Source of the DNA: an uncultured Bacteroidia bacterium
GTDB taxonomy: Bacteria; Bacteroidota; Bacteroidia; NS11-12g; UBA9320
Direction of reading: 5' to 3'
NCBI GenBank assembly: GCA_943787465.1
Contig: CALSMN010000005.1
Span: forward strand, 247,480-311,479
DNA: 64,000 nucleotides
Each line of letters begins with the position of its first letter. Position 1 is the first letter of the stretch. The notes below the pieces were generated by a model that was not told where the DNA came from, did not search any database, and saw nothing but the letters and a program-made list of their open reading frames with translations. The position numbers and the translations under genes are program-made. This document shows, piece after piece, positions 1 through 64,000 of this stretch.

Positions 1-849
1 ACCAAAAAAGATATACTCGCATTTATCGCGAATAGTAAAACTGCCCCTCTATCAATGGCAGCAGAAGCAACAACAAGCCCAATTCCAGTTGTTTCATCAA
101 CCACATCAAAGCAAGATCAATCAGAGATTTCACTAAATAATGGCGATGAATTGATAGAAATGGATCGCATGCGAAAACTGATAGCCGACCATATGGTTAT
201 GAGCAAACACACATCACCTCATGTTACTTCTTTTGTGGAAGCTGATGTGACCAACCTTGTCAACTGGAGAAATAAAATAAAAGGGGATTTCAAAGCTCGT
301 GAAGGAGAGAACTTTACGTTTACTCCGATATTTATTGAAGCTATAGTAAAGGCCATCAAAGATTTTCCAATGATAAATATCTCCGTGAGTGGTGACAACA
401 TTATCAAACGTAAGAATATTAATATTGGTATGGCTGCCGCTTTACCTAGTGGAAATCTGATTGTACCTGTCATCAAAAATGCTGACTTTATGAACCTTAC
501 AGGGCTTGCCAAAACAGTGAATGATTTGGCCAATCGAGCTAGAATTAATAAATTAACTCCAGATGAAATCCAAGGAGGAACCTATACCGTGACTAATGTT
601 GGCACATTTGGCAATGTATTAGGAACACCTATAATAAATCAACCTCAAGTTGCTATTATGGCAATGGGAGCAATTGTCAAAAAGCCTGCTGTTATTGAGA
701 CAGAACACGGTGATTTAATTGGTATTCGTCATAAAATGTTCTTATCTCACTCATACGACCATAGAGTTGTAGATGGTGCATTGGGAGGAATGTTTGTTCG
801 AAAAGTAGCTGATTATCTAGAGCAATGGGATACCGATAGAGAAGTTTAA
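1..849 (+). CDS. Dihydrolipoamide acyltransferase (E2) of a 2-oxoacid dehydrogenase complex, 5' partial (continues upstream of window)
   Basis: Frame is open from base 1 (TKKDILAFI, typical of the E3-binding domain); catalytic-domain motif SYDHRVVDGA near C-terminus. Confidence 0.92.
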   Translation, partial: TKKDILAFIANSKTAPLSMAAEATTSPIPVVSSTTSKQDQSEISLNNGDELIEMDRMRKLIADHMVMSKHTSPHVTSFVEADVTNLVNWRNKIKGDFKAREGENFTFTPIFIEAIVKAIKDFPMINISVSGDNIIKRKNINIGMAAALPSGNLIVPVIKNADFMNLTGLAKTVNDLANRARINKLTPDEIQGGTYTVTNVGTFGNVLGTPIINQPQVAIMAMGAIVKKPAVIETEHGDLIGIRHKMFLSHSYDHRVVDGALGGMFVRKVADYLEQWDTDREV

Positions 850-860
850 ATCCTAAATTT

Positions 861-1610
861 ATGAAAAGCGTAATTCTCATTCCTTGTAGACTAGAATCTA
901 CTCGATTTCCTAACAAACCACTTGCATTGATTCAAAATAAACGAATGATACAATGGGTATATGAAGCCGCAGAAAAAAGTGACGCAACTGATGTTTTTGT
1001 GATTACCGATAGTGACGAAATCATGAAAGCTGTATCCTCTTTTGATGGACAGGCTATTCTTACTACATCCGAACCCCAAAATGGAACAGAACGTTGTGAA
1101 GAGGCAATTGAAATTCTCAGTTCAGGTGGTGAAGACTACGATGTTATTCTGAATATCCAAGGAGATGAACCTCTCATTTCTCCTCAAGATATTAATCGAC
1201 TATTATACCTATTTGAGGAGGAAGATATAGACATTGGTACATTTATTCAACCTATCACTGGTGAACATGATTACCTCAACCCCAATGTAGTTAAAGCTAT
1301 TCCTACATCTTTTGATGAAGGATTCTGTGACATTTGCTATTTTAGTAGGTCTCCTATCCCTTATATGGATATATTTAAACCTGATATAGCCTTCAAACAT
1401 ATAGGTATATATGGTTTTACAGCTACTGCATTTGAGGAAATGAAAAATCTAGATCAATCTATCTTAGAGAAATCAGAACGACTAGAACAATTGCGTTGGC
1501 TTCAAAATCATCTGGTTATTTCTGCTATAGTCACAGAAAATGCAATGCATGGCGTTGACACTCCTGAAGATTTAATAGCTGTTGAAAACATATTGAAATC
1601 ACAGAATTAA
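861..1610 (+). CDS. kdsB: 3-deoxy-manno-octulosonate cytidylyltransferase
   Basis: N-term IPCRLESTRFPNKPLALI, NIQGDEPLI motif. Confidence 0.95.
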   Translation: MKSVILIPCRLESTRFPNKPLALIQNKRMIQWVYEAAEKSDATDVFVITDSDEIMKAVSSFDGQAILTTSEPQNGTERCEEAIEILSSGGEDYDVILNIQGDEPLISPQDINRLLYLFEEEDIDIGTFIQPITGEHDYLNPNVVKAIPTSFDEGFCDICYFSRSPIPYMDIFKPDIAFKHIGIYGFTATAFEEMKNLDQSILEKSERLEQLRWLQNHLVISAIVTENAMHGVDTPEDLIAVENILKSQN

Positions 1611-1726
1611 GGATTCACCCAAAAGCACTTTCTTTAAAGTACTTTTGTAAACCGTACACTAACGGAGAGTATTTCGCAAAATTTATGCGTTATTATTTCC
1701 TTTATGGACACCAATAACATAAATAA

Positions 1727-3331
1727 ATGGACACAAAATACGTATTTGTTACCGGTGGCGTAACATCATCTCTAGGAAAAGGAATCATTTCCGCTTCACT
1801 TGCCAAACTTCTTCAACGAAGAGGCTACCGTGTGACGATTCAAAAATTTGATCCCTACTTGAATGTAGATCCTGGAACCATGAATCCATATGAACATGGC
1901 GAATGCTATGTAACCGATGATGGCGCTGAAACAGATTTAGATTTAGGCCATTATGAACGATTTTTAAATGTTCCTACCTCTCAAGCCAATAATGTAACTA
2001 CTGGACGTGTATACCAGACTGTGATTGATAATGAACGTGAAGGTAGATATCTTGGAAAAACTGTTCAAATCATACCCCATGTTACCGATGAAATTCAACG
2101 AAGAATGAAAATTTTGGGTGAGAGTGGGGATTTTGATATTGTAATTACAGAATTGGGTGGTACCGTAGGTGACATAGAATCACTTCCTTATGTGGAATCC
2201 GTTAGACAACTTAAACGAAAATTAAGTGCCGATGATTCTGTTGTCATTCATCTTACATTAATCCCGTATCTATCTGCAGCGGGTGAACTGAAAACAAAAC
2301 CTACTCAACACTCTGTTCAAAAGCTATTAGAAGCTGGTGTACAACCTGATATTTTGGTGTGTAGAACAGAACGTAAATTGTCGACTGAAGTACGAAAGAA
2401 AATATCGCTCTTCTGTAATGTTAATCAAAATGCAGTCATTGAAAGTATCGATGTAGAAACGATCTATGATGTGCCTTTGATGATGGAAAAAGAGAAACTA
2501 GACAAGGTCGTCTTAGCAAAACTCCGACTCCCAACAGGCACAGAAGCAAATCTAGAAAGTTGGAAAGATTTTTTATTCAAACTAAAACATCCGAAAAATG
2601 AGGTTAATATTGGTCTAATTGGAAAATATGTTGAACTTCCAGACGCATATAAATCCATCAATGAAGCTTTTATTCATGCTGGAGCCGTAAATGAATGTAA
2701 GGTAAATTTAACGCATATATCCTCAGAAAATATTACTTCTGATAATGTTAAAGAACGTCTCAGAGGGCTAGATGGCGTGTTAGTTGCACCTGGTTTTGGT
2801 GACAGAGGAATTGAAGGAAAAATAACCACAATTCAATATTTACGCACAAATAAAATACCTTTTTTCGGCATTTGCCTTGGAATGCAGTGTGCCGTAATTG
2901 AGTTTGCTAGAAATGTAATTGGGTTAAAAAAAGCTCACAGCTCCGAAATGATCGCTACTCAAGAAGCTGTTATTGATCTAATGGAGAGCCAAAAAGATGT
3001 TCGTAAAAAAGGAGGGACAATGCGTCTTGGGGCGTATGCATGTAAACTAAAAAAAGGTTCTCGTGCATTCAATGCGTATGGTAAACAAATGATTTCTGAA
3101 CGACACAGACACAGATACGAATTTAATAACGCATATCTCCAAGATTTTGAGTCTAACGGTATGGTTGCCACAGGAATGAACCCTGATAATAACTTGGTAG
3201 AAGTTGTAGAAATACCAGACCATCCATGGTTTGTTGGCGTGCAATACCACCCAGAGCTAAAGAGTACCGTAGATATCCCCCACCCTTTATTTGTACGCTT
3301 TGTCAAAGCAGCTATAGAACAACAAGGATAA
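1727..3331 (+). CDS. pyrG: CTP synthase
   Basis: [18 protein letters not shown]-terminus, GICLGMQ glutaminase motif. Confidence 0.98.
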
Positions 3332-3354
3332 TACAGCATCAAGAAAGAGGAAAT

Positions 3355-4488
3355 TCACTTTTCTTGTTTCCTGAAACAAACCATGTACATCCCATCTGAT
3401 TTTTGATGTATCCCATCAAAACATATTTCTTCTTGAAGTATCAATTGAAATTGATCTAACATCCACCTTTTTATGGCTGTATTTTCTTGTTCAAATACCG
3501 AACATGTTAAATAATAAAACAACCCTCCTTCCTTTAAAAAAGGTAAGCTATTTTGAATGATTTTTTTTTGCCTTTGCGAATACTCTTGGATACTATCATA
3601 ATCAAAATAGTTGAAATGTTCTGGATTTCTAAACCAGGTTCCACTCCCACTACATGGAACATCTGCAATTATTACATCAAAAAAATGATGATGAATGAGA
3701 TCGTTCCCCTCAAAAGATAATTGAGTCATGGCCTGAGTGGCGTCTAACATACTGAAACTTGCTTTGTAATGCATGGATTGTAGTCTGGATTGAGCATTCT
3801 TTAAAATTGAACTGCGTATATCCGTGAGATAAAAATCACCCTTTCGGTCATAACTTAGGTTTAGACTTTTTCCTCCAGAACCACAACAAACATCCCATAC
3901 TTTATCATTTTCTTGAATAGATATTTGACTGCACAAATATTGGGATGATAAATCTTGAACTTGAATTTGTGTAGACAATTCCGTGTCCAATTTAATATCT
4001 TTCGTTCCACACAAACCCAACTTACCTTGTTCTTTACTCCAGTGATCTTTTGCCCAATTTTTAGGTCTGAAATTTTGATTAGTTGCTTCATTATAATGCT
4101 TGAATTCATCCATCAAAAAATCTGACCGGTAAAAAGACACAGAATTGCCTATCTGTTTTGCTATGTATTCTCCTCTTTGATTCGAATGATCTTCATCTAT
4201 TTGATCAAAACACCCTAACTCCTCAACAAGGTTATTCCAGTCAGAGAGATTATCTATGTCTAACGTGAGCATACTAAGCAAAAGTCCCTCTGATATTTCT
4301 AATGATTCCATCTGAAGACCACATCTAAAATAGTGGTAACAGATCTCCGAAATAGCTTTGCGATCTTTCGAACCATACTTTTTATGCTGTTTGAAATACG
4401 ATTTAATAAAAACATGAAAAGGTGTTGGATAGGCATAAGACTTGAGAAGCTGAAGAGCAGAATAATACCTAGACCTTAAATACTTCAA
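3355..4488 (-). CDS. RsmB/NOP family class I SAM-dependent RNA (m5C) methyltransferase
   Basis: VCCGSGGKSLNL SAM motif, PCSGSGTWFRNPE and TCSV motifs with the two conserved Cys. Confidence 0.88.
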   Translation of the reverse strand: MKYLRSRYYSALQLLKSYAYPTPFHVFIKSYFKQHKKYGSKDRKAISEICYHYFRCGLQMESLEISEGLLLSMLTLDIDNLSDWNNLVEELGCFDQIDEDHSNQRGEYIAKQIGNSVSFYRSDFLMDEFKHYNEATNQNFRPKNWAKDHWSKEQGKLGLCGTKDIKLDTELSTQIQVQDLSSQYLCSQISIQENDKVWDVCCGSGGKSLNLSYDRKGDFYLTDIRSSILKNAQSRLQSMHYKASFSMLDATQAMTQLSFEGNDLIHHHFFDVIIADVPCSGSGTWFRNPEHFNYFDYDSIQEYSQRQKKIIQNSLPFLKEGGLFYYLTCSVFEQENTAIKRWMLDQFQLILQEEICFDGIHQKSDGMYMVCFRKQEK

Positions 4489-4489
4489 A

Positions 4490-5629
4490 TTAGTTTATAT
4501 TTTCAGCTATGAATTCACCTTCTATCAATCGATAAATACCCGTGTATTGATTGTGATAGCAGGAATTTGTTTTTTTAAATGTAAAATCAGTATCCGAATA
4601 TGTTATTTGTTTATTTGTAATAAAAAGCGGAAAATATGAGCCAAAGGCATTCAAAATTTCAGCTGCAAATAATAAATGATCATATCCCATGTAAGAATAA
4701 GATGATGGATCATCTCTATAGTTTTCTCTGTAAGACTGTCTCATCTTATTGGATATGGGGTGTACTACTTGAGATTTGTGAGTAGTAACAAATACTATAT
4801 GTAGATTTTCCCATTGTTTATGATCTACATCGGTAAAATCCATTAATCGATCTGATCCAACCAAAACAACCTTTTCTTGGAAGGCTTGTAATCCAGTAAC
4901 TGAATAATTTATTTTAATTTTATCCAATGAGGTATGTACGATAAATGATGGACTATTTATGAATGAACTCCAAGGTATGGTTGTACTATACTTGATTTCA
5001 CGTATAGGAATATTTTGTTGTTTACATACTGCAACTATAGCATTACCAAAATTTTTGTCATAAGAACCACCATCACGGATAATCATAAATTTACGATTAC
5101 CATGGTGCTTTTTGTAATAATTAACCATGGTATTGGCTTGCAGATAATGTGTAGAATTTAGGTTAAATACAAAAGGATTAAATGCTACAGTAGTTGTATA
5201 ATTCGTAAAAGGAAGAAAAAGGGGAATTTGATGTTCTTTACAAAACTCTGCAGCCATATGAACTTGATCATCACTGGTTGGACCAATGATAAGATCCATG
5301 TTTTTCAGTGCAGGTCTAGCTAAGATTAATCTCAGTTTTGAGGTATCATTATCCGTATCTAAAACCAGAATATTATATGCCACATTGAAGCTATCTATCT
5401 GTTTTAATGCTATTTTCATTCCTTGATAGTAGGAAAGCATGACATTCTTTCTTTTTTTATCAATAACACTATTTGTTAAATCACAATGAAAGGGAAGAAG
5501 TATAGCTATCTGGTATACTTTTTTAGAACTAACTTGAGTAACCTCATTGGAATATTCATGTGCATTAGTCTGTGTAAATAGACACAAGAAAACAAACAAC
5601 CATAGGGTTGTTAGCTTACTCCCACTCAA
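4490..5629 (-). CDS. Periplasmic substrate-binding-like protein (type I PBP / branched-chain amino acid-binding fold) with signal peptide
   Basis: ORF 4490..5668; [11 protein letters not shown]...[20 protein letters not shown] typical of type I periplasmic-binding fold. A TTG at 5629 gives a compact signal peptide ([23 protein letters not shown]); the listed ATG at 5668 would overlap guaA by 53 bp. Confidence 0.7.
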
Positions 5630-7142
5630 TAGTTGCTGGGGGTTTGGAACTGATGTCATAAACAACACGGTTTATACCTTTAACTTGATTTATTATTTTA
5701 TTACTCACTGACGCAAGAAAAGAATGCGGCAAATCTGCCCAATCAGCAGTCATTCCATCCACAGATGTAACGGCTCTCAAAGCTATTACATTTTCATACG
5801 TTCTTTCATCACCCATTACTCCAACGGATTGAATAGGCAAAAATATTGCACCAGCTTGCCAAATATCGTGATAAAATCCTTGATTTTTTAATTCTTGTAT
5901 GAAAATAGCATCTGCTTCTTGTAATGTAGCAATATTTTGCTTGTGGATTGATCCAATGATTCGGATAGCTAATCCTGGCCCAGGGAAAGGATGTCTTTCA
6001 AGAATAACAGGAGGAACATCCAGTTCTGCGCCAATCCTTCGAACTTCGTCTTTAAACAGAAGGCGTAAAGGCTCAGCAAGTTTTAAATCCATATCTTCGG
6101 GCAATCCTCCTACATTATGATGGGATTTTATGGTAGCAGAAGGACCATTGACTGAAACTGATTCAATAACATCTGGATAAATCGTCCCTTGTCCCAACCA
6201 TTTTGCATCTGATATTTTGGAAGCCTCTTGGTCAAATACTTCAATAAAGGTATTACCTATGATTTTTCGTTTGGTTTCAGGATCTGAAATTCCAGACAAT
6301 CGATCGATGAAAAGTTCAGAAGCATCTACCCCTATCACATTAAGACCTAGACCTTGATAGGCCTCCAGTACATCCCTATATTCATCTTTTCGTAAAACTC
6401 CATTATTTACAAAAATACCAATCAAGTTATCTCCGATTGCTCGGTGCAAAATATAGGCAGCTACAGAGCTGTCTACACCTCCAGATAATCCCATGATAAC
6501 TTTATCTGATCCTATTAAATCCTTATAATAAGCCACACTTTCTGTAACAAAATGAGCAGGTGTCCAGTCACCGGTACAACCACAAATTAGCTTGGTGAAG
6601 TTATCTAACAAAAGCTTACCATCGATACTATGACTTACTTCTGGATGAAATTGGACGGCATATATGTTACGGTGGTTAAATTTATAGGCAGCTACAGGAA
6701 TAGAATTGGTCTTGGCTAGAACAGTTGTATCATTGGGCATATCAAGAATCGTATCACCATGGCTCATCCATACTTGACTACCATTCTCTATTCCTTGAAA
6801 CAAGTTATCATCTTGTTGAATAGTGATATTTGCTCGACCATATTCTCTGTGTGTTGATTTTTGGACAGATCCACCATTGGATGCAACAAGAAACTGAGCA
6901 CCATAACATAATCCTAAAACAGGAATAGATAAATTCATGACATCTAATTCTGCAATGGGTGCATTATCCTCTGTGACAGAAGAAGGACTCCCTGATAAAA
7001 TTATACCTTTAATTTGATCCGTAATTTCAGGAAGATGATTAAATGGATGTATTTCGCAATAAATATTAGATTCTCTAATTCTACGGGCAATTAGCTGAGT
7101 GAATTGAGATCCATAATCTACAATTAGGATTTGCTCGTGCAT
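5616..7142 (-). CDS. guaA: GMP synthase (glutamine-hydrolysing)
   Basis: [41 protein letters not shown]-term PPATIEWE. Confidence 0.98.
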
Positions 7143-7152
7143 GATAATGCTG

Positions 7153-7160
7153 CAAAGATA
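7153..7160 (-). promoter_or_regulatory. -7 box TATCTTTG, 10 nt from guaA ATG
   Basis: CAAAGATA on + strand; start at 7142. Confidence 0.5.
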
Positions 7161-7224
7161 AAATAAGCAGTAAGCATCTGTTAGGCAAGATTACTCAAGT
7201 TATAAACACACTTTTTGTTCTTTT

Positions 7225-7923
7225 TTAAGCTATTGCATTTATAAATTTATAGCCGACACCCCTTAATGAAATAAAAAATTTTGGATTTTTTTGATCTTCT
7301 TCAAAGTAGCGTCTAAATGCTAAGATGAAATTGTCAATGGTTCGTGTACTCGGATAAACTGTATATCCCCACACCGTTTGTAATATACGCTCTCTACTCA
7401 CTACCTCGCCTTCATTTTCGATGAGTAATTTTAAGAGCAATGCTTCTTTATTGGTAAGTGTAAATCTACCTGCTCTACCCACGGCTTCATAACTATCAAA
7501 AAATATCGTATTCGTTCCAAATGAGTATTCTACAAGTGCTTTTCTATCATTCGTTACAGAACGATTCAATAAATTACCAACACGAAGAATGAGTTCTTCA
7601 AGGTTGAATGGTTTTGTTAAATAATCATCACCCCCTTTTTTTAATCCCATGATTCGATCTTCTGATCTACTTTTGGCACTCAAGAACATGATAGGTATGG
7701 TTGAATTCTGTAATCGTATATTTTCGCAAACGTCAATACCATTTACAGAAGGAATCATAATGTCTAAAATAACCAAGTCAAAAGACTGTTCTTTAAACGT
7801 TGCTATAGCCTTAAGTCCGTCATTAACCAACACTGGCATATACCCTTCCAACTCTAAGTTTAATTTGATTCCATCAGCAATATCCCGTTCATCCTCTACT
7901 ACTAAAATTCGTTTTTTTGTCAT
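7225..7923 (-). CDS. OmpR-family DNA-binding response regulator
   Basis: ILVVEDERDIADGIK, LVILDIMIP receiver, winged-helix C-terminus (VWGYTVYPSTRTIDNFI). Confidence 0.94.
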   Translation of the reverse strand: MTKKRILVVEDERDIADGIKLNLELEGYMPVLVNDGLKAIATFKEQSFDLVILDIMIPSVNGIDVCENIRLQNSTIPIMFLSAKSRSEDRIMGLKKGGDDYLTKPFNLEELILRVGNLLNRSVTNDRKALVEYSFGTNTIFFDSYEAVGRAGRFTLTNKEALLLKLLIENEGEVVSRERILQTVWGYTVYPSTRTIDNFILAFRRYFEEDQKNPKFFISLRGVGYKFINAIA

Positions 7924-7987
7924 ATCCCGACCCCTTTAGATTTCCACAAAAATCAATATATTTTATTCTACAAAAGTCATATAAATG

Positions 7988-9118
7988 TCAAGGTAGAAAA
8001 ATCTTGAATTCAGTACCTTTATTTATTTCAGATACCACTTCTACCCTACCTTGATGCTTTTCTATGGCTTGTTTCACAATGAATAATCCAAGTCCAGTAC
8101 CTTTGGCTATTCGGGTTTCTTCGTCTTGTACCCTGTAAAATTTCTTGAATATATTTTTCAAATCTTTTTTTCGTATACCTATTCCCTGATCTTTAATGGA
8201 TAATACCTTCCACTTACCCTCTTGTTTTAAAGAAACCTCAATGGGATTATTTCCGGAGTATTTGAACCCATTTTCAATCAAGTTATTGATGACCATACGC
8301 AGGATGAAATCATCGCCTTGTACCGAAATACGATTGGCAATTTCTGCCCTAATTTCGCCATTAATCGATTGATTTTGAATACTATTTCGAATCAATTCGC
8401 TCCAATTCACAGTCTCTAAATTATAGGAGTAAGCATTGCTCTCGATCTGCATAGCTGTCAACATATTTTCCGCTAATTCTTCTAATCGATAGGTACTTTG
8501 AATGCTCCTATCTACCAATTCGGATTGTTTGGTGATTTCAATTTTGGGATGCTTACTTGTTTCTAGCATGAGTCGAATGGCAGCAATCGGTGTTTTAAAC
8601 TCATGTGTTACGGATAACAAAAAATTGTTTTGTTGTTTATTTAGCTTGTAAATCCTATCCAAACTACTCAATACGCCATATATACCCAACCCTACTAAAA
8701 ATAGAAGTAAAATACTCTGATACACCCAAATTTTTTGCTGAGCCAACCTTTCTCGGTCAAGAATCTCTATTTGCATCGGATTAATGGCCAATTGAATTAA
8801 TTTTACTTGCGGTGATGCATATACATAACTTACCGTATAATGGTGCTTAAATTGACGTTGAACAAAGGTATTTAACAGATCTTCATTGATATTCATTTCT
8901 AATTTTTTGAGTCTATAGGTCACCTGTGGTGTCATGCCCAACTCCTTATTTTTTGCTTTTTCTATGACTTGAAGTGTACACGCATTGAGGCCCGCTCTAA
9001 GAACGTCTTTCTTCAACTGAAAATCAGTATTTGACGAATTCAATAAAGAGAATGTGAGCCAGACAAATGCTGACAAAATGTAAACAATAACAAAAATCAA
9101 GAGTACTTTTAACCGCAT
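7988..9118 (-). CDS. Sensor histidine kinase, partner of the 7225..7923 regulator
   Basis: Two N-terminal TM segments, H-box SVTHEFKTPIAAI, GTGLGLFIVKQ G-box. Confidence 0.94.
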   Translation of the reverse strand: MRLKVLLIFVIVYILSAFVWLTFSLLNSSNTDFQLKKDVLRAGLNACTLQVIEKAKNKELGMTPQVTYRLKKLEMNINEDLLNTFVQRQFKHHYTVSYVYASPQVKLIQLAINPMQIEILDRERLAQQKIWVYQSILLLFLVGLGIYGVLSSLDRIYKLNKQQNNFLLSVTHEFKTPIAAIRLMLETSKHPKIEITKQSELVDRSIQSTYRLEELAENMLTAMQIESNAYSYNLETVNWSELIRNSIQNQSINGEIRAEIANRISVQGDDFILRMVINNLIENGFKYSGNNPIEVSLKQEGKWKVLSIKDQGIGIRKKDLKNIFKKFYRVQDEETRIAKGTGLGLFIVKQAIEKHQGRVEVVSEINKGTEFKIFLP

Positions 9119-9147
9119 TGTCTTAAAATTGATGGCAAATTACAGCT

Positions 9148-9396
9148 ATGTCTGCAAAAAATGACCATTTATCAAAAATTTCGCTCCGGGAGTTAAGCCT
9201 TCACAATGGTCAAGATAAAGACCGAATATGGGTCGCTTACCAAAACAAAGTGTATGATGTGACCGCTAGCCGATTATGGAAAAATGGTAAACATTACGAA
9301 CATTGGGCTGGACAAGATTTGACAGCTGAGTTGGCTGATGCTCCTCACGGCATGGGAGTTTTTGATCGGTTTGAGTGCATTGGCATCTTGGAATAA
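9148..9396 (+). CDS. Small cytochrome b5-like heme-binding domain protein
   Basis: YQNKVYDVTASRLWKNGKHYEHWAGQDLT, typical cyt b5-like fold motif. Confidence 0.85.
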   Translation: MSAKNDHLSKISLRELSLHNGQDKDRIWVAYQNKVYDVTASRLWKNGKHYEHWAGQDLTAELADAPHGMGVFDRFECIGILE

Positions 9397-9512
9397 CGAT
9401 TTTTTTTACTTTTTGTATAAAAATCATATCCAAATGTGATATAGCTGCTGGATATGGGCATCAAACTCCCCCACGATGCAATCCCACTTGGAATACCTAC
9501 CTTTGCCACTGT

Positions 9513-10358
9513 ATGCAAATTGGTAAAACCCATACTTTAAAAGCAGCCCGAACTACAGAAAACGGATGCTATCTGATGGATGCCGCTGGAAATGAAGTGC
9601 TGCTGCCCAATATTTATGTTCGAGAAGATTTAAAATTAGGCGACGAAATTTCTGTTTTTGTTTATTTAGATAATGAGGAACGTCCAGTAGCTACCACCCT
9701 AAAACCACGTATAACTTTGGATCATTTTGCCTTTTTAGAGGTGAAAGATGTCAACAAAGCTGGAGCTTTCATGGATATGGGAGTTGTAAAACAGCTATTA
9801 GTACCGTACAGTGAGCAACCTGTCAAAATGGAAGTAGGTGAATGGTATGTTGTATTTTGCTTGCTCGATGAACAAACCGAACGATTAATTGGCTCAGCCA
9901 TGATTGACGATTTTCTTTTTACAGAAGGAATCGATTTTGAAGAAGGCGATGAAGTCAATGTGCTGTTCTACAAACGATCTGAGTTGGGGATGAATGCAAT
10001 TATCAATAATCAATTTCAAGGCCTGGTTTTTGAATCAGATATCCATCAAAATATTCGAATCGGTGATCAACGTAAGGCCTATGTGAAAACGATTAGAACG
10101 GACGGAAAAATAGATATCACCCTTTTACCCCAGGGGTATCAAAATGTCATTGATAAGACCACTCAAATCGTGTTGGATATCTTAACAAAACACAATGGTT
10201 TCTTCACGTATACCGATAAAAGCAACCCAGAAGAAATACGTAAAACATTTGGAATGAGTAAAAAGACATTCAAAAAAGCATTGGGTAATTTATACAAGCA
10301 AAAAAGGGTACAATTAGAAAAGAACGGTACGCGACTTATCTCAAAAACTGACCATTAA
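9513..10358 (+). CDS. cvfB: S1-like RNA-binding domain protein (CvfB family)
   Basis: ORF 9375..10358; preferred start ATG 9513 (MQIGKTHTLKA) since upstream residues are non-conserved-looking and overlap the cyt b5 gene; S1-type domains plus C-terminal winged-helix region. Confidence 0.8.
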   Translation: MQIGKTHTLKAARTTENGCYLMDAAGNEVLLPNIYVREDLKLGDEISVFVYLDNEERPVATTLKPRITLDHFAFLEVKDVNKAGAFMDMGVVKQLLVPYSEQPVKMEVGEWYVVFCLLDEQTERLIGSAMIDDFLFTEGIDFEEGDEVNVLFYKRSELGMNAIINNQFQGLVFESDIHQNIRIGDQRKAYVKTIRTDGKIDITLLPQGYQNVIDKTTQIVLDILTKHNGFFTYTDKSNPEEIRKTFGMSKKTFKKALGNLYKQKRVQLEKNGTRLISKTDH

Positions 10359-13300
10359 AAAAGGTATCTCGCAACGACTCTTCCCATGTGGATGGTATCC
10401 GCAGTTTCGCTGGATCTTCCGTCATAACTCACCGTTACTTGAATATTTTGGGCTACTGTTTTTTGATAGCCCAATTTCCATGTCAAATTATCGCCTTGCT
10501 GCAATCCGCGTAAAAGTTCATAACCCAATGTTGTACTCGGAATTCCAGAAAAATCTACTTGAATATAGTTAAACCCGAGATTGAATGTTCCTTGGCTAGC
10601 TTTGGTATAATTATACGCTAAACCAAACTCCATATTCTTGGTTTTCTCTCCACCTAAAATGACTTGATTTTCGGCTGTAAAAATTTTTGATTTTATATCC
10701 AGACGATGAATCGATGACCAAATAAATTGAAGCTTCGGTTCTATCTCAACGTACACATAATTATACGTTCTATTACTAAAGAAAGCACTTTCGTAGGCTT
10801 TTTGTCCAAAAACACTTTGGGTTGTCCAGGTCATCGATCGATTGAGTGAGAGTCGCGTATTTAGCAAATGACTCTGAGTCATTCTGCCATCAAACCCGTT
10901 GGTCAATAATAATTTTGAACGGCTAGAGGTATACGTGTAATCGATACTATATCGGGGATTTCCACGATTAAAAAATAACGTTGTTCTGATATTCTGAGTT
11001 TGATTGATCAGTGCAGAGTCTGCCATATTTTGATCCAATGGGTTAATAAAAAAGGAAGATAATTGAGGCAATACTTTTTTATCAATTAAGAGCGTAGTGA
11101 TGCTATTCCAACGACCCAGAAATGCTTGTTTGTTCTTTTTAGGATCAACAAAAACAGCTGGATTTAGTAAAATAGTTTGTGTAAGTTGTGTACTGTGAGT
11201 CGTGAGAAATCCAGCTACAGGGGTATAAATCTTAATATAATCTGCACGAGGTTTATCTAACTCCGAAGCAATCTCAAACTCATTTAAGGTTTTAATTCCA
11301 TTGGTATCATAATCATTCCATATATACAATCCGTTTCCAGATTGTACTTGAAGAAACTGAAACTCCCTTTTTTGCTCCTGACCTGTACCTATTTGATAAA
11401 ATGTTTTAGTACGTAGAAATCTTTTAAATAACTGAAAATCAAGTTCAATTCTGGTTTGAAGCGTATTTTCAACCGGTGTTTTATTCCACAACGTATCTTT
11501 TACCTCCAGTTGTCTGAAAGTGCTATTCAATTGGATTCTTTGATTGGGTTTAGTTTTTAGGGTACTCGAAAAAGCCACATCTCGTCCTATTGTAGCTTGA
11601 GCAAAACTGTTATTTTTAGGACGTTCATCCAAGCGCCGAGTAATTCGTAATTGATATTGCGTGGCGTTAGTATCCGATGACTGAATAAACGCCTGATAAG
11701 ATGTGAATTTATAACTTTCATTTTGCAGAGAGTCATTCTTATCGAATTTTGATTCTTCTGAAATAAAATTCATTCCAGAAGAAAATAATTTAAAATGACG
11801 CACAAGATCTGTATTCCAATTATAAAACGTGTTTGATTGTTGGACCGTATCCCCAAAATTTGTTTTGGAAGCCAACCATTCTACACCTGAACTAATATGC
11901 ATATTATTCCAAGAGTACAATCCTTCTGATTTGTTTGAGAATCCACTAAAAGTATTTTCTCTATGAAATGTTATGGTATGATTGCGAATATAATGATTCA
12001 ATGATTTCTTTAGTTCGAATGAAGCATTAGCTATATGCTCTTGCGAGGGATTTACTTGATTAAAAAATTGAGGATTAGATAGCGTTTTATTCCAATTACG
12101 ATCAAATTCAACCCCCCTGTATCTCTCTATAAAAGTATAATTTTGGGACACCAATTCATATTCCAAATGAGAACTATATACCCAAGCAGAATCTTTTAAA
12201 AGTCGTTTTGTAGATTGAAATAATTTCAGTCCTGCACCATAATTATCATCATCTTCTTTAGCTGAAAAAGTATTTTTATCATAGGAACTTATGACCCATT
12301 CTGCCCCAAATTTTCGTTTATTTGATTCATATAAAAACCCAGCATTAGCTGTGTTTAAACGTTTAGGCGCAATCAGGATGTCGTAAGGAGCGTAATCTCC
12401 CAATCCCTCACCGATGTATTCAAAAACTTTACCATTGGCCCCAGAAATAGATTGAATATAGCTTCCTTTACCCATGCCAACATTGGAAAAAATTACTTCA
12501 TAAAAAGTTTTTTTTACATCAGGATCAGGGGCGTAAACATAAATATTTGTTGTTCCCACATTTTCTTTGATGTACATGATACGCTCAGTATTATATGTTT
12601 TCTGTACGCGAACATTTTCATAAAGGGCTGATTGATCCCCAGCTTGCTGTAGAGATTGTATTTTGGCAATGGTATCATTTAATGTTTGTAGAAATGGCTG
12701 TGATTTTAAATCCATCTCGTTGAAACCGTTTACGTAAATAGAAATATTTCCTTTTGAAACTTTAGTCCCCATGTGACTCACTGCTCTTCCGTAATTTCGA
12801 TCTGAATATTGAAACTCTACAACAATCCGACTATATAAGGTAATAAGAATTCGTGGGGTGAATGTGATTTCCCCAGTATTGTAATTGATGATATAGTCAT
12901 TATCTTCACCCCTCATTAATTTTTTCCCATCTAAATATACCACTTCGGTACCTGCGATAACGACAATAAATTGCTCTCCTGCATCACCATTTAGTCGATA
13001 AGGACCACTATTCCCCTCTATTCCCATAATTCTATTTCTACTAAATCTACCTCTTGATAGGGCCGCTTCAGCTGTCGTAGTTACTTTCCAATCTTTCACT
13101 CGCAATGAGTTTTTATATTGTAATCCTCTAGATTTTTTATAATACTTGATAAAGTAGGATTCTTGGGGACTTTGCATAAAATAATCACCCACAGTAAGTT
13201 GAGTACTGTCTTTTTTAAGCGTAATGAAAATTTGATCAAAATCTTGTATTTGCTGCGTATTTCCCTCGGGCTGAATCGGATTATTTTCATCGCTTATGAC

Positions 13301-13822
13301 TGCAAACACATCAACATCATTAGCTAATTTTCCATTTAATCTAAGATTTAAGTTTGAGTTAACTACCACGTTCTGGGTATTTCCTAGACCTATTCCTCTT
13401 GATATATTACCGACCGTATTCAATGCTTGATCATCTGATACCGAAAAATTAGAACGAGGGGTATAATTAAACGGATTTTCTTGGTATACATTAAAAATAG
13501 ATTGAATGTCTTTGTTTGCATAAAAGGTTGGAAAATGTAAGCTTTTGAATGCAACTAGAACACTGTCAACTGGAGATTCCCCTTTCCATATCAATAGATT
13601 ATGGTACTGAAAATACCAGGATGTATCGTATTGTTCGACCACTGCTGAACCCGCAATTACAAATCCTGCATCAAGTTGAAGTGAGTCTCCAGTTCGGGGT
13701 AAAAGTGTCACTTGTTTCTGAGTAGACCATTGTCCAAATACAGAAAACTGGGTACAAACAAATAGGAGCCAAAGAATCCTTAGATTCAACATACATTTTA
13801 TGTTAGAATATAAGAACGTCAT
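10355..13822 (-). CDS. Large secreted/outer-membrane beta-barrel protein of unknown function
   Basis: Signal peptide, long alternating beta-strand pattern, C-terminal Phe (RVVARYLF) typical of OM barrels. Confidence 0.65.
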   Translation of the reverse strand: MTFLYSNIKCMLNLRILWLLFVCTQFSVFGQWSTQKQVTLLPRTGDSLQLDAGFVIAGSAVVEQYDTSWYFQYHNLLIWKGESPVDSVLVAFKSLHFPTFYANKDIQSIFNVYQENPFNYTPRSNFSVSDDQALNTVGNISRGIGLGNTQNVVVNSNLNLRLNGKLANDVDVFAVISDENNPIQPEGNTQQIQDFDQIFITLKKDSTQLTVGDYFMQSPQESYFIKYYKKSRGLQYKNSLRVKDWKVTTTAEAALSRGRFSRNRIMGIEGNSGPYRLNGDAGEQFIVVIAGTEVVYLDGKKLMRGEDNDYIINYNTGEITFTPRILITLYSRIVVEFQYSDRNYGRAVSHMGTKVSKGNISIYVNGFNEMDLKSQPFLQTLNDTIAKIQSLQQAGDQSALYENVRVQKTYNTERIMYIKENVGTTNIYVYAPDPDVKKTFYEVIFSNVGMGKGSYIQSISGANGKVFEYIGEGLGDYAPYDILIAPKRLNTANAGFLYESNKRKFGAEWVISSYDKNTFSAKEDDDNYGAGLKLFQSTKRLLKDSAWVYSSHLEYELVSQNYTFIERYRGVEFDRNWNKTLSNPQFFNQVNPSQEHIANASFELKKSLNHYIRNHTITFHRENTFSGFSNKSEGLYSWNNMHISSGVEWLASKTNFGDTVQQSNTFYNWNTDLVRHFKLFSSGMNFISEESKFDKNDSLQNESYKFTSYQAFIQSSDTNATQYQLRITRRLDERPKNNSFAQATIGRDVAFSSTLKTKPNQRIQLNSTFRQLEVKDTLWNKTPVENTLQTRIELDFQLFKRFLRTKTFYQIGTGQEQKREFQFLQVQSGNGLYIWNDYDTNGIKTLNEFEIASELDKPRADYIKIYTPVAGFLTTHSTQLTQTILLNPAVFVDPKKNKQAFLGRWNSITTLLIDKKVLPQLSSFFINPLDQNMADSALINQTQNIRTTLFFNRGNPRYSIDYTYTSSRSKLLLTNGFDGRMTQSHLLNTRLSLNRSMTWTTQSVFGQKAYESAFFSNRTYNYVYVEIEPKLQFIWSSIHRLDIKSKIFTAENQVILGGEKTKNMEFGLAYNYTKASQGTFNLGFNYIQVDFSGIPSTTLGYELLRGLQQGDNLTWKLGYQKTVAQNIQVTVSYDGRSSETADTIHMGRVVARYLF

Positions 13823-13858
13823 ATCACTAAAAAAGGTGCACCCTAATTTTAGTTATTG

Positions 13859-15088
13859 CTATTGATTAATGGCTTCTGGGGTGTCTTCATCCTCCAAAAC
13901 CACCAATTCTTCGTCCTCATCAGAAAACTTAATAAGACCAAAGGTCATATATATACTTGATAGAATGATAACCCATAGTATGATACTGGGCTTGAATGAA
14001 TCAAAAGCTAAATCAGAAGGAATACTATAGAATAACAAAATGGTTATCAATCCTCTAGGGGCAATATATTCAAGTATTTTAGAACCATTTTTAACTAATC
14101 CTTTCAATAATAAAATACGGACAAGGTAAATGCCTATAAAAACCATCAAACTAATAATGATAACCTCAATATTTATTAATGATAATAAATCAATTGTAAG
14201 TCCAAAAACAATAAAAAAGAAAGTTCGTAATACGAATGCTGTTTCCCGGCTTATAATGTGAAAATCATTTTCCATTTTCATAAATTCCACACGGGTCATT
14301 AAATTTTTTAGAGGTCCAATAAAAATCAAATGGTGATTTTTTAGTATTAATCCAAAAACAAGAATTAATACCAAAGGACTCAAATGAATCATTTTACCTA
14401 AAGCATAAATCAGAATTAAAATGGAAATGAAGAAGAAGAGTTTTACCTTAGCGTTTAAGAATTTGAATAATAACACCAAACCAACACCTACTATCAGTGA
14501 GACTATAATAGTAAGTAAAAACTCAATGCCAAAACCTGAAAGTGAACTTCCTAATTCATTAGATTGAATAATACTCAAGATTAGATTAAATACCATAATG
14601 CCAATGATATCAGAGATACAACTTTCATAGATTAGAAGTTCTTTATCAAAATCTAGCAAATTAGCTACACTTGGAAGAACAATAGCACTAGAAATTACGG
14701 CAAGGGGTGTAGCATAAAGTATAGCCATCCCTATACTCATATCTAATAAAAAATGAAAAACAGGAGCAATAAATAGTACACTGCCCAATATCCCAAGAAC
14801 AGCTAATAATGATGCTTTGGCAATCAAACCACTCTTCTCTCGGGTAAGTTCTAAATCTAGCGCGCCCTCTAAAACAATCATGATTAAACCGATTGTGCCT
14901 AAAATTTTTAAGTAGGGAAAATAATCGACATTATACTCTGGATACGCCTTTAAAGTTTGACCAACAATGACACCCAATACAATGAGCATTAAGACGGAAG
15001 GAATATTCGTTCGTTTGGCTATTTCACTAAAAAAATAAGAAATGACAATACAAATTGATAAAAATACAATAATGATATTATAATCCAT
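13859..15088 (-). CDS. Cation:proton antiporter (CPA family, NhaP-like)
   Basis: Multiple TM helices, MLIVLGVIVGQ, LEGALDLELT, APRGLITILLFYSIP. Confidence 0.88.
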   Translation of the reverse strand: MDYNIIIVFLSICIVISYFFSEIAKRTNIPSVLMLIVLGVIVGQTLKAYPEYNVDYFPYLKILGTIGLIMIVLEGALDLELTREKSGLIAKASLLAVLGILGSVLFIAPVFHFLLDMSIGMAILYATPLAVISSAIVLPSVANLLDFDKELLIYESCISDIIGIMVFNLILSIIQSNELGSSLSGFGIEFLLTIIVSLIVGVGLVLLFKFLNAKVKLFFFISILILIYALGKMIHLSPLVLILVFGLILKNHHLIFIGPLKNLMTRVEFMKMENDFHIISRETAFVLRTFFFIVFGLTIDLLSLINIEVIIISLMVFIGIYLVRILLLKGLVKNGSKILEYIAPRGLITILLFYSIPSDLAFDSFKPSIILWVIILSSIYMTFGLIKFSDEDEELVVLEDEDTPEAINQ

Positions 15089-15092
15089 ATTT

Positions 15093-15100
15093 CAAATTTA
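15093..15100 (-). promoter_or_regulatory. -7 box TAAATTTG, 4 nt from antiporter ATG
   Basis: CAAATTTA on + strand; start at 15088. Confidence 0.45.
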
Positions 15101-15131
15101 AGTGTAGTTAATGATACTATAATGATTAAAA

Positions 15132-16640
15132 TCAGTTAATCAGTGATGAACCATCCATCTCAGATGGAATTTGTATTTGCATAATGTCTAAAATTGTTGG
15201 GGCAATATCCCCTAGTTTTCCTGATCTGATTGACTGAATAGACTTATCAATGATATATATAGGGACCAAATTCGTTGTATGTGCTGTGTTGGGAGTTCCA
15301 TCTTCATTCACTGCCATGTCCGCATTACCGTGGTCTGCTGTAAGAACGATACTATAGCCTAATTCCTGACCAAGACTGACCAACTGATGAGCACATTTAT
15401 CTACCGTTTCACACGCTTTTTTAATGGCATTAAATACCCCTGTATGTCCTACCATATCTGGATTAGCATAATTAATACATACAAAATCTGGGTTATTTTC
15501 TGACATATAATTCATAACTCTTTTTGTTAATTCTGGAGCACTCATTTCGGGTTGCAAATCATAGGTACTTACCTTTGGTGAGTTGGCCATAACACGAGCT
15601 TCCCCTTCAAAAGGCTCTTCTCTACCCCCATTGAAGAAAAAGGTAACGTGCGGATATTTTTCTGTTTCAGCCGCTCTCAATTGAGTTTTATGATGGTTAG
15701 CTAGTACTTCACCTAATGTATTGGTCAAATCTTTACTATGAAAAACCACATGAACATTTTGATACGTTTTGTCATATTCTGTCATTGTAAAATAGTTTAG
15801 ATTCAATGTGTGCATATTAAAATCAGGCATATCTCTTTGGGTTAAAACACGACTAATTTGACGTCCCCGATCTGTTCTAAAATTAAAACAAAGTAAAATA
15901 TCATCTGATTGAATGGCACCGAGTGGATCAATTATGCATGGCTTGATAAACTCATCTGTGATTTCCTGATCATAATTGGATTGGAAAGCTGAAGAGTAAG
16001 TATCGAAAGAATCCCCTTTCATATGAATGAGTGCATCGTATGCTAATTGTGTTCGCTCCCATCGATTATCACGATCCATGGCATAATAGCGTCCTGTGAT
16101 TGTAGCCAGCTTAGATTTACCAAATTTAGGAGATTCGACTACTTGTTTTAAAAAATTTTTACCACTATATGGATCCGTGTCTCTACCATCTGTAAATGCA
16201 TGAATGTATGTGCGATCATCCAATTGATGGTTTTGTAATAATTGAGTCAATCCCAACAAATGATTGAGACTGCTGTGTACCCCACCATCACTAACCAAGC
16301 CCATAAGATGAATCTTACGATTAGGATTTTGCTTGGCTAATTCTATCAGTTTTTTTATGGCATCCGTATCTTGAATAGATCCTTCTTGAAATGATTTATC
16401 AATGCGAACGAGCATTTGCCAAACGACCCTGCCAGCACCAATATTCATATGACCAACTTCTGAATTGCCCATTTGTCCATCAGGCAAACCAACGTGTTCA
16501 CCGAATGTATTTAATGTTGCTTTGGGAACACTGGTTTCTATACTATCCATAAATGGAGTATGAGCAGAAAAGATAGCATTCGTACTATTTTTTTTACCAA
16601 TTCCCCATCCATCCAATATAACTAACATCGTTTTTTTCAT
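15132..16640 (-). CDS. gpmI: 2,3-bisphosphoglycerate-independent phosphoglycerate mutase
   Basis: MLVILDGWGIG, QMGNSEVGHMNIGAGR, FTDGRDTDP, TADHGNAD; preferred start ATG 16640 rather than ORF start 16670. Confidence 0.95.
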   Translation of the reverse strand: MKKTMLVILDGWGIGKKNSTNAIFSAHTPFMDSIETSVPKATLNTFGEHVGLPDGQMGNSEVGHMNIGAGRVVWQMLVRIDKSFQEGSIQDTDAIKKLIELAKQNPNRKIHLMGLVSDGGVHSSLNHLLGLTQLLQNHQLDDRTYIHAFTDGRDTDPYSGKNFLKQVVESPKFGKSKLATITGRYYAMDRDNRWERTQLAYDALIHMKGDSFDTYSSAFQSNYDQEITDEFIKPCIIDPLGAIQSDDILLCFNFRTDRGRQISRVLTQRDMPDFNMHTLNLNYFTMTEYDKTYQNVHVVFHSKDLTNTLGEVLANHHKTQLRAAETEKYPHVTFFFNGGREEPFEGEARVMANSPKVSTYDLQPEMSAPELTKRVMNYMSENNPDFVCINYANPDMVGHTGVFNAIKKACETVDKCAHQLVSLGQELGYSIVLTADHGNADMAVNEDGTPNTAHTTNLVPIYIIDKSIQSIRSGKLGDIAPTILDIMQIQIPSEMDGSSLIN

Positions 16641-16646
16641 CAGATA

Positions 16647-16654
16647 CAAAATTA
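16647..16654 (-). promoter_or_regulatory. -7 box TAATTTTG, 6 nt from gpmI ATG
   Basis: CAAAATTA on + strand; start at 16640. Confidence 0.45.
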
Positions 16655-16754
16655 ATTTTTGTGGTTTCATAATCAGGATTTATTAAATAGAATTTAAATA
16701 TAAATACCTTTGTTTTCGTAATGAGCAACTTTATCAAAAAAGTGAATTAACTAT

Positions 16755-19217
16755 TTGAATGTGAAAAATCGATTAAGCTTCATCCTATTTATAATATTCA
16801 GTATAACAGTCAATGCTCAAAACTTTTATACAATCAGCGGAACTGTCACTGACATATCATCAGAATCATTATTAGGCGTTTACATAAGGGCTGTTGATTT
16901 GGGTGTAGGAACTATCACCAATGAAAAGGGTGAATTTGAAATGAGATTAGAAGAAGGTTACCATCGATTATCTTTCACTCACATTGGATATGAACCAAAA
17001 CAAATAGATCTACCCACTCAAAAGAATGAGGTTTTGAATATCATTTTAAAACCCATAGAGAATGAATTAGGAGTGGTAGAAATTTCTAACAAGAAGAAAG
17101 ACTTGAGTTATACGATTATTCGAAAAGTCATTGAGAATAAGGAGAAATACACAAATCATTTCAACACACAAAAACGAAATATTTACGTTAAAAGTGTTGA
17201 AAAAACTACTCATAGAAGCCCCAAAATACAAGATGACCAACCAGATGCTAAGAAACTGGATGAATCCACAATTGAATCCAAAAATGATTCTACCCCCAAG
17301 CTAAATTTATTTGAAGGTGACTTCGTTCAGCACATTAAATTTCCTGATGGATTTAAAGAAGAGAAAAATGCGGCAAAAAAACTAGGCTATCAACAATCAT
17401 TGTTTTATGTGAGTACGACTGATGCCAACTTTGATTTAAACGAGAACCTAATAAAAGTTAAAAAACTGGGTGATAATGCCTTCATATCCCCTATTAGCGA
17501 TGCTGCATTTATATCCTATCGATATAAATTATTAGGTTCCAGATTTGAAGGAAAAAGAAAAGTATACACCATACAAGTCATTCCTCGTAAATTAGGGAAT
17601 GCCTTATTCAAAGGTCAGGTAGAAATTTGGGATTCATTATTTACAATTAAAAGTGTTGATTTGACCTTACCCAAACGCTCTTTAATTGAATATGACCAAT
17701 TTTCATTGAAACAATATTATTCTTTTCAGGATAGTATAAAAATACTAACCAGTGAAACCTTTAACTGGAAAATTAAAAATGGATCAAAAACCATTGATGG
17801 TGAATGCATTGCTAAATATTCTAATTACATATTTGATAGTATTTATCCTAAACGCTTCTTCAATGCAGAAATGGCAAGAACAGCTGATGATGCTTACGAA
17901 AAAGACACTAGTTTTTGGGCCAAAATAAGACCTATCCCTCTCACTTATGATGAGAATAAATTTATTCGCATGCAAGACAGTATAAATCGGATAAGAACAA
18001 GTAAAGCATACCTAGACTCCATTGACTCCGTATATAATCAACTAACTTTCCTCAAAGTCATTTGGTCTGGAATTGGGCATATCAACAGAGATAAAAAAAC
18101 AGAATGGAGTTTTGCCTCACTAGCCGAAATGATTGATCCTGTTGCCATTGGGGGTTTCCGTATCAAGTATGGCATGAGTTATTACAAAAAATTTGAGGAT
18201 AGGAAAAGCTTATTTATCGCTCCAAGTTTAAATTATGGATTTCGAAATCAAGATTTAAAAGGCAACATCACAATCAATACCTTATACAACCCCAAAAAAC
18301 TGTCAAGGGCTTCGATTTACTATGGAAAGTATTTTGGGTTTGTCAATCAATTTGCCACATTTAATGACCTCCTTAATAGACAAAACTTTTTTGAGCAAGA
18401 TTATACCTACCTTACCCATAGCACCGAGTTAATCAATGGGCTTTATCTCTTTAACAGTATAAGTCATACTCTCAGAAAACCCCTTAAAAATTTTGAATTT
18501 AATCCCGATTTTGATTCTGCATTTGTCAATAACCTACCTCAGAATTTTGAAATCAATTCAGATGTTCGAATAACCCTGGGAATATCCTATACCCCAAAAC
18601 AATTATATATTTCTGAACCAAACCAAAAAATTGTCTTGGGCTCAAAATATCCCACCTTCTCTTTGACATACAAGCAAGCGGTCCCAAACATAGGTGGATC
18701 AATTACCGATTTTAAAGAAATTGAGCTAGGAATTACTCAGAAATTCATGGTTGGTATTTTTGGGACATCTCAGTACTCGGCTCGTTTTGGGACATTTCTT
18801 GATACTACCAACCTACAAATCATGGATTATAAATATCAACGAGGGGGTGACCCTTATTTCTTCATGCCACCGATGTTTGCTTATCAACTGATTGATAGTA
18901 CCTTCCCAACGTTTAGAGGTTTTTTAGAGACCCATTATATTCATCAGTTTAATGGGTTTTTAACAAGCAAAGTACCCTTGATTAATAAGACTGGTATCCG
19001 AACTATGGCTGGAGGTGGTTTACTCATTGTCCCAGAAAGAAGTTACCAGTACTCCGAAATATTTGGTGGAATTAATCGGATTTTCAGAATTGGAAGAGAA
19101 CGATTTAGATTGGGGCTTTATTATGTGGTTGCTCAATCCAACACACAAGGAATTACTACTGGATTTAAATTTTCAATAGTACCCTACAACACCGCCTCTA
19201 ATAGTTGGAGTTTCTAA
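16755..19217 (+). CDS. CarboxypepD_reg-like / DUF5686 family outer-membrane protein
   Basis: Signal peptide, YTISGTVTDISSESLLGVYIRAVDLGVGTITNEKGEF; C-terminal barrel. Confidence 0.82.
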   Translation: MNVKNRLSFILFIIFSITVNAQNFYTISGTVTDISSESLLGVYIRAVDLGVGTITNEKGEFEMRLEEGYHRLSFTHIGYEPKQIDLPTQKNEVLNIILKPIENELGVVEISNKKKDLSYTIIRKVIENKEKYTNHFNTQKRNIYVKSVEKTTHRSPKIQDDQPDAKKLDESTIESKNDSTPKLNLFEGDFVQHIKFPDGFKEEKNAAKKLGYQQSLFYVSTTDANFDLNENLIKVKKLGDNAFISPISDAAFISYRYKLLGSRFEGKRKVYTIQVIPRKLGNALFKGQVEIWDSLFTIKSVDLTLPKRSLIEYDQFSLKQYYSFQDSIKILTSETFNWKIKNGSKTIDGECIAKYSNYIFDSIYPKRFFNAEMARTADDAYEKDTSFWAKIRPIPLTYDENKFIRMQDSINRIRTSKAYLDSIDSVYNQLTFLKVIWSGIGHINRDKKTEWSFASLAEMIDPVAIGGFRIKYGMSYYKKFEDRKSLFIAPSLNYGFRNQDLKGNITINTLYNPKKLSRASIYYGKYFGFVNQFATFNDLLNRQNFFEQDYTYLTHSTELINGLYLFNSISHTLRKPLKNFEFNPDFDSAFVNNLPQNFEINSDVRITLGISYTPKQLYISEPNQKIVLGSKYPTFSLTYKQAVPNIGGSITDFKEIELGITQKFMVGIFGTSQYSARFGTFLDTTNLQIMDYKYQRGGDPYFFMPPMFAYQLIDSTFPTFRGFLETHYIHQFNGFLTSKVPLINKTGIRTMAGGGLLIVPERSYQYSEIFGGINRIFRIGRERFRLGLYYVVAQSNTQGITTGFKFSIVPYNTASNSWSF

Positions 19218-19265
19218 AAAACCACTTTGACCAATTTGGTTAAATTTGTTTTTCATCAAATCAAA

Positions 19266-19592
19266 ATGACCATCACAGAAGCCCAAAAAAAAATTGACCA
19301 ATGGATAAATACCATTGGAGTTCGTTATTTCGACCCACTTACTAATACTGCTGTCTTAATGGAAGAAGTTGGAGAAGTTGCCAGAATTATGTCTAGGAAA
19401 TATGGTGAACAAAGTTTTAAAGAATCTGATAAATCCATTGATTTGGGTGATGAAATGGCAGATGTCTTATTTGTATTGTTGTGTTTAGCAAATCAATGTG
19501 GAGTAAATTTAGAACAGTCGCTCACAAAAAACCTAGACAAGAAAACAAAACGCGACCAAGATAGACATCGAAATAACCCCAAACTTTCATAA
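19266..19592 (+). CDS. MazG-like nucleotide pyrophosphohydrolase
   Basis: LMEEVGEVARIM...DLGDEMADVLFVLLCLANQ; preferred start ATG 19266. Confidence 0.9.
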   Translation: MTITEAQKKIDQWINTIGVRYFDPLTNTAVLMEEVGEVARIMSRKYGEQSFKESDKSIDLGDEMADVLFVLLCLANQCGVNLEQSLTKNLDKKTKRDQDRHRNNPKLS

Positions 19593-19619
19593 TGGCATAA
19601 AAATTGAACCCTATATCAC

Positions 19620-20555
19620 ATGAAAAAAATACTACTTACATTCCTACTTGGCGTACCTGTTGCATTGTTTGCTCAAGATAAAATAAATAAATGGTCATTG
19701 GGTATCGGCTTTCATTTAGCTTGTCCTCAAAGCGAAATTGGTGCAATTGATTATGATCATGGATTTGGAATTAACTTCTCCTACCTGAGTACTAAATTTC
19801 CATACAAATCACCTGTTAATTTTCAAATTGGAACACGCATGGATTTTGCACATATGCAAACTCGAAAATTCGAATCTATAGCATTAGCTGCGGATGACGG
19901 TCCAATTATCATAGGAGATGCCACGATAAAAGCGGGTAATCGCATGTATGGTCTGTTTTTAGAAGGTCGAATCAATTTTACTCCTGAAGATCAAAAAATA
20001 ACACCCTATATTAGTTTACTTGCAGGACATCGAAACTATTCTACATACCAAGTACTTTCACTCAATCAACCCAATTATAACCCAGAACGAGAATCAGAAT
20101 CAATAACAGAACGTGTAGTTCATACCAAACGGTTTCATTACGGAGGAACCGTAGGCGTCTGCTACAAAGTAAACCAAAGTATTTCATTGGAATCTAGTGT
20201 AACATATACCTATGGCAATAAAGGAGCGGTATTGCCACTGAAAGATATAGAAAGAGCTGACGGAAGTAATGAAGTACATTATGATAATTATCAAACCGTA
20301 AAAACAGACATACTATTAATAAATGCAGGTATTCGATTCCAATTGTTTAAGCAGTATCAGTATAATCCTATAAATACTACTCCATCAAATCAAAATAATT
20401 CATCCAATAGTAACCGTTACTTTGACAATTCAACACCCAGTTCATCAACTCCTTCCACCAGGAAAACACGTAGTTTTAATTCCACCCCTACTAAAAAAAT
20501 GCCTATTAAAGTAAAATCAGATGGACCAAAAAGAGACAAAAACGATCAAAGTTAA
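19620..20555 (+). CDS. Outer-membrane beta-barrel family protein, Ser/Thr/Asn-rich tail
   Basis: Signal peptide MKKILLTFLLGVPVALFAQ, barrel-like strands, low-complexity C-terminus. Confidence 0.6.
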   Translation: MKKILLTFLLGVPVALFAQDKINKWSLGIGFHLACPQSEIGAIDYDHGFGINFSYLSTKFPYKSPVNFQIGTRMDFAHMQTRKFESIALAADDGPIIIGDATIKAGNRMYGLFLEGRINFTPEDQKITPYISLLAGHRNYSTYQVLSLNQPNYNPERESESITERVVHTKRFHYGGTVGVCYKVNQSISLESSVTYTYGNKGAVLPLKDIERADGSNEVHYDNYQTVKTDILLINAGIRFQLFKQYQYNPINTTPSNQNNSSNSNRYFDNSTPSSSTPSTRKTRSFNSTPTKKMPIKVKSDGPKRDKNDQS

Positions 20556-21129
20556 TTTAGATACCCATTTTTGGAATTCAAAATATGAAGAAAATAAAAT
20601 AGGATGGGATATTGGATACGCCAACCCTATTCATATTGAATATGTGCTTGAACACATTGATAAATCCCAAAAAATACTAATTCCTGGAGCTGGTTCTGGA
20701 TATGAAATAAAAACATTATGGAATTGTGGCTATAACCAAGTCTATGCTATTGATTTATCACCGTTAGCAAAAAAACGATTTTTGAAACAACAACCCGATT
20801 TCCCAGAGGAAAACTATATCGTAGGTGATTTTTTTAAAATGCAACAATCATTTGACCTAATCTTGGAACAGACCTTCTTTTGTGCTATAGACCCTGCACT
20901 GCGTTCCTCGTATGTAGAAAAAATACACGAAGTTCTAAATCCACTAGGTCGCTTGTATGGCGTTCTATTTGTGATGCCATTAATTGATGGTCCACCTTTT
21001 GGTGGATCAGTCACGGAGTATCAACATTTATTCGAGGAAAAATTCGAAATTATACAGATAAAAAAAAGTACGAAATCCATTCCAACTCGACTGGGAAAAG
21101 AAATAATCATAGAATTATTGAAAAAATAA
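20521..21129 (+). CDS. SAM-dependent methyltransferase (TPMT-like)
   Basis: FWNSKYEENKIGWDIGYANP, ILIPGAGSGYE, AIDLSPLA. Confidence 0.85.
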   Translation: MDQKETKTIKVNLDTHFWNSKYEENKIGWDIGYANPIHIEYVLEHIDKSQKILIPGAGSGYEIKTLWNCGYNQVYAIDLSPLAKKRFLKQQPDFPEENYIVGDFFKMQQSFDLILEQTFFCAIDPALRSSYVEKIHEVLNPLGRLYGVLFVMPLIDGPPFGGSVTEYQHLFEEKFEIIQIKKSTKSIPTRLGKEIIIELLKK

Positions 21130-21138
21130 ATCAATCCA

Positions 21139-21168
21139 TTGCAAGAGTTGATTTCAATATTATCTTTG
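21139..21168 (+). promoter_or_regulatory. Bacteroidota-type promoter (TTG-N19-TATCTTTG) upstream of the tRNA cluster
   Basis: TTG at 21139-21141, TATCTTTG at 21161-21168, 19-nt spacer. Confidence 0.65.
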
Positions 21169-21256
21169 CAGCCGCTTAATCGATGAAATGTTCTTTGAGT
21201 TTAAGCAAAAGCAAGTATGAACATATACATATTGATTCTTTGATATTTTATATGTA

Positions 21257-21300
21257 AAAGTAGCTTCCGCTAAGGCGGAGTAGAGTATCACCACACGCTC
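21257..21300 (+). pseudogene. Degenerate, internally deleted tRNA-Gly-like copy
   Basis: AAAGTAGCT (21257) and TAGAGtATCACC (21281) match tRNA-Gly 21318 and 21334 segments; interrupted by hairpin TCCGC-TAAG-GCGGA; ends in CGCTC like the real tRNA 3' end. Confidence 0.45.
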
Positions 21301-21314
21301 ACTACTCATATTAT

Positions 21315-21387
21315 GCGAAAGTAGCTCAGCTGGTAGAGCATCACCTTGCCAAGGTGAGGGTCGCGAGTTCGAATCTCGTCTTTCGCT
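21315..21387 (+). tRNA. tRNA-Gly (anticodon GCC)
   Basis: Full cloverleaf: GCGAAAG...CTTTCGC acceptor, anticodon loop CTTGCCA, T-arm GTTCGAATC. Confidence 0.95.
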
Positions 21388-21406
21388 CTAGTATTTTATA
21401 CTTGAT

Positions 21407-21490
21407 GCTTGGGTGGTGGAATTGGTAGACACGTTGGACTTAAAATCCAATGGCTTCACGGCCGTACGGGTTCAAGTCCCGTCCCCGAAA
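21407..21490 (+). tRNA. tRNA-Leu (anticodon TAA) with a non-pairing outer acceptor stem; possibly defective
   Basis: D-, anticodon (TTGGA-CTTAAAA-TCCAA), variable and T-arms (ACGGG-TTCAAGT-CCCGT) intact; 5' GCTTGGG vs 3' CCCCGAA pairs only in the inner three bp. Confidence 0.75.
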
Positions 21491-21562
21491 TATACACTCA
21501 GGTAACCTTAAATCATGTAAAAAACATTCAAAGTCCGTTGGATTTATTAAATTTGACTTAAA

Positions 21563-21611
21563 CCCATAACGGAAATATATGTAACAGTTACATATATTAT
21601 ATTGTTATGGG
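21563..21611. repeat. Large imperfect palindrome, attC-like
   Basis: CCCATAAC-GGA-AATATATGTAAC-A-GTTACATATATT-ATATT-GTTATGGG: 8-bp outer and 12-bp inner stem separated by asymmetric 3/5-nt spacers. Confidence 0.85.
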
Positions 21612-21791
21612 CAAGTTTAAAAAACGACACAACGGAATGACACAGACAAGAGAACCACCGACTTTTGACACCTCTTGACAGTTATTATGACTGACAAGAA
21701 ATTTATTTATAATAAAAGTGGAGACCAGCGACCACTTAAAAAACGGGGCGATACCGAAAAGCCATACGAGTAGGAAACAAAACAAAACAAA

Positions 21792-22217
21792 ATGAAAATA
21801 AAAATTACAATGCTTTTTACAGCATTATTTATCACTGGGCTGTCTTATGCTCAAGATTTTAAAGGGCATGCGTCTGGAACATTTGGAATACTTAATGGAA
21901 AAGTACGAGTTCAATATGAAATGCCACTTGAATCACGTGCAAGTTATGGCATGAATATGAATTATTATTTAGTTAACTGGACGGGTCCTGTTTTTGAACC
22001 ATTTATCAGAATTTATGGTAAGAAAGATGGTAATGCAGAAGGTTTTTTGGGGCAGGCAAAACTGATATATGGTAACCTCTCGACTTTAGATTATGATTTA
22101 TATGGTGGTCGAGTACAATTAACCCTTAACTGTCCGTTAGGGGTTTTTTTTTACAATTCAAAGACTTCTCCTCGCTCCGGAATGATGACCTTTTCTCGAA
22201 GTTCTTCTTCCAAATGA
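21792..22217 (+). pseudogene. Probable 3'-truncated small outer-membrane protein gene (signal peptide plus partial barrel)
   Basis: MKIKITMLFTALFITGLSYAQ signal peptide; reading frame runs through a Rho-independent terminator (22121-22152) and 67 bp into the convergent MBL gene. Confidence 0.5.
22121..22152 (+). terminator. Rho-independent terminator
   Basis: AACCCTTAAC-TGTCC-GTTAGGGGTT followed by T-run. Confidence 0.85.
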
Positions 22218-23518
22218 TGCTTTAAATCTTCCATCGATGCTCCCTCTCCGTGTACAAAAAATAACTTCGAGAGTTTTGTCTGATTTGATTTTTCAAAATA
22301 ATCTTGCAAACCTTGAGTATCTGGATGTGCACTGAATACATCCGTTTGCTTAATGGTAGCAAATACATATCTATCTTTTCCTTTTATCCGTATCGTACTT
22401 CTACCCTCCAATAATTGTGCACCTAATGTACCCGGTGAACAAAATCCTGCAATAAGTATAGTACATGATGGATTCTGAACATGATCACTGATATGATGCT
22501 GAATCCTCCCTCCTTCTAACATGCCTGCTGAGGAAACAATGATACACGAATCGCGATACATTTCCATATCGGCTACATCCGACTTATCTTCAACCAAAAA
22601 CAAACTCTTAAAATCAAAGAGATTGGAATCTGTTTGTTTATTTTGCTGGGCTTCTTCATTCAAATAATCTGAAAATCGATTGTGAATATTGGAACTCGCT
22701 AAAGCAAGAGGACTGTCTGCAAATACTCGAATAGGTGGTAATTTCCCTTCATTAAATAATTTTTTTAAGGTAAATAGAATAGCCTGAGTTCTACCCACAC
22801 TGAAAGCAGGAATGATTAACCTTCCATCTTGATTTATGCATGTCTTTGTGACATAATCCATCAATACTTCCTCCGGAGATCTTTTTTCTTGATGATATCT
22901 ATTACCATAAGTGGTTTCAGTGACCAAGTAATGTAATCCTTCCATCGGAACTGGATCAACAATTAATTTACTGCCTGGATTACCCAAATCCCCCGTAAAA
23001 CCCATTACTTTAACCGTATTATTTTCTCGTATTTCAAGCCGAATACTAGCAGCCCCAATGATGTGACCTGCTTCATGCATGGTAAAAGATAACAAACTGG
23101 TTAATTCAATTTTTTGATAATACTTCACCGTTAATAATTGCTCACTTGCATCCTTAACCTCCTTAAAACCGTATAATTGGGGTATTTTACGTTTATTTCT
23201 GTTATTGTTCTGAATATTTACAGAATCCGTCCAAAGTTTTTCCAGTAAATAGGCAGTTGGCTCAGTGCATATAATTTCTCCAGAAAAACCTTGTTTAACT
23301 AAATTAGGGATATTCCCACTATGATCGATGTGTGCATGAGTTAATAAAACGACATCAATTTGACTAGGATCAAATTCAAATTTTGAATTAATTTCATGAT
23401 TATCTTTATCCTCATAATCAATTCCGCAATCAATCAATATTTTATAACCTGAATCCAATTCTAATAAATGCATACTGCCAGTTACTTGTCTGGCAGCTCC
23501 CCAACATGTGTATTTCAT
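22151..23518 (-). CDS. MBL-fold RNA-processing exonuclease/endonuclease (beta-CASP family)
   Basis: LLTHAHIDHSGNIPNL (HxHxDH), FTGDLGN, IPAFSVGRTQ, SSAGMLEGGRI. Confidence 0.93.
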   Translation of the reverse strand: MKYTCWGAARQVTGSMHLLELDSGYKILIDCGIDYEDKDNHEINSKFEFDPSQIDVVLLTHAHIDHSGNIPNLVKQGFSGEIICTEPTAYLLEKLWTDSVNIQNNNRNKRKIPQLYGFKEVKDASEQLLTVKYYQKIELTSLLSFTMHEAGHIIGAASIRLEIRENNTVKVMGFTGDLGNPGSKLIVDPVPMEGLHYLVTETTYGNRYHQEKRSPEEVLMDYVTKTCINQDGRLIIPAFSVGRTQAILFTLKKLFNEGKLPPIRVFADSPLALASSNIHNRFSDYLNEEAQQNKQTDSNLFDFKSLFLVEDKSDVADMEMYRDSCIIVSSAGMLEGGRIQHHISDHVQNPSCTILIAGFCSPGTLGAQLLEGRSTIRIKGKDRYVFATIKQTDVFSAHPDTQGLQDYFEKSNQTKLSKLFFVHGEGASMEDLKHHLEEELREKVIIPERGEVFEL

Positions 23519-23533
23519 ACGATTTCCTACTAC

Positions 23534-24679
23534 TTATCGTGCAATTATAAGTGTAGAATAACTTGTTTGGATATTTCTTAAATCAGAAATCCTAACAGAA
23601 TATATACCATTGGGAAGAAAAGCAACATCCAATCGATCCGATACATTCATTTCTTTATCCATTAATAAATATCCCAAATTAGAAAATATCTGAACTTGAA
23701 AAGGATAATTAATGGTGGGAAATATCACATTATCTTGTGCTGGATTTGGAGTGATTATTGGTTTAGAATACACCCGATTATTTATTCCCGCAGTAGTTGG
23801 TACACGAGAAAAGTACACTGTTGCAGCAACTGCTCCACGAATCACTTCTTCAGTAGCGTTTACATCCATATTGGAAACTCTATCTGAAGATTGATGATAA
23901 TGATCTTTGTAATCGCTTTCTTGATATAACCCTGTGATTACGATGCCTTTGGATTCAAAGGGTATATAATCTGACGCATAGGCTGCAGATAAAACAGGCG
24001 TTAAATCAGTATACAAAGTCAAAATAGTAGCTAAAGTGTCTGTTTTTAGTGCAGATAACTCATTATTTGACGATGGATTTTGAAACTCATCACGTTCACA
24101 AACTATTTTACTATTATCTTTTCCTAGTGTCCCTCCCAATTGATCTAAATTTATCATTAATTGAATGGAATCTGTTGATTTTAACGTATTATTTACATAA
24201 TGACTAGACCCAATATAACCCAGTTCTTCCGCCCCAAAATTAATGACACGAACCCCTACTCGAGGATTTAAATCACGGATAATTCGGGCTATTTGCAATG
24301 TAGCAACTACCCCACTACCATTGTCATTAGCACCAGGACTTTCATCCACCGAATCATAATGAGCTCCTATAATTATCCACTGATTAGAATCTTCACCATG
24401 CTTCTCTACGATAATATTATAGGCTTTTTTACCTTGATATATAAAGGTGTCTATTTGAGGAGCATAACCATACTGTTGGTATTTTTTTAGTAACCAGTCT
24501 CGGGTAAGATCCAAAGCAGGAGAACCTGAAGGTTTTGGTCCAAAACCTTCATAATTAACTAACTGAAATGGAACTGAGTCTACTCGTAGGGTATAATCCG
24601 AAATATCTTGATTAAAATTTTGAGCAACAGTACAAAACCCTAAAAAAAGTAGGATTATACAATGTAATATTCTCTGCAT
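23534..24679 (-). CDS. M28 family metallopeptidase with C-terminal T9SS sorting domain
   Basis: IGAHYDSVDESPGANDNGSGV, GAEELG; C-term PNPAQDNVIF...GIYSVRI. Preferred start ATG 24679 (MQRILHCIILLFLGFCTVAQ), overlapping the tsaE 3' end. Confidence 0.9.
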   Translation of the reverse strand: MQRILHCIILLFLGFCTVAQNFNQDISDYTLRVDSVPFQLVNYEGFGPKPSGSPALDLTRDWLLKKYQQYGYAPQIDTFIYQGKKAYNIIVEKHGEDSNQWIIIGAHYDSVDESPGANDNGSGVVATLQIARIIRDLNPRVGVRVINFGAEELGYIGSSHYVNNTLKSTDSIQLMINLDQLGGTLGKDNSKIVCERDEFQNPSSNNELSALKTDTLATILTLYTDLTPVLSAAYASDYIPFESKGIVITGLYQESDYKDHYHQSSDRVSNMDVNATEEVIRGAVAATVYFSRVPTTAGINNRVYSKPIITPNPAQDNVIFPTINYPFQVQIFSNLGYLLMDKEMNVSDRLDVAFLPNGIYSVRISDLRNIQTSYSTLIIAR

Positions 24680-25077
24680 CCGTTCAAAGATACAACAATC
24701 TCTATTTCTATGAGTTGGTCTTTGGGTAAGAAATCTGCCATTTTTTCTGGCCACTCAATAAAACATAAATGACCTGAATCTATATATTCCATAAATCCAA
24801 TATCCTCAATTTCTTCGACTGAATTTAAACGATACAAATCAAAATGATAAATAGTCTTTCCATTAACAATATAAGTGTTCACCAATGAAAAAGTAGGACT
24901 ATCTACTTGACTAGCATCACCACCAATAGATGCTATATATGATTTTACGAAGGTAGTTTTTCCTGTACCTAAATCCCCTTTAAGCAATACCATGTTATGG
25001 GATTGGCCTATCCCTCTATTTTTTAAAAAGATTAAGACTTCAGAGATACTTTGATGATTTTCAACTACAAATTTCAC
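24655..25077 (-). CDS. tsaE: tRNA threonylcarbamoyladenosine biosynthesis ATPase TsaE
   Basis: LLKGDLGTGKTTFVKSY, SPTFSLVNTY, HFDLYRL. Confidence 0.94.
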   Translation of the reverse strand: MKFVVENHQSISEVLIFLKNRGIGQSHNMVLLKGDLGTGKTTFVKSYIASIGGDASQVDSPTFSLVNTYIVNGKTIYHFDLYRLNSVEEIEDIGFMEYIDSGHLCFIEWPEKMADFLPKDQLIEIEIVVSLNGCREYYIV

Positions 25078-26630
25078 TTCGGTTCAAGAGTAATGATAGG
25101 AATTAACATTTCTTCCATTGAAATACCACCATGTTGAAATGTATTTTTATAATATTTCGCATAATGATTTAAATTATTAGGGTACACAAAAAAATCATTT
25201 TCTCTGCTAAAAATAAAAGAACTTGTCATGTGTTGTTTGGGCAAAAGTGCATCATGTGGATTCTTAATTTCAAAAACTTCCTTAGGATTAAAATCAATTC
25301 TTCTGGATGTTTTGTATCTGAGGTTAGTTGTGGTGTCTTTGCCGCCGTGTACCTTTACAGGATTATCCACATGCACCGATCCGTGATCGGTAGTTACGAC
25401 TAACTTTACCTTTTTACTACTTAAATATTTAATTGCTTCTAACAACGGAGAATGCATAAACCAACTCTTGGTTAATTCGCGATAGGCAGCTTCATCTTCA
25501 GCCAATTCGCGCATAATTTTAGAATCAGTTCGTGCATGCGAAAGGGTATCAATAAAATTGTATACAATGGTAACAAACTCCTCACCTACTATATTGGGCA
25601 ATTGCTCAACCATCGCTTTAGCATTATTTAGATTAGTTACTTTAATAAATTTGGATTCATAACCTGTTCTTAATCGGCTAAGTTGATCATTTAAAAAGTG
25701 GGCCTCGTGCAAATTTTTTCCACCCTCATCCTCATCATTACTCCATTTGTCTCCAAATCTTTTTTCAATATCCATAGGCATCAACCCACTAAATATTGCA
25801 TTTCGCGCATACTGAGTAGTAGTAGGAAGTATACTCATGTATAAATCCTCCTCGGTCGTAATGTAATAATTGCTGATTTCTTGTTGAATAATTTTCCATT
25901 GATCAAATCTCAAATTATCGAGTAGTAAAAGAAAAAAAGGTTCTCCTTTATTTTTTTTAGGTAAGATGCCTCTTTTCATCAAATTATGAGACATCATCGG
26001 CATATCATCCTTCGATTCAGCGTGAATAAAATTAAGATAATTTTTGGCAATGTATTTAGAAAATTCTCGATTTCCGTCTTGTTTTTGAGTACGCAACACA
26101 TCCTCCATCCCTGTTTCATCCGAGCTTGCCATTTCCGTTTCCCAGTACACTAACTTTTTATACATCTCCTTCCATTTTAGCCAATCCATATGATCCATGA
26201 AAGCCATCCCTATGGTTCTAAAATCCTGCTGATAGCGTTGCGTAACACTTTCAGTAACCAATCTTTTATTATCCGTCAATTTTTTGATTGTACTCAAGAT
26301 TTGTCTTGGATTTACAGGTTTAATAAGATAATCTGATATTTTACTGCCAATAGCATCTTCCATGATATGCTCCTCCTCACTTTTAGTAATCATTACAACG
26401 GGTATATTACTCTCAATCTCTTTAATGACTTTTAATGCTTCTAAACCTGAAATTCCGGGCATATTCTCATCTAAAAAAATCAAATCATAGTGGTGTTCCT
26501 TGACATAATCTATCGCATCTAATCCATTATTTACAGTAGTTACCTCATATCCGCGATCTTTTAGAAATAATAAATGAGCTTTTAAATGATCTATTTCATC
26601 ATCGGCCCAAAGTATTTTAATATTATTCAT
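25074..26630 (-). CDS. porX: PglZ-domain response regulator PorX (T9SS regulator)
   Basis: ILWADDEIDHLKAHLLFLKDRGYEV receiver, LDENMPGISGLEAL, C-terminal alkaline-phosphatase-like PglZ region. Confidence 0.93.
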   Translation of the reverse strand: MNNIKILWADDEIDHLKAHLLFLKDRGYEVTTVNNGLDAIDYVKEHHYDLIFLDENMPGISGLEALKVIKEIESNIPVVMITKSEEEHIMEDAIGSKISDYLIKPVNPRQILSTIKKLTDNKRLVTESVTQRYQQDFRTIGMAFMDHMDWLKWKEMYKKLVYWETEMASSDETGMEDVLRTQKQDGNREFSKYIAKNYLNFIHAESKDDMPMMSHNLMKRGILPKKNKGEPFFLLLLDNLRFDQWKIIQQEISNYYITTEEDLYMSILPTTTQYARNAIFSGLMPMDIEKRFGDKWSNDEDEGGKNLHEAHFLNDQLSRLRTGYESKFIKVTNLNNAKAMVEQLPNIVGEEFVTIVYNFIDTLSHARTDSKIMRELAEDEAAYRELTKSWFMHSPLLEAIKYLSSKKVKLVVTTDHGSVHVDNPVKVHGGKDTTTNLRYKTSRRIDFNPKEVFEIKNPHDALLPKQHMTSSFIFSRENDFFVYPNNLNHYAKYYKNTFQHGGISMEEMLIPIITLEPK

Positions 26631-26729
26631 TTATTCCTTATCCTATTTTTACCTTTGTGTTGATTTTAAAAATTTATCTTGCAAAGCAAGTAATAAATCA
26701 ACTCTTTAAATAATATTTTATTTCATCCC

Positions 26730-27950
26730 GTGAATAAAAAGAAAATTATCAATGATCCTATCTATGGTTTTATTACCATACATCATGATATCATATTTGA
26801 TTGTATACAGTTACCTGAATTTCAACGACTCAGAAGAATAAAACAATTGGGTCTAACCAGTTTAGTCTATCCTGGTGCACAACACACTCGTTTTCAACAT
26901 GCCATTGGTGCCATGCACTTGATGAAAACTGCTATTAATAGCCTAAAAGCCAAAGATATTCCCATTTCGAAAGAAGAAGAAATTGGTGTATTATTAGCCA
27001 TACTTTTACATGATATTGGTCATGGCCCTTTTTCGCATACACTCGAACACAGTTTGTTAGAGAATGTTAGTCATGAGCAAATTAGTAGTGTTTTGATGCA
27101 TCGAATTAATGAGAAGATGGATAATCAGCTATCTCTGGCTATTGCAATGTTTGAAAATAAATACAAACGCCCCTTTTTCCATCAATTAGTGAGTAGTCAG
27201 ATGGATATGGATCGACTAGATTATTTGAGAAGAGATAGTTTTTATACAGGGGTATCAGAGGGGACCGTGGGTATAGAACGTATCATACAGATGCTTAATG
27301 TAAAAGATGATCAACTTATCATTGATCAAAAAGGGATATACTCGGTAGAAAAGTTTCTAATGGCTCGTCGTTTTATGTATTGGCAGGTATATTTACACAA
27401 AACATCAATAGCAGCCGATCAAATTCTTCTAAATATACTTAAAAGAGCAAAAAAATTGGTCTCCCAAAACCATCAATTACAAGCCAGTCCATTTTTACAA
27501 TTTTTTTTAAATAATCCATTTTACAAGGAAGATCTTATCCATATTGATGTAATCGAAAATTTTTGTAATCTTGATGATAGTGAAATATACAGTGCGGTAA
27601 AACAATGGCAATTTCACCAAGATAAAACACTATCAAAGCTATGTAAAATGTTGATTAATAGAACATTATTAAAAATAGAATTATCAGATACACCTATATC
27701 TACAAATAAAATTAATCAAGCGATTAAAGATGTTACCCATTTATTACAGGTAAGCAACGAAGAAGCAACTTATTTTGTCACCACAGGAGAACTTAAAAAT
27801 AAAGCTTATTCCAATTTAGGGAACACGCTAAAAATAGGTATGAAAAATGGCGAACTCAAAGAACTATCTGAAACTTCAGAAATTTACAACCTTACCCATG
27901 ATCAAGAGCCACATGTTAAATATTTTATAACCTCTTTAAAAATAGATTAA
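26730..27950 (+). CDS. HD-domain (dGTPase-like) phosphohydrolase
   Basis: RIKQLGLTSLVYPGAQHTRFQHAIGAMHLM, LLHDIGHGPFSHTLE. Confidence 0.92.
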   Translation: MNKKKIINDPIYGFITIHHDIIFDCIQLPEFQRLRRIKQLGLTSLVYPGAQHTRFQHAIGAMHLMKTAINSLKAKDIPISKEEEIGVLLAILLHDIGHGPFSHTLEHSLLENVSHEQISSVLMHRINEKMDNQLSLAIAMFENKYKRPFFHQLVSSQMDMDRLDYLRRDSFYTGVSEGTVGIERIIQMLNVKDDQLIIDQKGIYSVEKFLMARRFMYWQVYLHKTSIAADQILLNILKRAKKLVSQNHQLQASPFLQFFLNNPFYKEDLIHIDVIENFCNLDDSEIYSAVKQWQFHQDKTLSKLCKMLINRTLLKIELSDTPISTNKINQAIKDVTHLLQVSNEEATYFVTTGELKNKAYSNLGNTLKIGMKNGELKELSETSEIYNLTHDQEPHVKYFITSLKID

Positions 27951-27962
27951 ATTTGCCTTGAA

Positions 27963-29006
27963 TTGGAATTAACAGCAAAACAAATTGCCAAAATAGTCAA
28001 TGGTACCGTTGTAGGTAACCCCGATAAAATTGTAAACACGGTATCCAAAATTGAAGATGCTACCCCCCTTAGTTTATGTTTTTTATCCAATAAAAAATAT
28101 AGCCATTTTTTAAATTCAACCCTAGCTGGCATCATTTTTATTGATGATACATTATCCGAGATTCCTGAACATTTAACCATAATTAAGTGCTCACACCCCT
28201 ACGTTGCTTTTTGTCAGATACTAATTCAGTATTTTGATTACAACGATCCCAACTCGGGTATCCACCCAACTGCTGTTATTGAACCAACAGCAGAAATTGG
28301 CAAAAACTGCTACATAGGACCTCATGCCTACATAGGAAATCAGGTAACTATTGGTAGTAATTCCAAAATTTTTGCCAATACATGCATTTATGAAAAAACA
28401 ACGGTTGGACAAAATACCGTTATTTACTCAAACGTATCCATCTATTACCACTCAATAATCGGAGATGATTGTATTATACATAGTGGAACCGCGATTGGTT
28501 CGGATGGTTTTGGGCACGCACCTTTGCCAGATGGAACATATATCAAAATCCCACAAATAGGGAATGTAGTGATTGGAAATAAGGTAGAAATAGGAAGCAA
28601 TACTAGTATTGACCGAGCTAACATGGGAAGTACCATTATCGGTAATGGATGTAGAATTGATAACCTTGTACAAATAGCACACGGAGTAGAAATAGGAGAA
28701 AATACGATAATTGCAGGTCAAGTGGCTATTGCTGGAAGTACAAAAATTGGATCAAATTGCACCTTTGCGGGACAATCTGCAGTAGTTGGTCATATCACCG
28801 TGGCAGATAAAACACAACTTGGAGGACAAGGCGGAATTAATAAAGATATTAAAGAACCCGGTGGTACTTTTGCCGGATCTCCTCATCTCCCGTATAAAGA
28901 AGAGATGAAATCTCGTGTATTATGGCGAAATCTTCCAAAAATGGAAGAACGAATACGATTACTAGAAAAAACCCTAAATATTAATGAAAAACCAAAGAAT
29001 GGATAA
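27963..29006 (+). CDS. lpxD: UDP-3-O-(3-hydroxyacyl)glucosamine N-acyltransferase
   Basis: Left-handed beta-helix hexapeptides, QIAHGVEIGENT; TTG start. Confidence 0.95.
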   Translation: MELTAKQIAKIVNGTVVGNPDKIVNTVSKIEDATPLSLCFLSNKKYSHFLNSTLAGIIFIDDTLSEIPEHLTIIKCSHPYVAFCQILIQYFDYNDPNSGIHPTAVIEPTAEIGKNCYIGPHAYIGNQVTIGSNSKIFANTCIYEKTTVGQNTVIYSNVSIYYHSIIGDDCIIHSGTAIGSDGFGHAPLPDGTYIKIPQIGNVVIGNKVEIGSNTSIDRANMGSTIIGNGCRIDNLVQIAHGVEIGENTIIAGQVAIAGSTKIGSNCTFAGQSAVVGHITVADKTQLGGQGGINKDIKEPGGTFAGSPHLPYKEEMKSRVLWRNLPKMEERIRLLEKTLNINEKPKNG

Positions 29007-30402
29007 ATTGCAAACTACCATACAAAAAGCGATTAGTGTTTCTGGTGTTGGACTTCATACTGGAAATAACGTTACCTTAACATTTGAACCTGCTCCAGAA
29101 GATCATGGCTATGCATTTCAACGAACAGATTTAGAAAATCAACCAATAATTAAAGCTGACTGTGATTTGGTAACCGATACCAGCAGAGGTACGACACTAG
29201 AAGAGCATGGCGTCAAAGTCAATACAGTAGAACACGTACTAGCCGCACTTGCTGGTCTAGAAATTGACAATTGTTTGATTAAAATGGATGCACCCGAAAC
29301 TCCAATTATGGATGGAAGTAGTAAACCATTCATAGACCTTTTGCTTCAATCTGGAATTCAGACTCAAAAGAAAGAAAGGGAATATTTCAATATTCCAAAT
29401 CGAATCAATTATTCAGACGGCAACGGGGTTGAAATGATGGCTTTGCCCGCTGATGATTATAGGCTGACCGTGATGGTCGATTACAATTCACCTGTCCTTG
29501 GGAGTCAGCATGCGTCTATTATAAATATCCAAGAATTTAAGGATGAAATATCCAATTGCCGTACATTTTGCTTTCTTCATGAGTTGGAAACCTTGGTAGA
29601 AAACAACCTAATAAAAGGTGGAGATCTTAATAATGCTATTGTTATTGTAGATCGAGTGATTGATGATAGTGAAATGGATAGTCTTGCCAAACTTTTCAAT
29701 AAAGATAAAATTGAAGTAAAAAAAGAAGGGATATTGAACAATGTTGATTTACGTTTTCAAAATGAACCTGCACGTCATAAGTTATTGGATATTGTTGGTG
29801 ATCTAGCTTTAGCTGGTGTTCCATTGAAAGCCCAGATTTTGGCTGCTAGACCCGGACATGCAGCCAATGTAGCATTTGCTAAAAAGATTAAAAAAGCCTA
29901 TTTAGCGTCTAAAAAAGAGCAAAAAGAAAATGAAAATGTTCCAGTGTATGATCCAAATATCACACCCTTATACAATCACCAGGAAATAGGCAAAATACTC
30001 CCACACAAACACCCATTTTTGCTTGTTGATAAAGTTGTTAAACTTTCACAAGTGGAAGTGATTGCCGTTAAAAATATCACAGGTGATCAGTATTTTTTTC
30101 AAGGACACTTTCCCAATGAACCCATAATGCCAGGCGTACTTCAACTTGAAGCCATGGCTCAGGCTGGAGGAGTTTTAGTTTTAGCCGGCAAAGAAAACCC
30201 TGAAAATTGGAGCACCTATTTTGTTAAAATTGAAAATGCAAAATTCAAGGACAAAGTTGTTCCTGGAGACACTCTTGTTATTCGAATGGCTTTAGTTGCA
30301 CCCATAAGAAGAGGACTTTGTGTAATGAAAGGAGAAGCTTATGTCGGTAATAAATTAGTATCAGAAGCCAGCATGATGGCACAAATTGTAGAAAATAGAT
30401 AA
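28984..30402 (+). CDS. lpxC/fabZ: Bifunctional UDP-3-O-acyl-GlcNAc deacetylase / 3-hydroxyacyl-ACP dehydratase (LpxC-FabZ fusion)
   Basis: SGVGLHTGNNV, TVEHVLAAL, HKLLDIVGDLAL; C-terminal LPHKHPFLLVDKV...LEAMAQAGG. Confidence 0.97.
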   Translation: MKNQRMDKLQTTIQKAISVSGVGLHTGNNVTLTFEPAPEDHGYAFQRTDLENQPIIKADCDLVTDTSRGTTLEEHGVKVNTVEHVLAALAGLEIDNCLIKMDAPETPIMDGSSKPFIDLLLQSGIQTQKKEREYFNIPNRINYSDGNGVEMMALPADDYRLTVMVDYNSPVLGSQHASIINIQEFKDEISNCRTFCFLHELETLVENNLIKGGDLNNAIVIVDRVIDDSEMDSLAKLFNKDKIEVKKEGILNNVDLRFQNEPARHKLLDIVGDLALAGVPLKAQILAARPGHAANVAFAKKIKKAYLASKKEQKENENVPVYDPNITPLYNHQEIGKILPHKHPFLLVDKVVKLSQVEVIAVKNITGDQYFFQGHFPNEPIMPGVLQLEAMAQAGGVLVLAGKENPENWSTYFVKIENAKFKDKVVPGDTLVIRMALVAPIRRGLCVMKGEAYVGNKLVSEASMMAQIVENR

Positions 30403-30403
30403 A

Positions 30404-31186
30404 ATGATTCAACCTCTAGCATACGTAAATCCAGGTGCAAAAATCGCTGATACAGTAGTTATTGAACCCTTTGTTACTATTCATAAAAATGTAGAAATAG
30501 GTGAAGGTACATGGATAGGTTCAAATGTAACTATCATGGAAGGTGCACGAATTGGTAAAAATTGCAAGATTTTTCCAGGTGCCGTTATTTCAGCTATTCC
30601 TCAAGACCTTAAATTCAATGGCGAAATCACAACTACAGAAATTGGCAACAACACCACTATTCGAGAGTGTGTAACCATAAATCGAGGAACTGCTGCTAAA
30701 AATAAAACAGTAATTGGTGACAATTGCCTTCTTATGGCCTATTCACACGTTGCTCATGATACCATCGTGGGCAATAATGTCATCATTGGTAATGGATCTC
30801 AAATAGCTGGAGAGGTAATCATTCACGACTATGCAATCCTGAGTGGTCTAGTTGCTGTTCATCAATTTGTAAACATTGGACCCCATGTGATGATCAGTGG
30901 AGGAAGTTTAGTAAGAAAGGATGTCCCACCCTATACAAAAGCTGCACGAGAACCCTTGAGTTATGAAGGTGTTAATAGTATTGGACTCCGAAGAAGAGGT
31001 TTTACCCCAGAAAAAATTGCTGAAATACAAGAAATTTATAGAAATCTATACCTTCGAGGATTAAATAATGCAAAAGCCCTCACTAAGATTGAAACTGAGA
31101 TGCCAGCCACGCAAGAAAGGGATGAAATTATCAGTTTCATTAGGGCATCTGATCGTGGTGTCATGAAAGGATACATATCGAGATAA
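30404..31186 (+). CDS. lpxA: Acyl-ACP--UDP-N-acetylglucosamine O-acyltransferase
   Basis: Hexapeptide repeats, AYSHVAHDTIVGNN. Confidence 0.96.
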   Translation: MIQPLAYVNPGAKIADTVVIEPFVTIHKNVEIGEGTWIGSNVTIMEGARIGKNCKIFPGAVISAIPQDLKFNGEITTTEIGNNTTIRECVTINRGTAAKNKTVIGDNCLLMAYSHVAHDTIVGNNVIIGNGSQIAGEVIIHDYAILSGLVAVHQFVNIGPHVMISGGSLVRKDVPPYTKAAREPLSYEGVNSIGLRRRGFTPEKIAEIQEIYRNLYLRGLNNAKALTKIETEMPATQERDEIISFIRASDRGVMKGYISR

Positions 31187-31782
31187 TGCCTCAAATACAA
31201 TGTAATAAAATTACAAAACGATATAATCAAGAACTATTATTTCGTGATTTTTCTTATTCATTCGAAAGTCCAAATTCATACGCCATTCTTGGCCATAACT
31301 CCATTGGCAAAAGCACACTTCTAAAAATCATTGGAGGGGTAATGGATGGAACAAGCGGCATAGTCGAATATCATCCTATGATAAGACCTGAGAATGCAAT
31401 CAGTTATACAAGTCCGGCATTAGACTTACTCTCTGATTTTACTGTTCAAGAATTATTTGATTTTCATTACCAATTTAAAAAGCCAAAAATAGATATTGTC
31501 GATCAGTTAACCTTTGCTTCATTCCAAAAACATCTTGACAAAACTTTTCAGAATTTATCCTCTGGATTAATCAATAAAGTAAAGCTAACGCTAGCCCTAT
31601 TTTCAGACACTCCTTTTCTTTTATTAGACGAACCATGTTCAAATTTTGATGAAGAAAATTGCCAATGGTATTTGAATATGATTGACCGATTTTGTAAAAA
31701 TCAACTCATTATTGTAGCCTCTAATTCGCCTATTGAATATTCCTTTTGTTCAAACCATATTAACCTTCAAAATTTTAAATAA
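31186..31782 (+). CDS. ABC transporter ATP-binding protein (stand-alone ATPase)
   Basis: Walker A GHNSIGKST, signature-like NLSSGLINKVKL, Walker B FLLLDEP. Confidence 0.88.
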   Translation: MPQIQCNKITKRYNQELLFRDFSYSFESPNSYAILGHNSIGKSTLLKIIGGVMDGTSGIVEYHPMIRPENAISYTSPALDLLSDFTVQELFDFHYQFKKPKIDIVDQLTFASFQKHLDKTFQNLSSGLINKVKLTLALFSDTPFLLLDEPCSNFDEENCQWYLNMIDRFCKNQLIIVASNSPIEYSFCSNHINLQNFK

Positions 31783-31785
31783 ATC

Positions 31786-32241
31786 ATGAAAAAAATTATA
31801 CTCGCATTATTTGTTTGTTTAAGTATATTGGCATGTGAACCCTCCAACACCATATCCGGTAATTATGGTGATACTTCCTTTGACAAAAAACAGGCCATCT
31901 CCAGCAATCAATTGCAAGAAACCATACAGGGTAAAGACTCTCTTTTTACCGTCGTAGAAGGAAATATAACTGCTGCGTGCCAAGCCAAAGGATGCTGGCT
32001 AAAAATGGATGTTAATGGTGAAGATATGCTCGTTAAATTTAAAGATTATGGATTTTTTGTTCCAAAGAATTCTGCTGATCATCATGCAATCATCAGCGGC
32101 TGGGCATTTATTGACACTATTACCGTGGCAGAACAAAAAGAACTTGCCTTGGATAATGACGCTTCCCAAGAAGAAATTCAAAAAATTAACTCCCCTAAAA
32201 TTGAATTACAGTTTGTTGCTGATGGTGTAATTATTGAGTAA
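31786..32241 (+). CDS. DUF4920-like lipoprotein
   Basis: Lipobox SILACEP; GNITAACQAKGCWLKMDVNGEDMLVKFKDYGFFVP. Confidence 0.8.
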   Translation: MKKIILALFVCLSILACEPSNTISGNYGDTSFDKKQAISSNQLQETIQGKDSLFTVVEGNITAACQAKGCWLKMDVNGEDMLVKFKDYGFFVPKNSADHHAIISGWAFIDTITVAEQKELALDNDASQEEIQKINSPKIELQFVADGVIIE

Positions 32242-32246
32242 GTGCT

Positions 32247-32636
32247 ATGGGTCTTAAACATATGATAATTACTGTCTTAACCCTTGTTATATGGGCCTGT
32301 TCCAATCAATCAGCAGATATGTATGAAGCTTCTGATCTTTCTTTAATGATGCGTGAAATGGTAGAATGGAGTAAAGAAGCAAAACAAAAGCTTGATCGTG
32401 GAGAGCGTATCCATGAAGTTCCAGCACATTTTTTTCAATTAGCTCGCCAAAAGAGTACTCGAAATGAACATGAAGAAGAGGCTTTTCAAGCTATGGTTCC
32501 ATCATATTTAGATGCATTGAAAGGTATTGAGCGAAAAGACTCACAAGAATTCTACTATAATGCATCTATCCAAGCTTGTAAAAATTGTCATCATATTTAT
32601 TGTGGTGGCCCAATGAGCATTATTGAACAGTTATAG
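32247..32636 (+). CDS. Small cytochrome c-like lipoprotein
   Basis: Lipobox VIWACSN; single CxxCH motif (CKNCHHIYC) near C-terminus. Confidence 0.65.
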   Translation: MGLKHMIITVLTLVIWACSNQSADMYEASDLSLMMREMVEWSKEAKQKLDRGERIHEVPAHFFQLARQKSTRNEHEEEAFQAMVPSYLDALKGIERKDSQEFYYNASIQACKNCHHIYCGGPMSIIEQL

Positions 32637-34913
32637 CTAGTGGACAAATAATTTCTGCAACGGATAATTTTTTAATCCATCATCCATTCCAACAAAATAC
32701 ATGCCACTAGTCAAACTAGTTACATGTATTCTTGATTCCGAAAAAGTAGAACCCTTTGTTACAACGCTACCCGTTAAATCATATATCGTGTAGTCAAGTT
32801 GTTTTTTGGTATCCGTCTCAATAGTAAAGAATGTTGAAGTAGGATTGGGTATGACTCTAAAACTTCCTATTGGTTTTGAGGTTAAAATACGATTTGTTTT
32901 TCTAAAACCCTTCATAAAACTTAATCCGCCGCGGTCATTACCCACCATAATATCTGGATTGCCATCTGCATTCAAATCAGCTGAGGATAAATACGTTCTT
33001 CTTCCCCAATCCTTAGAATAAAGCGCCTCAGAAAATGACTTTTTCATAAAATTTTCCATCTCAACAAAATCTTGGGATAAATCTGATGTAATTTCATATA
33101 AACGAATTACACCTTGGTTGTTTCCAACGGCTATACATCGAGATCCATTATTCCAATGCAATACTTCTGGTGCACTGTACCCATAGTTTTGATAGACCAT
33201 CGTATCATAAATTACCCCGTCAGAACCTAATTTTGATGTACGAACCAACTCATTAACAATAATTCCTCCAAATGTATCTTGGGTGAGGGCAAATACTGGA
33301 CTTGTTTCACTACCTGAGTTTTTGTAATAATCTATTGTGCCATTGTATCGCCCCACCAACAAATCGGTTAAACCATCGCCATTTATATCATCAAAATGGG
33401 GTGCGGCAAAGTTCTCAACCTGTATATCTTCAAAAATAGCAGTAATAAACGTGAATGAAGGAGAGGTTTTGGAACCTATATTCTGATAATAACTAATGGT
33501 ACCGTCTAATTTACCCACAAATAAATCCATATCATCATCACCATCTATATCTGTGAACGTAGGTACAATACCTTGTATGGATTGTGATTTTAAACCTAAA
33601 TAATCTCCGTCAATAAGTTTAAAATCGGGCATACTTGAGGTGCCAATATTTTCAAAATATACTAAAAAATCAGTCGTATCACCTGTAACATAATGATTTC
33701 CGCTAGTTCCTAAAATAAGGTCTTGATCCATATCTCCATCTAAATCCACAAATGTAGGCGAGCTATGAGACCCAAAATCAATCATATCACCGACCAAAAA
33801 ATCATTGTTTTGAAAAACAAAATCTACATTATTTGATGTTCCTTTATTTAAAAACAAGAGTACATTATTGGCTTCATGAATGGGATAAGACGACTTATCT
33901 ATTTCATTGCTACTCAATACCAAATCCTTTACTCCGTCAAGGTCTACGTCCACATAAGACATAGCTGGAGCTACAGGAATAAGGGGTTCTATTTCTTCAC
34001 TAAAATACATAGAATCTATGGTTAAGAAAGTGTCTTTGTAATAGTTCAAATCTGCTTTACCGTTTCTAAAAAAATAGATGGGATTGGTGGCTCTCTCTGA
34101 ACTGCCAAACAACAAATCCATATCACCGTCTTCATCTTCATCAAAAAGTAAGATTGTCTTTGTAGCTACGTGTTTTTTCTTCTGTTTATAGGCTTCGTAG
34201 AAATAGCAGGGTGCATTTATAATGAGTTCTGCATTATATTCATCAACCCCCCCAAAGCACTTATCTACAATATCATAGGTTATCTTTTCCAATTGGAAAT
34301 TACTATCCGCACTGGTATTCCGATTGAAAATCATCTGTGAACCCGTGACATTTAAATTTGTAATAAAATCCAGATCAGAGTCTCCATCTACATCAACAAT
34401 AGCTGGTAGACATCCTTTAATTTCTGATAATTTTTTATAAGGATTGAAGGGAACATAATTGACACGATCAAAGGCAAATAATCCCTTAATTTTATCAAAT
34501 TGTGGAAATGTGGTTCCATTATTTTGATACAGCACTACGGAATCACCCGTATATAACCATAAGTCTGGGTTTTGATCTTGATTATAATCATGCAATTGCA
34601 TGAACTCCTGACCCAGTGGAAATAGCTCTTCATATTTGGGTTCGTATATGTATGTCAAATTACCCTTGACTATTTTTGTCAAAAAAGTGAGTACTTTATT
34701 ACCATTTCTATCATAGACAAACAAATCCTGTTTGCCATCATTATTCAAATCGATATTCGAAAATTGTGGTTGATTCATTCCCCCCGTTAATGCCAATGCA
34801 TAAGGGTTACCCTCCTGATTTCTAAAAATTGGATCAAATGAAATTTCAAACAATTGAGCCCATACACTGAATGAACAAAACACTATAATAGACACAAATC
34901 CAATTTTTTTCAT
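32637..34913 (-). CDS. FG-GAP/VCBS repeat secreted protein with T9SS sorting domain
   Basis: Repeated DINGDGLTDLLVG / DVDGDSDLDF motifs; C-term IPNPTSTFFTIETD...GMYFVGM. Confidence 0.9.
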   Translation of the reverse strand: MKKIGFVSIIVFCSFSVWAQLFEISFDPIFRNQEGNPYALALTGGMNQPQFSNIDLNNDGKQDLFVYDRNGNKVLTFLTKIVKGNLTYIYEPKYEELFPLGQEFMQLHDYNQDQNPDLWLYTGDSVVLYQNNGTTFPQFDKIKGLFAFDRVNYVPFNPYKKLSEIKGCLPAIVDVDGDSDLDFITNLNVTGSQMIFNRNTSADSNFQLEKITYDIVDKCFGGVDEYNAELIINAPCYFYEAYKQKKKHVATKTILLFDEDEDGDMDLLFGSSERATNPIYFFRNGKADLNYYKDTFLTIDSMYFSEEIEPLIPVAPAMSYVDVDLDGVKDLVLSSNEIDKSSYPIHEANNVLLFLNKGTSNNVDFVFQNNDFLVGDMIDFGSHSSPTFVDLDGDMDQDLILGTSGNHYVTGDTTDFLVYFENIGTSSMPDFKLIDGDYLGLKSQSIQGIVPTFTDIDGDDDMDLFVGKLDGTISYYQNIGSKTSPSFTFITAIFEDIQVENFAAPHFDDINGDGLTDLLVGRYNGTIDYYKNSGSETSPVFALTQDTFGGIIVNELVRTSKLGSDGVIYDTMVYQNYGYSAPEVLHWNNGSRCIAVGNNQGVIRLYEITSDLSQDFVEMENFMKKSFSEALYSKDWGRRTYLSSADLNADGNPDIMVGNDRGGLSFMKGFRKTNRILTSKPIGSFRVIPNPTSTFFTIETDTKKQLDYTIYDLTGSVVTKGSTFSESRIHVTSLTSGMYFVGMDDGLKNYPLQKLFVH

Positions 34914-34949
34914 GAACGCATTTTTTTATCGACTACTAAATTAACACTT

Positions 34950-36245
34950 TTGTCGTACAACATAATCGCAAACACCGTGCAAATTGAATTATTTTACAAT
35001 CTCTTTACGCAATGTGATTTTAAATTCACAACAGACAGTAGAACTATCCCAGCAGGGAGTATTTTTTTCGCACTTAAAGGTGAAAATTTTAACGGTAATC
35101 GATTTGCAGAACAGGCCCTCAGTAAAGGAGCTAGTTATGCCGTAATCGATGAAAAATTAGAGACTCCTGATCCTCGTCTTATCCTGGTAAACGATGTTTT
35201 ACAATTTATGCAAGAGTTGGCTCATTTTCACCGTAAATGTTATGATATTCCTATTTTAGCTATTGGTGGAAGTAATGGCAAAACTACCACCAAAAATCTC
35301 ATCGAATCAGTGTTGAAGCAACGTTTCAAAACACACTGCACCCAAGGTAATTTCAACAATCATATTGGGGTACCCATTACCTTACTACAACTCCCCATCG
35401 ACTGTGAAATGGGTATTATAGAATTAGGCACAAATAGCCCTGGCGAAATTGAAGCATTGTGTCAAATTACTGCACCCACACACGGCTTGATTACTAATAT
35501 TGGTAAAGAACATTTGGAAGGTTTTGGTACGTTAGAGGCTGTAGCTAAAGAGGAAAGTGAAATATATCACTACCTCCTTCAAAACAAGGGTGTGGCTTTT
35601 ATCAATGGGGATGATGAATGGCTTATTCGAATGAGTAGAGCGCTTACCCAAAAAATTCCTTTCTCTAAAAATGCAGTTAACATCCACACATTGGTTCCGA
35701 GTATTTCGTTCTCCTATAAAAACACGAACATCCAATCCTCGCTCATGGGTGATTACAACCTTGACAATATTTTAACGGCGGTTGCCATTGGGGAATATTT
35801 TGGGCTGAGTATGGATCAAATTAAGCAGGGAATCGAATCCTATGTGCCAGATAATAACCGTTCGCAATGGATACGCAAAAGTACTCATCATATCTTATTG
35901 GATGCCTACAATGCCAATCCCAGTAGCATGCACGTAGCCATTCAAAATTTTATACAAATGCCTCAACCCACTAAAGTTTTAATTTTAGGAGATATGTTCG
36001 AACTTGGTGAAACTGCGGATGTAGAACATCTAAATTTACTGAAATGGATTGATACTCTTCCTGTACATCAGGTATATGTTTTAGGAGAACATTTTAATCG
36101 AGTTGCCCCACAGTGCCATCATAAGGCCTATTTATCCATGGATGATTTAGGCTTACAAATTAAAAAAGACCACCTGTTGGATGCGGCCATTCTAGTCAAA
36201 GGTAGCCGAGGAATGAAAATGGAGCGTATATTAGAATACCTCTAA
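34950..36245 (+). CDS. murF: UDP-N-acetylmuramoyl-tripeptide--D-alanyl-D-alanine ligase (start codon uncertain: TTG 34950 or GTG 34977)
   Basis: IGGSNGKTTTKNLI, GNFNNHIGVPITLL. Confidence 0.95.
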   Translation: MSYNIIANTVQIELFYNLFTQCDFKFTTDSRTIPAGSIFFALKGENFNGNRFAEQALSKGASYAVIDEKLETPDPRLILVNDVLQFMQELAHFHRKCYDIPILAIGGSNGKTTTKNLIESVLKQRFKTHCTQGNFNNHIGVPITLLQLPIDCEMGIIELGTNSPGEIEALCQITAPTHGLITNIGKEHLEGFGTLEAVAKEESEIYHYLLQNKGVAFINGDDEWLIRMSRALTQKIPFSKNAVNIHTLVPSISFSYKNTNIQSSLMGDYNLDNILTAVAIGEYFGLSMDQIKQGIESYVPDNNRSQWIRKSTHHILLDAYNANPSSMHVAIQNFIQMPQPTKVLILGDMFELGETADVEHLNLLKWIDTLPVHQVYVLGEHFNRVAPQCHHKAYLSMDDLGLQIKKDHLLDAAILVKGSRGMKMERILEYL

Positions 36246-36252
36246 ATACGGA

Positions 36253-37899
36253 CTAGGACAATAAGGCTTTACTTTGTTCTATGGCGTGTTCTGTTAAATT
36301 ATCACCGCTGATCATTTTTGCTATTTCATGGATTCTGTCATTCCCTTCCAGAATTCGGACTTGGGTATGAATGGTTCCCTTATGTTCGGCTTTATACACA
36401 AACATGTGATGATGCCCTAGAGAAGCAATTTGCGGAAGGTGAGTAATGACAATCACCTGTTGATGTTCCGCCATCGTTTTCATGACACATCCTACTTTTC
36501 TGGCAATTTCGCCACTCACACCCGTATCTATTTCATCAAAAATACTGGAGGGTAATGATATGTTATGAGCTAATATTTGTTTAAAACTCAAATTTATTCG
36601 GGCTAATTCACCACCAGAGGCCGCTTTTTTAAGTTCGTGATACGATTGGCCTTTATCGGAGGATAACAAGATCTTTAGATCATTGCATCCATAGGCATTT
36701 AATACATCCGTAGTCGTTAACTGATATCTAATGATTGAATGTTGCATTCCCATTTGAGCCAAGAGTTGCTGAAGGCTAGATTCTATGGATGGTATATGGG
36801 CCTGTCGAAGTTTGCTCAGGTGTAATGCTAATTTCCGAAGAGCCTTTTCTTCGTCGGCCAATTGTAGCTCCAAGGCTTCTATTTGACTCTCTAATGCATT
36901 GGACTGATTCAGTTTTTCTGACAAGTCGTGATACACCGCTTGCAATGCCTCTAAATCCTTCACATGGTGTTTGTTTTTGAGGGTGAAAAGTACATTGCTT
37001 TTTTCATTAAGCTCCTCCATTCGTTCGGGATTTATCGCTACGGATGAAGCCTTCTTTTGTATTTCTAGTCCAATATCTTCCAGCTCAATCACAACTGATT
37101 TTATACGAGAATCTAACTCTTGTATGATGGTAACATCACTTCCAGACATCAATTGACGTAAGGCATGCAATTGGTGGAGCAGTGACCATTCTGATCCTTC
37201 CAAAAGTTGGTTGGCTTCCCCAAATTTTTTAATCAGTTCTTCGGCATTTGTGAGTAATTCTAATTCTTGATGCATGGCCGACTCATCCAGGGTATCCAGC
37301 TGTGCTTCTTCCAATTCATCAACTAAAAACTGGTGATAGTCCGACTCTTTTTTGAACACTTCATCCGCTATTTTAAGTTGTTCTAAAAGCGATTGGTGCT
37401 CTTTAAACGATTTCAACAGAGAAGTGTAGGATTCCATATCAGACAGACACCCCGTCAATACATCCAAACTTTGGTATTGAAAATGCGGTGTAAATAGCTG
37501 AATATTATCCCGTTGTGAATGTATTTCTATGAGTTGAGCACCTATTTCTTGAAGTACCGATAGATTTACAGGAGTATCATTAATAAATGCTCTGCTTTTC
37601 CCAGAGGGAGTGATTTCACGACGAAAAATAGTAAGGTGTTCATAATCCAAATCCAATGACCTAAATATGGATTGTAGTTCGTAATCTTTAATATCAAATT
37701 CAGCCTCAATGACACATTTGGCCGTTTGATCCCGAAGGGCTGAGGTATCGGCCCGTTTTCCTAGGGCTAGACCTAAGGCACCAATGAGTATGGATTTCCC
37801 TGCTCCCGTTTCACCCGTAATGATATTCATCCCTCGGTGGAATCCCATATCCACATCAGCAATCAAGGCAAAGTTTTTTACAATTAATCGCAACAACAT
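36253..37899 (-). CDS. recN: DNA repair protein RecN
   Basis: LIVKNFALIADVDMGFHRGMNIITGETGAGKSI; preferred start ATG 37899, ORF-caller TTG 37911 lies in a TAnnTTTG box. Confidence 0.95.
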   Translation of the reverse strand: MLLRLIVKNFALIADVDMGFHRGMNIITGETGAGKSILIGALGLALGKRADTSALRDQTAKCVIEAEFDIKDYELQSIFRSLDLDYEHLTIFRREITPSGKSRAFINDTPVNLSVLQEIGAQLIEIHSQRDNIQLFTPHFQYQSLDVLTGCLSDMESYTSLLKSFKEHQSLLEQLKIADEVFKKESDYHQFLVDELEEAQLDTLDESAMHQELELLTNAEELIKKFGEANQLLEGSEWSLLHQLHALRQLMSGSDVTIIQELDSRIKSVVIELEDIGLEIQKKASSVAINPERMEELNEKSNVLFTLKNKHHVKDLEALQAVYHDLSEKLNQSNALESQIEALELQLADEEKALRKLALHLSKLRQAHIPSIESSLQQLLAQMGMQHSIIRYQLTTTDVLNAYGCNDLKILLSSDKGQSYHELKKAASGGELARINLSFKQILAHNISLPSSIFDEIDTGVSGEIARKVGCVMKTMAEHQQVIVITHLPQIASLGHHHMFVYKAEHKGTIHTQVRILEGNDRIHEIAKMISGDNLTEHAIEQSKALLS

Positions 37900-38179
37900 A
37901 TTTCGGCTCAAAAATAATACATTATTATCAATTTTTTAGATAAAAATATTATCCAAACTTCTCCCACTTACTGCAATAGACTTACCGTCTGTTTGGTCAC
38001 ATGTCTAGTGGTTTTCATTGCAAATCGTTTTCATTGATTCTTTGGGTTTCAAAAAATAGCTAACCCCCATGCTTCACCAGACTTGAATGTTACGTTCTAT
38101 CCATTAAAAAACGATATCTGAGGTATATCTTAGACTTAGAGGGCTTCATTTTAGGTTGGGTTTGTTTACCTTCGCAACC

Positions 38180-38959
38180 ATGAGTCAATCCGAAAAGCCC
38201 CTCATATTGATTTGCAATGATGATGGCATCACTGCTCCGGGTATAGCCGCAACCGTTGAAGTGCTGTCTGCTTTTGGTCATGTAGTGGTTGTAGCACCAG
38301 ACAGTCCGCAAAGTGGCATGGGACACGCCATCACCATCAACAAACCCTTGCGGATGATCAAGAATAATCAATTTGGTGATCATGTCATCAGTTATCAGTG
38401 CAGCGGCACACCTGCCGATTGTGTAAAATTGGCGGTAGATAAGGTGTTGCACCGTAAACCTGACTTATTGGTTAGTGGGGTGAATCACGGCTCCAATTCA
38501 TCCATCAACGTCATCTATAGTGGTACCATGAGTGCGGCTATGGAAGGAGCCATTGAAGGCATTCCCTCCATCGGTTTTTCGCTCCTAGATTTTAGTTGGG
38601 ATGCTGATTTTACGGCAACCAAAATCTACATGAAAATCATTATTCGCAATTTCTTTCACCACGGAATACCCAAAGCTACCTTGCTCAATGTCAACGTGCC
38701 TAATGTATCTCCCTCTGAGATTAAAGGAATTCGAGTTTGCCGCCAAGCCCGTGCAAAATGGGTAGAAGAGTTTGACCACAGACAAGATCCACATGGCAGA
38801 GATTATTATTGGCTAACGGGAAAATTTACCAATATGGATAATGGTGAAGATACCGACGAATGGGCCTTAGAAAATAACTATGTATCACTTGTTCCTGTTC
38901 AATTTGACCTTACGGCTCATCATGCCATTCAACCCCTTAATGCATGGGATTTTTCATGA
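38180..38959 (+). CDS. surE: 5'/3'-nucleotidase SurE
   Basis: ILICNDDGITAPGI, APDSPQSGMGHAIT, SGVNHGSN; preferred start ATG 38180. Confidence 0.96.
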   Translation: MSQSEKPLILICNDDGITAPGIAATVEVLSAFGHVVVVAPDSPQSGMGHAITINKPLRMIKNNQFGDHVISYQCSGTPADCVKLAVDKVLHRKPDLLVSGVNHGSNSSINVIYSGTMSAAMEGAIEGIPSIGFSLLDFSWDADFTATKIYMKIIIRNFFHHGIPKATLLNVNVPNVSPSEIKGIRVCRQARAKWVEEFDHRQDPHGRDYYWLTGKFTNMDNGEDTDEWALENNYVSLVPVQFDLTAHHAIQPLNAWDFS

Positions 38960-39240
38960 AGATCAAGCCCCTGATTGGAGGTCTTCTAATAGGACTTGCA
39001 ATTCCTGTAGCTATCTTGTGGGGAGTGAAACAATATCACTTTAGTCACATGACTTTTAGTTTGTTTATACAAACCGGTTTTGCTACAGGTACTTTGAGTC
39101 CTTGGCTGAAGATAGCCACACTTTTTAACCTAATTCCTTTTTTTGGGTTTATCAATAAAAACCAACTCAAAGTAGGTCAAGGCATTATCTTGGCTACCTT
39201 AATTTATGGTTTATTCATTGTTTATTTTACCCTGATGTAA
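38944..39240 (+). CDS. Small membrane protein, unknown function
   Basis: Three hydrophobic segments; overlaps surE end, sits between surE and lpxB. Confidence 0.6.
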   Translation: MGFFMKIKPLIGGLLIGLAIPVAILWGVKQYHFSHMTFSLFIQTGFATGTLSPWLKIATLFNLIPFFGFINKNQLKVGQGIILATLIYGLFIVYFTLM

Positions 39241-39244
39241 ACGT

Positions 39245-40324
39245 ATGAAGTATTATGTAATATCTGGCGAAACTTCTGGAGATCACCATGCCTCACGCGT
39301 AATGGAATCCTTAAAAATAAAAGACCCATCGGCTAAATTTAGAGGTATGGGTGGCGATCAATGCCAGGCTGCAGGACTGGAGCTTGTCATTCATCAGCAA
39401 GAAATGGCGGTTATGGGGTTTGTAGAAATCTTGGGTAGCTTGATCCAAATACTTCGCAACTTAAGACGCATTAAAAAAGACATACTAACCTGGCAACCCA
39501 ATGCCATCCTATTGGTAGACTACCCTGGATTTAATTTGAAGATAGCTGCTTATGGAAAAGCACGGGGTATCCCCATACACTATTATATCTCGCCTAAAGT
39601 CTGGGCCTGGAAAGAAGGAAGGATTCAAAAATTAAAACAACATATCGATCGACTTTATACGATTTTGCCCTTTGAAACCCCCTATTTTGACTTGCACCTA
39701 GTCAATCATACCTACGTAGGAAATCCAAGCAAAGAATCCGTAGATGCATATCTACAATCGAACCCTATTGAAATTCAAAAAAAATACATTGCCCTTTTGC
39801 CCGGTAGTAGAAAACAAGAAATTATTGCTTCACTCCCTCGCATGCTGGAGGCCGTAAAAAAGTATGACATGCCTCTGCTTGTGGCTCAAGCTCCGGGATT
39901 TGATGCCCATTTTTACCATGCTTTTCACCCACAACTCACGTTGATACAGCACGACATGTATAGCGTATTAGCTCAAAGTAAAGCAGCCATCGTAACCTCA
40001 GGAACAGCTACATTGGAAACCGCATTAATGGGAGTACCTCAAGTGGTTTGCTACAAAACCAATCGCATCAGCTACTGGATTGGGAAAAGAGTCATAAAAA
40101 CCAAATATATTTCCTTAGTAAACTTATTACTCGACAAACCCTGTGTGAAAGAACTTATTCAAGATGACTTTAATGCAAACCAACTCGAGCAAGCATTGGA
40201 TACCATTTTAGATCCCAGTCACAAAACCACCATCCAAAATGATTATAAAGAACTTCGAAAGGTATTGGGAAACCAAAAGCCTTCTGAAGAATTAGCCCAC
40301 CATATCTTTCACGATCTTTCTTAA
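39245..40324 (+). CDS. lpxB: Lipid-A-disaccharide synthase
   Basis: YYVISGETSGDHHASRVME, YISPKVWAWKEGRI, LLPGSRKQEI. Confidence 0.96.
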   Translation: MKYYVISGETSGDHHASRVMESLKIKDPSAKFRGMGGDQCQAAGLELVIHQQEMAVMGFVEILGSLIQILRNLRRIKKDILTWQPNAILLVDYPGFNLKIAAYGKARGIPIHYYISPKVWAWKEGRIQKLKQHIDRLYTILPFETPYFDLHLVNHTYVGNPSKESVDAYLQSNPIEIQKKYIALLPGSRKQEIIASLPRMLEAVKKYDMPLLVAQAPGFDAHFYHAFHPQLTLIQHDMYSVLAQSKAAIVTSGTATLETALMGVPQVVCYKTNRISYWIGKRVIKTKYISLVNLLLDKPCVKELIQDDFNANQLEQALDTILDPSHKTTIQNDYKELRKVLGNQKPSEELAHHIFHDLS

Positions 40325-40403
40325 CCACTTGAAAGATGAAAATTTAACGAAGACTATCGTAAAATAGCGTAAAAAAACCTTCATTTAAACTATATTTGAA
40401 CAC

Positions 40404-40868
40404 ATGAAAAATACGTTACTGATTACCCTTGCCCTATTGATCTTTTCATGTAAAGTTCCATTGGCGAAACGTACCATCAAATTGAACATTCAGTCCACCT
40501 CCGAATATTGTGAAGGTGCAAAACCTACCGAGGAAATACTAGCTGATTATAATACACCCAAGCCCTACACTGGTTCCATCTATCTCCACCAAGATCCAGA
40601 TAGAAATGATGCAGGCATAGCCGTTATTTTCTCCAATGGAAAAGCTGAAGTTTCTGGACTAGTGGAAGGTGATTACCTGATGTTTGAATATCCAAAGGCT
40701 GATTTTGAAAAATTCAAACAGAATCCCACGATAAGTGCAGACCAAATTCATTGCGCTGTGCTTCGAAGCCAACAAATGCTCGGCGATTTTTCTGTAAATG
40801 AAAAAACAAAAGAAGTTACTCAGCAAATCAAACTAGCCTGCGATCCCTGCTCGGAACCCAAGCCATAA
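40404..40868 (+). CDS. Lipoprotein, unknown function
   Basis: Lipobox LLIFSCKV. Confidence 0.6.
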   Translation: MKNTLLITLALLIFSCKVPLAKRTIKLNIQSTSEYCEGAKPTEEILADYNTPKPYTGSIYLHQDPDRNDAGIAVIFSNGKAEVSGLVEGDYLMFEYPKADFEKFKQNPTISADQIHCAVLRSQQMLGDFSVNEKTKEVTQQIKLACDPCSEPKP

Positions 40869-40936
40869 TTATTCTATTTGGATTCCTTTTTTCAAATTAT
40901 ATTTTAGGTTAAGTTTGTTTATATTAAAGTTTTAAA

Positions 40937-41797
40937 ATGATATTAGTTGCCGACAGTGGATCTACAAAATGTGATTGGATGATCATCGATCAGGATAACA
41001 CCAAGCATAAAACAAATACAATGGGATTTAACCCATTTTTTCATTCAACTGATTTCATTTTAGCTAAGATTCAAGAAAACGAGTTGTTTAATACCTATCA
41101 ATCTCAAATTAAAGAAGTCTATTTCTATGGTGCAGGATGCTCTAGCGCACCCCGTAAACTAATCCTAAAAAATGCGTTGAGTCAATTTTTTACTACTGCA
41201 GAAAAAATTGATATCGATCATGATTTGACAGGAGCGGCATTAGCGACGACACCTTTTAATCCAGGCATTGCTTGCATTTTGGGAACTGGATCTAATTCCT
41301 GCTATTATGACGGACAAAAAGTTTACGAAGAAGTACCCGCTCTAGGCTATATATTGGGTGATGAAGGAAGTGGAGCCTATTTTGGTAAAATACTGCTTGC
41401 AGACTGGCTATATAAAAGAATGCCAGCTGATTTAGCCAAAAGTTTTGAGTCTCGTTATACATTGACTAAAGAAGGAATTTTTAGTGCAATCCATCAGGAG
41501 TCTAATCCGAATGTCTATTTGGCCAGTTTCATGCCTTTTGTCAGTGAAAATAAAACGCATCCTTATATGAAAGATATGGTATATCAAGGGTTGGCAAAAT
41601 TTTGTAGCATACACATTTGGTGCTTTGATAATTTCAGAGATATCCCGGTTAATTTTGTTGGATCCATTGCCCATTATTTTAAAGATTTATTAAAAGAAGT
41701 AGCTGACAATCATAGATTTACAATTGGAAATATCGAGAAAAAGCCGATTGACGCATTAGCTGAATACCATCTCAACCATCAAAAAGAAATGTCATGA
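40937..41797 (+). CDS. BadF/BadG/BcrA/BcrD-type ATPase, N-acetylglucosamine kinase-like
   Basis: ILVADSGSTKCDWMI, LGTGSNSCYYDG, GDEGSGAYFGK. Confidence 0.88.
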   Translation: MILVADSGSTKCDWMIIDQDNTKHKTNTMGFNPFFHSTDFILAKIQENELFNTYQSQIKEVYFYGAGCSSAPRKLILKNALSQFFTTAEKIDIDHDLTGAALATTPFNPGIACILGTGSNSCYYDGQKVYEEVPALGYILGDEGSGAYFGKILLADWLYKRMPADLAKSFESRYTLTKEGIFSAIHQESNPNVYLASFMPFVSENKTHPYMKDMVYQGLAKFCSIHIWCFDNFRDIPVNFVGSIAHYFKDLLKEVADNHRFTIGNIEKKPIDALAEYHLNHQKEMS

Positions 41798-42444
41798 GTT
41801 TAGCGGCCATTATTTATAACTTGGACGGCGTGATTACGGATACCGCCAAATATCATTTTGAGAGCTGGAAGTGGGTAAGTAAGCAACTTGATTATAAACT
41901 ATCCGAAAAACAGAATTTAAAACTCAAAGGAATTGGTCGAAAAGAGTCGCTAGAAAAAATTTTAAAATGGAGTGGATCACGTATTTCTGAAGCTCAAAAA
42001 CAACATCTTCTCCAAATGAAAAATCAAATGTATTTGGAATTCATAGATACCATGACTCCTTCAGAAATCTTTCCAGGGTTTAAAAAATTTAATTCTTCTG
42101 TCAAAGAAAATGGAATTAAGGTAGCCATTGGTTCAAGCAGTAGAAATGCAATCCGAATCATTGATAAATTAGATTTAGTGCTTGACTTCCACGCCATTGT
42201 TGATGGTGGTATGACAGAACATACTAAACCAGAACCTGATATTTTTCTTTTAGCTGCAGAAAAACTGCAAACACCTACCTCATCTTGCCTAGTTATTGAA
42301 GACTCACAAGCTGGACTTTCCGCTGCCAAGAAAGCAGGTATTAAGGGCGTTTTGTATGGGGAAGATAAAGGACTGAAGGGGGCTCAACTTCAAATAAAAA
42401 ATTGGGAGCATGCCCATTTAGATAAGCTAAACGATTTATTCTAG
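41794..42444 (+). CDS. HAD-family beta-phosphoglucomutase homolog with Asn at the nucleophile position
   Basis: IIYNLDGVITDTAKYHFESWKWV (canonical FDLDGVITDTA), SSSRNAIRIID, TKPEPDIFLLAAEKL, VIEDSQAG. Confidence 0.88.
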   Translation: MSLAAIIYNLDGVITDTAKYHFESWKWVSKQLDYKLSEKQNLKLKGIGRKESLEKILKWSGSRISEAQKQHLLQMKNQMYLEFIDTMTPSEIFPGFKKFNSSVKENGIKVAIGSSSRNAIRIIDKLDLVLDFHAIVDGGMTEHTKPEPDIFLLAAEKLQTPTSSCLVIEDSQAGLSAAKKAGIKGVLYGEDKGLKGAQLQIKNWEHAHLDKLNDLF

Positions 42445-42494
42445 TTTTTAAATAGAATGCATGGTTATCCATGTTTTCATAATAGTAATCCTAT

Positions 42495-43733
42495 TTGCAG
42501 CTCCTATCAAAAATCATCCATCATCCAGTAACTAAGCAGATCACGCTTTATCTATGCTTACTTTTAGTTATAGGTGAGATATCCCGAGATATTTTTCGCG
42601 ACGGTGATTTTGCTGGTTACATTTCTGCAGGAAAGTTAGCTTGGAATAAGCTGCCGATTTATAGTGATTACAAAAACACGTGGCCCCCTTTTTTTTCGTT
42701 AGTGAGTATTCCGATTTATGGTCTTAATCAAATTAGTTTTGTAGGTTTAAGATTATGTTGGTTAATAGGAATTGTAGTTGCAAATTTTTATATCATTCAA
42801 TGGGTCATAGGTCAATGCACAACCTATCAACTCAGAATTAGACCCAATGATCACAACAAAAATCAAATTGGATTAACTCATCCCCTATTTTTAGTTAGTT
42901 TCTTATGCACACTTCGAATTTTTCTTGAGGAACTGAGTAATCTTCAAATCAACCTATTCATACTTGCCATCAGTATGTATATTCTAAATTTAATTCTAAA
43001 CGAAAAAAATATTTTTGCTGGCTTGCTTCTTGGCTTGATTATAAGTATCAAAGTTTATCCATTAATTATTTTGGGCTTTTTATTGTTTAAACGTAAGTTT
43101 ATTCCCGCCATATATTCCGTTATAGGTTTAGCTATCTCAACCAGTTTAGTTTTTGTTTATTTCGGCTATCAAGAGGGGGTATCGCTTTTCCATTCTTGGA
43201 CCACTACACAAGTAGTCAATGGTATGAAATGTGAGTTTATGAATCAATCCATCTGGGGGTGGTTATGTGGGCTATTTACAGCTAATCCTCGGATGGATGG
43301 ATTGGATTATTCCATTCTAAATCTATCTCATTCTACTTTTAAAATAAGCACATTAGGAATCATTAGTCTTTTAGGTTTTTTCTTCGCATATCGATTTTAT
43401 CAAACCAGAAATCATAAAAATGCATGGATAGTCCAATACATCATTACGTTATCATTAATTCCAATTATTTCCCCATTGGCATGGAAATACTACTATGTTT
43501 TCCTAACACCACTTGTGGTACTATTGGTCAATCGTTTCCAAAAATATAAAACTTCACCATGGTTTTATGTCCCCATTTTAGGGATAACGTTCACTTCTGA
43601 ATTGTTTATCGGCTCCCACTTTTCGGATATTACTGAGGCAATGGGCATTATTCCATTCAGCGCATTGATCTTATCTATTTATGCCACACAATGTTTGTTG
43701 GAATTTAAGGAAGAATCATCAACAACTGATTAA
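42495..43733 (+). CDS. GT87-like (DUF2029) polytopic membrane glycosyltransferase
   Basis: About 10 hydrophobic segments; GLLLGLIISIKVYPLIILGFLLFKRK. Confidence 0.78.
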   Translation: MQLLSKIIHHPVTKQITLYLCLLLVIGEISRDIFRDGDFAGYISAGKLAWNKLPIYSDYKNTWPPFFSLVSIPIYGLNQISFVGLRLCWLIGIVVANFYIIQWVIGQCTTYQLRIRPNDHNKNQIGLTHPLFLVSFLCTLRIFLEELSNLQINLFILAISMYILNLILNEKNIFAGLLLGLIISIKVYPLIILGFLLFKRKFIPAIYSVIGLAISTSLVFVYFGYQEGVSLFHSWTTTQVVNGMKCEFMNQSIWGWLCGLFTANPRMDGLDYSILNLSHSTFKISTLGIISLLGFFFAYRFYQTRNHKNAWIVQYIITLSLIPIISPLAWKYYYVFLTPLVVLLVNRFQKYKTSPWFYVPILGITFTSELFIGSHFSDITEAMGIIPFSALILSIYATQCLLEFKEESSTTD

Positions 43734-43781
43734 AATTGCAAGAAATACCCATATCAAGGATTATATGATAATTTTGTTGAT

Positions 43782-44222
43782 ATGACCAAGGAGGAAAAAT
43801 ATAAGCAACTTCTTCAAAGTGCATCTCCAATAATTGATTCTACGGTAGACGATATAGCCAATATGGCCAATCTAAGTCGTTTAATTTATGATGAATTTGG
43901 TTTTCATTGGGTAGGTTTCTACAGAGTATTCAAAGGTCGGCTTACCTTGGGTCCATTTCAAGGACCAATTGCATGTACATCTATTGAAATGGGCAAAGGA
44001 GTTTGTGGTATGACTTGGAAAAATAAACGTTCGTATATCGTTGATGATGTGCATGAGTTTGATGGCCACATTGCGTGTAGCCCCTATTCCAATTCAGAGA
44101 TTGTTGTTCCTTGTATCCGAAATGGAGAGGTATTTGCTGTTTTGGATGTGGATAGTACTACAAAAGCTCAGTTTGACGCAATCGATCAAGCCTACTTAGA
44201 ACAATTGGTTGCATTGCTATGA
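43782..44222 (+). CDS. GAF-domain free methionine-(R)-sulfoxide reductase
   Basis: Three Cys in the expected pattern (PIACTSI, GKGVCG, GHIACSPYSNSEIVVP). Confidence 0.9.
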   Translation: MTKEEKYKQLLQSASPIIDSTVDDIANMANLSRLIYDEFGFHWVGFYRVFKGRLTLGPFQGPIACTSIEMGKGVCGMTWKNKRSYIVDDVHEFDGHIACSPYSNSEIVVPCIRNGEVFAVLDVDSTTKAQFDAIDQAYLEQLVALL

Positions 44223-45562
44223 GTTTCGCAAGAAAATATGCTATCTGGTTTAAGCGAATTTTACCCTCCCCATTTAGTATCGCACTCCTTCTTACTTGTA
44301 TTGTATTTTTTGTCGCTTGGTATAACTCTGAACAATCCGCATCACATTTATTAAAAGAATGGCAAGAAGGTTTGTGGAATTCCAATTTACTTGCCTTTGC
44401 ATTTCAAATGATGCTAATGTTGGTATTGGGATATACGTTAGCTTTAACCCATTTTTTTGAGCGAATCATCAATACCATCATTCATCCCATTAAAACGAAT
44501 GCACAGGCAGCTGGTTTGGTTGCCTTAACAACTATAATTGTTGCGTTATTTAATTGGGGTCTTGGATTGATTTTCGGAGCTATAATAGTCCGAAAAATTG
44601 GAGAAAATTTTACCCTGCGAAAACTCGAACTAAACTATCCATTAATTGGAGCTTCGGGCTATGTAGGACTCATGGTTTGGCATGGAGGCATCTCTGGCAG
44701 TGCTCTAGCAAAAGCAGCAGAAAATAATCACATTCAACAAATCACTCAAAATAGCACACTGCCAGACCATATTTCCTTTAGTGAAACTGTTTTTAGCACT
44801 ATGAATCTTGTTACAACGGTTCTTCTACTTCTCATCCTTCCAGGAGTAGCTTACGTATTAGGAAGGATTTCCAAAACTCAAATTCCAAGTATTCAAACGG
44901 TAAAAAAAGAGGAAAAAGTAGAATCTTTGAGTGAGGGTGCAGAACGATTAGATACCTCAAAAATCATAGGTAAATTAGTAGGAATCATAGGTGTAGTAAC
45001 GGCCGTTTATCTTGCCATTTCAGCTCGAAACAATCTCGGCTTTATTAACCCCAATTATATTAATTTTTGCTTGTTAAGTCTCAATCTAATGTTCCATCAA
45101 AATATTCGACGGTTCTTGCAGTCGGTAGACCAAGCTATTCAAGGAGCATCGGGTATATTGATCCAGTTTCCATTGTATTTTGGAATTCTAGCTCTAATGC
45201 AAAGCGGAGGACTAATTGAAAGTATTTCTCAAGGATTCATCACGCTCTCCAATACATTTACTCTGCCGATATATACTTTCATAAGTGCTGGGATTGTCAA
45301 TATTTTTGTGCCTAGTGGTGGCGGACAATGGGCATTGCAAGGACCTATCATTCTTGATGCAGCAAATCAATTGAATGTTCCGCTCCCTAAAATTATTTTA
45401 GCATTGGCCTATGGTGATCAAATTACCAATATGCTACAACCTTTTTGGGCACTACCATTGCTTAGTATAACTGGCTTAAAAGCAAAAGAAATATTACCTT
45501 ACAGCTTGTTATTTATGCTTGTAGGTATACTGATATTTATCAGTGTTTTGATACGCTTCTAA
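44219..45562 (+). CDS. AtoE-type short-chain fatty acid transporter
   Basis: FVPSGGGQWALQGPI, YGDQITNMLQPFWALPLL, many TM helices. Confidence 0.88.
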   Translation: MSFARKYAIWFKRILPSPFSIALLLTCIVFFVAWYNSEQSASHLLKEWQEGLWNSNLLAFAFQMMLMLVLGYTLALTHFFERIINTIIHPIKTNAQAAGLVALTTIIVALFNWGLGLIFGAIIVRKIGENFTLRKLELNYPLIGASGYVGLMVWHGGISGSALAKAAENNHIQQITQNSTLPDHISFSETVFSTMNLVTTVLLLLILPGVAYVLGRISKTQIPSIQTVKKEEKVESLSEGAERLDTSKIIGKLVGIIGVVTAVYLAISARNNLGFINPNYINFCLLSLNLMFHQNIRRFLQSVDQAIQGASGILIQFPLYFGILALMQSGGLIESISQGFITLSNTFTLPIYTFISAGIVNIFVPSGGGQWALQGPIILDAANQLNVPLPKIILALAYGDQITNMLQPFWALPLLSITGLKAKEILPYSLLFMLVGILIFISVLIRF

Positions 45563-45577
45563 TTGATTGTACCTTTG
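45548..45577 (+). promoter_or_regulatory. Promoter TTG-N19-TACCTTTG 4 nt upstream of miaE GTG start
   Basis: TTG 45548-45550, TACCTTTG 45570-45577, start 45582. Confidence 0.6.
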
Positions 45578-45581
45578 TTAG

Positions 45582-46190
45582 GTGCAAACTACTGAAAATA
45601 CAAAAACTACGTTAGGCCTTGAAATGGCAACAGATCCACGATGGGTAAATATTGCTGAAAAAAGCATTGAATTTATACTTACAGACCATGCCTGGTGTGA
45701 ACAAAAAGCTGCCATTCATGGGATAAGCATTATCAGTCGATTCAGTCAGTTTCCTCAAATCGTAGATACCCTAGCTCCCATTGTTGCGGAAGAATGGGGC
45801 CATTTTCGAAAAGTTCTAAAAGAGTTGAAAAAGCGAGGCTATGAGTTAGGACCACAACGTAAAGATGAATATGTCAATCAACTTAATAGCTTCATTAAGA
45901 AAGGAGATCATATCAACAAACAACTCATCGAATACTTGCTCTCATTTGCAATGATAGAAGCTAGAAGTTGTGAGCGTTTTAGATTGTTGAGTCTATATAT
46001 TAAAGATCCTCATTTAAAGTCCTTTTATCACGAATTCATGGTGAGTGAAGCTGGTCATTACAAAGCATTTATTCAATTAGCTAAATCATTTGAAGACGAG
46101 AAATACATCACTAACCGATGGAATGAATTTGTGCAATTTGAAGCAGCAATGGTAAACAAAATTGCCCTTCGAGGGGATCGAATGCATTAA
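45582..46190 (+). CDS. miaE: tRNA 2-(methylthio)-N6-isopentenyladenosine hydroxylase (MiaE)
   Basis: TDPRWVNIAEKSIEFILTDHAWCEQKAA, EEWGHFRKVL, EARSCERF; GTG start. Confidence 0.92.
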   Translation: MQTTENTKTTLGLEMATDPRWVNIAEKSIEFILTDHAWCEQKAAIHGISIISRFSQFPQIVDTLAPIVAEEWGHFRKVLKELKKRGYELGPQRKDEYVNQLNSFIKKGDHINKQLIEYLLSFAMIEARSCERFRLLSLYIKDPHLKSFYHEFMVSEAGHYKAFIQLAKSFEDEKYITNRWNEFVQFEAAMVNKIALRGDRMH

Positions 46191-46191
46191 T

Positions 46192-46503
46192 ATGTTTGTC
46201 TTTAAAACCATCATATCCTTTCTTAAGGACAAAGAGTATAGGCAATTATTGATCACTACCTTTTTTATTATTTCAGGAGGTAGCATCACGTATCATTTCT
46301 TGGAGGGTTGGTCATGGATTGACTCTATTTATTTTTCCTTTGTAACACTAACCACTGTAGGTTTTGGTGATTTTGCACCTCAAACAGATGAAGGAAAACT
46401 TTTTACGATTTTATATATCATCTTGGGAGTGGGTATGATTCTGAGTTTTATTAATGCCATTTATGAGCACTATCGAAAACAACGGCATAAGAAAGTGAAA
46501 TAA
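46192..46503 (+). CDS. Two-TM potassium channel family protein
   Basis: Pore signature TLTTVGFGDFAP; preferred start ATG 46192. Confidence 0.88.
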   Translation: MFVFKTIISFLKDKEYRQLLITTFFIISGGSITYHFLEGWSWIDSIYFSFVTLTTVGFGDFAPQTDEGKLFTILYIILGVGMILSFINAIYEHYRKQRHKKVK

Positions 46504-46506
46504 AAA

Positions 46507-47274
46507 ATGGGAACAGGAATTATTAAAAACTCAATGAAACTTGCAAATTTTATCCTTCAGATATTCAATATGCAAATTCAATTTAAGCATACTGGAACAT
46601 TTCCCGTAACCATTAATTCATTAGGAACAAGTCATACCATTGAAAAAATCTTAAAAAAACTGATTCAATCCAATATACATGATCAATTTTACTTTGTTCA
46701 AATCGGAGCAAATGATGGGCATTCATTTGACCCAATCCATGAGTATATTATAAAATATCAACTTACGGGGATTTGTATAGAACCCATTGAATCCTATTTT
46801 AACGAATTGAAAATTACCTACAAAGCATATCCACAAGTAAAACTTATTCAAAATGCAATATCTGAAACAAATGGCCTTATTTTGATGCATAAGGTAATTG
46901 AAGAAGCCTCACTAAAACTTCCAACTTGGACAAAAGGAATTGCATCTATACATGAAGACCATCATCAACGTACGGGAATACCCAAATTTGCAATAGAAAC
47001 AGAAACGGTACATTCAATCACTTTTGAAGCCTTAATTCAACAAGAAAATATAACGCATATAGATTTATTAGTTTTGGACACTGAAGGATATGACATTAAA
47101 ATTTTATCAATGATTGATTTTAGTCAGATAAAGCCCACAATCATTTTCTTCGAACATCTATATAATCATCATGCCATATCCGACAATGAACTTGGCGAAT
47201 TAGTAACTAATTTTCAAGAAAGGGGCTATCTTGTTCATGTCGGTGCATCTGAAATGTTGGTATATTTACCTTAA
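46507..47274 (+). CDS. FkbM-family methyltransferase
   Basis: FVQIGANDGHSFDPI, GICIEPIESYF, HIDLLVLDTEGYDIKIL. Confidence 0.87.
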   Translation: MGTGIIKNSMKLANFILQIFNMQIQFKHTGTFPVTINSLGTSHTIEKILKKLIQSNIHDQFYFVQIGANDGHSFDPIHEYIIKYQLTGICIEPIESYFNELKITYKAYPQVKLIQNAISETNGLILMHKVIEEASLKLPTWTKGIASIHEDHHQRTGIPKFAIETETVHSITFEALIQQENITHIDLLVLDTEGYDIKILSMIDFSQIKPTIIFFEHLYNHHAISDNELGELVTNFQERGYLVHVGASEMLVYLP

Positions 47275-47282
47275 AATTGGCA

Positions 47283-47310
47283 TAAAAAAGCCTCCCTATG
47301 GGAGGCTTTA
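47283..47310. terminator. Bidirectional Rho-independent terminator between FkbM gene and rplT
   Basis: AAAAAA-GCCTCCC-TAT-GGGAGGC-TTT. Confidence 0.88.
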
Positions 47311-47332
47311 AAATATTGTTTTAACGTTTAAT

Positions 47333-47680
47333 TTACTTTTTCACTTTCTTCACGATAGCTGCAAAAGCTTCGGGATGATTCATGGCTAAATCGGCAAGAA
47401 CTTTACGATTAAGTTCTATTCCTTGCTCATGAACACCACCCATAAATTGAGAGTAGCTCATTCCGTGTAATCGAGCACCAGCATTAATCCTAGTGATCCA
47501 AAGGCGACGGAAATTTCGCTTATTATTTTTTCGGTCTCTATAGGCATATTGCCATGCTTTTTCAACTGCATTTTTGGCAACGGTCCATACATTCTTTCTT
47601 CTACCAAAGAATCCTTTGGCATGTTTCATCATTTTTTTACGTCTCCTCCTTGAGGCTACTGCATTTACTGATCTTGGCAT
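47333..47680 (-). CDS. rplT: 50S ribosomal protein L20
   Basis: [32 protein letters not shown]. Confidence 0.98.
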
Positions 47681-47769
47681 TTTTTTTCTTTTTTTTTAAA
47701 CTAGGCGTCTTGCCTGGGCAAGCTCTTTTTTTTGGCCTGAATAAGGGTTAAACTTTTCGCTGTTGCGAA

Positions 47770-47970
47770 TTACTTTCCGATTCTTAACAAAAATTTGATG
47801 TTACTTTCATCTGATGGATGAACTAAACCACTATGTCTAAGAGCAAGTTTTCTTTTCTTAGACTTCTTTGTCAAGATGTGACGCTTAAATGCGTGCTTTC
47901 TTTTAATTTTACCGGTTCCCGTGATTCTGAATCTCTTCTTCGCACTGGAGTTGGTTTTCATTTTTGGCAT
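47770..47970 (-). CDS. rpmI: 50S ribosomal protein L35
   Basis: [33 protein letters not shown]. Confidence 0.98.
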
Positions 47971-47989
47971 TTTTCTCTCTTTTTAAAAT

Positions 47990-48526
47990 TTATTTTGGTG
48001 CTAAAACAATAATCATTTTTTTGCCCTCCATTTTGGGCATTTGCTCTAATTTGGCTACCTCTTGCAATTTTTCTGCAAATTGTAACAACAAAAGCTCTCC
48101 TCGCTCCTTAAACACAATGGATCTACCTCTGAAAAAAACATACGCTCTCACTTTATGTCCCTCATCAATAAATTTTTCAGCATGTTTTAATTTAAAATTA
48201 ACATCATGTTCATCCGTGTTGGGTCCGAATCGAATTTCTTTAATATCCGTTTTTACTTGTGTAGACTTTAACTCTTTTGCTTTTTTCTTTTGATCATACA
48301 GAAACTTTCGATAATCAATCACTTTACAAACAGGAGGATTTGCTTTAGGCGAAACTTCAACCAAATCTAATTCTTGTTCTTCAGCTAAAGCAAGAGCTGA
48401 CGCTAAATCTACGATACCTTGTTCCACATTATCACCCACTAGACGAACAGGGTCTGCAACAATGTATTGATTTATTTTATGGGGGTCTTGCACCCTCCCT
48501 CTAAACGGTTTTCTTTTTTTCTTCAA
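47990..48526 (-). CDS. infC: Translation initiation factor IF-3 (TTG start)
   Basis: INQYIVADPVRLVGDNVEQGI, EISPKA-like EVSPKANPPVCKVIDYRKFLY. Confidence 0.97.
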   Translation of the reverse strand: MKKKRKPFRGRVQDPHKINQYIVADPVRLVGDNVEQGIVDLASALALAEEQELDLVEVSPKANPPVCKVIDYRKFLYDQKKKAKELKSTQVKTDIKEIRFGPNTDEHDVNFKLKHAEKFIDEGHKVRAYVFFRGRSIVFKERGELLLLQFAEKLQEVAKLEQMPKMEGKKMIIVLAPK

Positions 48527-48531
48527 ATATT

Positions 48532-50463
48532 TTATTCTTTTGTTAACAAGGAGTTAAAGTAAGTTACAAACTCCTCTAATTTAAATTTGCCCACATCACC
48601 TTCTCCTTGAATCCTAACCGAAACCTCTTGATTTTCAGACTCTTCCTCACCAACAATTAGCATCACTGGAATTTTGGAAGCCCATGCATCTCGAATTTTT
48701 CGACCAATTTTCTCGGCTCGTTCGTCGACAAGGCCGCGAATATCGTGTTTATTCAGGAATTTTAAAACTTTATCTGAGTAATCGTGGTACTTTTCGCTGA
48801 TAGGAAGTATCGCTACTTGCTCTGGACTTAGCCAAAGTGGGAAATTCCCTGCGGTATGTTCAATTAAAATACCAATAAAACGTTCCATGCTTCCAAATGG
48901 AGCCCGATGTATCATTACAGGTCTGTGTTTTTCATTATCTGGCCCAATATACTCCAAATCAAAACGCTCTGGTAAATTATAATCCACCTGAATAGTGCCT
49001 AGTTGCCAGCTTCTTCCAAGTGCATCTTTCACCATAAAATCTAACTTAGGACCATAAAATGCTGCTTCTCCATACTCGGTTACCGTCTTCATGTCACGCT
49101 CTGCCGTAGCCTCTATAATTGCTCGCTCTGCTTTATCCCAATTCTCATCACTGCCTATATACTTCTGTTTATTTTCTGGATCACGCAAAGAAATTTGGGC
49201 TGTAAAGTCTTCAAAACCCAATTTACCAAATACATGCATCACCAAATCAATAACGTCTACAAATTCTGCTTTTAACTGATCTGGTGTACAAAAAATATGA
49301 GCATCATCTTGAGTAAATCCTCTTACTCGGGTTAAACCATTTAATTCGCCACTTTGCTCGTATCGATATACTGTGCCAAATTCTGCAATACGTAGCGGTA
49401 ATTCTTTATAACTTTTAGGTTTAAATTTAAACACCTCACAATGGTGAGGGCAGTTCATAGGCTTAAGCAAAAACTCTTCATCTTCGTTTGGAGTTCGAAT
49501 GGGTTGAAAACTGTCTGAACCATATTTTTCATAATGCCCAGAGGTGATATACAATTCTTTTCGGCCAATATGAGGAGTTACCACTTGTTTATACCCTCGT
49601 TCGATTTGTGCTTGACGCATGAAATTCTCTAGTCGTTCGCGAATAGCTGTTCCTTTGGGTAACCATAATGGAAGGCCCGCTCCAACTTTTTCACTAAACA
49701 TGAACAACTCCAGTTCTTTACCTAATTTTCGGTGGTCTCGTTTTTTGGCTTCTTCAAGTAATTCCAAATGCTCTTTAAGCATTCCTGCTTTAGGAAATGA
49801 AACACCATAAATACGCGTCAATGATTTATTATTTTCATCCCCTCTCCAGTATGCTGCAGCCACATTGAGGAGTTTAATTGCTTTAATAGAAGCCGTATTT
49901 TGAATGTGTGGCCCCCGACATAAATCGGTAAAATTTCCTTGGGTATAAAATGTAATTGAACCATCTTCTAGGCCATCAATCAGTTCCAGTTTATATGGAT
50001 CATTTTTTTCAGTAAAATAAGCGATGGCCTCTGCTTTAGATACATTTTTACGATCATAAGTGTTGGCTTGTCGAGCCAATTCAACCATTTTTTGCTCTAC
50101 TTTATCAAAATCATGGGAAGAAAATGGATGATCTCCAAAGTCAACATCATAATAAAAACCAGTGTCGATAGCAGGACCTATGCCTAATTTAACGCCAGGA
50201 TAAAGAACCTCTAATGCTTCTGCTAACAGATGGGAACTGCTATGCCAAAAGGTTTTTTTTCCATCTAAATCGTCAAACTTCAACAGACTTAATGTGGCAT
50301 TTTCATCGATAGGACGATCTAAATCCCAAACTTCGCCATTGACTTTGGCACTGACAATCGAACGTGCAAGTCCCTCGCTTATACTTTTCGCTATTTCTAA
50401 AGCCGTGGTTCCGGCTAGGACTTCTCGAACTGAAGCGTCGGGTAATGTTATTCTAATATTCAA
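48532..50463 (-). CDS. thrS: Threonyl-tRNA synthetase
   Basis: TGS domain, [25 protein letters not shown]. Confidence 0.98.
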
Positions 50464-50485
50464 AACAAATCTCTTTTGATCAGGG

Positions 50486-51518
50486 TCATTCTTGATTGCC
50501 TAGCTGAGTTAGTCCCGTTTTGGCAAGTGCAAAATTAGGGTCTATTTCTAAACATTTCGTATAATTTTCCATTGCTTTTTCAAAATTACCCATTTGCTGA
50601 AAACATTGACCGATTCGATTATATGCTTTAGCAAAATCTTCTTTGAGGCGGATACATATCTCAAAATGATCAATAGCCGCTGCATACTTCTTTTCCTCCG
50701 CCAATATATTTCCTGCATTGTAGTATGCTAAAAAATGTTGTGCATTGAGATCAATCGCTTTTTGATAATGGGCCATTGCCTGGGTATTATCTCCCCTTTT
50801 CTGATACAATAAACCCATAGCATAGTATACCTCATCACTATTGGGGTCCGTGTTTAGTGCTTGCTGAAAATATCTTTGTGCTTGTTCCCAATCTTTTTGA
50901 TTTTGGTAAATCAATCCCAATTGCATACTGCTATTATAATCTGCTCCCAAAAGTTCGATGGTTTTTTTTAAAAAAATAAATAGCCTGTGTCGTATCTCCT
51001 TTTTCTTTGTGCAACATAGCACTATAAAAATGACCATTGGCATGAGCAGGATCTAAATTTATCAACTTCCCCAATTTGATTTGGGCATTATCAAACTGCC
51101 GAACAAAATATAAAAACTGAGCATGTTTGAAGACCGCCTCCACATCGTTGGGGTTTATGTTTTCGGCTTTTTTATAATATGCCAAAGCGTTGGTTGTGGA
51201 ATCTGCTGCAAAATACGCATCCCCTAGTTGGTAATGAATAACTGCGTCATTGGGTTCTAGCTCAATAGATTTAAGATAATCGGCAATGGCTAAATCAAAC
51301 CTTTTCTCTTTTAATAAAACTTCTGCTCGTTGAACATAGTATCGTGCTACGTTGGGTGATTTGTCAATTTTTTTACTCCATTCTCTAGCTTCAAGGCTGA
51401 GGGTAGTATCGGATGCTAAGCTTGTTTCCGCTGAAGTGTTTGACGTATCTCTACAACCCAGGAAGAATATCCCCAAAAACACGAATCCTAAAATTATGCT
51501 AAGACGTATATTTTTCAC
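50486..51518 (-). pseudogene. TPR-repeat lipoprotein split by a frameshift (ORFs 50934..51518 and 50486..51043)
   Basis: GTG start, lipobox FFLGCRD; TPRs continue across ORFs if one base is skipped at the T7A8 run (about 50955-50969): TQAIYFFKK then TIELLGADYNSSMQLGLIYQ. Confidence 0.8.
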
Positions 51519-51745
51519 GCAAGTGCAAAGGTATCAAATCGTTTGATTTGGTTGGCATGCTGACCTACTAAATCTACTCAGCAAAATAAAACAAAAATCG
51601 TACAACATGACTCCTGTTCCTTATATCCCATTCCAGAATTTTTGTTTTGTCAAATAAAAAAAATAAATGTGCCTAAATTATCCATTGACATTCGTATTAT
51701 CAGATTAATGTTTTCCTATATTTGAAGTTTGTCAATGAATTACAC

Positions 51746-52900
51746 ATGCCGCATTATCACTCGTTAGGACATATACCTCCAAAAAGACACACGCAGTTCA
51801 GAAGACCTGATGGTCAATTGTATGCTGAAGAACTTTTTTCCACAGAAGGATTTTCCAATAGTTATAGCTTATTGTACCATCATTATCCACCTACAGCTAT
51901 TCTCAATGTAAGTAAACCCATTTCCATGAAGCCCTCATTGGCGGGTGATATGGAAATGCTTCATCGAAGCTTCAAAAGTTTTGATGTAGCTCCTCAAGAT
52001 GACTTTCTAGAAAGCCGTGTCATTTTACTGACCAATAACGATGTCCAAATTGGTATGGCTCGTCCCCGTCATAGTATGACAGCGTATTTCTATAAAAATG
52101 GCGATAGTGATGAAGTCATTTTTGTGCATCAAGGGAGCGGGACTTGCCGCACCAATTATGGTGAGCTTGATTTTAAATATGGCGACTACATTATTATCCC
52201 TCGAGGTGTTATTTATCAAATGAATTTTGATACTGAAGACAACAAACTCCTCATTATTGAAAGTCATAGCCCCATTATTTATCCTAAAAAATACACCAGC
52301 AAAACCGGACAATTATTGGAACATTCTCCCTATTGCGAGCGTGACATCAAACAACCCAAAAATCTTCAGACCATCATCGAGGAAGGTGAATTCTTAATTA
52401 AAACTAAAAAGGAAGATCAACTCTATCCCTATACCTATAAATACCATCCGTTTTGCTTGATTGGTTGGGACGGATTTCATTATCCCTATATTTTCAGTAT
52501 TCACGATTTTGAACCAATCACTGGACGTATTCACATGCCTCCACCGATTCACCAAACCTTCGAAGCGCATAACTTTGTGATCTGCAGTTTTGTTCCACGT
52601 CTATTTGACTATCATCCCTTGAGTATTCCGGCACCCTACTGGCATAGCAATATTGACAGTGACGAGGTGATGTATTATGTAGACGGTCAGTTTATGAGCA
52701 AAGGTCATGTAGAACCCGGACAAATGAGTTTGCACCCTGGTGGGATACCGCACGGTCCTACCCCAGGAGCTCAAGAAGCCAGCATTGGCAAATCAGCTAC
52801 GGAAGAGCTTGCCGTAATGATTGATACCTTCAAGCCGCTTCGGGTAACGCAAGCTGCCCTTGATTTAGAAATTAAAGATTACCACTTACACTGGTTATAA
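51746..52900 (+). CDS. hmgA: Homogentisate 1,2-dioxygenase family cupin protein
   Basis: NGDSDEVIFVHQGSGTCRTNYG, PPIHQTFEAHNFVICSFVPRLFDYHP, LHPGGIPHGP; preferred start ATG 51746. Confidence 0.86.
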   Translation: MPHYHSLGHIPPKRHTQFRRPDGQLYAEELFSTEGFSNSYSLLYHHYPPTAILNVSKPISMKPSLAGDMEMLHRSFKSFDVAPQDDFLESRVILLTNNDVQIGMARPRHSMTAYFYKNGDSDEVIFVHQGSGTCRTNYGELDFKYGDYIIIPRGVIYQMNFDTEDNKLLIIESHSPIIYPKKYTSKTGQLLEHSPYCERDIKQPKNLQTIIEEGEFLIKTKKEDQLYPYTYKYHPFCLIGWDGFHYPYIFSIHDFEPITGRIHMPPPIHQTFEAHNFVICSFVPRLFDYHPLSIPAPYWHSNIDSDEVMYYVDGQFMSKGHVEPGQMSLHPGGIPHGPTPGAQEASIGKSATEELAVMIDTFKPLRVTQAALDLEIKDYHLHWL

Positions 52901-52933
52901 TTTTAAATAGTGTTTTTTTTCATATCCACGTTA

Positions 52934-53680
52934 ATGAATACGCACTTGACTCCCATTCATCTCTCCACTTTTAGACCCATCGCTTTATCCGAATTAAACG
53001 AGGTATCGCTGATGAAACGAATTGACACGAAGTTCATTGTCAATATCAATCAGCTAGAATCACTTCTTCATCGTATCCAGAATGATTATCGTGTACTAGA
53101 AATTGACAACCATAGACTGATGACGTACAAGTCTACTTATTTCGACACCGAAGATGCTTTATTTTATCAAATGCATCATAATGGCATCTCTAATCGGATA
53201 AAAATTCGCATTCGAAACTATATGGAATCAAATCTGCAATTCCTGGAAATCAAACAAAAAAGCAATCAAGGTCACACCAATAAAAAAAGAGTAAAAGTCC
53301 ATGAATATATGCATACATTGGATGATCATGCTATTGCTTTTATTCAAAAGACAATTGGTCAACAATACACGCTCAGAAAATCTATCGAAAACCAATTTAA
53401 TCGGTTTACCTTGGTCAATACTCATTTAAAAGAACGCGTTACCTTTGACCTGAATCTTGAATTTAATCACACCTCTTTCAATGCCAACATGGTCATCATT
53501 GAAATCAAACAAGCCAAACTCAATCGAGCTTCGCCCATCTTTGCTGCTCTCCGATCCTTGCGGGTGTACCCAAACCGAATCAGTAAATATTGCTTAGGCA
53601 TGGCTAAACATGACCCCCTGCTAAAACAAAATAACTTTAAACCCAAATTCCAAAAAATAAATAAAATAACTGCCTCATGA
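52934..53680 (+). CDS. VTC-domain (polyphosphate polymerase-like) protein
   Basis: MKRIDTKFIVNINQL, YFDTEDALFYQMH, RIKIRIRNY, LEIKQKS, ERVTFDLNL, IIEIKQAK, SKYCLGM; preferred start ATG 52934. Confidence 0.88.
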   Translation: MNTHLTPIHLSTFRPIALSELNEVSLMKRIDTKFIVNINQLESLLHRIQNDYRVLEIDNHRLMTYKSTYFDTEDALFYQMHHNGISNRIKIRIRNYMESNLQFLEIKQKSNQGHTNKKRVKVHEYMHTLDDHAIAFIQKTIGQQYTLRKSIENQFNRFTLVNTHLKERVTFDLNLEFNHTSFNANMVIIEIKQAKLNRASPIFAALRSLRVYPNRISKYCLGMAKHDPLLKQNNFKPKFQKINKITAS

Positions 53681-54276
53681 CCGAAATTTTCAATATCCCT
53701 ATCTTTGATGACGACTTCTATAAAATGCTATTCAGATTTGCGCTGAATATGGTGTTTCTGACTATTATCATTCAAGGATTATATGCTTCCATTCAAAAAA
53801 GTAAAGACTATGTTTTTACCTTCTTCATGATTGGTATCATCGTATTCTTTCTTTGCTTTACCCTCAAGAAATATGAACTCGATATTGGAATGGCTCTGGG
53901 TTTGTTTGCCATTTTTGGCATTATTCGATACCGAACCAATCCGGTACCCATCAAGGAAATGACCTATCTATTTATCGTGATTGGCGTCTCGGTCATCAAT
54001 TCATTGGCCAACCAAAAAATGAGCTATGCTGAGATTGTAGGGTCTAATATTTTGGTGGTGATTTCTATTTTCATCATCGAACGAATGTGGCTATCCAATG
54101 TGATATACACCAAGCAGGTTACCTATGAAAAAATTGAAAACATCAAACCCGAAATGCGACCTGAACTGATCGAAGATTTGAAAGAAAGAACCGGTCTAGA
54201 TATCGTTGATGTAGAAATTGGAAACATTGATTTCTTAAAAGATGCAACCAAACTGACGGTGAAATACAAAAAATAA
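53677..54276 (+). CDS. DUF4956-family membrane protein
   Basis: TM segments with ALGLFAIFGIIRYRTNPVPIKEMTYLFIVIGVSVINSLA. Confidence 0.85.
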   Translation: MTEIFNIPIFDDDFYKMLFRFALNMVFLTIIIQGLYASIQKSKDYVFTFFMIGIIVFFLCFTLKKYELDIGMALGLFAIFGIIRYRTNPVPIKEMTYLFIVIGVSVINSLANQKMSYAEIVGSNILVVISIFIIERMWLSNVIYTKQVTYEKIENIKPEMRPELIEDLKERTGLDIVDVEIGNIDFLKDATKLTVKYKK

Positions 54277-54977
54277 TGCGTCTCTTTTTAAAATACATCG
54301 TATTCATTGGCTGTTTCGGATTAGCTTCTCCGGTAAACGCCCAATCGGGAACGTACCATACCATTCAAGATTTTGAATCATGGACTGTAGCTGGCTTGAA
54401 CTACAAGCCCACCCAAAACCTGAAACTCAACCTGAGCCAACAACTACGTCTGAAAGACAATACATCCACACTCGAACAATACTTTACCGAACTTACCCTG
54501 CGATACAAACTCCCCCATCGTTTCAAACTGGGAGGTGGTGCTCGATACATCCATAAAAATGATGATCAAGGCAAAAATCAAGGCATCCGAAAGTACTTGC
54601 GTTGGAATGCCGACCTGGAATACAATCATAAAATCAACCGATTTACCTGGGCATACCGACTCCGGTATCAGTCCAAAGACGAACTCGAAAAAACCACCGA
54701 CATCCTCCAAAATACCCTGCGAGCTAAAGTGGGTTTCGCCTACAACTTCAAACAGTGGAAACTCGATCCCGAATTTTCGAGTGAAATCTATCATGGATTA
54801 ACCGATAATGAAGGATTGAACCGATTACGCTTTACCTTGGGTACGCAATACGAACTCCATCAAAACGGCGATATCGGTGTATTTATCCGAACCGAAAAAG
54901 AACTTACCGGTAGGTACCCAAAACGAACCAATATCCTGGGAATCAAATACAACTACACCTTAAAAAACAAAAACTAA
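54276..54977 (+). CDS. DUF2490-like outer-membrane beta-barrel protein
   Basis: Signal peptide, amphipathic strands (NLKLNLSQQLRLKDN, FKLGGGARY, YRLRYQSK). Confidence 0.75.
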   Translation: MRLFLKYIVFIGCFGLASPVNAQSGTYHTIQDFESWTVAGLNYKPTQNLKLNLSQQLRLKDNTSTLEQYFTELTLRYKLPHRFKLGGGARYIHKNDDQGKNQGIRKYLRWNADLEYNHKINRFTWAYRLRYQSKDELEKTTDILQNTLRAKVGFAYNFKQWKLDPEFSSEIYHGLTDNEGLNRLRFTLGTQYELHQNGDIGVFIRTEKELTGRYPKRTNILGIKYNYTLKNKN

Positions 54978-56308
54978 TGCCTATATCAAACGGACTCAAA
55001 ATAGCTATTCTCCCTTTACTTTTATGGAGTGTCACTTCTTGTAAAAAAGAACTATTTATTCCGGATGAAAAATCACCAGCCATCGACTCATCATCCCATC
55101 ACAATGGATTTCCACCCAATTATGATGTTGTTTTCAACCAAAATCAAGTCAATCGGATCAATATTATCTTTACACCGAATGAGTGGCAAGCCATGCAAAC
55201 TGACCTGGATCAAAAATCAGGAGGAGGTCCTGGAAGCCCCCCAACCGAAGATCCTTCCTATTTTGAGTGTGAAGTGATTTTTAATGGTCTATCGTGGAAT
55301 CATGTAGGCATCCGTTACAAAGGCAACTCCTCCCTCCGAGCCCGAAGCAATAAACTGCCTCTACGTTTTGATTTTGACCAGTGGGAAGACCAATACCCCG
55401 CCATTGCGGATCAACGGTTCTATGGATTTAAAGAATTATCGATGAGTAGCAACTATAACGATCCTGCTATCATGCGTGAAAAATCAGCTGCCGATTTGTT
55501 TAGAAACTTTGGCGTACCGGCAGTGCGTACGGCATTTTATGAAGTGTACATCGATGAAGGTACGGGTACATACCAGTATTATGGGGTGTACACCCTCACC
55601 GAAATTGTATTTGATACCTTCCTCAACGATTGGTTTGGATCCAAGAGTGGCAATTGCTACAAACCCGATGGTAATGGAGCTCGTTTTTTCTCATCCAATT
55701 TTACCCTTACCGATTTTGAGCTTAAAACCAATGAAGACCAAGCCGACAAAAGCGACATACAGCAGATGTACGACGTGCTGCAGTCCCCTACTCGAGCTAC
55801 CCATCCTACCCAATGGAAAAAAGATCTGGAAGCCGTTTTTGATGTGGATGGATTTTTAAAATACTTAGCCGTGAACAATACCATCCAAAATTGGGATACC
55901 TACGGCAAGATGACCCACAATTACTACCTCTACCATGATCCTAAGGATGATCGCATCAAATGGATCGTTTGGGATCATAACGAAGCTTTCCAAAACGGAA
56001 AAATGGGCGGAGCCTTGTCCTTAGGCATGCAAGAAGTGGGTGTGGATTGGCCGCTGATCAACTACCTCATCGCAGATGAGACCTATGAAACAACCTACCA
56101 AGGCTATCTCAAACAGTGTATCGAAACTTCCTTTGCCAGCACGCGTATGCAAGGCATCTACAGCACACAAGAAAACCTACTTCAAACCGCTGCGGATAAT
56201 GAAGAAACGGGCTATTCCTACACCAACGGTCAGTTTAATGCTGCCGTGCAAACGCTCCAAAATCACAACACCGATCGCATACAGGCGGTTACCGAGTATT
56301 TGCAATAA
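54977..56308 (+). CDS. CotH-like kinase family lipoprotein
   Basis: Lipobox SVTSCKK; VGIRYKGNSSLR, KELSMSSNYNDPAIMREKSAADLFRNFGVP, IKWIVWDHNEAF. Confidence 0.9.
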   Translation: MPISNGLKIAILPLLLWSVTSCKKELFIPDEKSPAIDSSSHHNGFPPNYDVVFNQNQVNRINIIFTPNEWQAMQTDLDQKSGGGPGSPPTEDPSYFECEVIFNGLSWNHVGIRYKGNSSLRARSNKLPLRFDFDQWEDQYPAIADQRFYGFKELSMSSNYNDPAIMREKSAADLFRNFGVPAVRTAFYEVYIDEGTGTYQYYGVYTLTEIVFDTFLNDWFGSKSGNCYKPDGNGARFFSSNFTLTDFELKTNEDQADKSDIQQMYDVLQSPTRATHPTQWKKDLEAVFDVDGFLKYLAVNNTIQNWDTYGKMTHNYYLYHDPKDDRIKWIVWDHNEAFQNGKMGGALSLGMQEVGVDWPLINYLIADETYETTYQGYLKQCIETSFASTRMQGIYSTQENLLQTAADNEETGYSYTNGQFNAAVQTLQNHNTDRIQAVTEYLQ

Positions 56309-56320
56309 GGAATAACGTGG

Positions 56321-56737
56321 ATGGCAAATGATGCAAATCACGCTTCCATCGCTTCACGTGGCCCAACCTACACCTATACTGTAAATCAAGGAACGTACAA
56401 TGTTTGTTTGAAAACACGATTAGCAAATTGCTTTAGCGAACTATGCAAGGAAATAACCATTGATTTAGTCGGTATTGAAGACTTGGTTGAAAATGATAAC
56501 CTTATAGAGGTTTATCCTAACCATACAACTGGTCAATTTATCGTGTCAGTTAAAAATGCAACCGATGTAGTAGTTAAAGTAGGAGATATTCTTGGCAATG
56601 TTTTAGATGTGAATGTGATCGACAACTTGAACGGTACGTATGGTGTAGATATGTCAGCGGTTGCTGATGGTGTATACTTTGTACAAGTGAAAAACGGAAA
56701 TTCGTATACAACGAAGAGAATCACCGTTTCTAAATAA
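56321..56737 (+). pseudogene. 3' remnant of a PKD-domain, T9SS-sorted secreted protein gene
   Basis: No signal peptide; starts inside a PKD-like fold (YTYTVNQGTYNVCLKTRLANC) followed by T9SS-type tail (VYPNHTTGQFIVSV...GVYFVQVKNGNSYTTKRITVSK). Confidence 0.6.
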
Positions 56738-56755
56738 TGTAATTAAAATAAATGG

Positions 56756-56790
56756 AAAAAGCCCTTCATCATTTGGTGAAGGGCTTTTTA
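56756..56790. terminator. Bidirectional Rho-independent terminator
   Basis: AAAAA-GCCCTTCATC-ATTT-GGTGAAGGGC-TTTTTA. Confidence 0.9.
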
Positions 56791-56791
56791 T

Positions 56792-57391
56792 TTAGTCTAC
56801 TCCCAAATATTTGTGAATTTGCAGGCTCACTTGCCAGTTGGGATGTAATCGGACATAATCGAAGATGATTTTTTCGGTAATGGCCCGTTTGTCCCACTCG
56901 GGTTGCAAGTACAAGCGGCAGGAAGACGATACCAAGGCATGATTTTCTTGGGCCCATTTTAAGTCACTTGGATTGAATACCACCACCTTGAGTTCATCTG
57001 CTTGTGCAGCAACTTCAGGTAATGGGGCTTTAAATTTTTTTGGAGAAAACGTCACCCAATCGAACTTACCAACCAGCGGGTACGCACCACTGGTCTCGAT
57101 GTGAATTTGAAATCCAGCCGTTTTGAATGCTGAAGTAAGTTGTGTGAGATCATACATGGCCGGTTCCCCACCCGTAAGAATCAGCAGTTTACTAGCATGT
57201 TTTTGGGCTTCGCTCAATAAAAAATCAACAGATCGTTTTGGATGATTTTCCGCATCCCAACTTTCTTTTACATCACACCATACACAACCAATATCACAAC
57301 CACCCAAACGGATAAAAAAAGCCGCTTGTCCAGCATACACTCCCTCCCCTTGGATGGAGTAAAAATATTCCATTACGGGAAAGTGGGTCAT
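56792..57391 (-). CDS. queE: 7-carboxy-7-deazaguanine synthase (radical SAM)
   Basis: YSIQGEGVYAGQAAFFIRLGGCDIGCVWCDVKESWD, TGGEPAMY. Confidence 0.93.
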   Translation of the reverse strand: MTHFPVMEYFYSIQGEGVYAGQAAFFIRLGGCDIGCVWCDVKESWDAENHPKRSVDFLLSEAQKHASKLLILTGGEPAMYDLTQLTSAFKTAGFQIHIETSGAYPLVGKFDWVTFSPKKFKAPLPEVAAQADELKVVVFNPSDLKWAQENHALVSSSCRLYLQPEWDKRAITEKIIFDYVRLHPNWQVSLQIHKYLGVD

Positions 57392-58269
57392 TGAATTATT
57401 TTGGATTTATAACTTTTTAATGTATTGAAGAGTAATCCATAGCGAGTCATGGGACCTACACCACCAGGAACTGGCGTAATGGCTGCACATTTATCGACTA
57501 ACGTATCAAATTCCGCATCGCCTTGAAGTGCATAACCTTTCTGATTATCAGCAGCAACACGGGTAATTCCTACATCAATCACTACCGCCCCCTCTTTCAC
57601 CATATCGCCTTTCAAAAAATGAGGGATGCCCACAGCTACAATGACAATATCTGCCCGAGATGTATGCGATGCTAGGTCTTGGGTATATCGGTGACACAAG
57701 GTAACGGTAGATTCTCCCGGATATCCTCCTCTACTCATCAGTATACTCATGGGCCTACCTACAATATTGCTTCGCCCAATCACCACACAATGCTTGCCTT
57801 TGGTTTCGATGCCATATTCTGCTAACATCATCATGACGCCAAAGGGGGTCGCACTGATGTAGGTATCTTCATTTTTGGTAAGTCGACCCACACTAATCGT
57901 ATGAAAACCATCTACATCAATTCGCGGATCAATGGCCTCCGTAATCTTCGAAGCATCCATGTGTTTTGGTAGTGGTAGTTGGACAATTAATCCATCGATG
58001 GAATCCGTTGCATTGATACTTGAAATAAGATCGAGTAAGGCTTGTTCTGAAGTATCGGCTGGAAGTTTGTGTACGGTAGATTCAAAGCCAACAAATTGAC
58101 AATCCCTTTCTTTACTTGCCACATAAGTCTGGCTGGCCCCATCATCACCAACTAAAATAGCCGCAAGATGAGGAGAACGATGCCCTTCATTTTTAAACTG
58201 ACTAACCTCTTCCTTAATTTTACTTCTGAGTTTGAGGGCTAAGCCCTTCCCATCGATTATTGTTGACAT
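57388..58269 (-). CDS. folD: Bifunctional methylenetetrahydrofolate dehydrogenase / methenyltetrahydrofolate cyclohydrolase
   Basis: YVASKERDC, VQLPLPKHMD, VIGRSNIVGRPMSILM, PVPGGVGPMT; preferred start ATG 58269. Confidence 0.96.
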   Translation of the reverse strand: MSTIIDGKGLALKLRSKIKEEVSQFKNEGHRSPHLAAILVGDDGASQTYVASKERDCQFVGFESTVHKLPADTSEQALLDLISSINATDSIDGLIVQLPLPKHMDASKITEAIDPRIDVDGFHTISVGRLTKNEDTYISATPFGVMMMLAEYGIETKGKHCVVIGRSNIVGRPMSILMSRGGYPGESTVTLCHRYTQDLASHTSRADIVIVAVGIPHFLKGDMVKEGAVVIDVGITRVAADNQKGYALQGDAEFDTLVDKCAAITPVPGGVGPMTRYGLLFNTLKSYKSKIIQ

Positions 58270-58382
58270 TGAATGGTTCAAAAATATAGAATTATATCCC
58301 TAAAATAAAGCATGAACATCTGATAACGCTTATTTTTGTTGAAACAAGTTACTAACCACTCTATCCTAACTTACAAATAGCT

Positions 58383-59039
58383 TTGAAACTATATTTTTAC
58401 ACCCTGATTCTACTTACTTCCGTAGCCTTATATAGCTGTGCTCCAGATGAGCCCTTGAAGCCTGTCAAACCCCCTTTTTCTTCTGTTTATGTGGGAAAAA
58501 TATCAACCTATGCGGTTGAAGAAATACACCATGATGCTTTCACACGCACAACCGATACCCTAAACTATCGGTTAAGAGAAACCGTAGAAGAATTGTATAT
58601 AGATGCTGCGGGCGATACGGCGTATAAAGTACGCATAGATCGTAGTGAAATTCCAGAAAATACATGGGTCTTTGACCAGTACGCTATTGAACAACAGGAT
58701 GTTTATGGATTGGAACGTATCGAAAATGATTCTAGAAAAGTAAAGTTAATATACCCCGTATCTGATGGGAAACGTTGGGATGTGAATCTCTTTAATGCTG
58801 AAGATCCCCAATATGGATATTACCAAGATGTCGATCAGCCCTATCCCACCAGCGACTCCATGTACCCTGAAACTGTTCATGTGATATTAGCTGATCAAAC
58901 CGATTTTATTTTTAGTCACATCGAGACCGAAATATACGCACGAAACACGGGACTTATCAAACAAGAGATTATTCAAACTGAAACACAACCTGGAAAATAT
59001 AAAAATGGAATTGAGTATACCAAAATACGTATTAAATAG
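58383..59039 (+). CDS. Lipoprotein, unknown function (TTG start)
   Basis: Lipobox VALYSCAPDEP. Confidence 0.65.
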   Translation: MKLYFYTLILLTSVALYSCAPDEPLKPVKPPFSSVYVGKISTYAVEEIHHDAFTRTTDTLNYRLRETVEELYIDAAGDTAYKVRIDRSEIPENTWVFDQYAIEQQDVYGLERIENDSRKVKLIYPVSDGKRWDVNLFNAEDPQYGYYQDVDQPYPTSDSMYPETVHVILADQTDFIFSHIETEIYARNTGLIKQEIIQTETQPGKYKNGIEYTKIRIK

Positions 59040-60708
59040 CCCTAGACTTTATGTTATTGGACTTTTTATAAGTCTGCAATTGACGGTATTGGCTCAATAT
59101 CAAGATGCTTATTATGTACAGTTAGTGGGTAAAGATACGTTTTATGACGCGAACCATTTATTAAGTAAAAAAGCTCTGGATCGAAGAAGTAAGTATTCCA
59201 TTCCAATTGATTATCAGGATTACCCCGTGAAAACTACCTACATTCAAAGCCTAGAGAATATCGATAGTATACATGTTCGATACACATTGAAATGGCTCAA
59301 CGCCGCAATCGTTGAATCTACGTCTACCGCTATCCAGTCACTGGATAGCATTTCTTTTGTTAACTTCACTCAATATGTGGGTAAGGTTACGGCTCATCAA
59401 AATGTAAACCGTGAAAAGATGACCTTTATTCAACCCATGGTTAAGCTCAAAGAGAGTTCCATGCATACACAAAATTTAACATCTAGGGATTATGGAATAG
59501 CCTACGATCAAAATAAACAAATTGGCATCCTTGACTTACATCAAAAAGGGTGGAATGGAAATGGTATATCCGTTGCTGTTTTTGATGCTGGATTCAAGAA
59601 TTTAAATACCATTCCTGGATTTTTAAAACATCAAGCTAATCATAAATTAAGATATGGATATGATTGGGTTAACATGGACAATACTCTTACTGATTTTGAA
59701 ACACATGGAACTTCATGCGCTTCGGCTCTGGGTGCCTATGATCCCGGTAGCTACATTGGTAGTGGACCCTTATCCAGTATCACGTTATTCAAAACCGAAA
59801 ATGGAAAGACCGAATATCCCATTGAAGAACTTAATTGGTGTAAAGCTGCCGAAATTGCAGATAGCTTAGGTGTTGATATGATTACATCTTCCTTGGGATA
59901 CAACCAATTTGATGATGTGCGTTTAAATTACACCCATAGTCAATTGGACGGAAATACAGCCTTCATAAGTCGAGTAGCAAAAATTGCAGTTGCAAAAGGC
60001 ATTATTGTGCTAAATAGTGCAGGGAACCAAGGCCACAGTCCATGGCAAAAAATTGGGTTTCCAGCCGACAGTAGAGAAGTTATCACTGTGGGAGCTGTCG
60101 ATAAAAAGGGTGATGTAGCCTATTTCAGCAGTCGTGGAAATAATGCCAACCATCACCTTAAACCAGACCTTTCTGCTATGGGAGTGATGACGGCTGTAGC
60201 TACCCCAAAAGGCACATACAATAAGGGAAACGGCACTAGCTTTTCAACACCTGTAGTCGCTGGAGGAGTGGCTTGTCTACTCCAAGCATATCCTCATTTA
60301 TCACCCTTAGCTATTGCAGATCTATTGCGAAAAACAGCAACTCAAAATCATCGACCCGATTCTATGATAGGCTATGGTATTGCCCGATTTGATGTGGCTT
60401 ATGCCTTTCAAAAGTCAGTTGAAGAAAACAGAAAAATACACGTAATTAATACCTTAAATAAGGAATTTGTAGTGCTTAATGCTCAGGATAACCCCATCTC
60501 CTATACGCTTTACCTTCACCGAAAATTTCTCGGTTTTATTGCTGTTAAAAAGAAAATACAATCGGAATCCAATGTATCCATTTCATCGGCACATTACATC
60601 CCACTAAGCGAGATAGCCGATGCTGAGCCTATGGAACTATCCATTCGTGTGATTGGTAATGATGAAAAAGGACAACTGAAGATAAAGGCTCGTTGTAAAT
60701 TAAAATAG
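59005..60708 (+). CDS. S8 (subtilisin-like) serine peptidase
   Basis: VAVFDAGFKNL, FETHGTSCASALGA, NSAGNQGHSPW, NGTSFSTPVVAGG; Asp/His/Ser triad present. Confidence 0.93.
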   Translation: MELSIPKYVLNSPRLYVIGLFISLQLTVLAQYQDAYYVQLVGKDTFYDANHLLSKKALDRRSKYSIPIDYQDYPVKTTYIQSLENIDSIHVRYTLKWLNAAIVESTSTAIQSLDSISFVNFTQYVGKVTAHQNVNREKMTFIQPMVKLKESSMHTQNLTSRDYGIAYDQNKQIGILDLHQKGWNGNGISVAVFDAGFKNLNTIPGFLKHQANHKLRYGYDWVNMDNTLTDFETHGTSCASALGAYDPGSYIGSGPLSSITLFKTENGKTEYPIEELNWCKAAEIADSLGVDMITSSLGYNQFDDVRLNYTHSQLDGNTAFISRVAKIAVAKGIIVLNSAGNQGHSPWQKIGFPADSREVITVGAVDKKGDVAYFSSRGNNANHHLKPDLSAMGVMTAVATPKGTYNKGNGTSFSTPVVAGGVACLLQAYPHLSPLAIADLLRKTATQNHRPDSMIGYGIARFDVAYAFQKSVEENRKIHVINTLNKEFVVLNAQDNPISYTLYLHRKFLGFIAVKKKIQSESNVSISSAHYIPLSEIADAEPMELSIRVIGNDEKGQLKIKARCKLK

Positions 60709-60719
60709 TTGACGACCCA

Positions 60720-63700
60720 TTATCTCAATTTGGTCACGGGTATCCGTTGCCAGGCTTCTTTGGTTTGAATTTCAAGGATATAAGTACCCGATTGAATATC
60801 CATGAACCATTCCAGATGATTGGAATCCACCATGTCTTCAGAATCAATTAATTTACCATATACATCAACCAATCGAACCGATTGAATGGGCGAAGGTGAT
60901 TGAATAGTCAATTGATTTTGAAAGGGATTAGGGTATACCTGAATATCGCTATCGGCTAGGTTAGCTGTCCAAAGACCTTGTACAAATTCAAAATCAATCT
61001 TTAAGGTATCATTTGAGTTTACTTGATCATCGGCATAATCCACCCAAAAAATAGCCTTGGCTTTGGCTGATTGAGGATACATCAAGGAACTATCAAAACG
61101 AATAATCGTAGATTGTCCTGAAGCTAAATCAAATGTTTTAATATCTTGATAGATTTGACCGCCATCCACAAAAACATCGCATGCAACATTGATAGCAGAT
61201 AGGTCCTCCATTCCATCATTCCTGAGCACAACTTGAGGACAATAAACCTGACTTTTATACAAATCTTCTTGAGGAAGAATTACAGATTCTAATACGATAT
61301 CTCGACGTTTCACTACCTTAAAGCGGGATATGAGTGTGTCGTTTCTCGGGTTGTTGTCCGTATTTTCGATCCATGAGGTCATTGTAAATGATCCAGGATT
61401 TATGGCATTCCACGATTGGTTAGCCGTAAAATTAAGTGCCCTATTGGCGAGTAACTCAGATTTAGTGAACGTATCTGTATAAAGCAAATTCGAACCTGTA
61501 TCTTTTAATTCAACAACAACCCGAATAGTGGCCATGGTTTCTAGTCCTTCATTTAAGATCTGAATAGAGGGATACAGTAATGTATTTAACTCCAGCGTAT
61601 CATTATCATTGGGGGTTAGATGTGATTGGATACTCAAATCTTGGGTATACCGAACCCTGTATGATGTATGAATTGTATCCAATGGATTGGGTTCATCCTC
61701 AAGAGAAGAATGATTGATTACTGTTACATAATAATCGCCTACTTGAGCAAAAGAGACATCCGACAAATAGAAAGTATCGGTTGTCTGACGACTCAAATTG
61801 ACCATAATCGAATCTTGATAGGTACGTTCAGCTTGATTGTTTTCAATATCAACACTAATTTTGGCATTAATCGTTGCATTTTTTCCATTATTCCGAATAA
61901 CCAAAGCAAAAGGTGTATCTATACTGTTCCAAGGAATAACAGCATTGGGTTGCAACACTTCAAGAAGTTGAATATCATGGCTATTAATGACTGAAAAAGA
62001 AGAAATAAGGGTATCGTTACTTCGCACCTGATCATCGGGGATATATACCCATGCTAAGAATTGATAGTTTCCAGCTACATCGAGGCTAATAGACTTAAAA
62101 AAAGCTTGTTTATCTGTGTAATATGGGGATTTTTGGCGGATACTATCGAAATAAACTATATTTCCGATATCATCCAAAATCTGACAAAATATACGTGCAG
62201 AATCCTGATTGGAAATCCCATCATTTCGATAAATAACATACGGTACTATAGTGGTATCCTTTGCATAAAATCCTTGATTTTCTGGAGTTTCAGCTCGAAG
62301 CATCATCATATCATCCACTTTTCTGACATTGATCATCACTTGCATGGTATCATTTTGAGGAAAGCTGTCTATACTTAAAAGCGTAAATGCTCTCAAGAAT
62401 ACATCACCATGTTCTGGCAGATAAATGGTATCAAAAGGAATGATAGTAGTTGAATTAGCTAGTAGATTTACCACCTTATCTTGTGACAAAATAATTTGAT
62501 TACTCTGGTTTACCAATTCCATTCTTACTGTTAAATTATTTTGAGACTTTACACCATAATTAATGGCTCTAACTACCATCTGTAATGGTTCGCGTTGTAA
62601 ATCGAATTGGTCTCCATAGGATGGAGAAAAAATTTGATCAACAGCTACATCATGATCTTTAATGAAAGAAAAATCAATAGTCCGAGCATTATTATCTATA
62701 ACACTATCCGACGCTAGGTTTGAACTAAATTCCACTGAATAGTCACCTAATCTATAGGAACTTATTTTACCAAAACTTACAGTAACCGAGTCTCCAGCCA
62801 AAATGCTCGTAGATTGGTCGTTGCTATATTCTAACTGTCCAAAACGATTATATAATTCTGCTTTAACCGGAATGTTTATTTGGTCTTGATAACCATAATT
62901 AATAAATTGAGCCTTGATTTCAAGTGAATCAAATTCATCGTAATAATATGCAGAATCTGGTATGGGAGAAACAGAATTTAATACCGCTATGTCATTGGCT
63001 ACTTGCAATCGCGGTTGAATATTAAAATTAAAATTAAAACCTGGCGAAAATGGTGTCCAGGTGGTATCTCCTGCAGGTGCCGTAAAATAAAAAGTATGCG
63101 GTCTTACAGGAATTTCACTTTGATAGCTGAAGCCCACATTGGTCATTCCAGCTTGGCGAATACCCACATAAAAACTATGGGTCACAGCAATACGTGGCAA
63201 CACACTCATGATAAAAGTTCCTGCGGCAGACATCGAGGTGTCAGACATAAATAGTTCTTTACCTGGATACCCATTGGCGTCAACCTCCCAGATTCCTAAT
63301 TGAAATGAACGACCTACTGAATTAAAATCAACTTTAATTTGATTGATATAAGATGTACCATCTACAAAAAATCGAGCTACAAAATCTCCTGTACTTCCAT
63401 TAAAGCCGATTCCCCCAGAATTAGGAGAAAAAGGGTCCGCATGGGAGTATACGTTATAATTAACTGTTCTATTTTTACTGATAGAATTATTGGATACATT
63501 GCTATCCAACGCTGCATCTATCCTCAATGTTTCTGTACCTTGAAGAGATGGGTTATATGAATCAAAATAAATAAAAGTAGATGTGTACGGATCTATTTGA
63601 GACACCGTAACACTATCTTTAAATGTATTGGATCCACTTACTGACAGGTATACTTTATGATTTTGAATCGTTTCTTTGCCTACGTTCGATACCACCACTT

Positions 63701-64000
63701 TTATACTATCAGGAGAAACCATGAGTAGAGGAATCGTACCTAAACTATATATTTTATTAATTTCTAAGTCATGGGTGGTATTGGGATGGTAAATTTTTAA
63801 GGTTGGATGAATAGAGGAACTGAATGTAGTAGAGCTATCTAACCCATTGGTACTCGTACCATAAATGTACTTAGACTCATTGCCTGAAACAAATCCCGGC
63901 ACATAAAACGAACTCTCCACCATCCAATTCATGGATTCAACTTGATTGGTAGTTTGAGTATATTCCACCAATAATTGAAGATGAATACGACCTCCTGAAG
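60720..64000 (-). CDS. Very large secreted multi-repeat protein (CARDB/Ig-like modules) with T9SS sorting domain; 5' partial
   Basis: Frame remains open to base 64000; C-term VYPNPFQNQLTIQS...GTYILEIQTKEAWQRIPVTKL; repeated roughly 110-aa modules. Confidence 0.85.
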   Translation of the reverse strand, partial: SGGRIHLQLLVEYTQTTNQVESMNWMVESSFYVPGFVSGNESKYIYGTSTNGLDSSTTFSSSIHPTLKIYHPNTTHDLEINKIYSLGTIPLLMVSPDSIKVVVSNVGKETIQNHKVYLSVSGSNTFKDSVTVSQIDPYTSTFIYFDSYNPSLQGTETLRIDAALDSNVSNNSISKNRTVNYNVYSHADPFSPNSGGIGFNGSTGDFVARFFVDGTSYINQIKVDFNSVGRSFQLGIWEVDANGYPGKELFMSDTSMSAAGTFIMSVLPRIAVTHSFYVGIRQAGMTNVGFSYQSEIPVRPHTFYFTAPAGDTTWTPFSPGFNFNFNIQPRLQVANDIAVLNSVSPIPDSAYYYDEFDSLEIKAQFINYGYQDQINIPVKAELYNRFGQLEYSNDQSTSILAGDSVTVSFGKISSYRLGDYSVEFSSNLASDSVIDNNARTIDFSFIKDHDVAVDQIFSPSYGDQFDLQREPLQMVVRAINYGVKSQNNLTVRMELVNQSNQIILSQDKVVNLLANSTTIIPFDTIYLPEHGDVFLRAFTLLSIDSFPQNDTMQVMINVRKVDDMMMLRAETPENQGFYAKDTTIVPYVIYRNDGISNQDSARIFCQILDDIGNIVYFDSIRQKSPYYTDKQAFFKSISLDVAGNYQFLAWVYIPDDQVRSNDTLISSFSVINSHDIQLLEVLQPNAVIPWNSIDTPFALVIRNNGKNATINAKISVDIENNQAERTYQDSIMVNLSRQTTDTFYLSDVSFAQVGDYYVTVINHSSLEDEPNPLDTIHTSYRVRYTQDLSIQSHLTPNDNDTLELNTLLYPSIQILNEGLETMATIRVVVELKDTGSNLLYTDTFTKSELLANRALNFTANQSWNAINPGSFTMTSWIENTDNNPRNDTLISRFKVVKRRDIVLESVILPQEDLYKSQVYCPQVVLRNDGMEDLSAINVACDVFVDGGQIYQDIKTFDLASGQSTIIRFDSSLMYPQSAKAKAIFWVDYADDQVNSNDTLKIDFEFVQGLWTANLADSDIQVYPNPFQNQLTIQSPSPIQSVRLVDVYGKLIDSEDMVDSNHLEWFMDIQSGTYILEIQTKEAWQRIPVTKLR

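Follow-up and report, generated by a model that had tools for sequence, protein, structure and literature searches.

Beta-phosphoglucomutase (bPGM) of L. lactis is phosphorylated on Asp8 (D8) in the course of catalysis and is required for the use of maltose and trehalose (PMC7608592). GH65 maltose phosphorylase yields beta-glucose 1-phosphate (PMC3899277), and clusters for alpha-glucan and maltose use in Bacteroidota comprise susCDE, MFS, bPGM, GH65, GH13, and GH97 genes (PMC9131120, PMC11093988). Literature searches on D8 mutants, on deamidation, and on pseudoenzymes of the HAD family with a naturally occurring Asp-to-Asn change yielded nothing usable. Here we describe a bPGM homolog with Asn in place of the nucleophilic Asp, encoded in a 64,000-nucleotide stretch of DNA (referred to here as the window) from an uncultured Bacteroidia bacterium.

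Results

The bPGM homolog (41794..42444, + strand) is an intact open reading frame of 216 amino acids, and its N-terminus, which includes Asn9, reads MSLAAIIYNLDGVITDTA. Reading of the sequence shows AAC at bases 41818-41820 (+), the codon of the nucleophilic Asp, and a phmmer alignment (E = 6e-38) places Asn9 in the column of D8 of L. lactis bPGM. The replacement of the nucleophile that a first-pass annotation of this DNA had reported is thus confirmed by both the sequence and the alignment. One G-to-A substitution accounts for the change from Asp to Asn. We found GAC or GAT at the nucleophile codon in 109/109 relatives from an order and GTDB-wide scan, whose identity to the Asn9 protein runs from 74-78% within the genus (14 sister species), the closest relatives in a comparison set without conspecific genomes, down to about 29%. 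Since all 109 relatives carry GAC or GAT, the Asn codon is private to the window genome. The first-pass annotation had held that an Asp codon in close relatives would speak against its observation; the alignment does show Asp throughout, which marks the change as private but does not argue against its being real. That annotation had also listed Tyr8 along with Asn9, but Tyr8 is normal across the genus and was ruled out as part of the anomaly. Furthermore, in a 36-member alignment, 10 columns are invariant among 35 bPGMs drawn from the order and from farther afield; at these columns the window protein has a single private change, D9N, and the other 14 members of the genus have none.

The rest of the protein is that of a bPGM. 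It scores 205.1 bits on TIGR01990 against a curated cut-off of 189.4, and the proteins of known structure closest to it are bPGMs, including that of B. subtilis (PDB 3nas, E=1.6e-50). An AlphaFold2 model of the Asn9 protein has the HAD core and C1 cap (pLDDT 92.7), and its top Foldseek matches are solved bPGMs (TM 0.74-0.93, the best being 0.93 to 4g9b). The sequence and residue table show that Asp11, which corresponds to the general acid/base D10, is intact (codon GAC, 41824..41826, +), and the invariant-column alignment and residue table show the same for Ser114 of motif II (42133..42135, +), Lys145 of motif III (42226..42228, +), and the Mg ligands Glu169-Asp170 of motif IV (42298..42303, +). 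Indeed, the SSSRN, KPEPD, and EDSQAG motifs are all present, as first noted, and in L. lactis numbering the protein keeps D10, T16, H20, W24, R49, S114, N118, K145, P146, E169, and D170; the K117 position is Arg, as it is in most of the genus. Judged by its residues, the active site is complete apart from the nucleophile. Where a bPGM has the phosphorylated Asp (D8), this protein has Asn9, and by the alignment, the residue table, and the model it has the character of a pseudoenzyme, in which an essential residue is gone and the fold is kept. The gene is a true ortholog of the bPGM of the genus, and no second bPGM paralog that could replace it was found in the window genome at E<=0.001.

The bPGM gene is preceded by a gene for a sugar kinase, a BadF/NagK-like ATPase of 286 amino acids (40937..41797, +) with weak, below-cut-off matches to PF01869 (19.5 bits) and NF046058 (25.3 bits), whose substrate is probably glucose or GlcNAc. 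As the first-pass annotation had stated, the two open reading frames overlap by 4 bp (ATGA; 40937-41797 and 41794-42444). A neighborhood comparison showed that this order and overlap are common to the genus; the overlap is also present in sister species that have an intact bPGM and an operon running on into GH65. It is therefore ancestral, and we rejected the idea that coupling to the kinase forms a new regulatory connection. The kinase is retained in many relatives that lack both bPGM and GH65. Downstream, the window has a gene for a GT87-family membrane protein (42495..43733, +; PF09594) at the place where a GH65 phosphorylase directly follows bPGM in G001, G009, G011, and G012, in which the operon continuation also contains a GH13 enzyme. 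The kinase-bPGM operon likewise continues into GH65 in the family members G024 and G034, and GT87 follows bPGM in the sister subclade formed by G003, G007, G008, G010, and the window genome. The neighborhood shares 22 genes with G008, which are collinear, matched in length, and free of signs of frameshift.

The window genome comprises 10 contigs and is 99.5% complete. Searches with the GH65 family model, and with a sister protein at E<=10, gave 0 matches in it; it lacks GH13 enzymes altogether, and nothing in it matches the MFS transporter of the sister alpha-glucan cluster. GH65 is present in 12/18 other genomes of the genus, and among the 19 genus genomes GH13 is absent only from the window genome and from G010, which is 80% complete. 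In G008, GH65 lies away from bPGM within the alpha-glucan cluster well known from Bacteroidota, where it is grouped with an MFS transporter, two GH13s, a NUDIX/winged-helix regulator, SusD, and SusE/F-like genes. The G008 regulator gene, which is NUDIX-like with a winged helix (NrtR/AraR-type), adjoins the MFS and GH65 genes (L187:6202-6951). G008 also carries a second, diverged bPGM (37% identical; L210, G008:C123:493-1104) with intact catalytic residues, on a contig shared with a GH13 match.

We found that bPGM and GH65 are strongly linked. In a table drawn from 58 relatives and restricted to genomes at least 90% complete, 23 genomes have both, 4 have bPGM only, 0 have GH65 only, and 17 have neither (Fisher p=8.7e-9). 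Among the relatives and the order-wide scan, the core catalytic set is intact in 48/48 bPGMs from GH65-bearing genomes; the bPGM of G096, which is intact and lies at a contig edge, was left out of the 48. Within the genomes without detected GH65, bPGM is altered in 3/7, namely the window genome (G000, D8N), G023, and G025, which belong to three genera. The difference between 3/7 and 0/48 (p = 0.0013, or 0.014 without G025) comes from a post hoc test whose p values ignore relatedness, beyond noting the three different genera. The G023 protein has H20Q, R49Q, K145N, E169S, and D170R and keeps the Asp nucleophile; it is a full-length bPGM-like open reading frame at the same position (L194:10391-11035), with no kinase adjoining and no GH65 found in the genome. 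The G025 homolog is altered in motif II (S114A, K117S, and N118H) and possibly has a different specificity; it lies away from the kinase (L193:7527-8267) in a genome that is 99% complete and in which no GH65 was found. The remaining four bPGMs without detected GH65, in G007, G010, G015, and G027, keep the Asp, in genomes that are fragmented or incomplete. G007, G010, and G027 are incomplete or contaminated, and GH65 may be just unassembled there. GH65 was also not found in G015, where a remnant of the operon kinase with in-frame stops lies directly upstream of the intact bPGM (L192:3113-3298), which suggests decay there too.

A codon model gave an omega of 0.026 on the window bPGM branch against a background of 0.017, a difference that is not significant and an estimate that is rough because synonymous changes along the branch have almost reached saturation. 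Values above about 0.08 were disfavored and 1.0 was rejected (2dlnL about 26). Since omega covers the whole branch, selection before D9N is inseparable from any that came after it. Relaxed or accelerated evolution was rejected, with neither Tajima relative-rate tests nor the branch omega being significant; the foreground omega of the kinase hit the branch-length bound and cannot be relied on. Because bPGM evolved under purifying selection for the greater part of this branch, either D9N is recent, or the protein has another role, or the base is wrong.

Discussion

Our data make it fairly likely that the window bPGM has recently lost its function, having been made redundant by the loss of its pathway. 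The cluster of the sister species fits a route in which GH65 phosphorolysis of maltose would give beta-glucose 1-phosphate and glucose, bPGM would convert the former to glucose 6-phosphate as the last step of alpha-glucan and maltose use, and the kinase would handle the glucose. Loss of the GH65/GH13/MFS module in the window lineage would then have left bPGM without substrate supply, and the G-to-A change in the nucleophile codon would have been tolerated afterwards. The outcome would be a folded protein unable to form the aspartyl-phosphate, that is, a non-functional enzyme at an early stage, with its gene still undegraded. We infer that bPGM activity has been lost, how the events were ordered, and that the AAC base is real. 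We counted the missing module, the linkage of bPGM with GH65, and the altered sites in genomes without detected GH65 for loss of function; the lack of detectable relaxation counts against it, since an old loss of GH65 should bring more decay, as does the Asp kept in G007, G010, G015, and G027, though the state of those genomes tempers the point.

If AAC were a sequencing or consensus mistake, a single-base error as the first-pass annotation had also suggested, or belonged to a minor allele, Asp would be the residue of the species as a whole. A single G-to-A change suffices for this, every relative has Asp, and strong purifying selection acts on the remainder of the protein; however, the 22 genes shared with G008 show no hint of frameshift errors, and only by coincidence would an error strike the nucleophile codon in the very enzyme that has lost its pathway in this genome. 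We regard an error or minor allele as unlikely. It is more doubtful still that the protein was kept, and selected after catalysis was lost, for a non-catalytic role such as phosphosugar binding, sensing, or partnership with the kinase. The intact open reading frame, the confidently predicted fold, and purifying selection along most of the branch would suit such a role, as would the G023 homolog, which persists at full length in the same position without K145 and both Mg ligands, but the whole-branch signal may mostly predate D9N, the kinase occurs without bPGM in many relatives, no new pattern of conservation is seen among the residues that contact the sugar, and Asn is found in no relative. 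Of the dead enzyme and the repurposed regulator coupled to the kinase that the first-pass annotation proposed, the dead enzyme is the best reading, while the regulatory coupling gained no positive support. The decisive context, the lost alpha-glucan pathway, lay beyond the sequence available to that annotation.

Activity of the Asn9 protein through slow deamidation to Asp, or through an alternative nucleophile, has in its favor that the other catalytic residues are all present and that Asp9 would complete the site. An Asn-Leu pair within a buried strand is a slow context for deamidation, which makes the spontaneous deamidation suggested in the first-pass annotation unlikely; moreover, no relative uses such a route and GH65, the source of the substrate, is absent, and we consider continued activity by either means very improbable.

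Loss of function thus remains the reading that we prefer, and the window bPGM looks caught between use and decay, with its pathway gone, its open reading frame intact, and its decisive residue changed. The pattern of catalytic sites altered only where GH65 goes undetected offers a simple means of spotting dead enzymes through their missing partners. A bolder proposal, to which we give little credence, is that after loss of the phosphorylase the bPGMs of this order repeatedly become folded, non-catalytic proteins kept by selection. If true, the window protein without its nucleophile and the G023 protein without motifs III and IV would be two independent sugar-phosphate-binding pseudoenzymes from the same operon. 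Since the TIGR01990 score exceeds the cut-off, automatic annotation would predict maltose and trehalose metabolism that is probably absent here.

Compared with the bPGM family (TIGR01990, EC 5.4.2.6; L. lactis PgmB and B. subtilis 3nas), the window protein shares the sequence family, the fold, the cap and core residues, and every HAD motif except the first Asp, and its gene likewise lies beside a sugar kinase; it differs in that D8 is Asn and that the genome has no GH65 phosphorylase. Compared with the alpha-glucan clusters of Bacteroidota, the sister species keep GH65, GH13, MFS, SusD, and SusE/F-like genes together, with the kinase and bPGM attached in several species, whereas the window genome retains only the kinase and the altered bPGM. 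Engineered variants (bPGM D10N and D170N; CbbY D10N, 4uau) carry the same carboxylate-to-carboxamide change in a HAD active site. The engineered bPGM changes hit the acid/base or Mg-ligand Asp, whereas the change in the window is natural and falls on the nucleophile D8.
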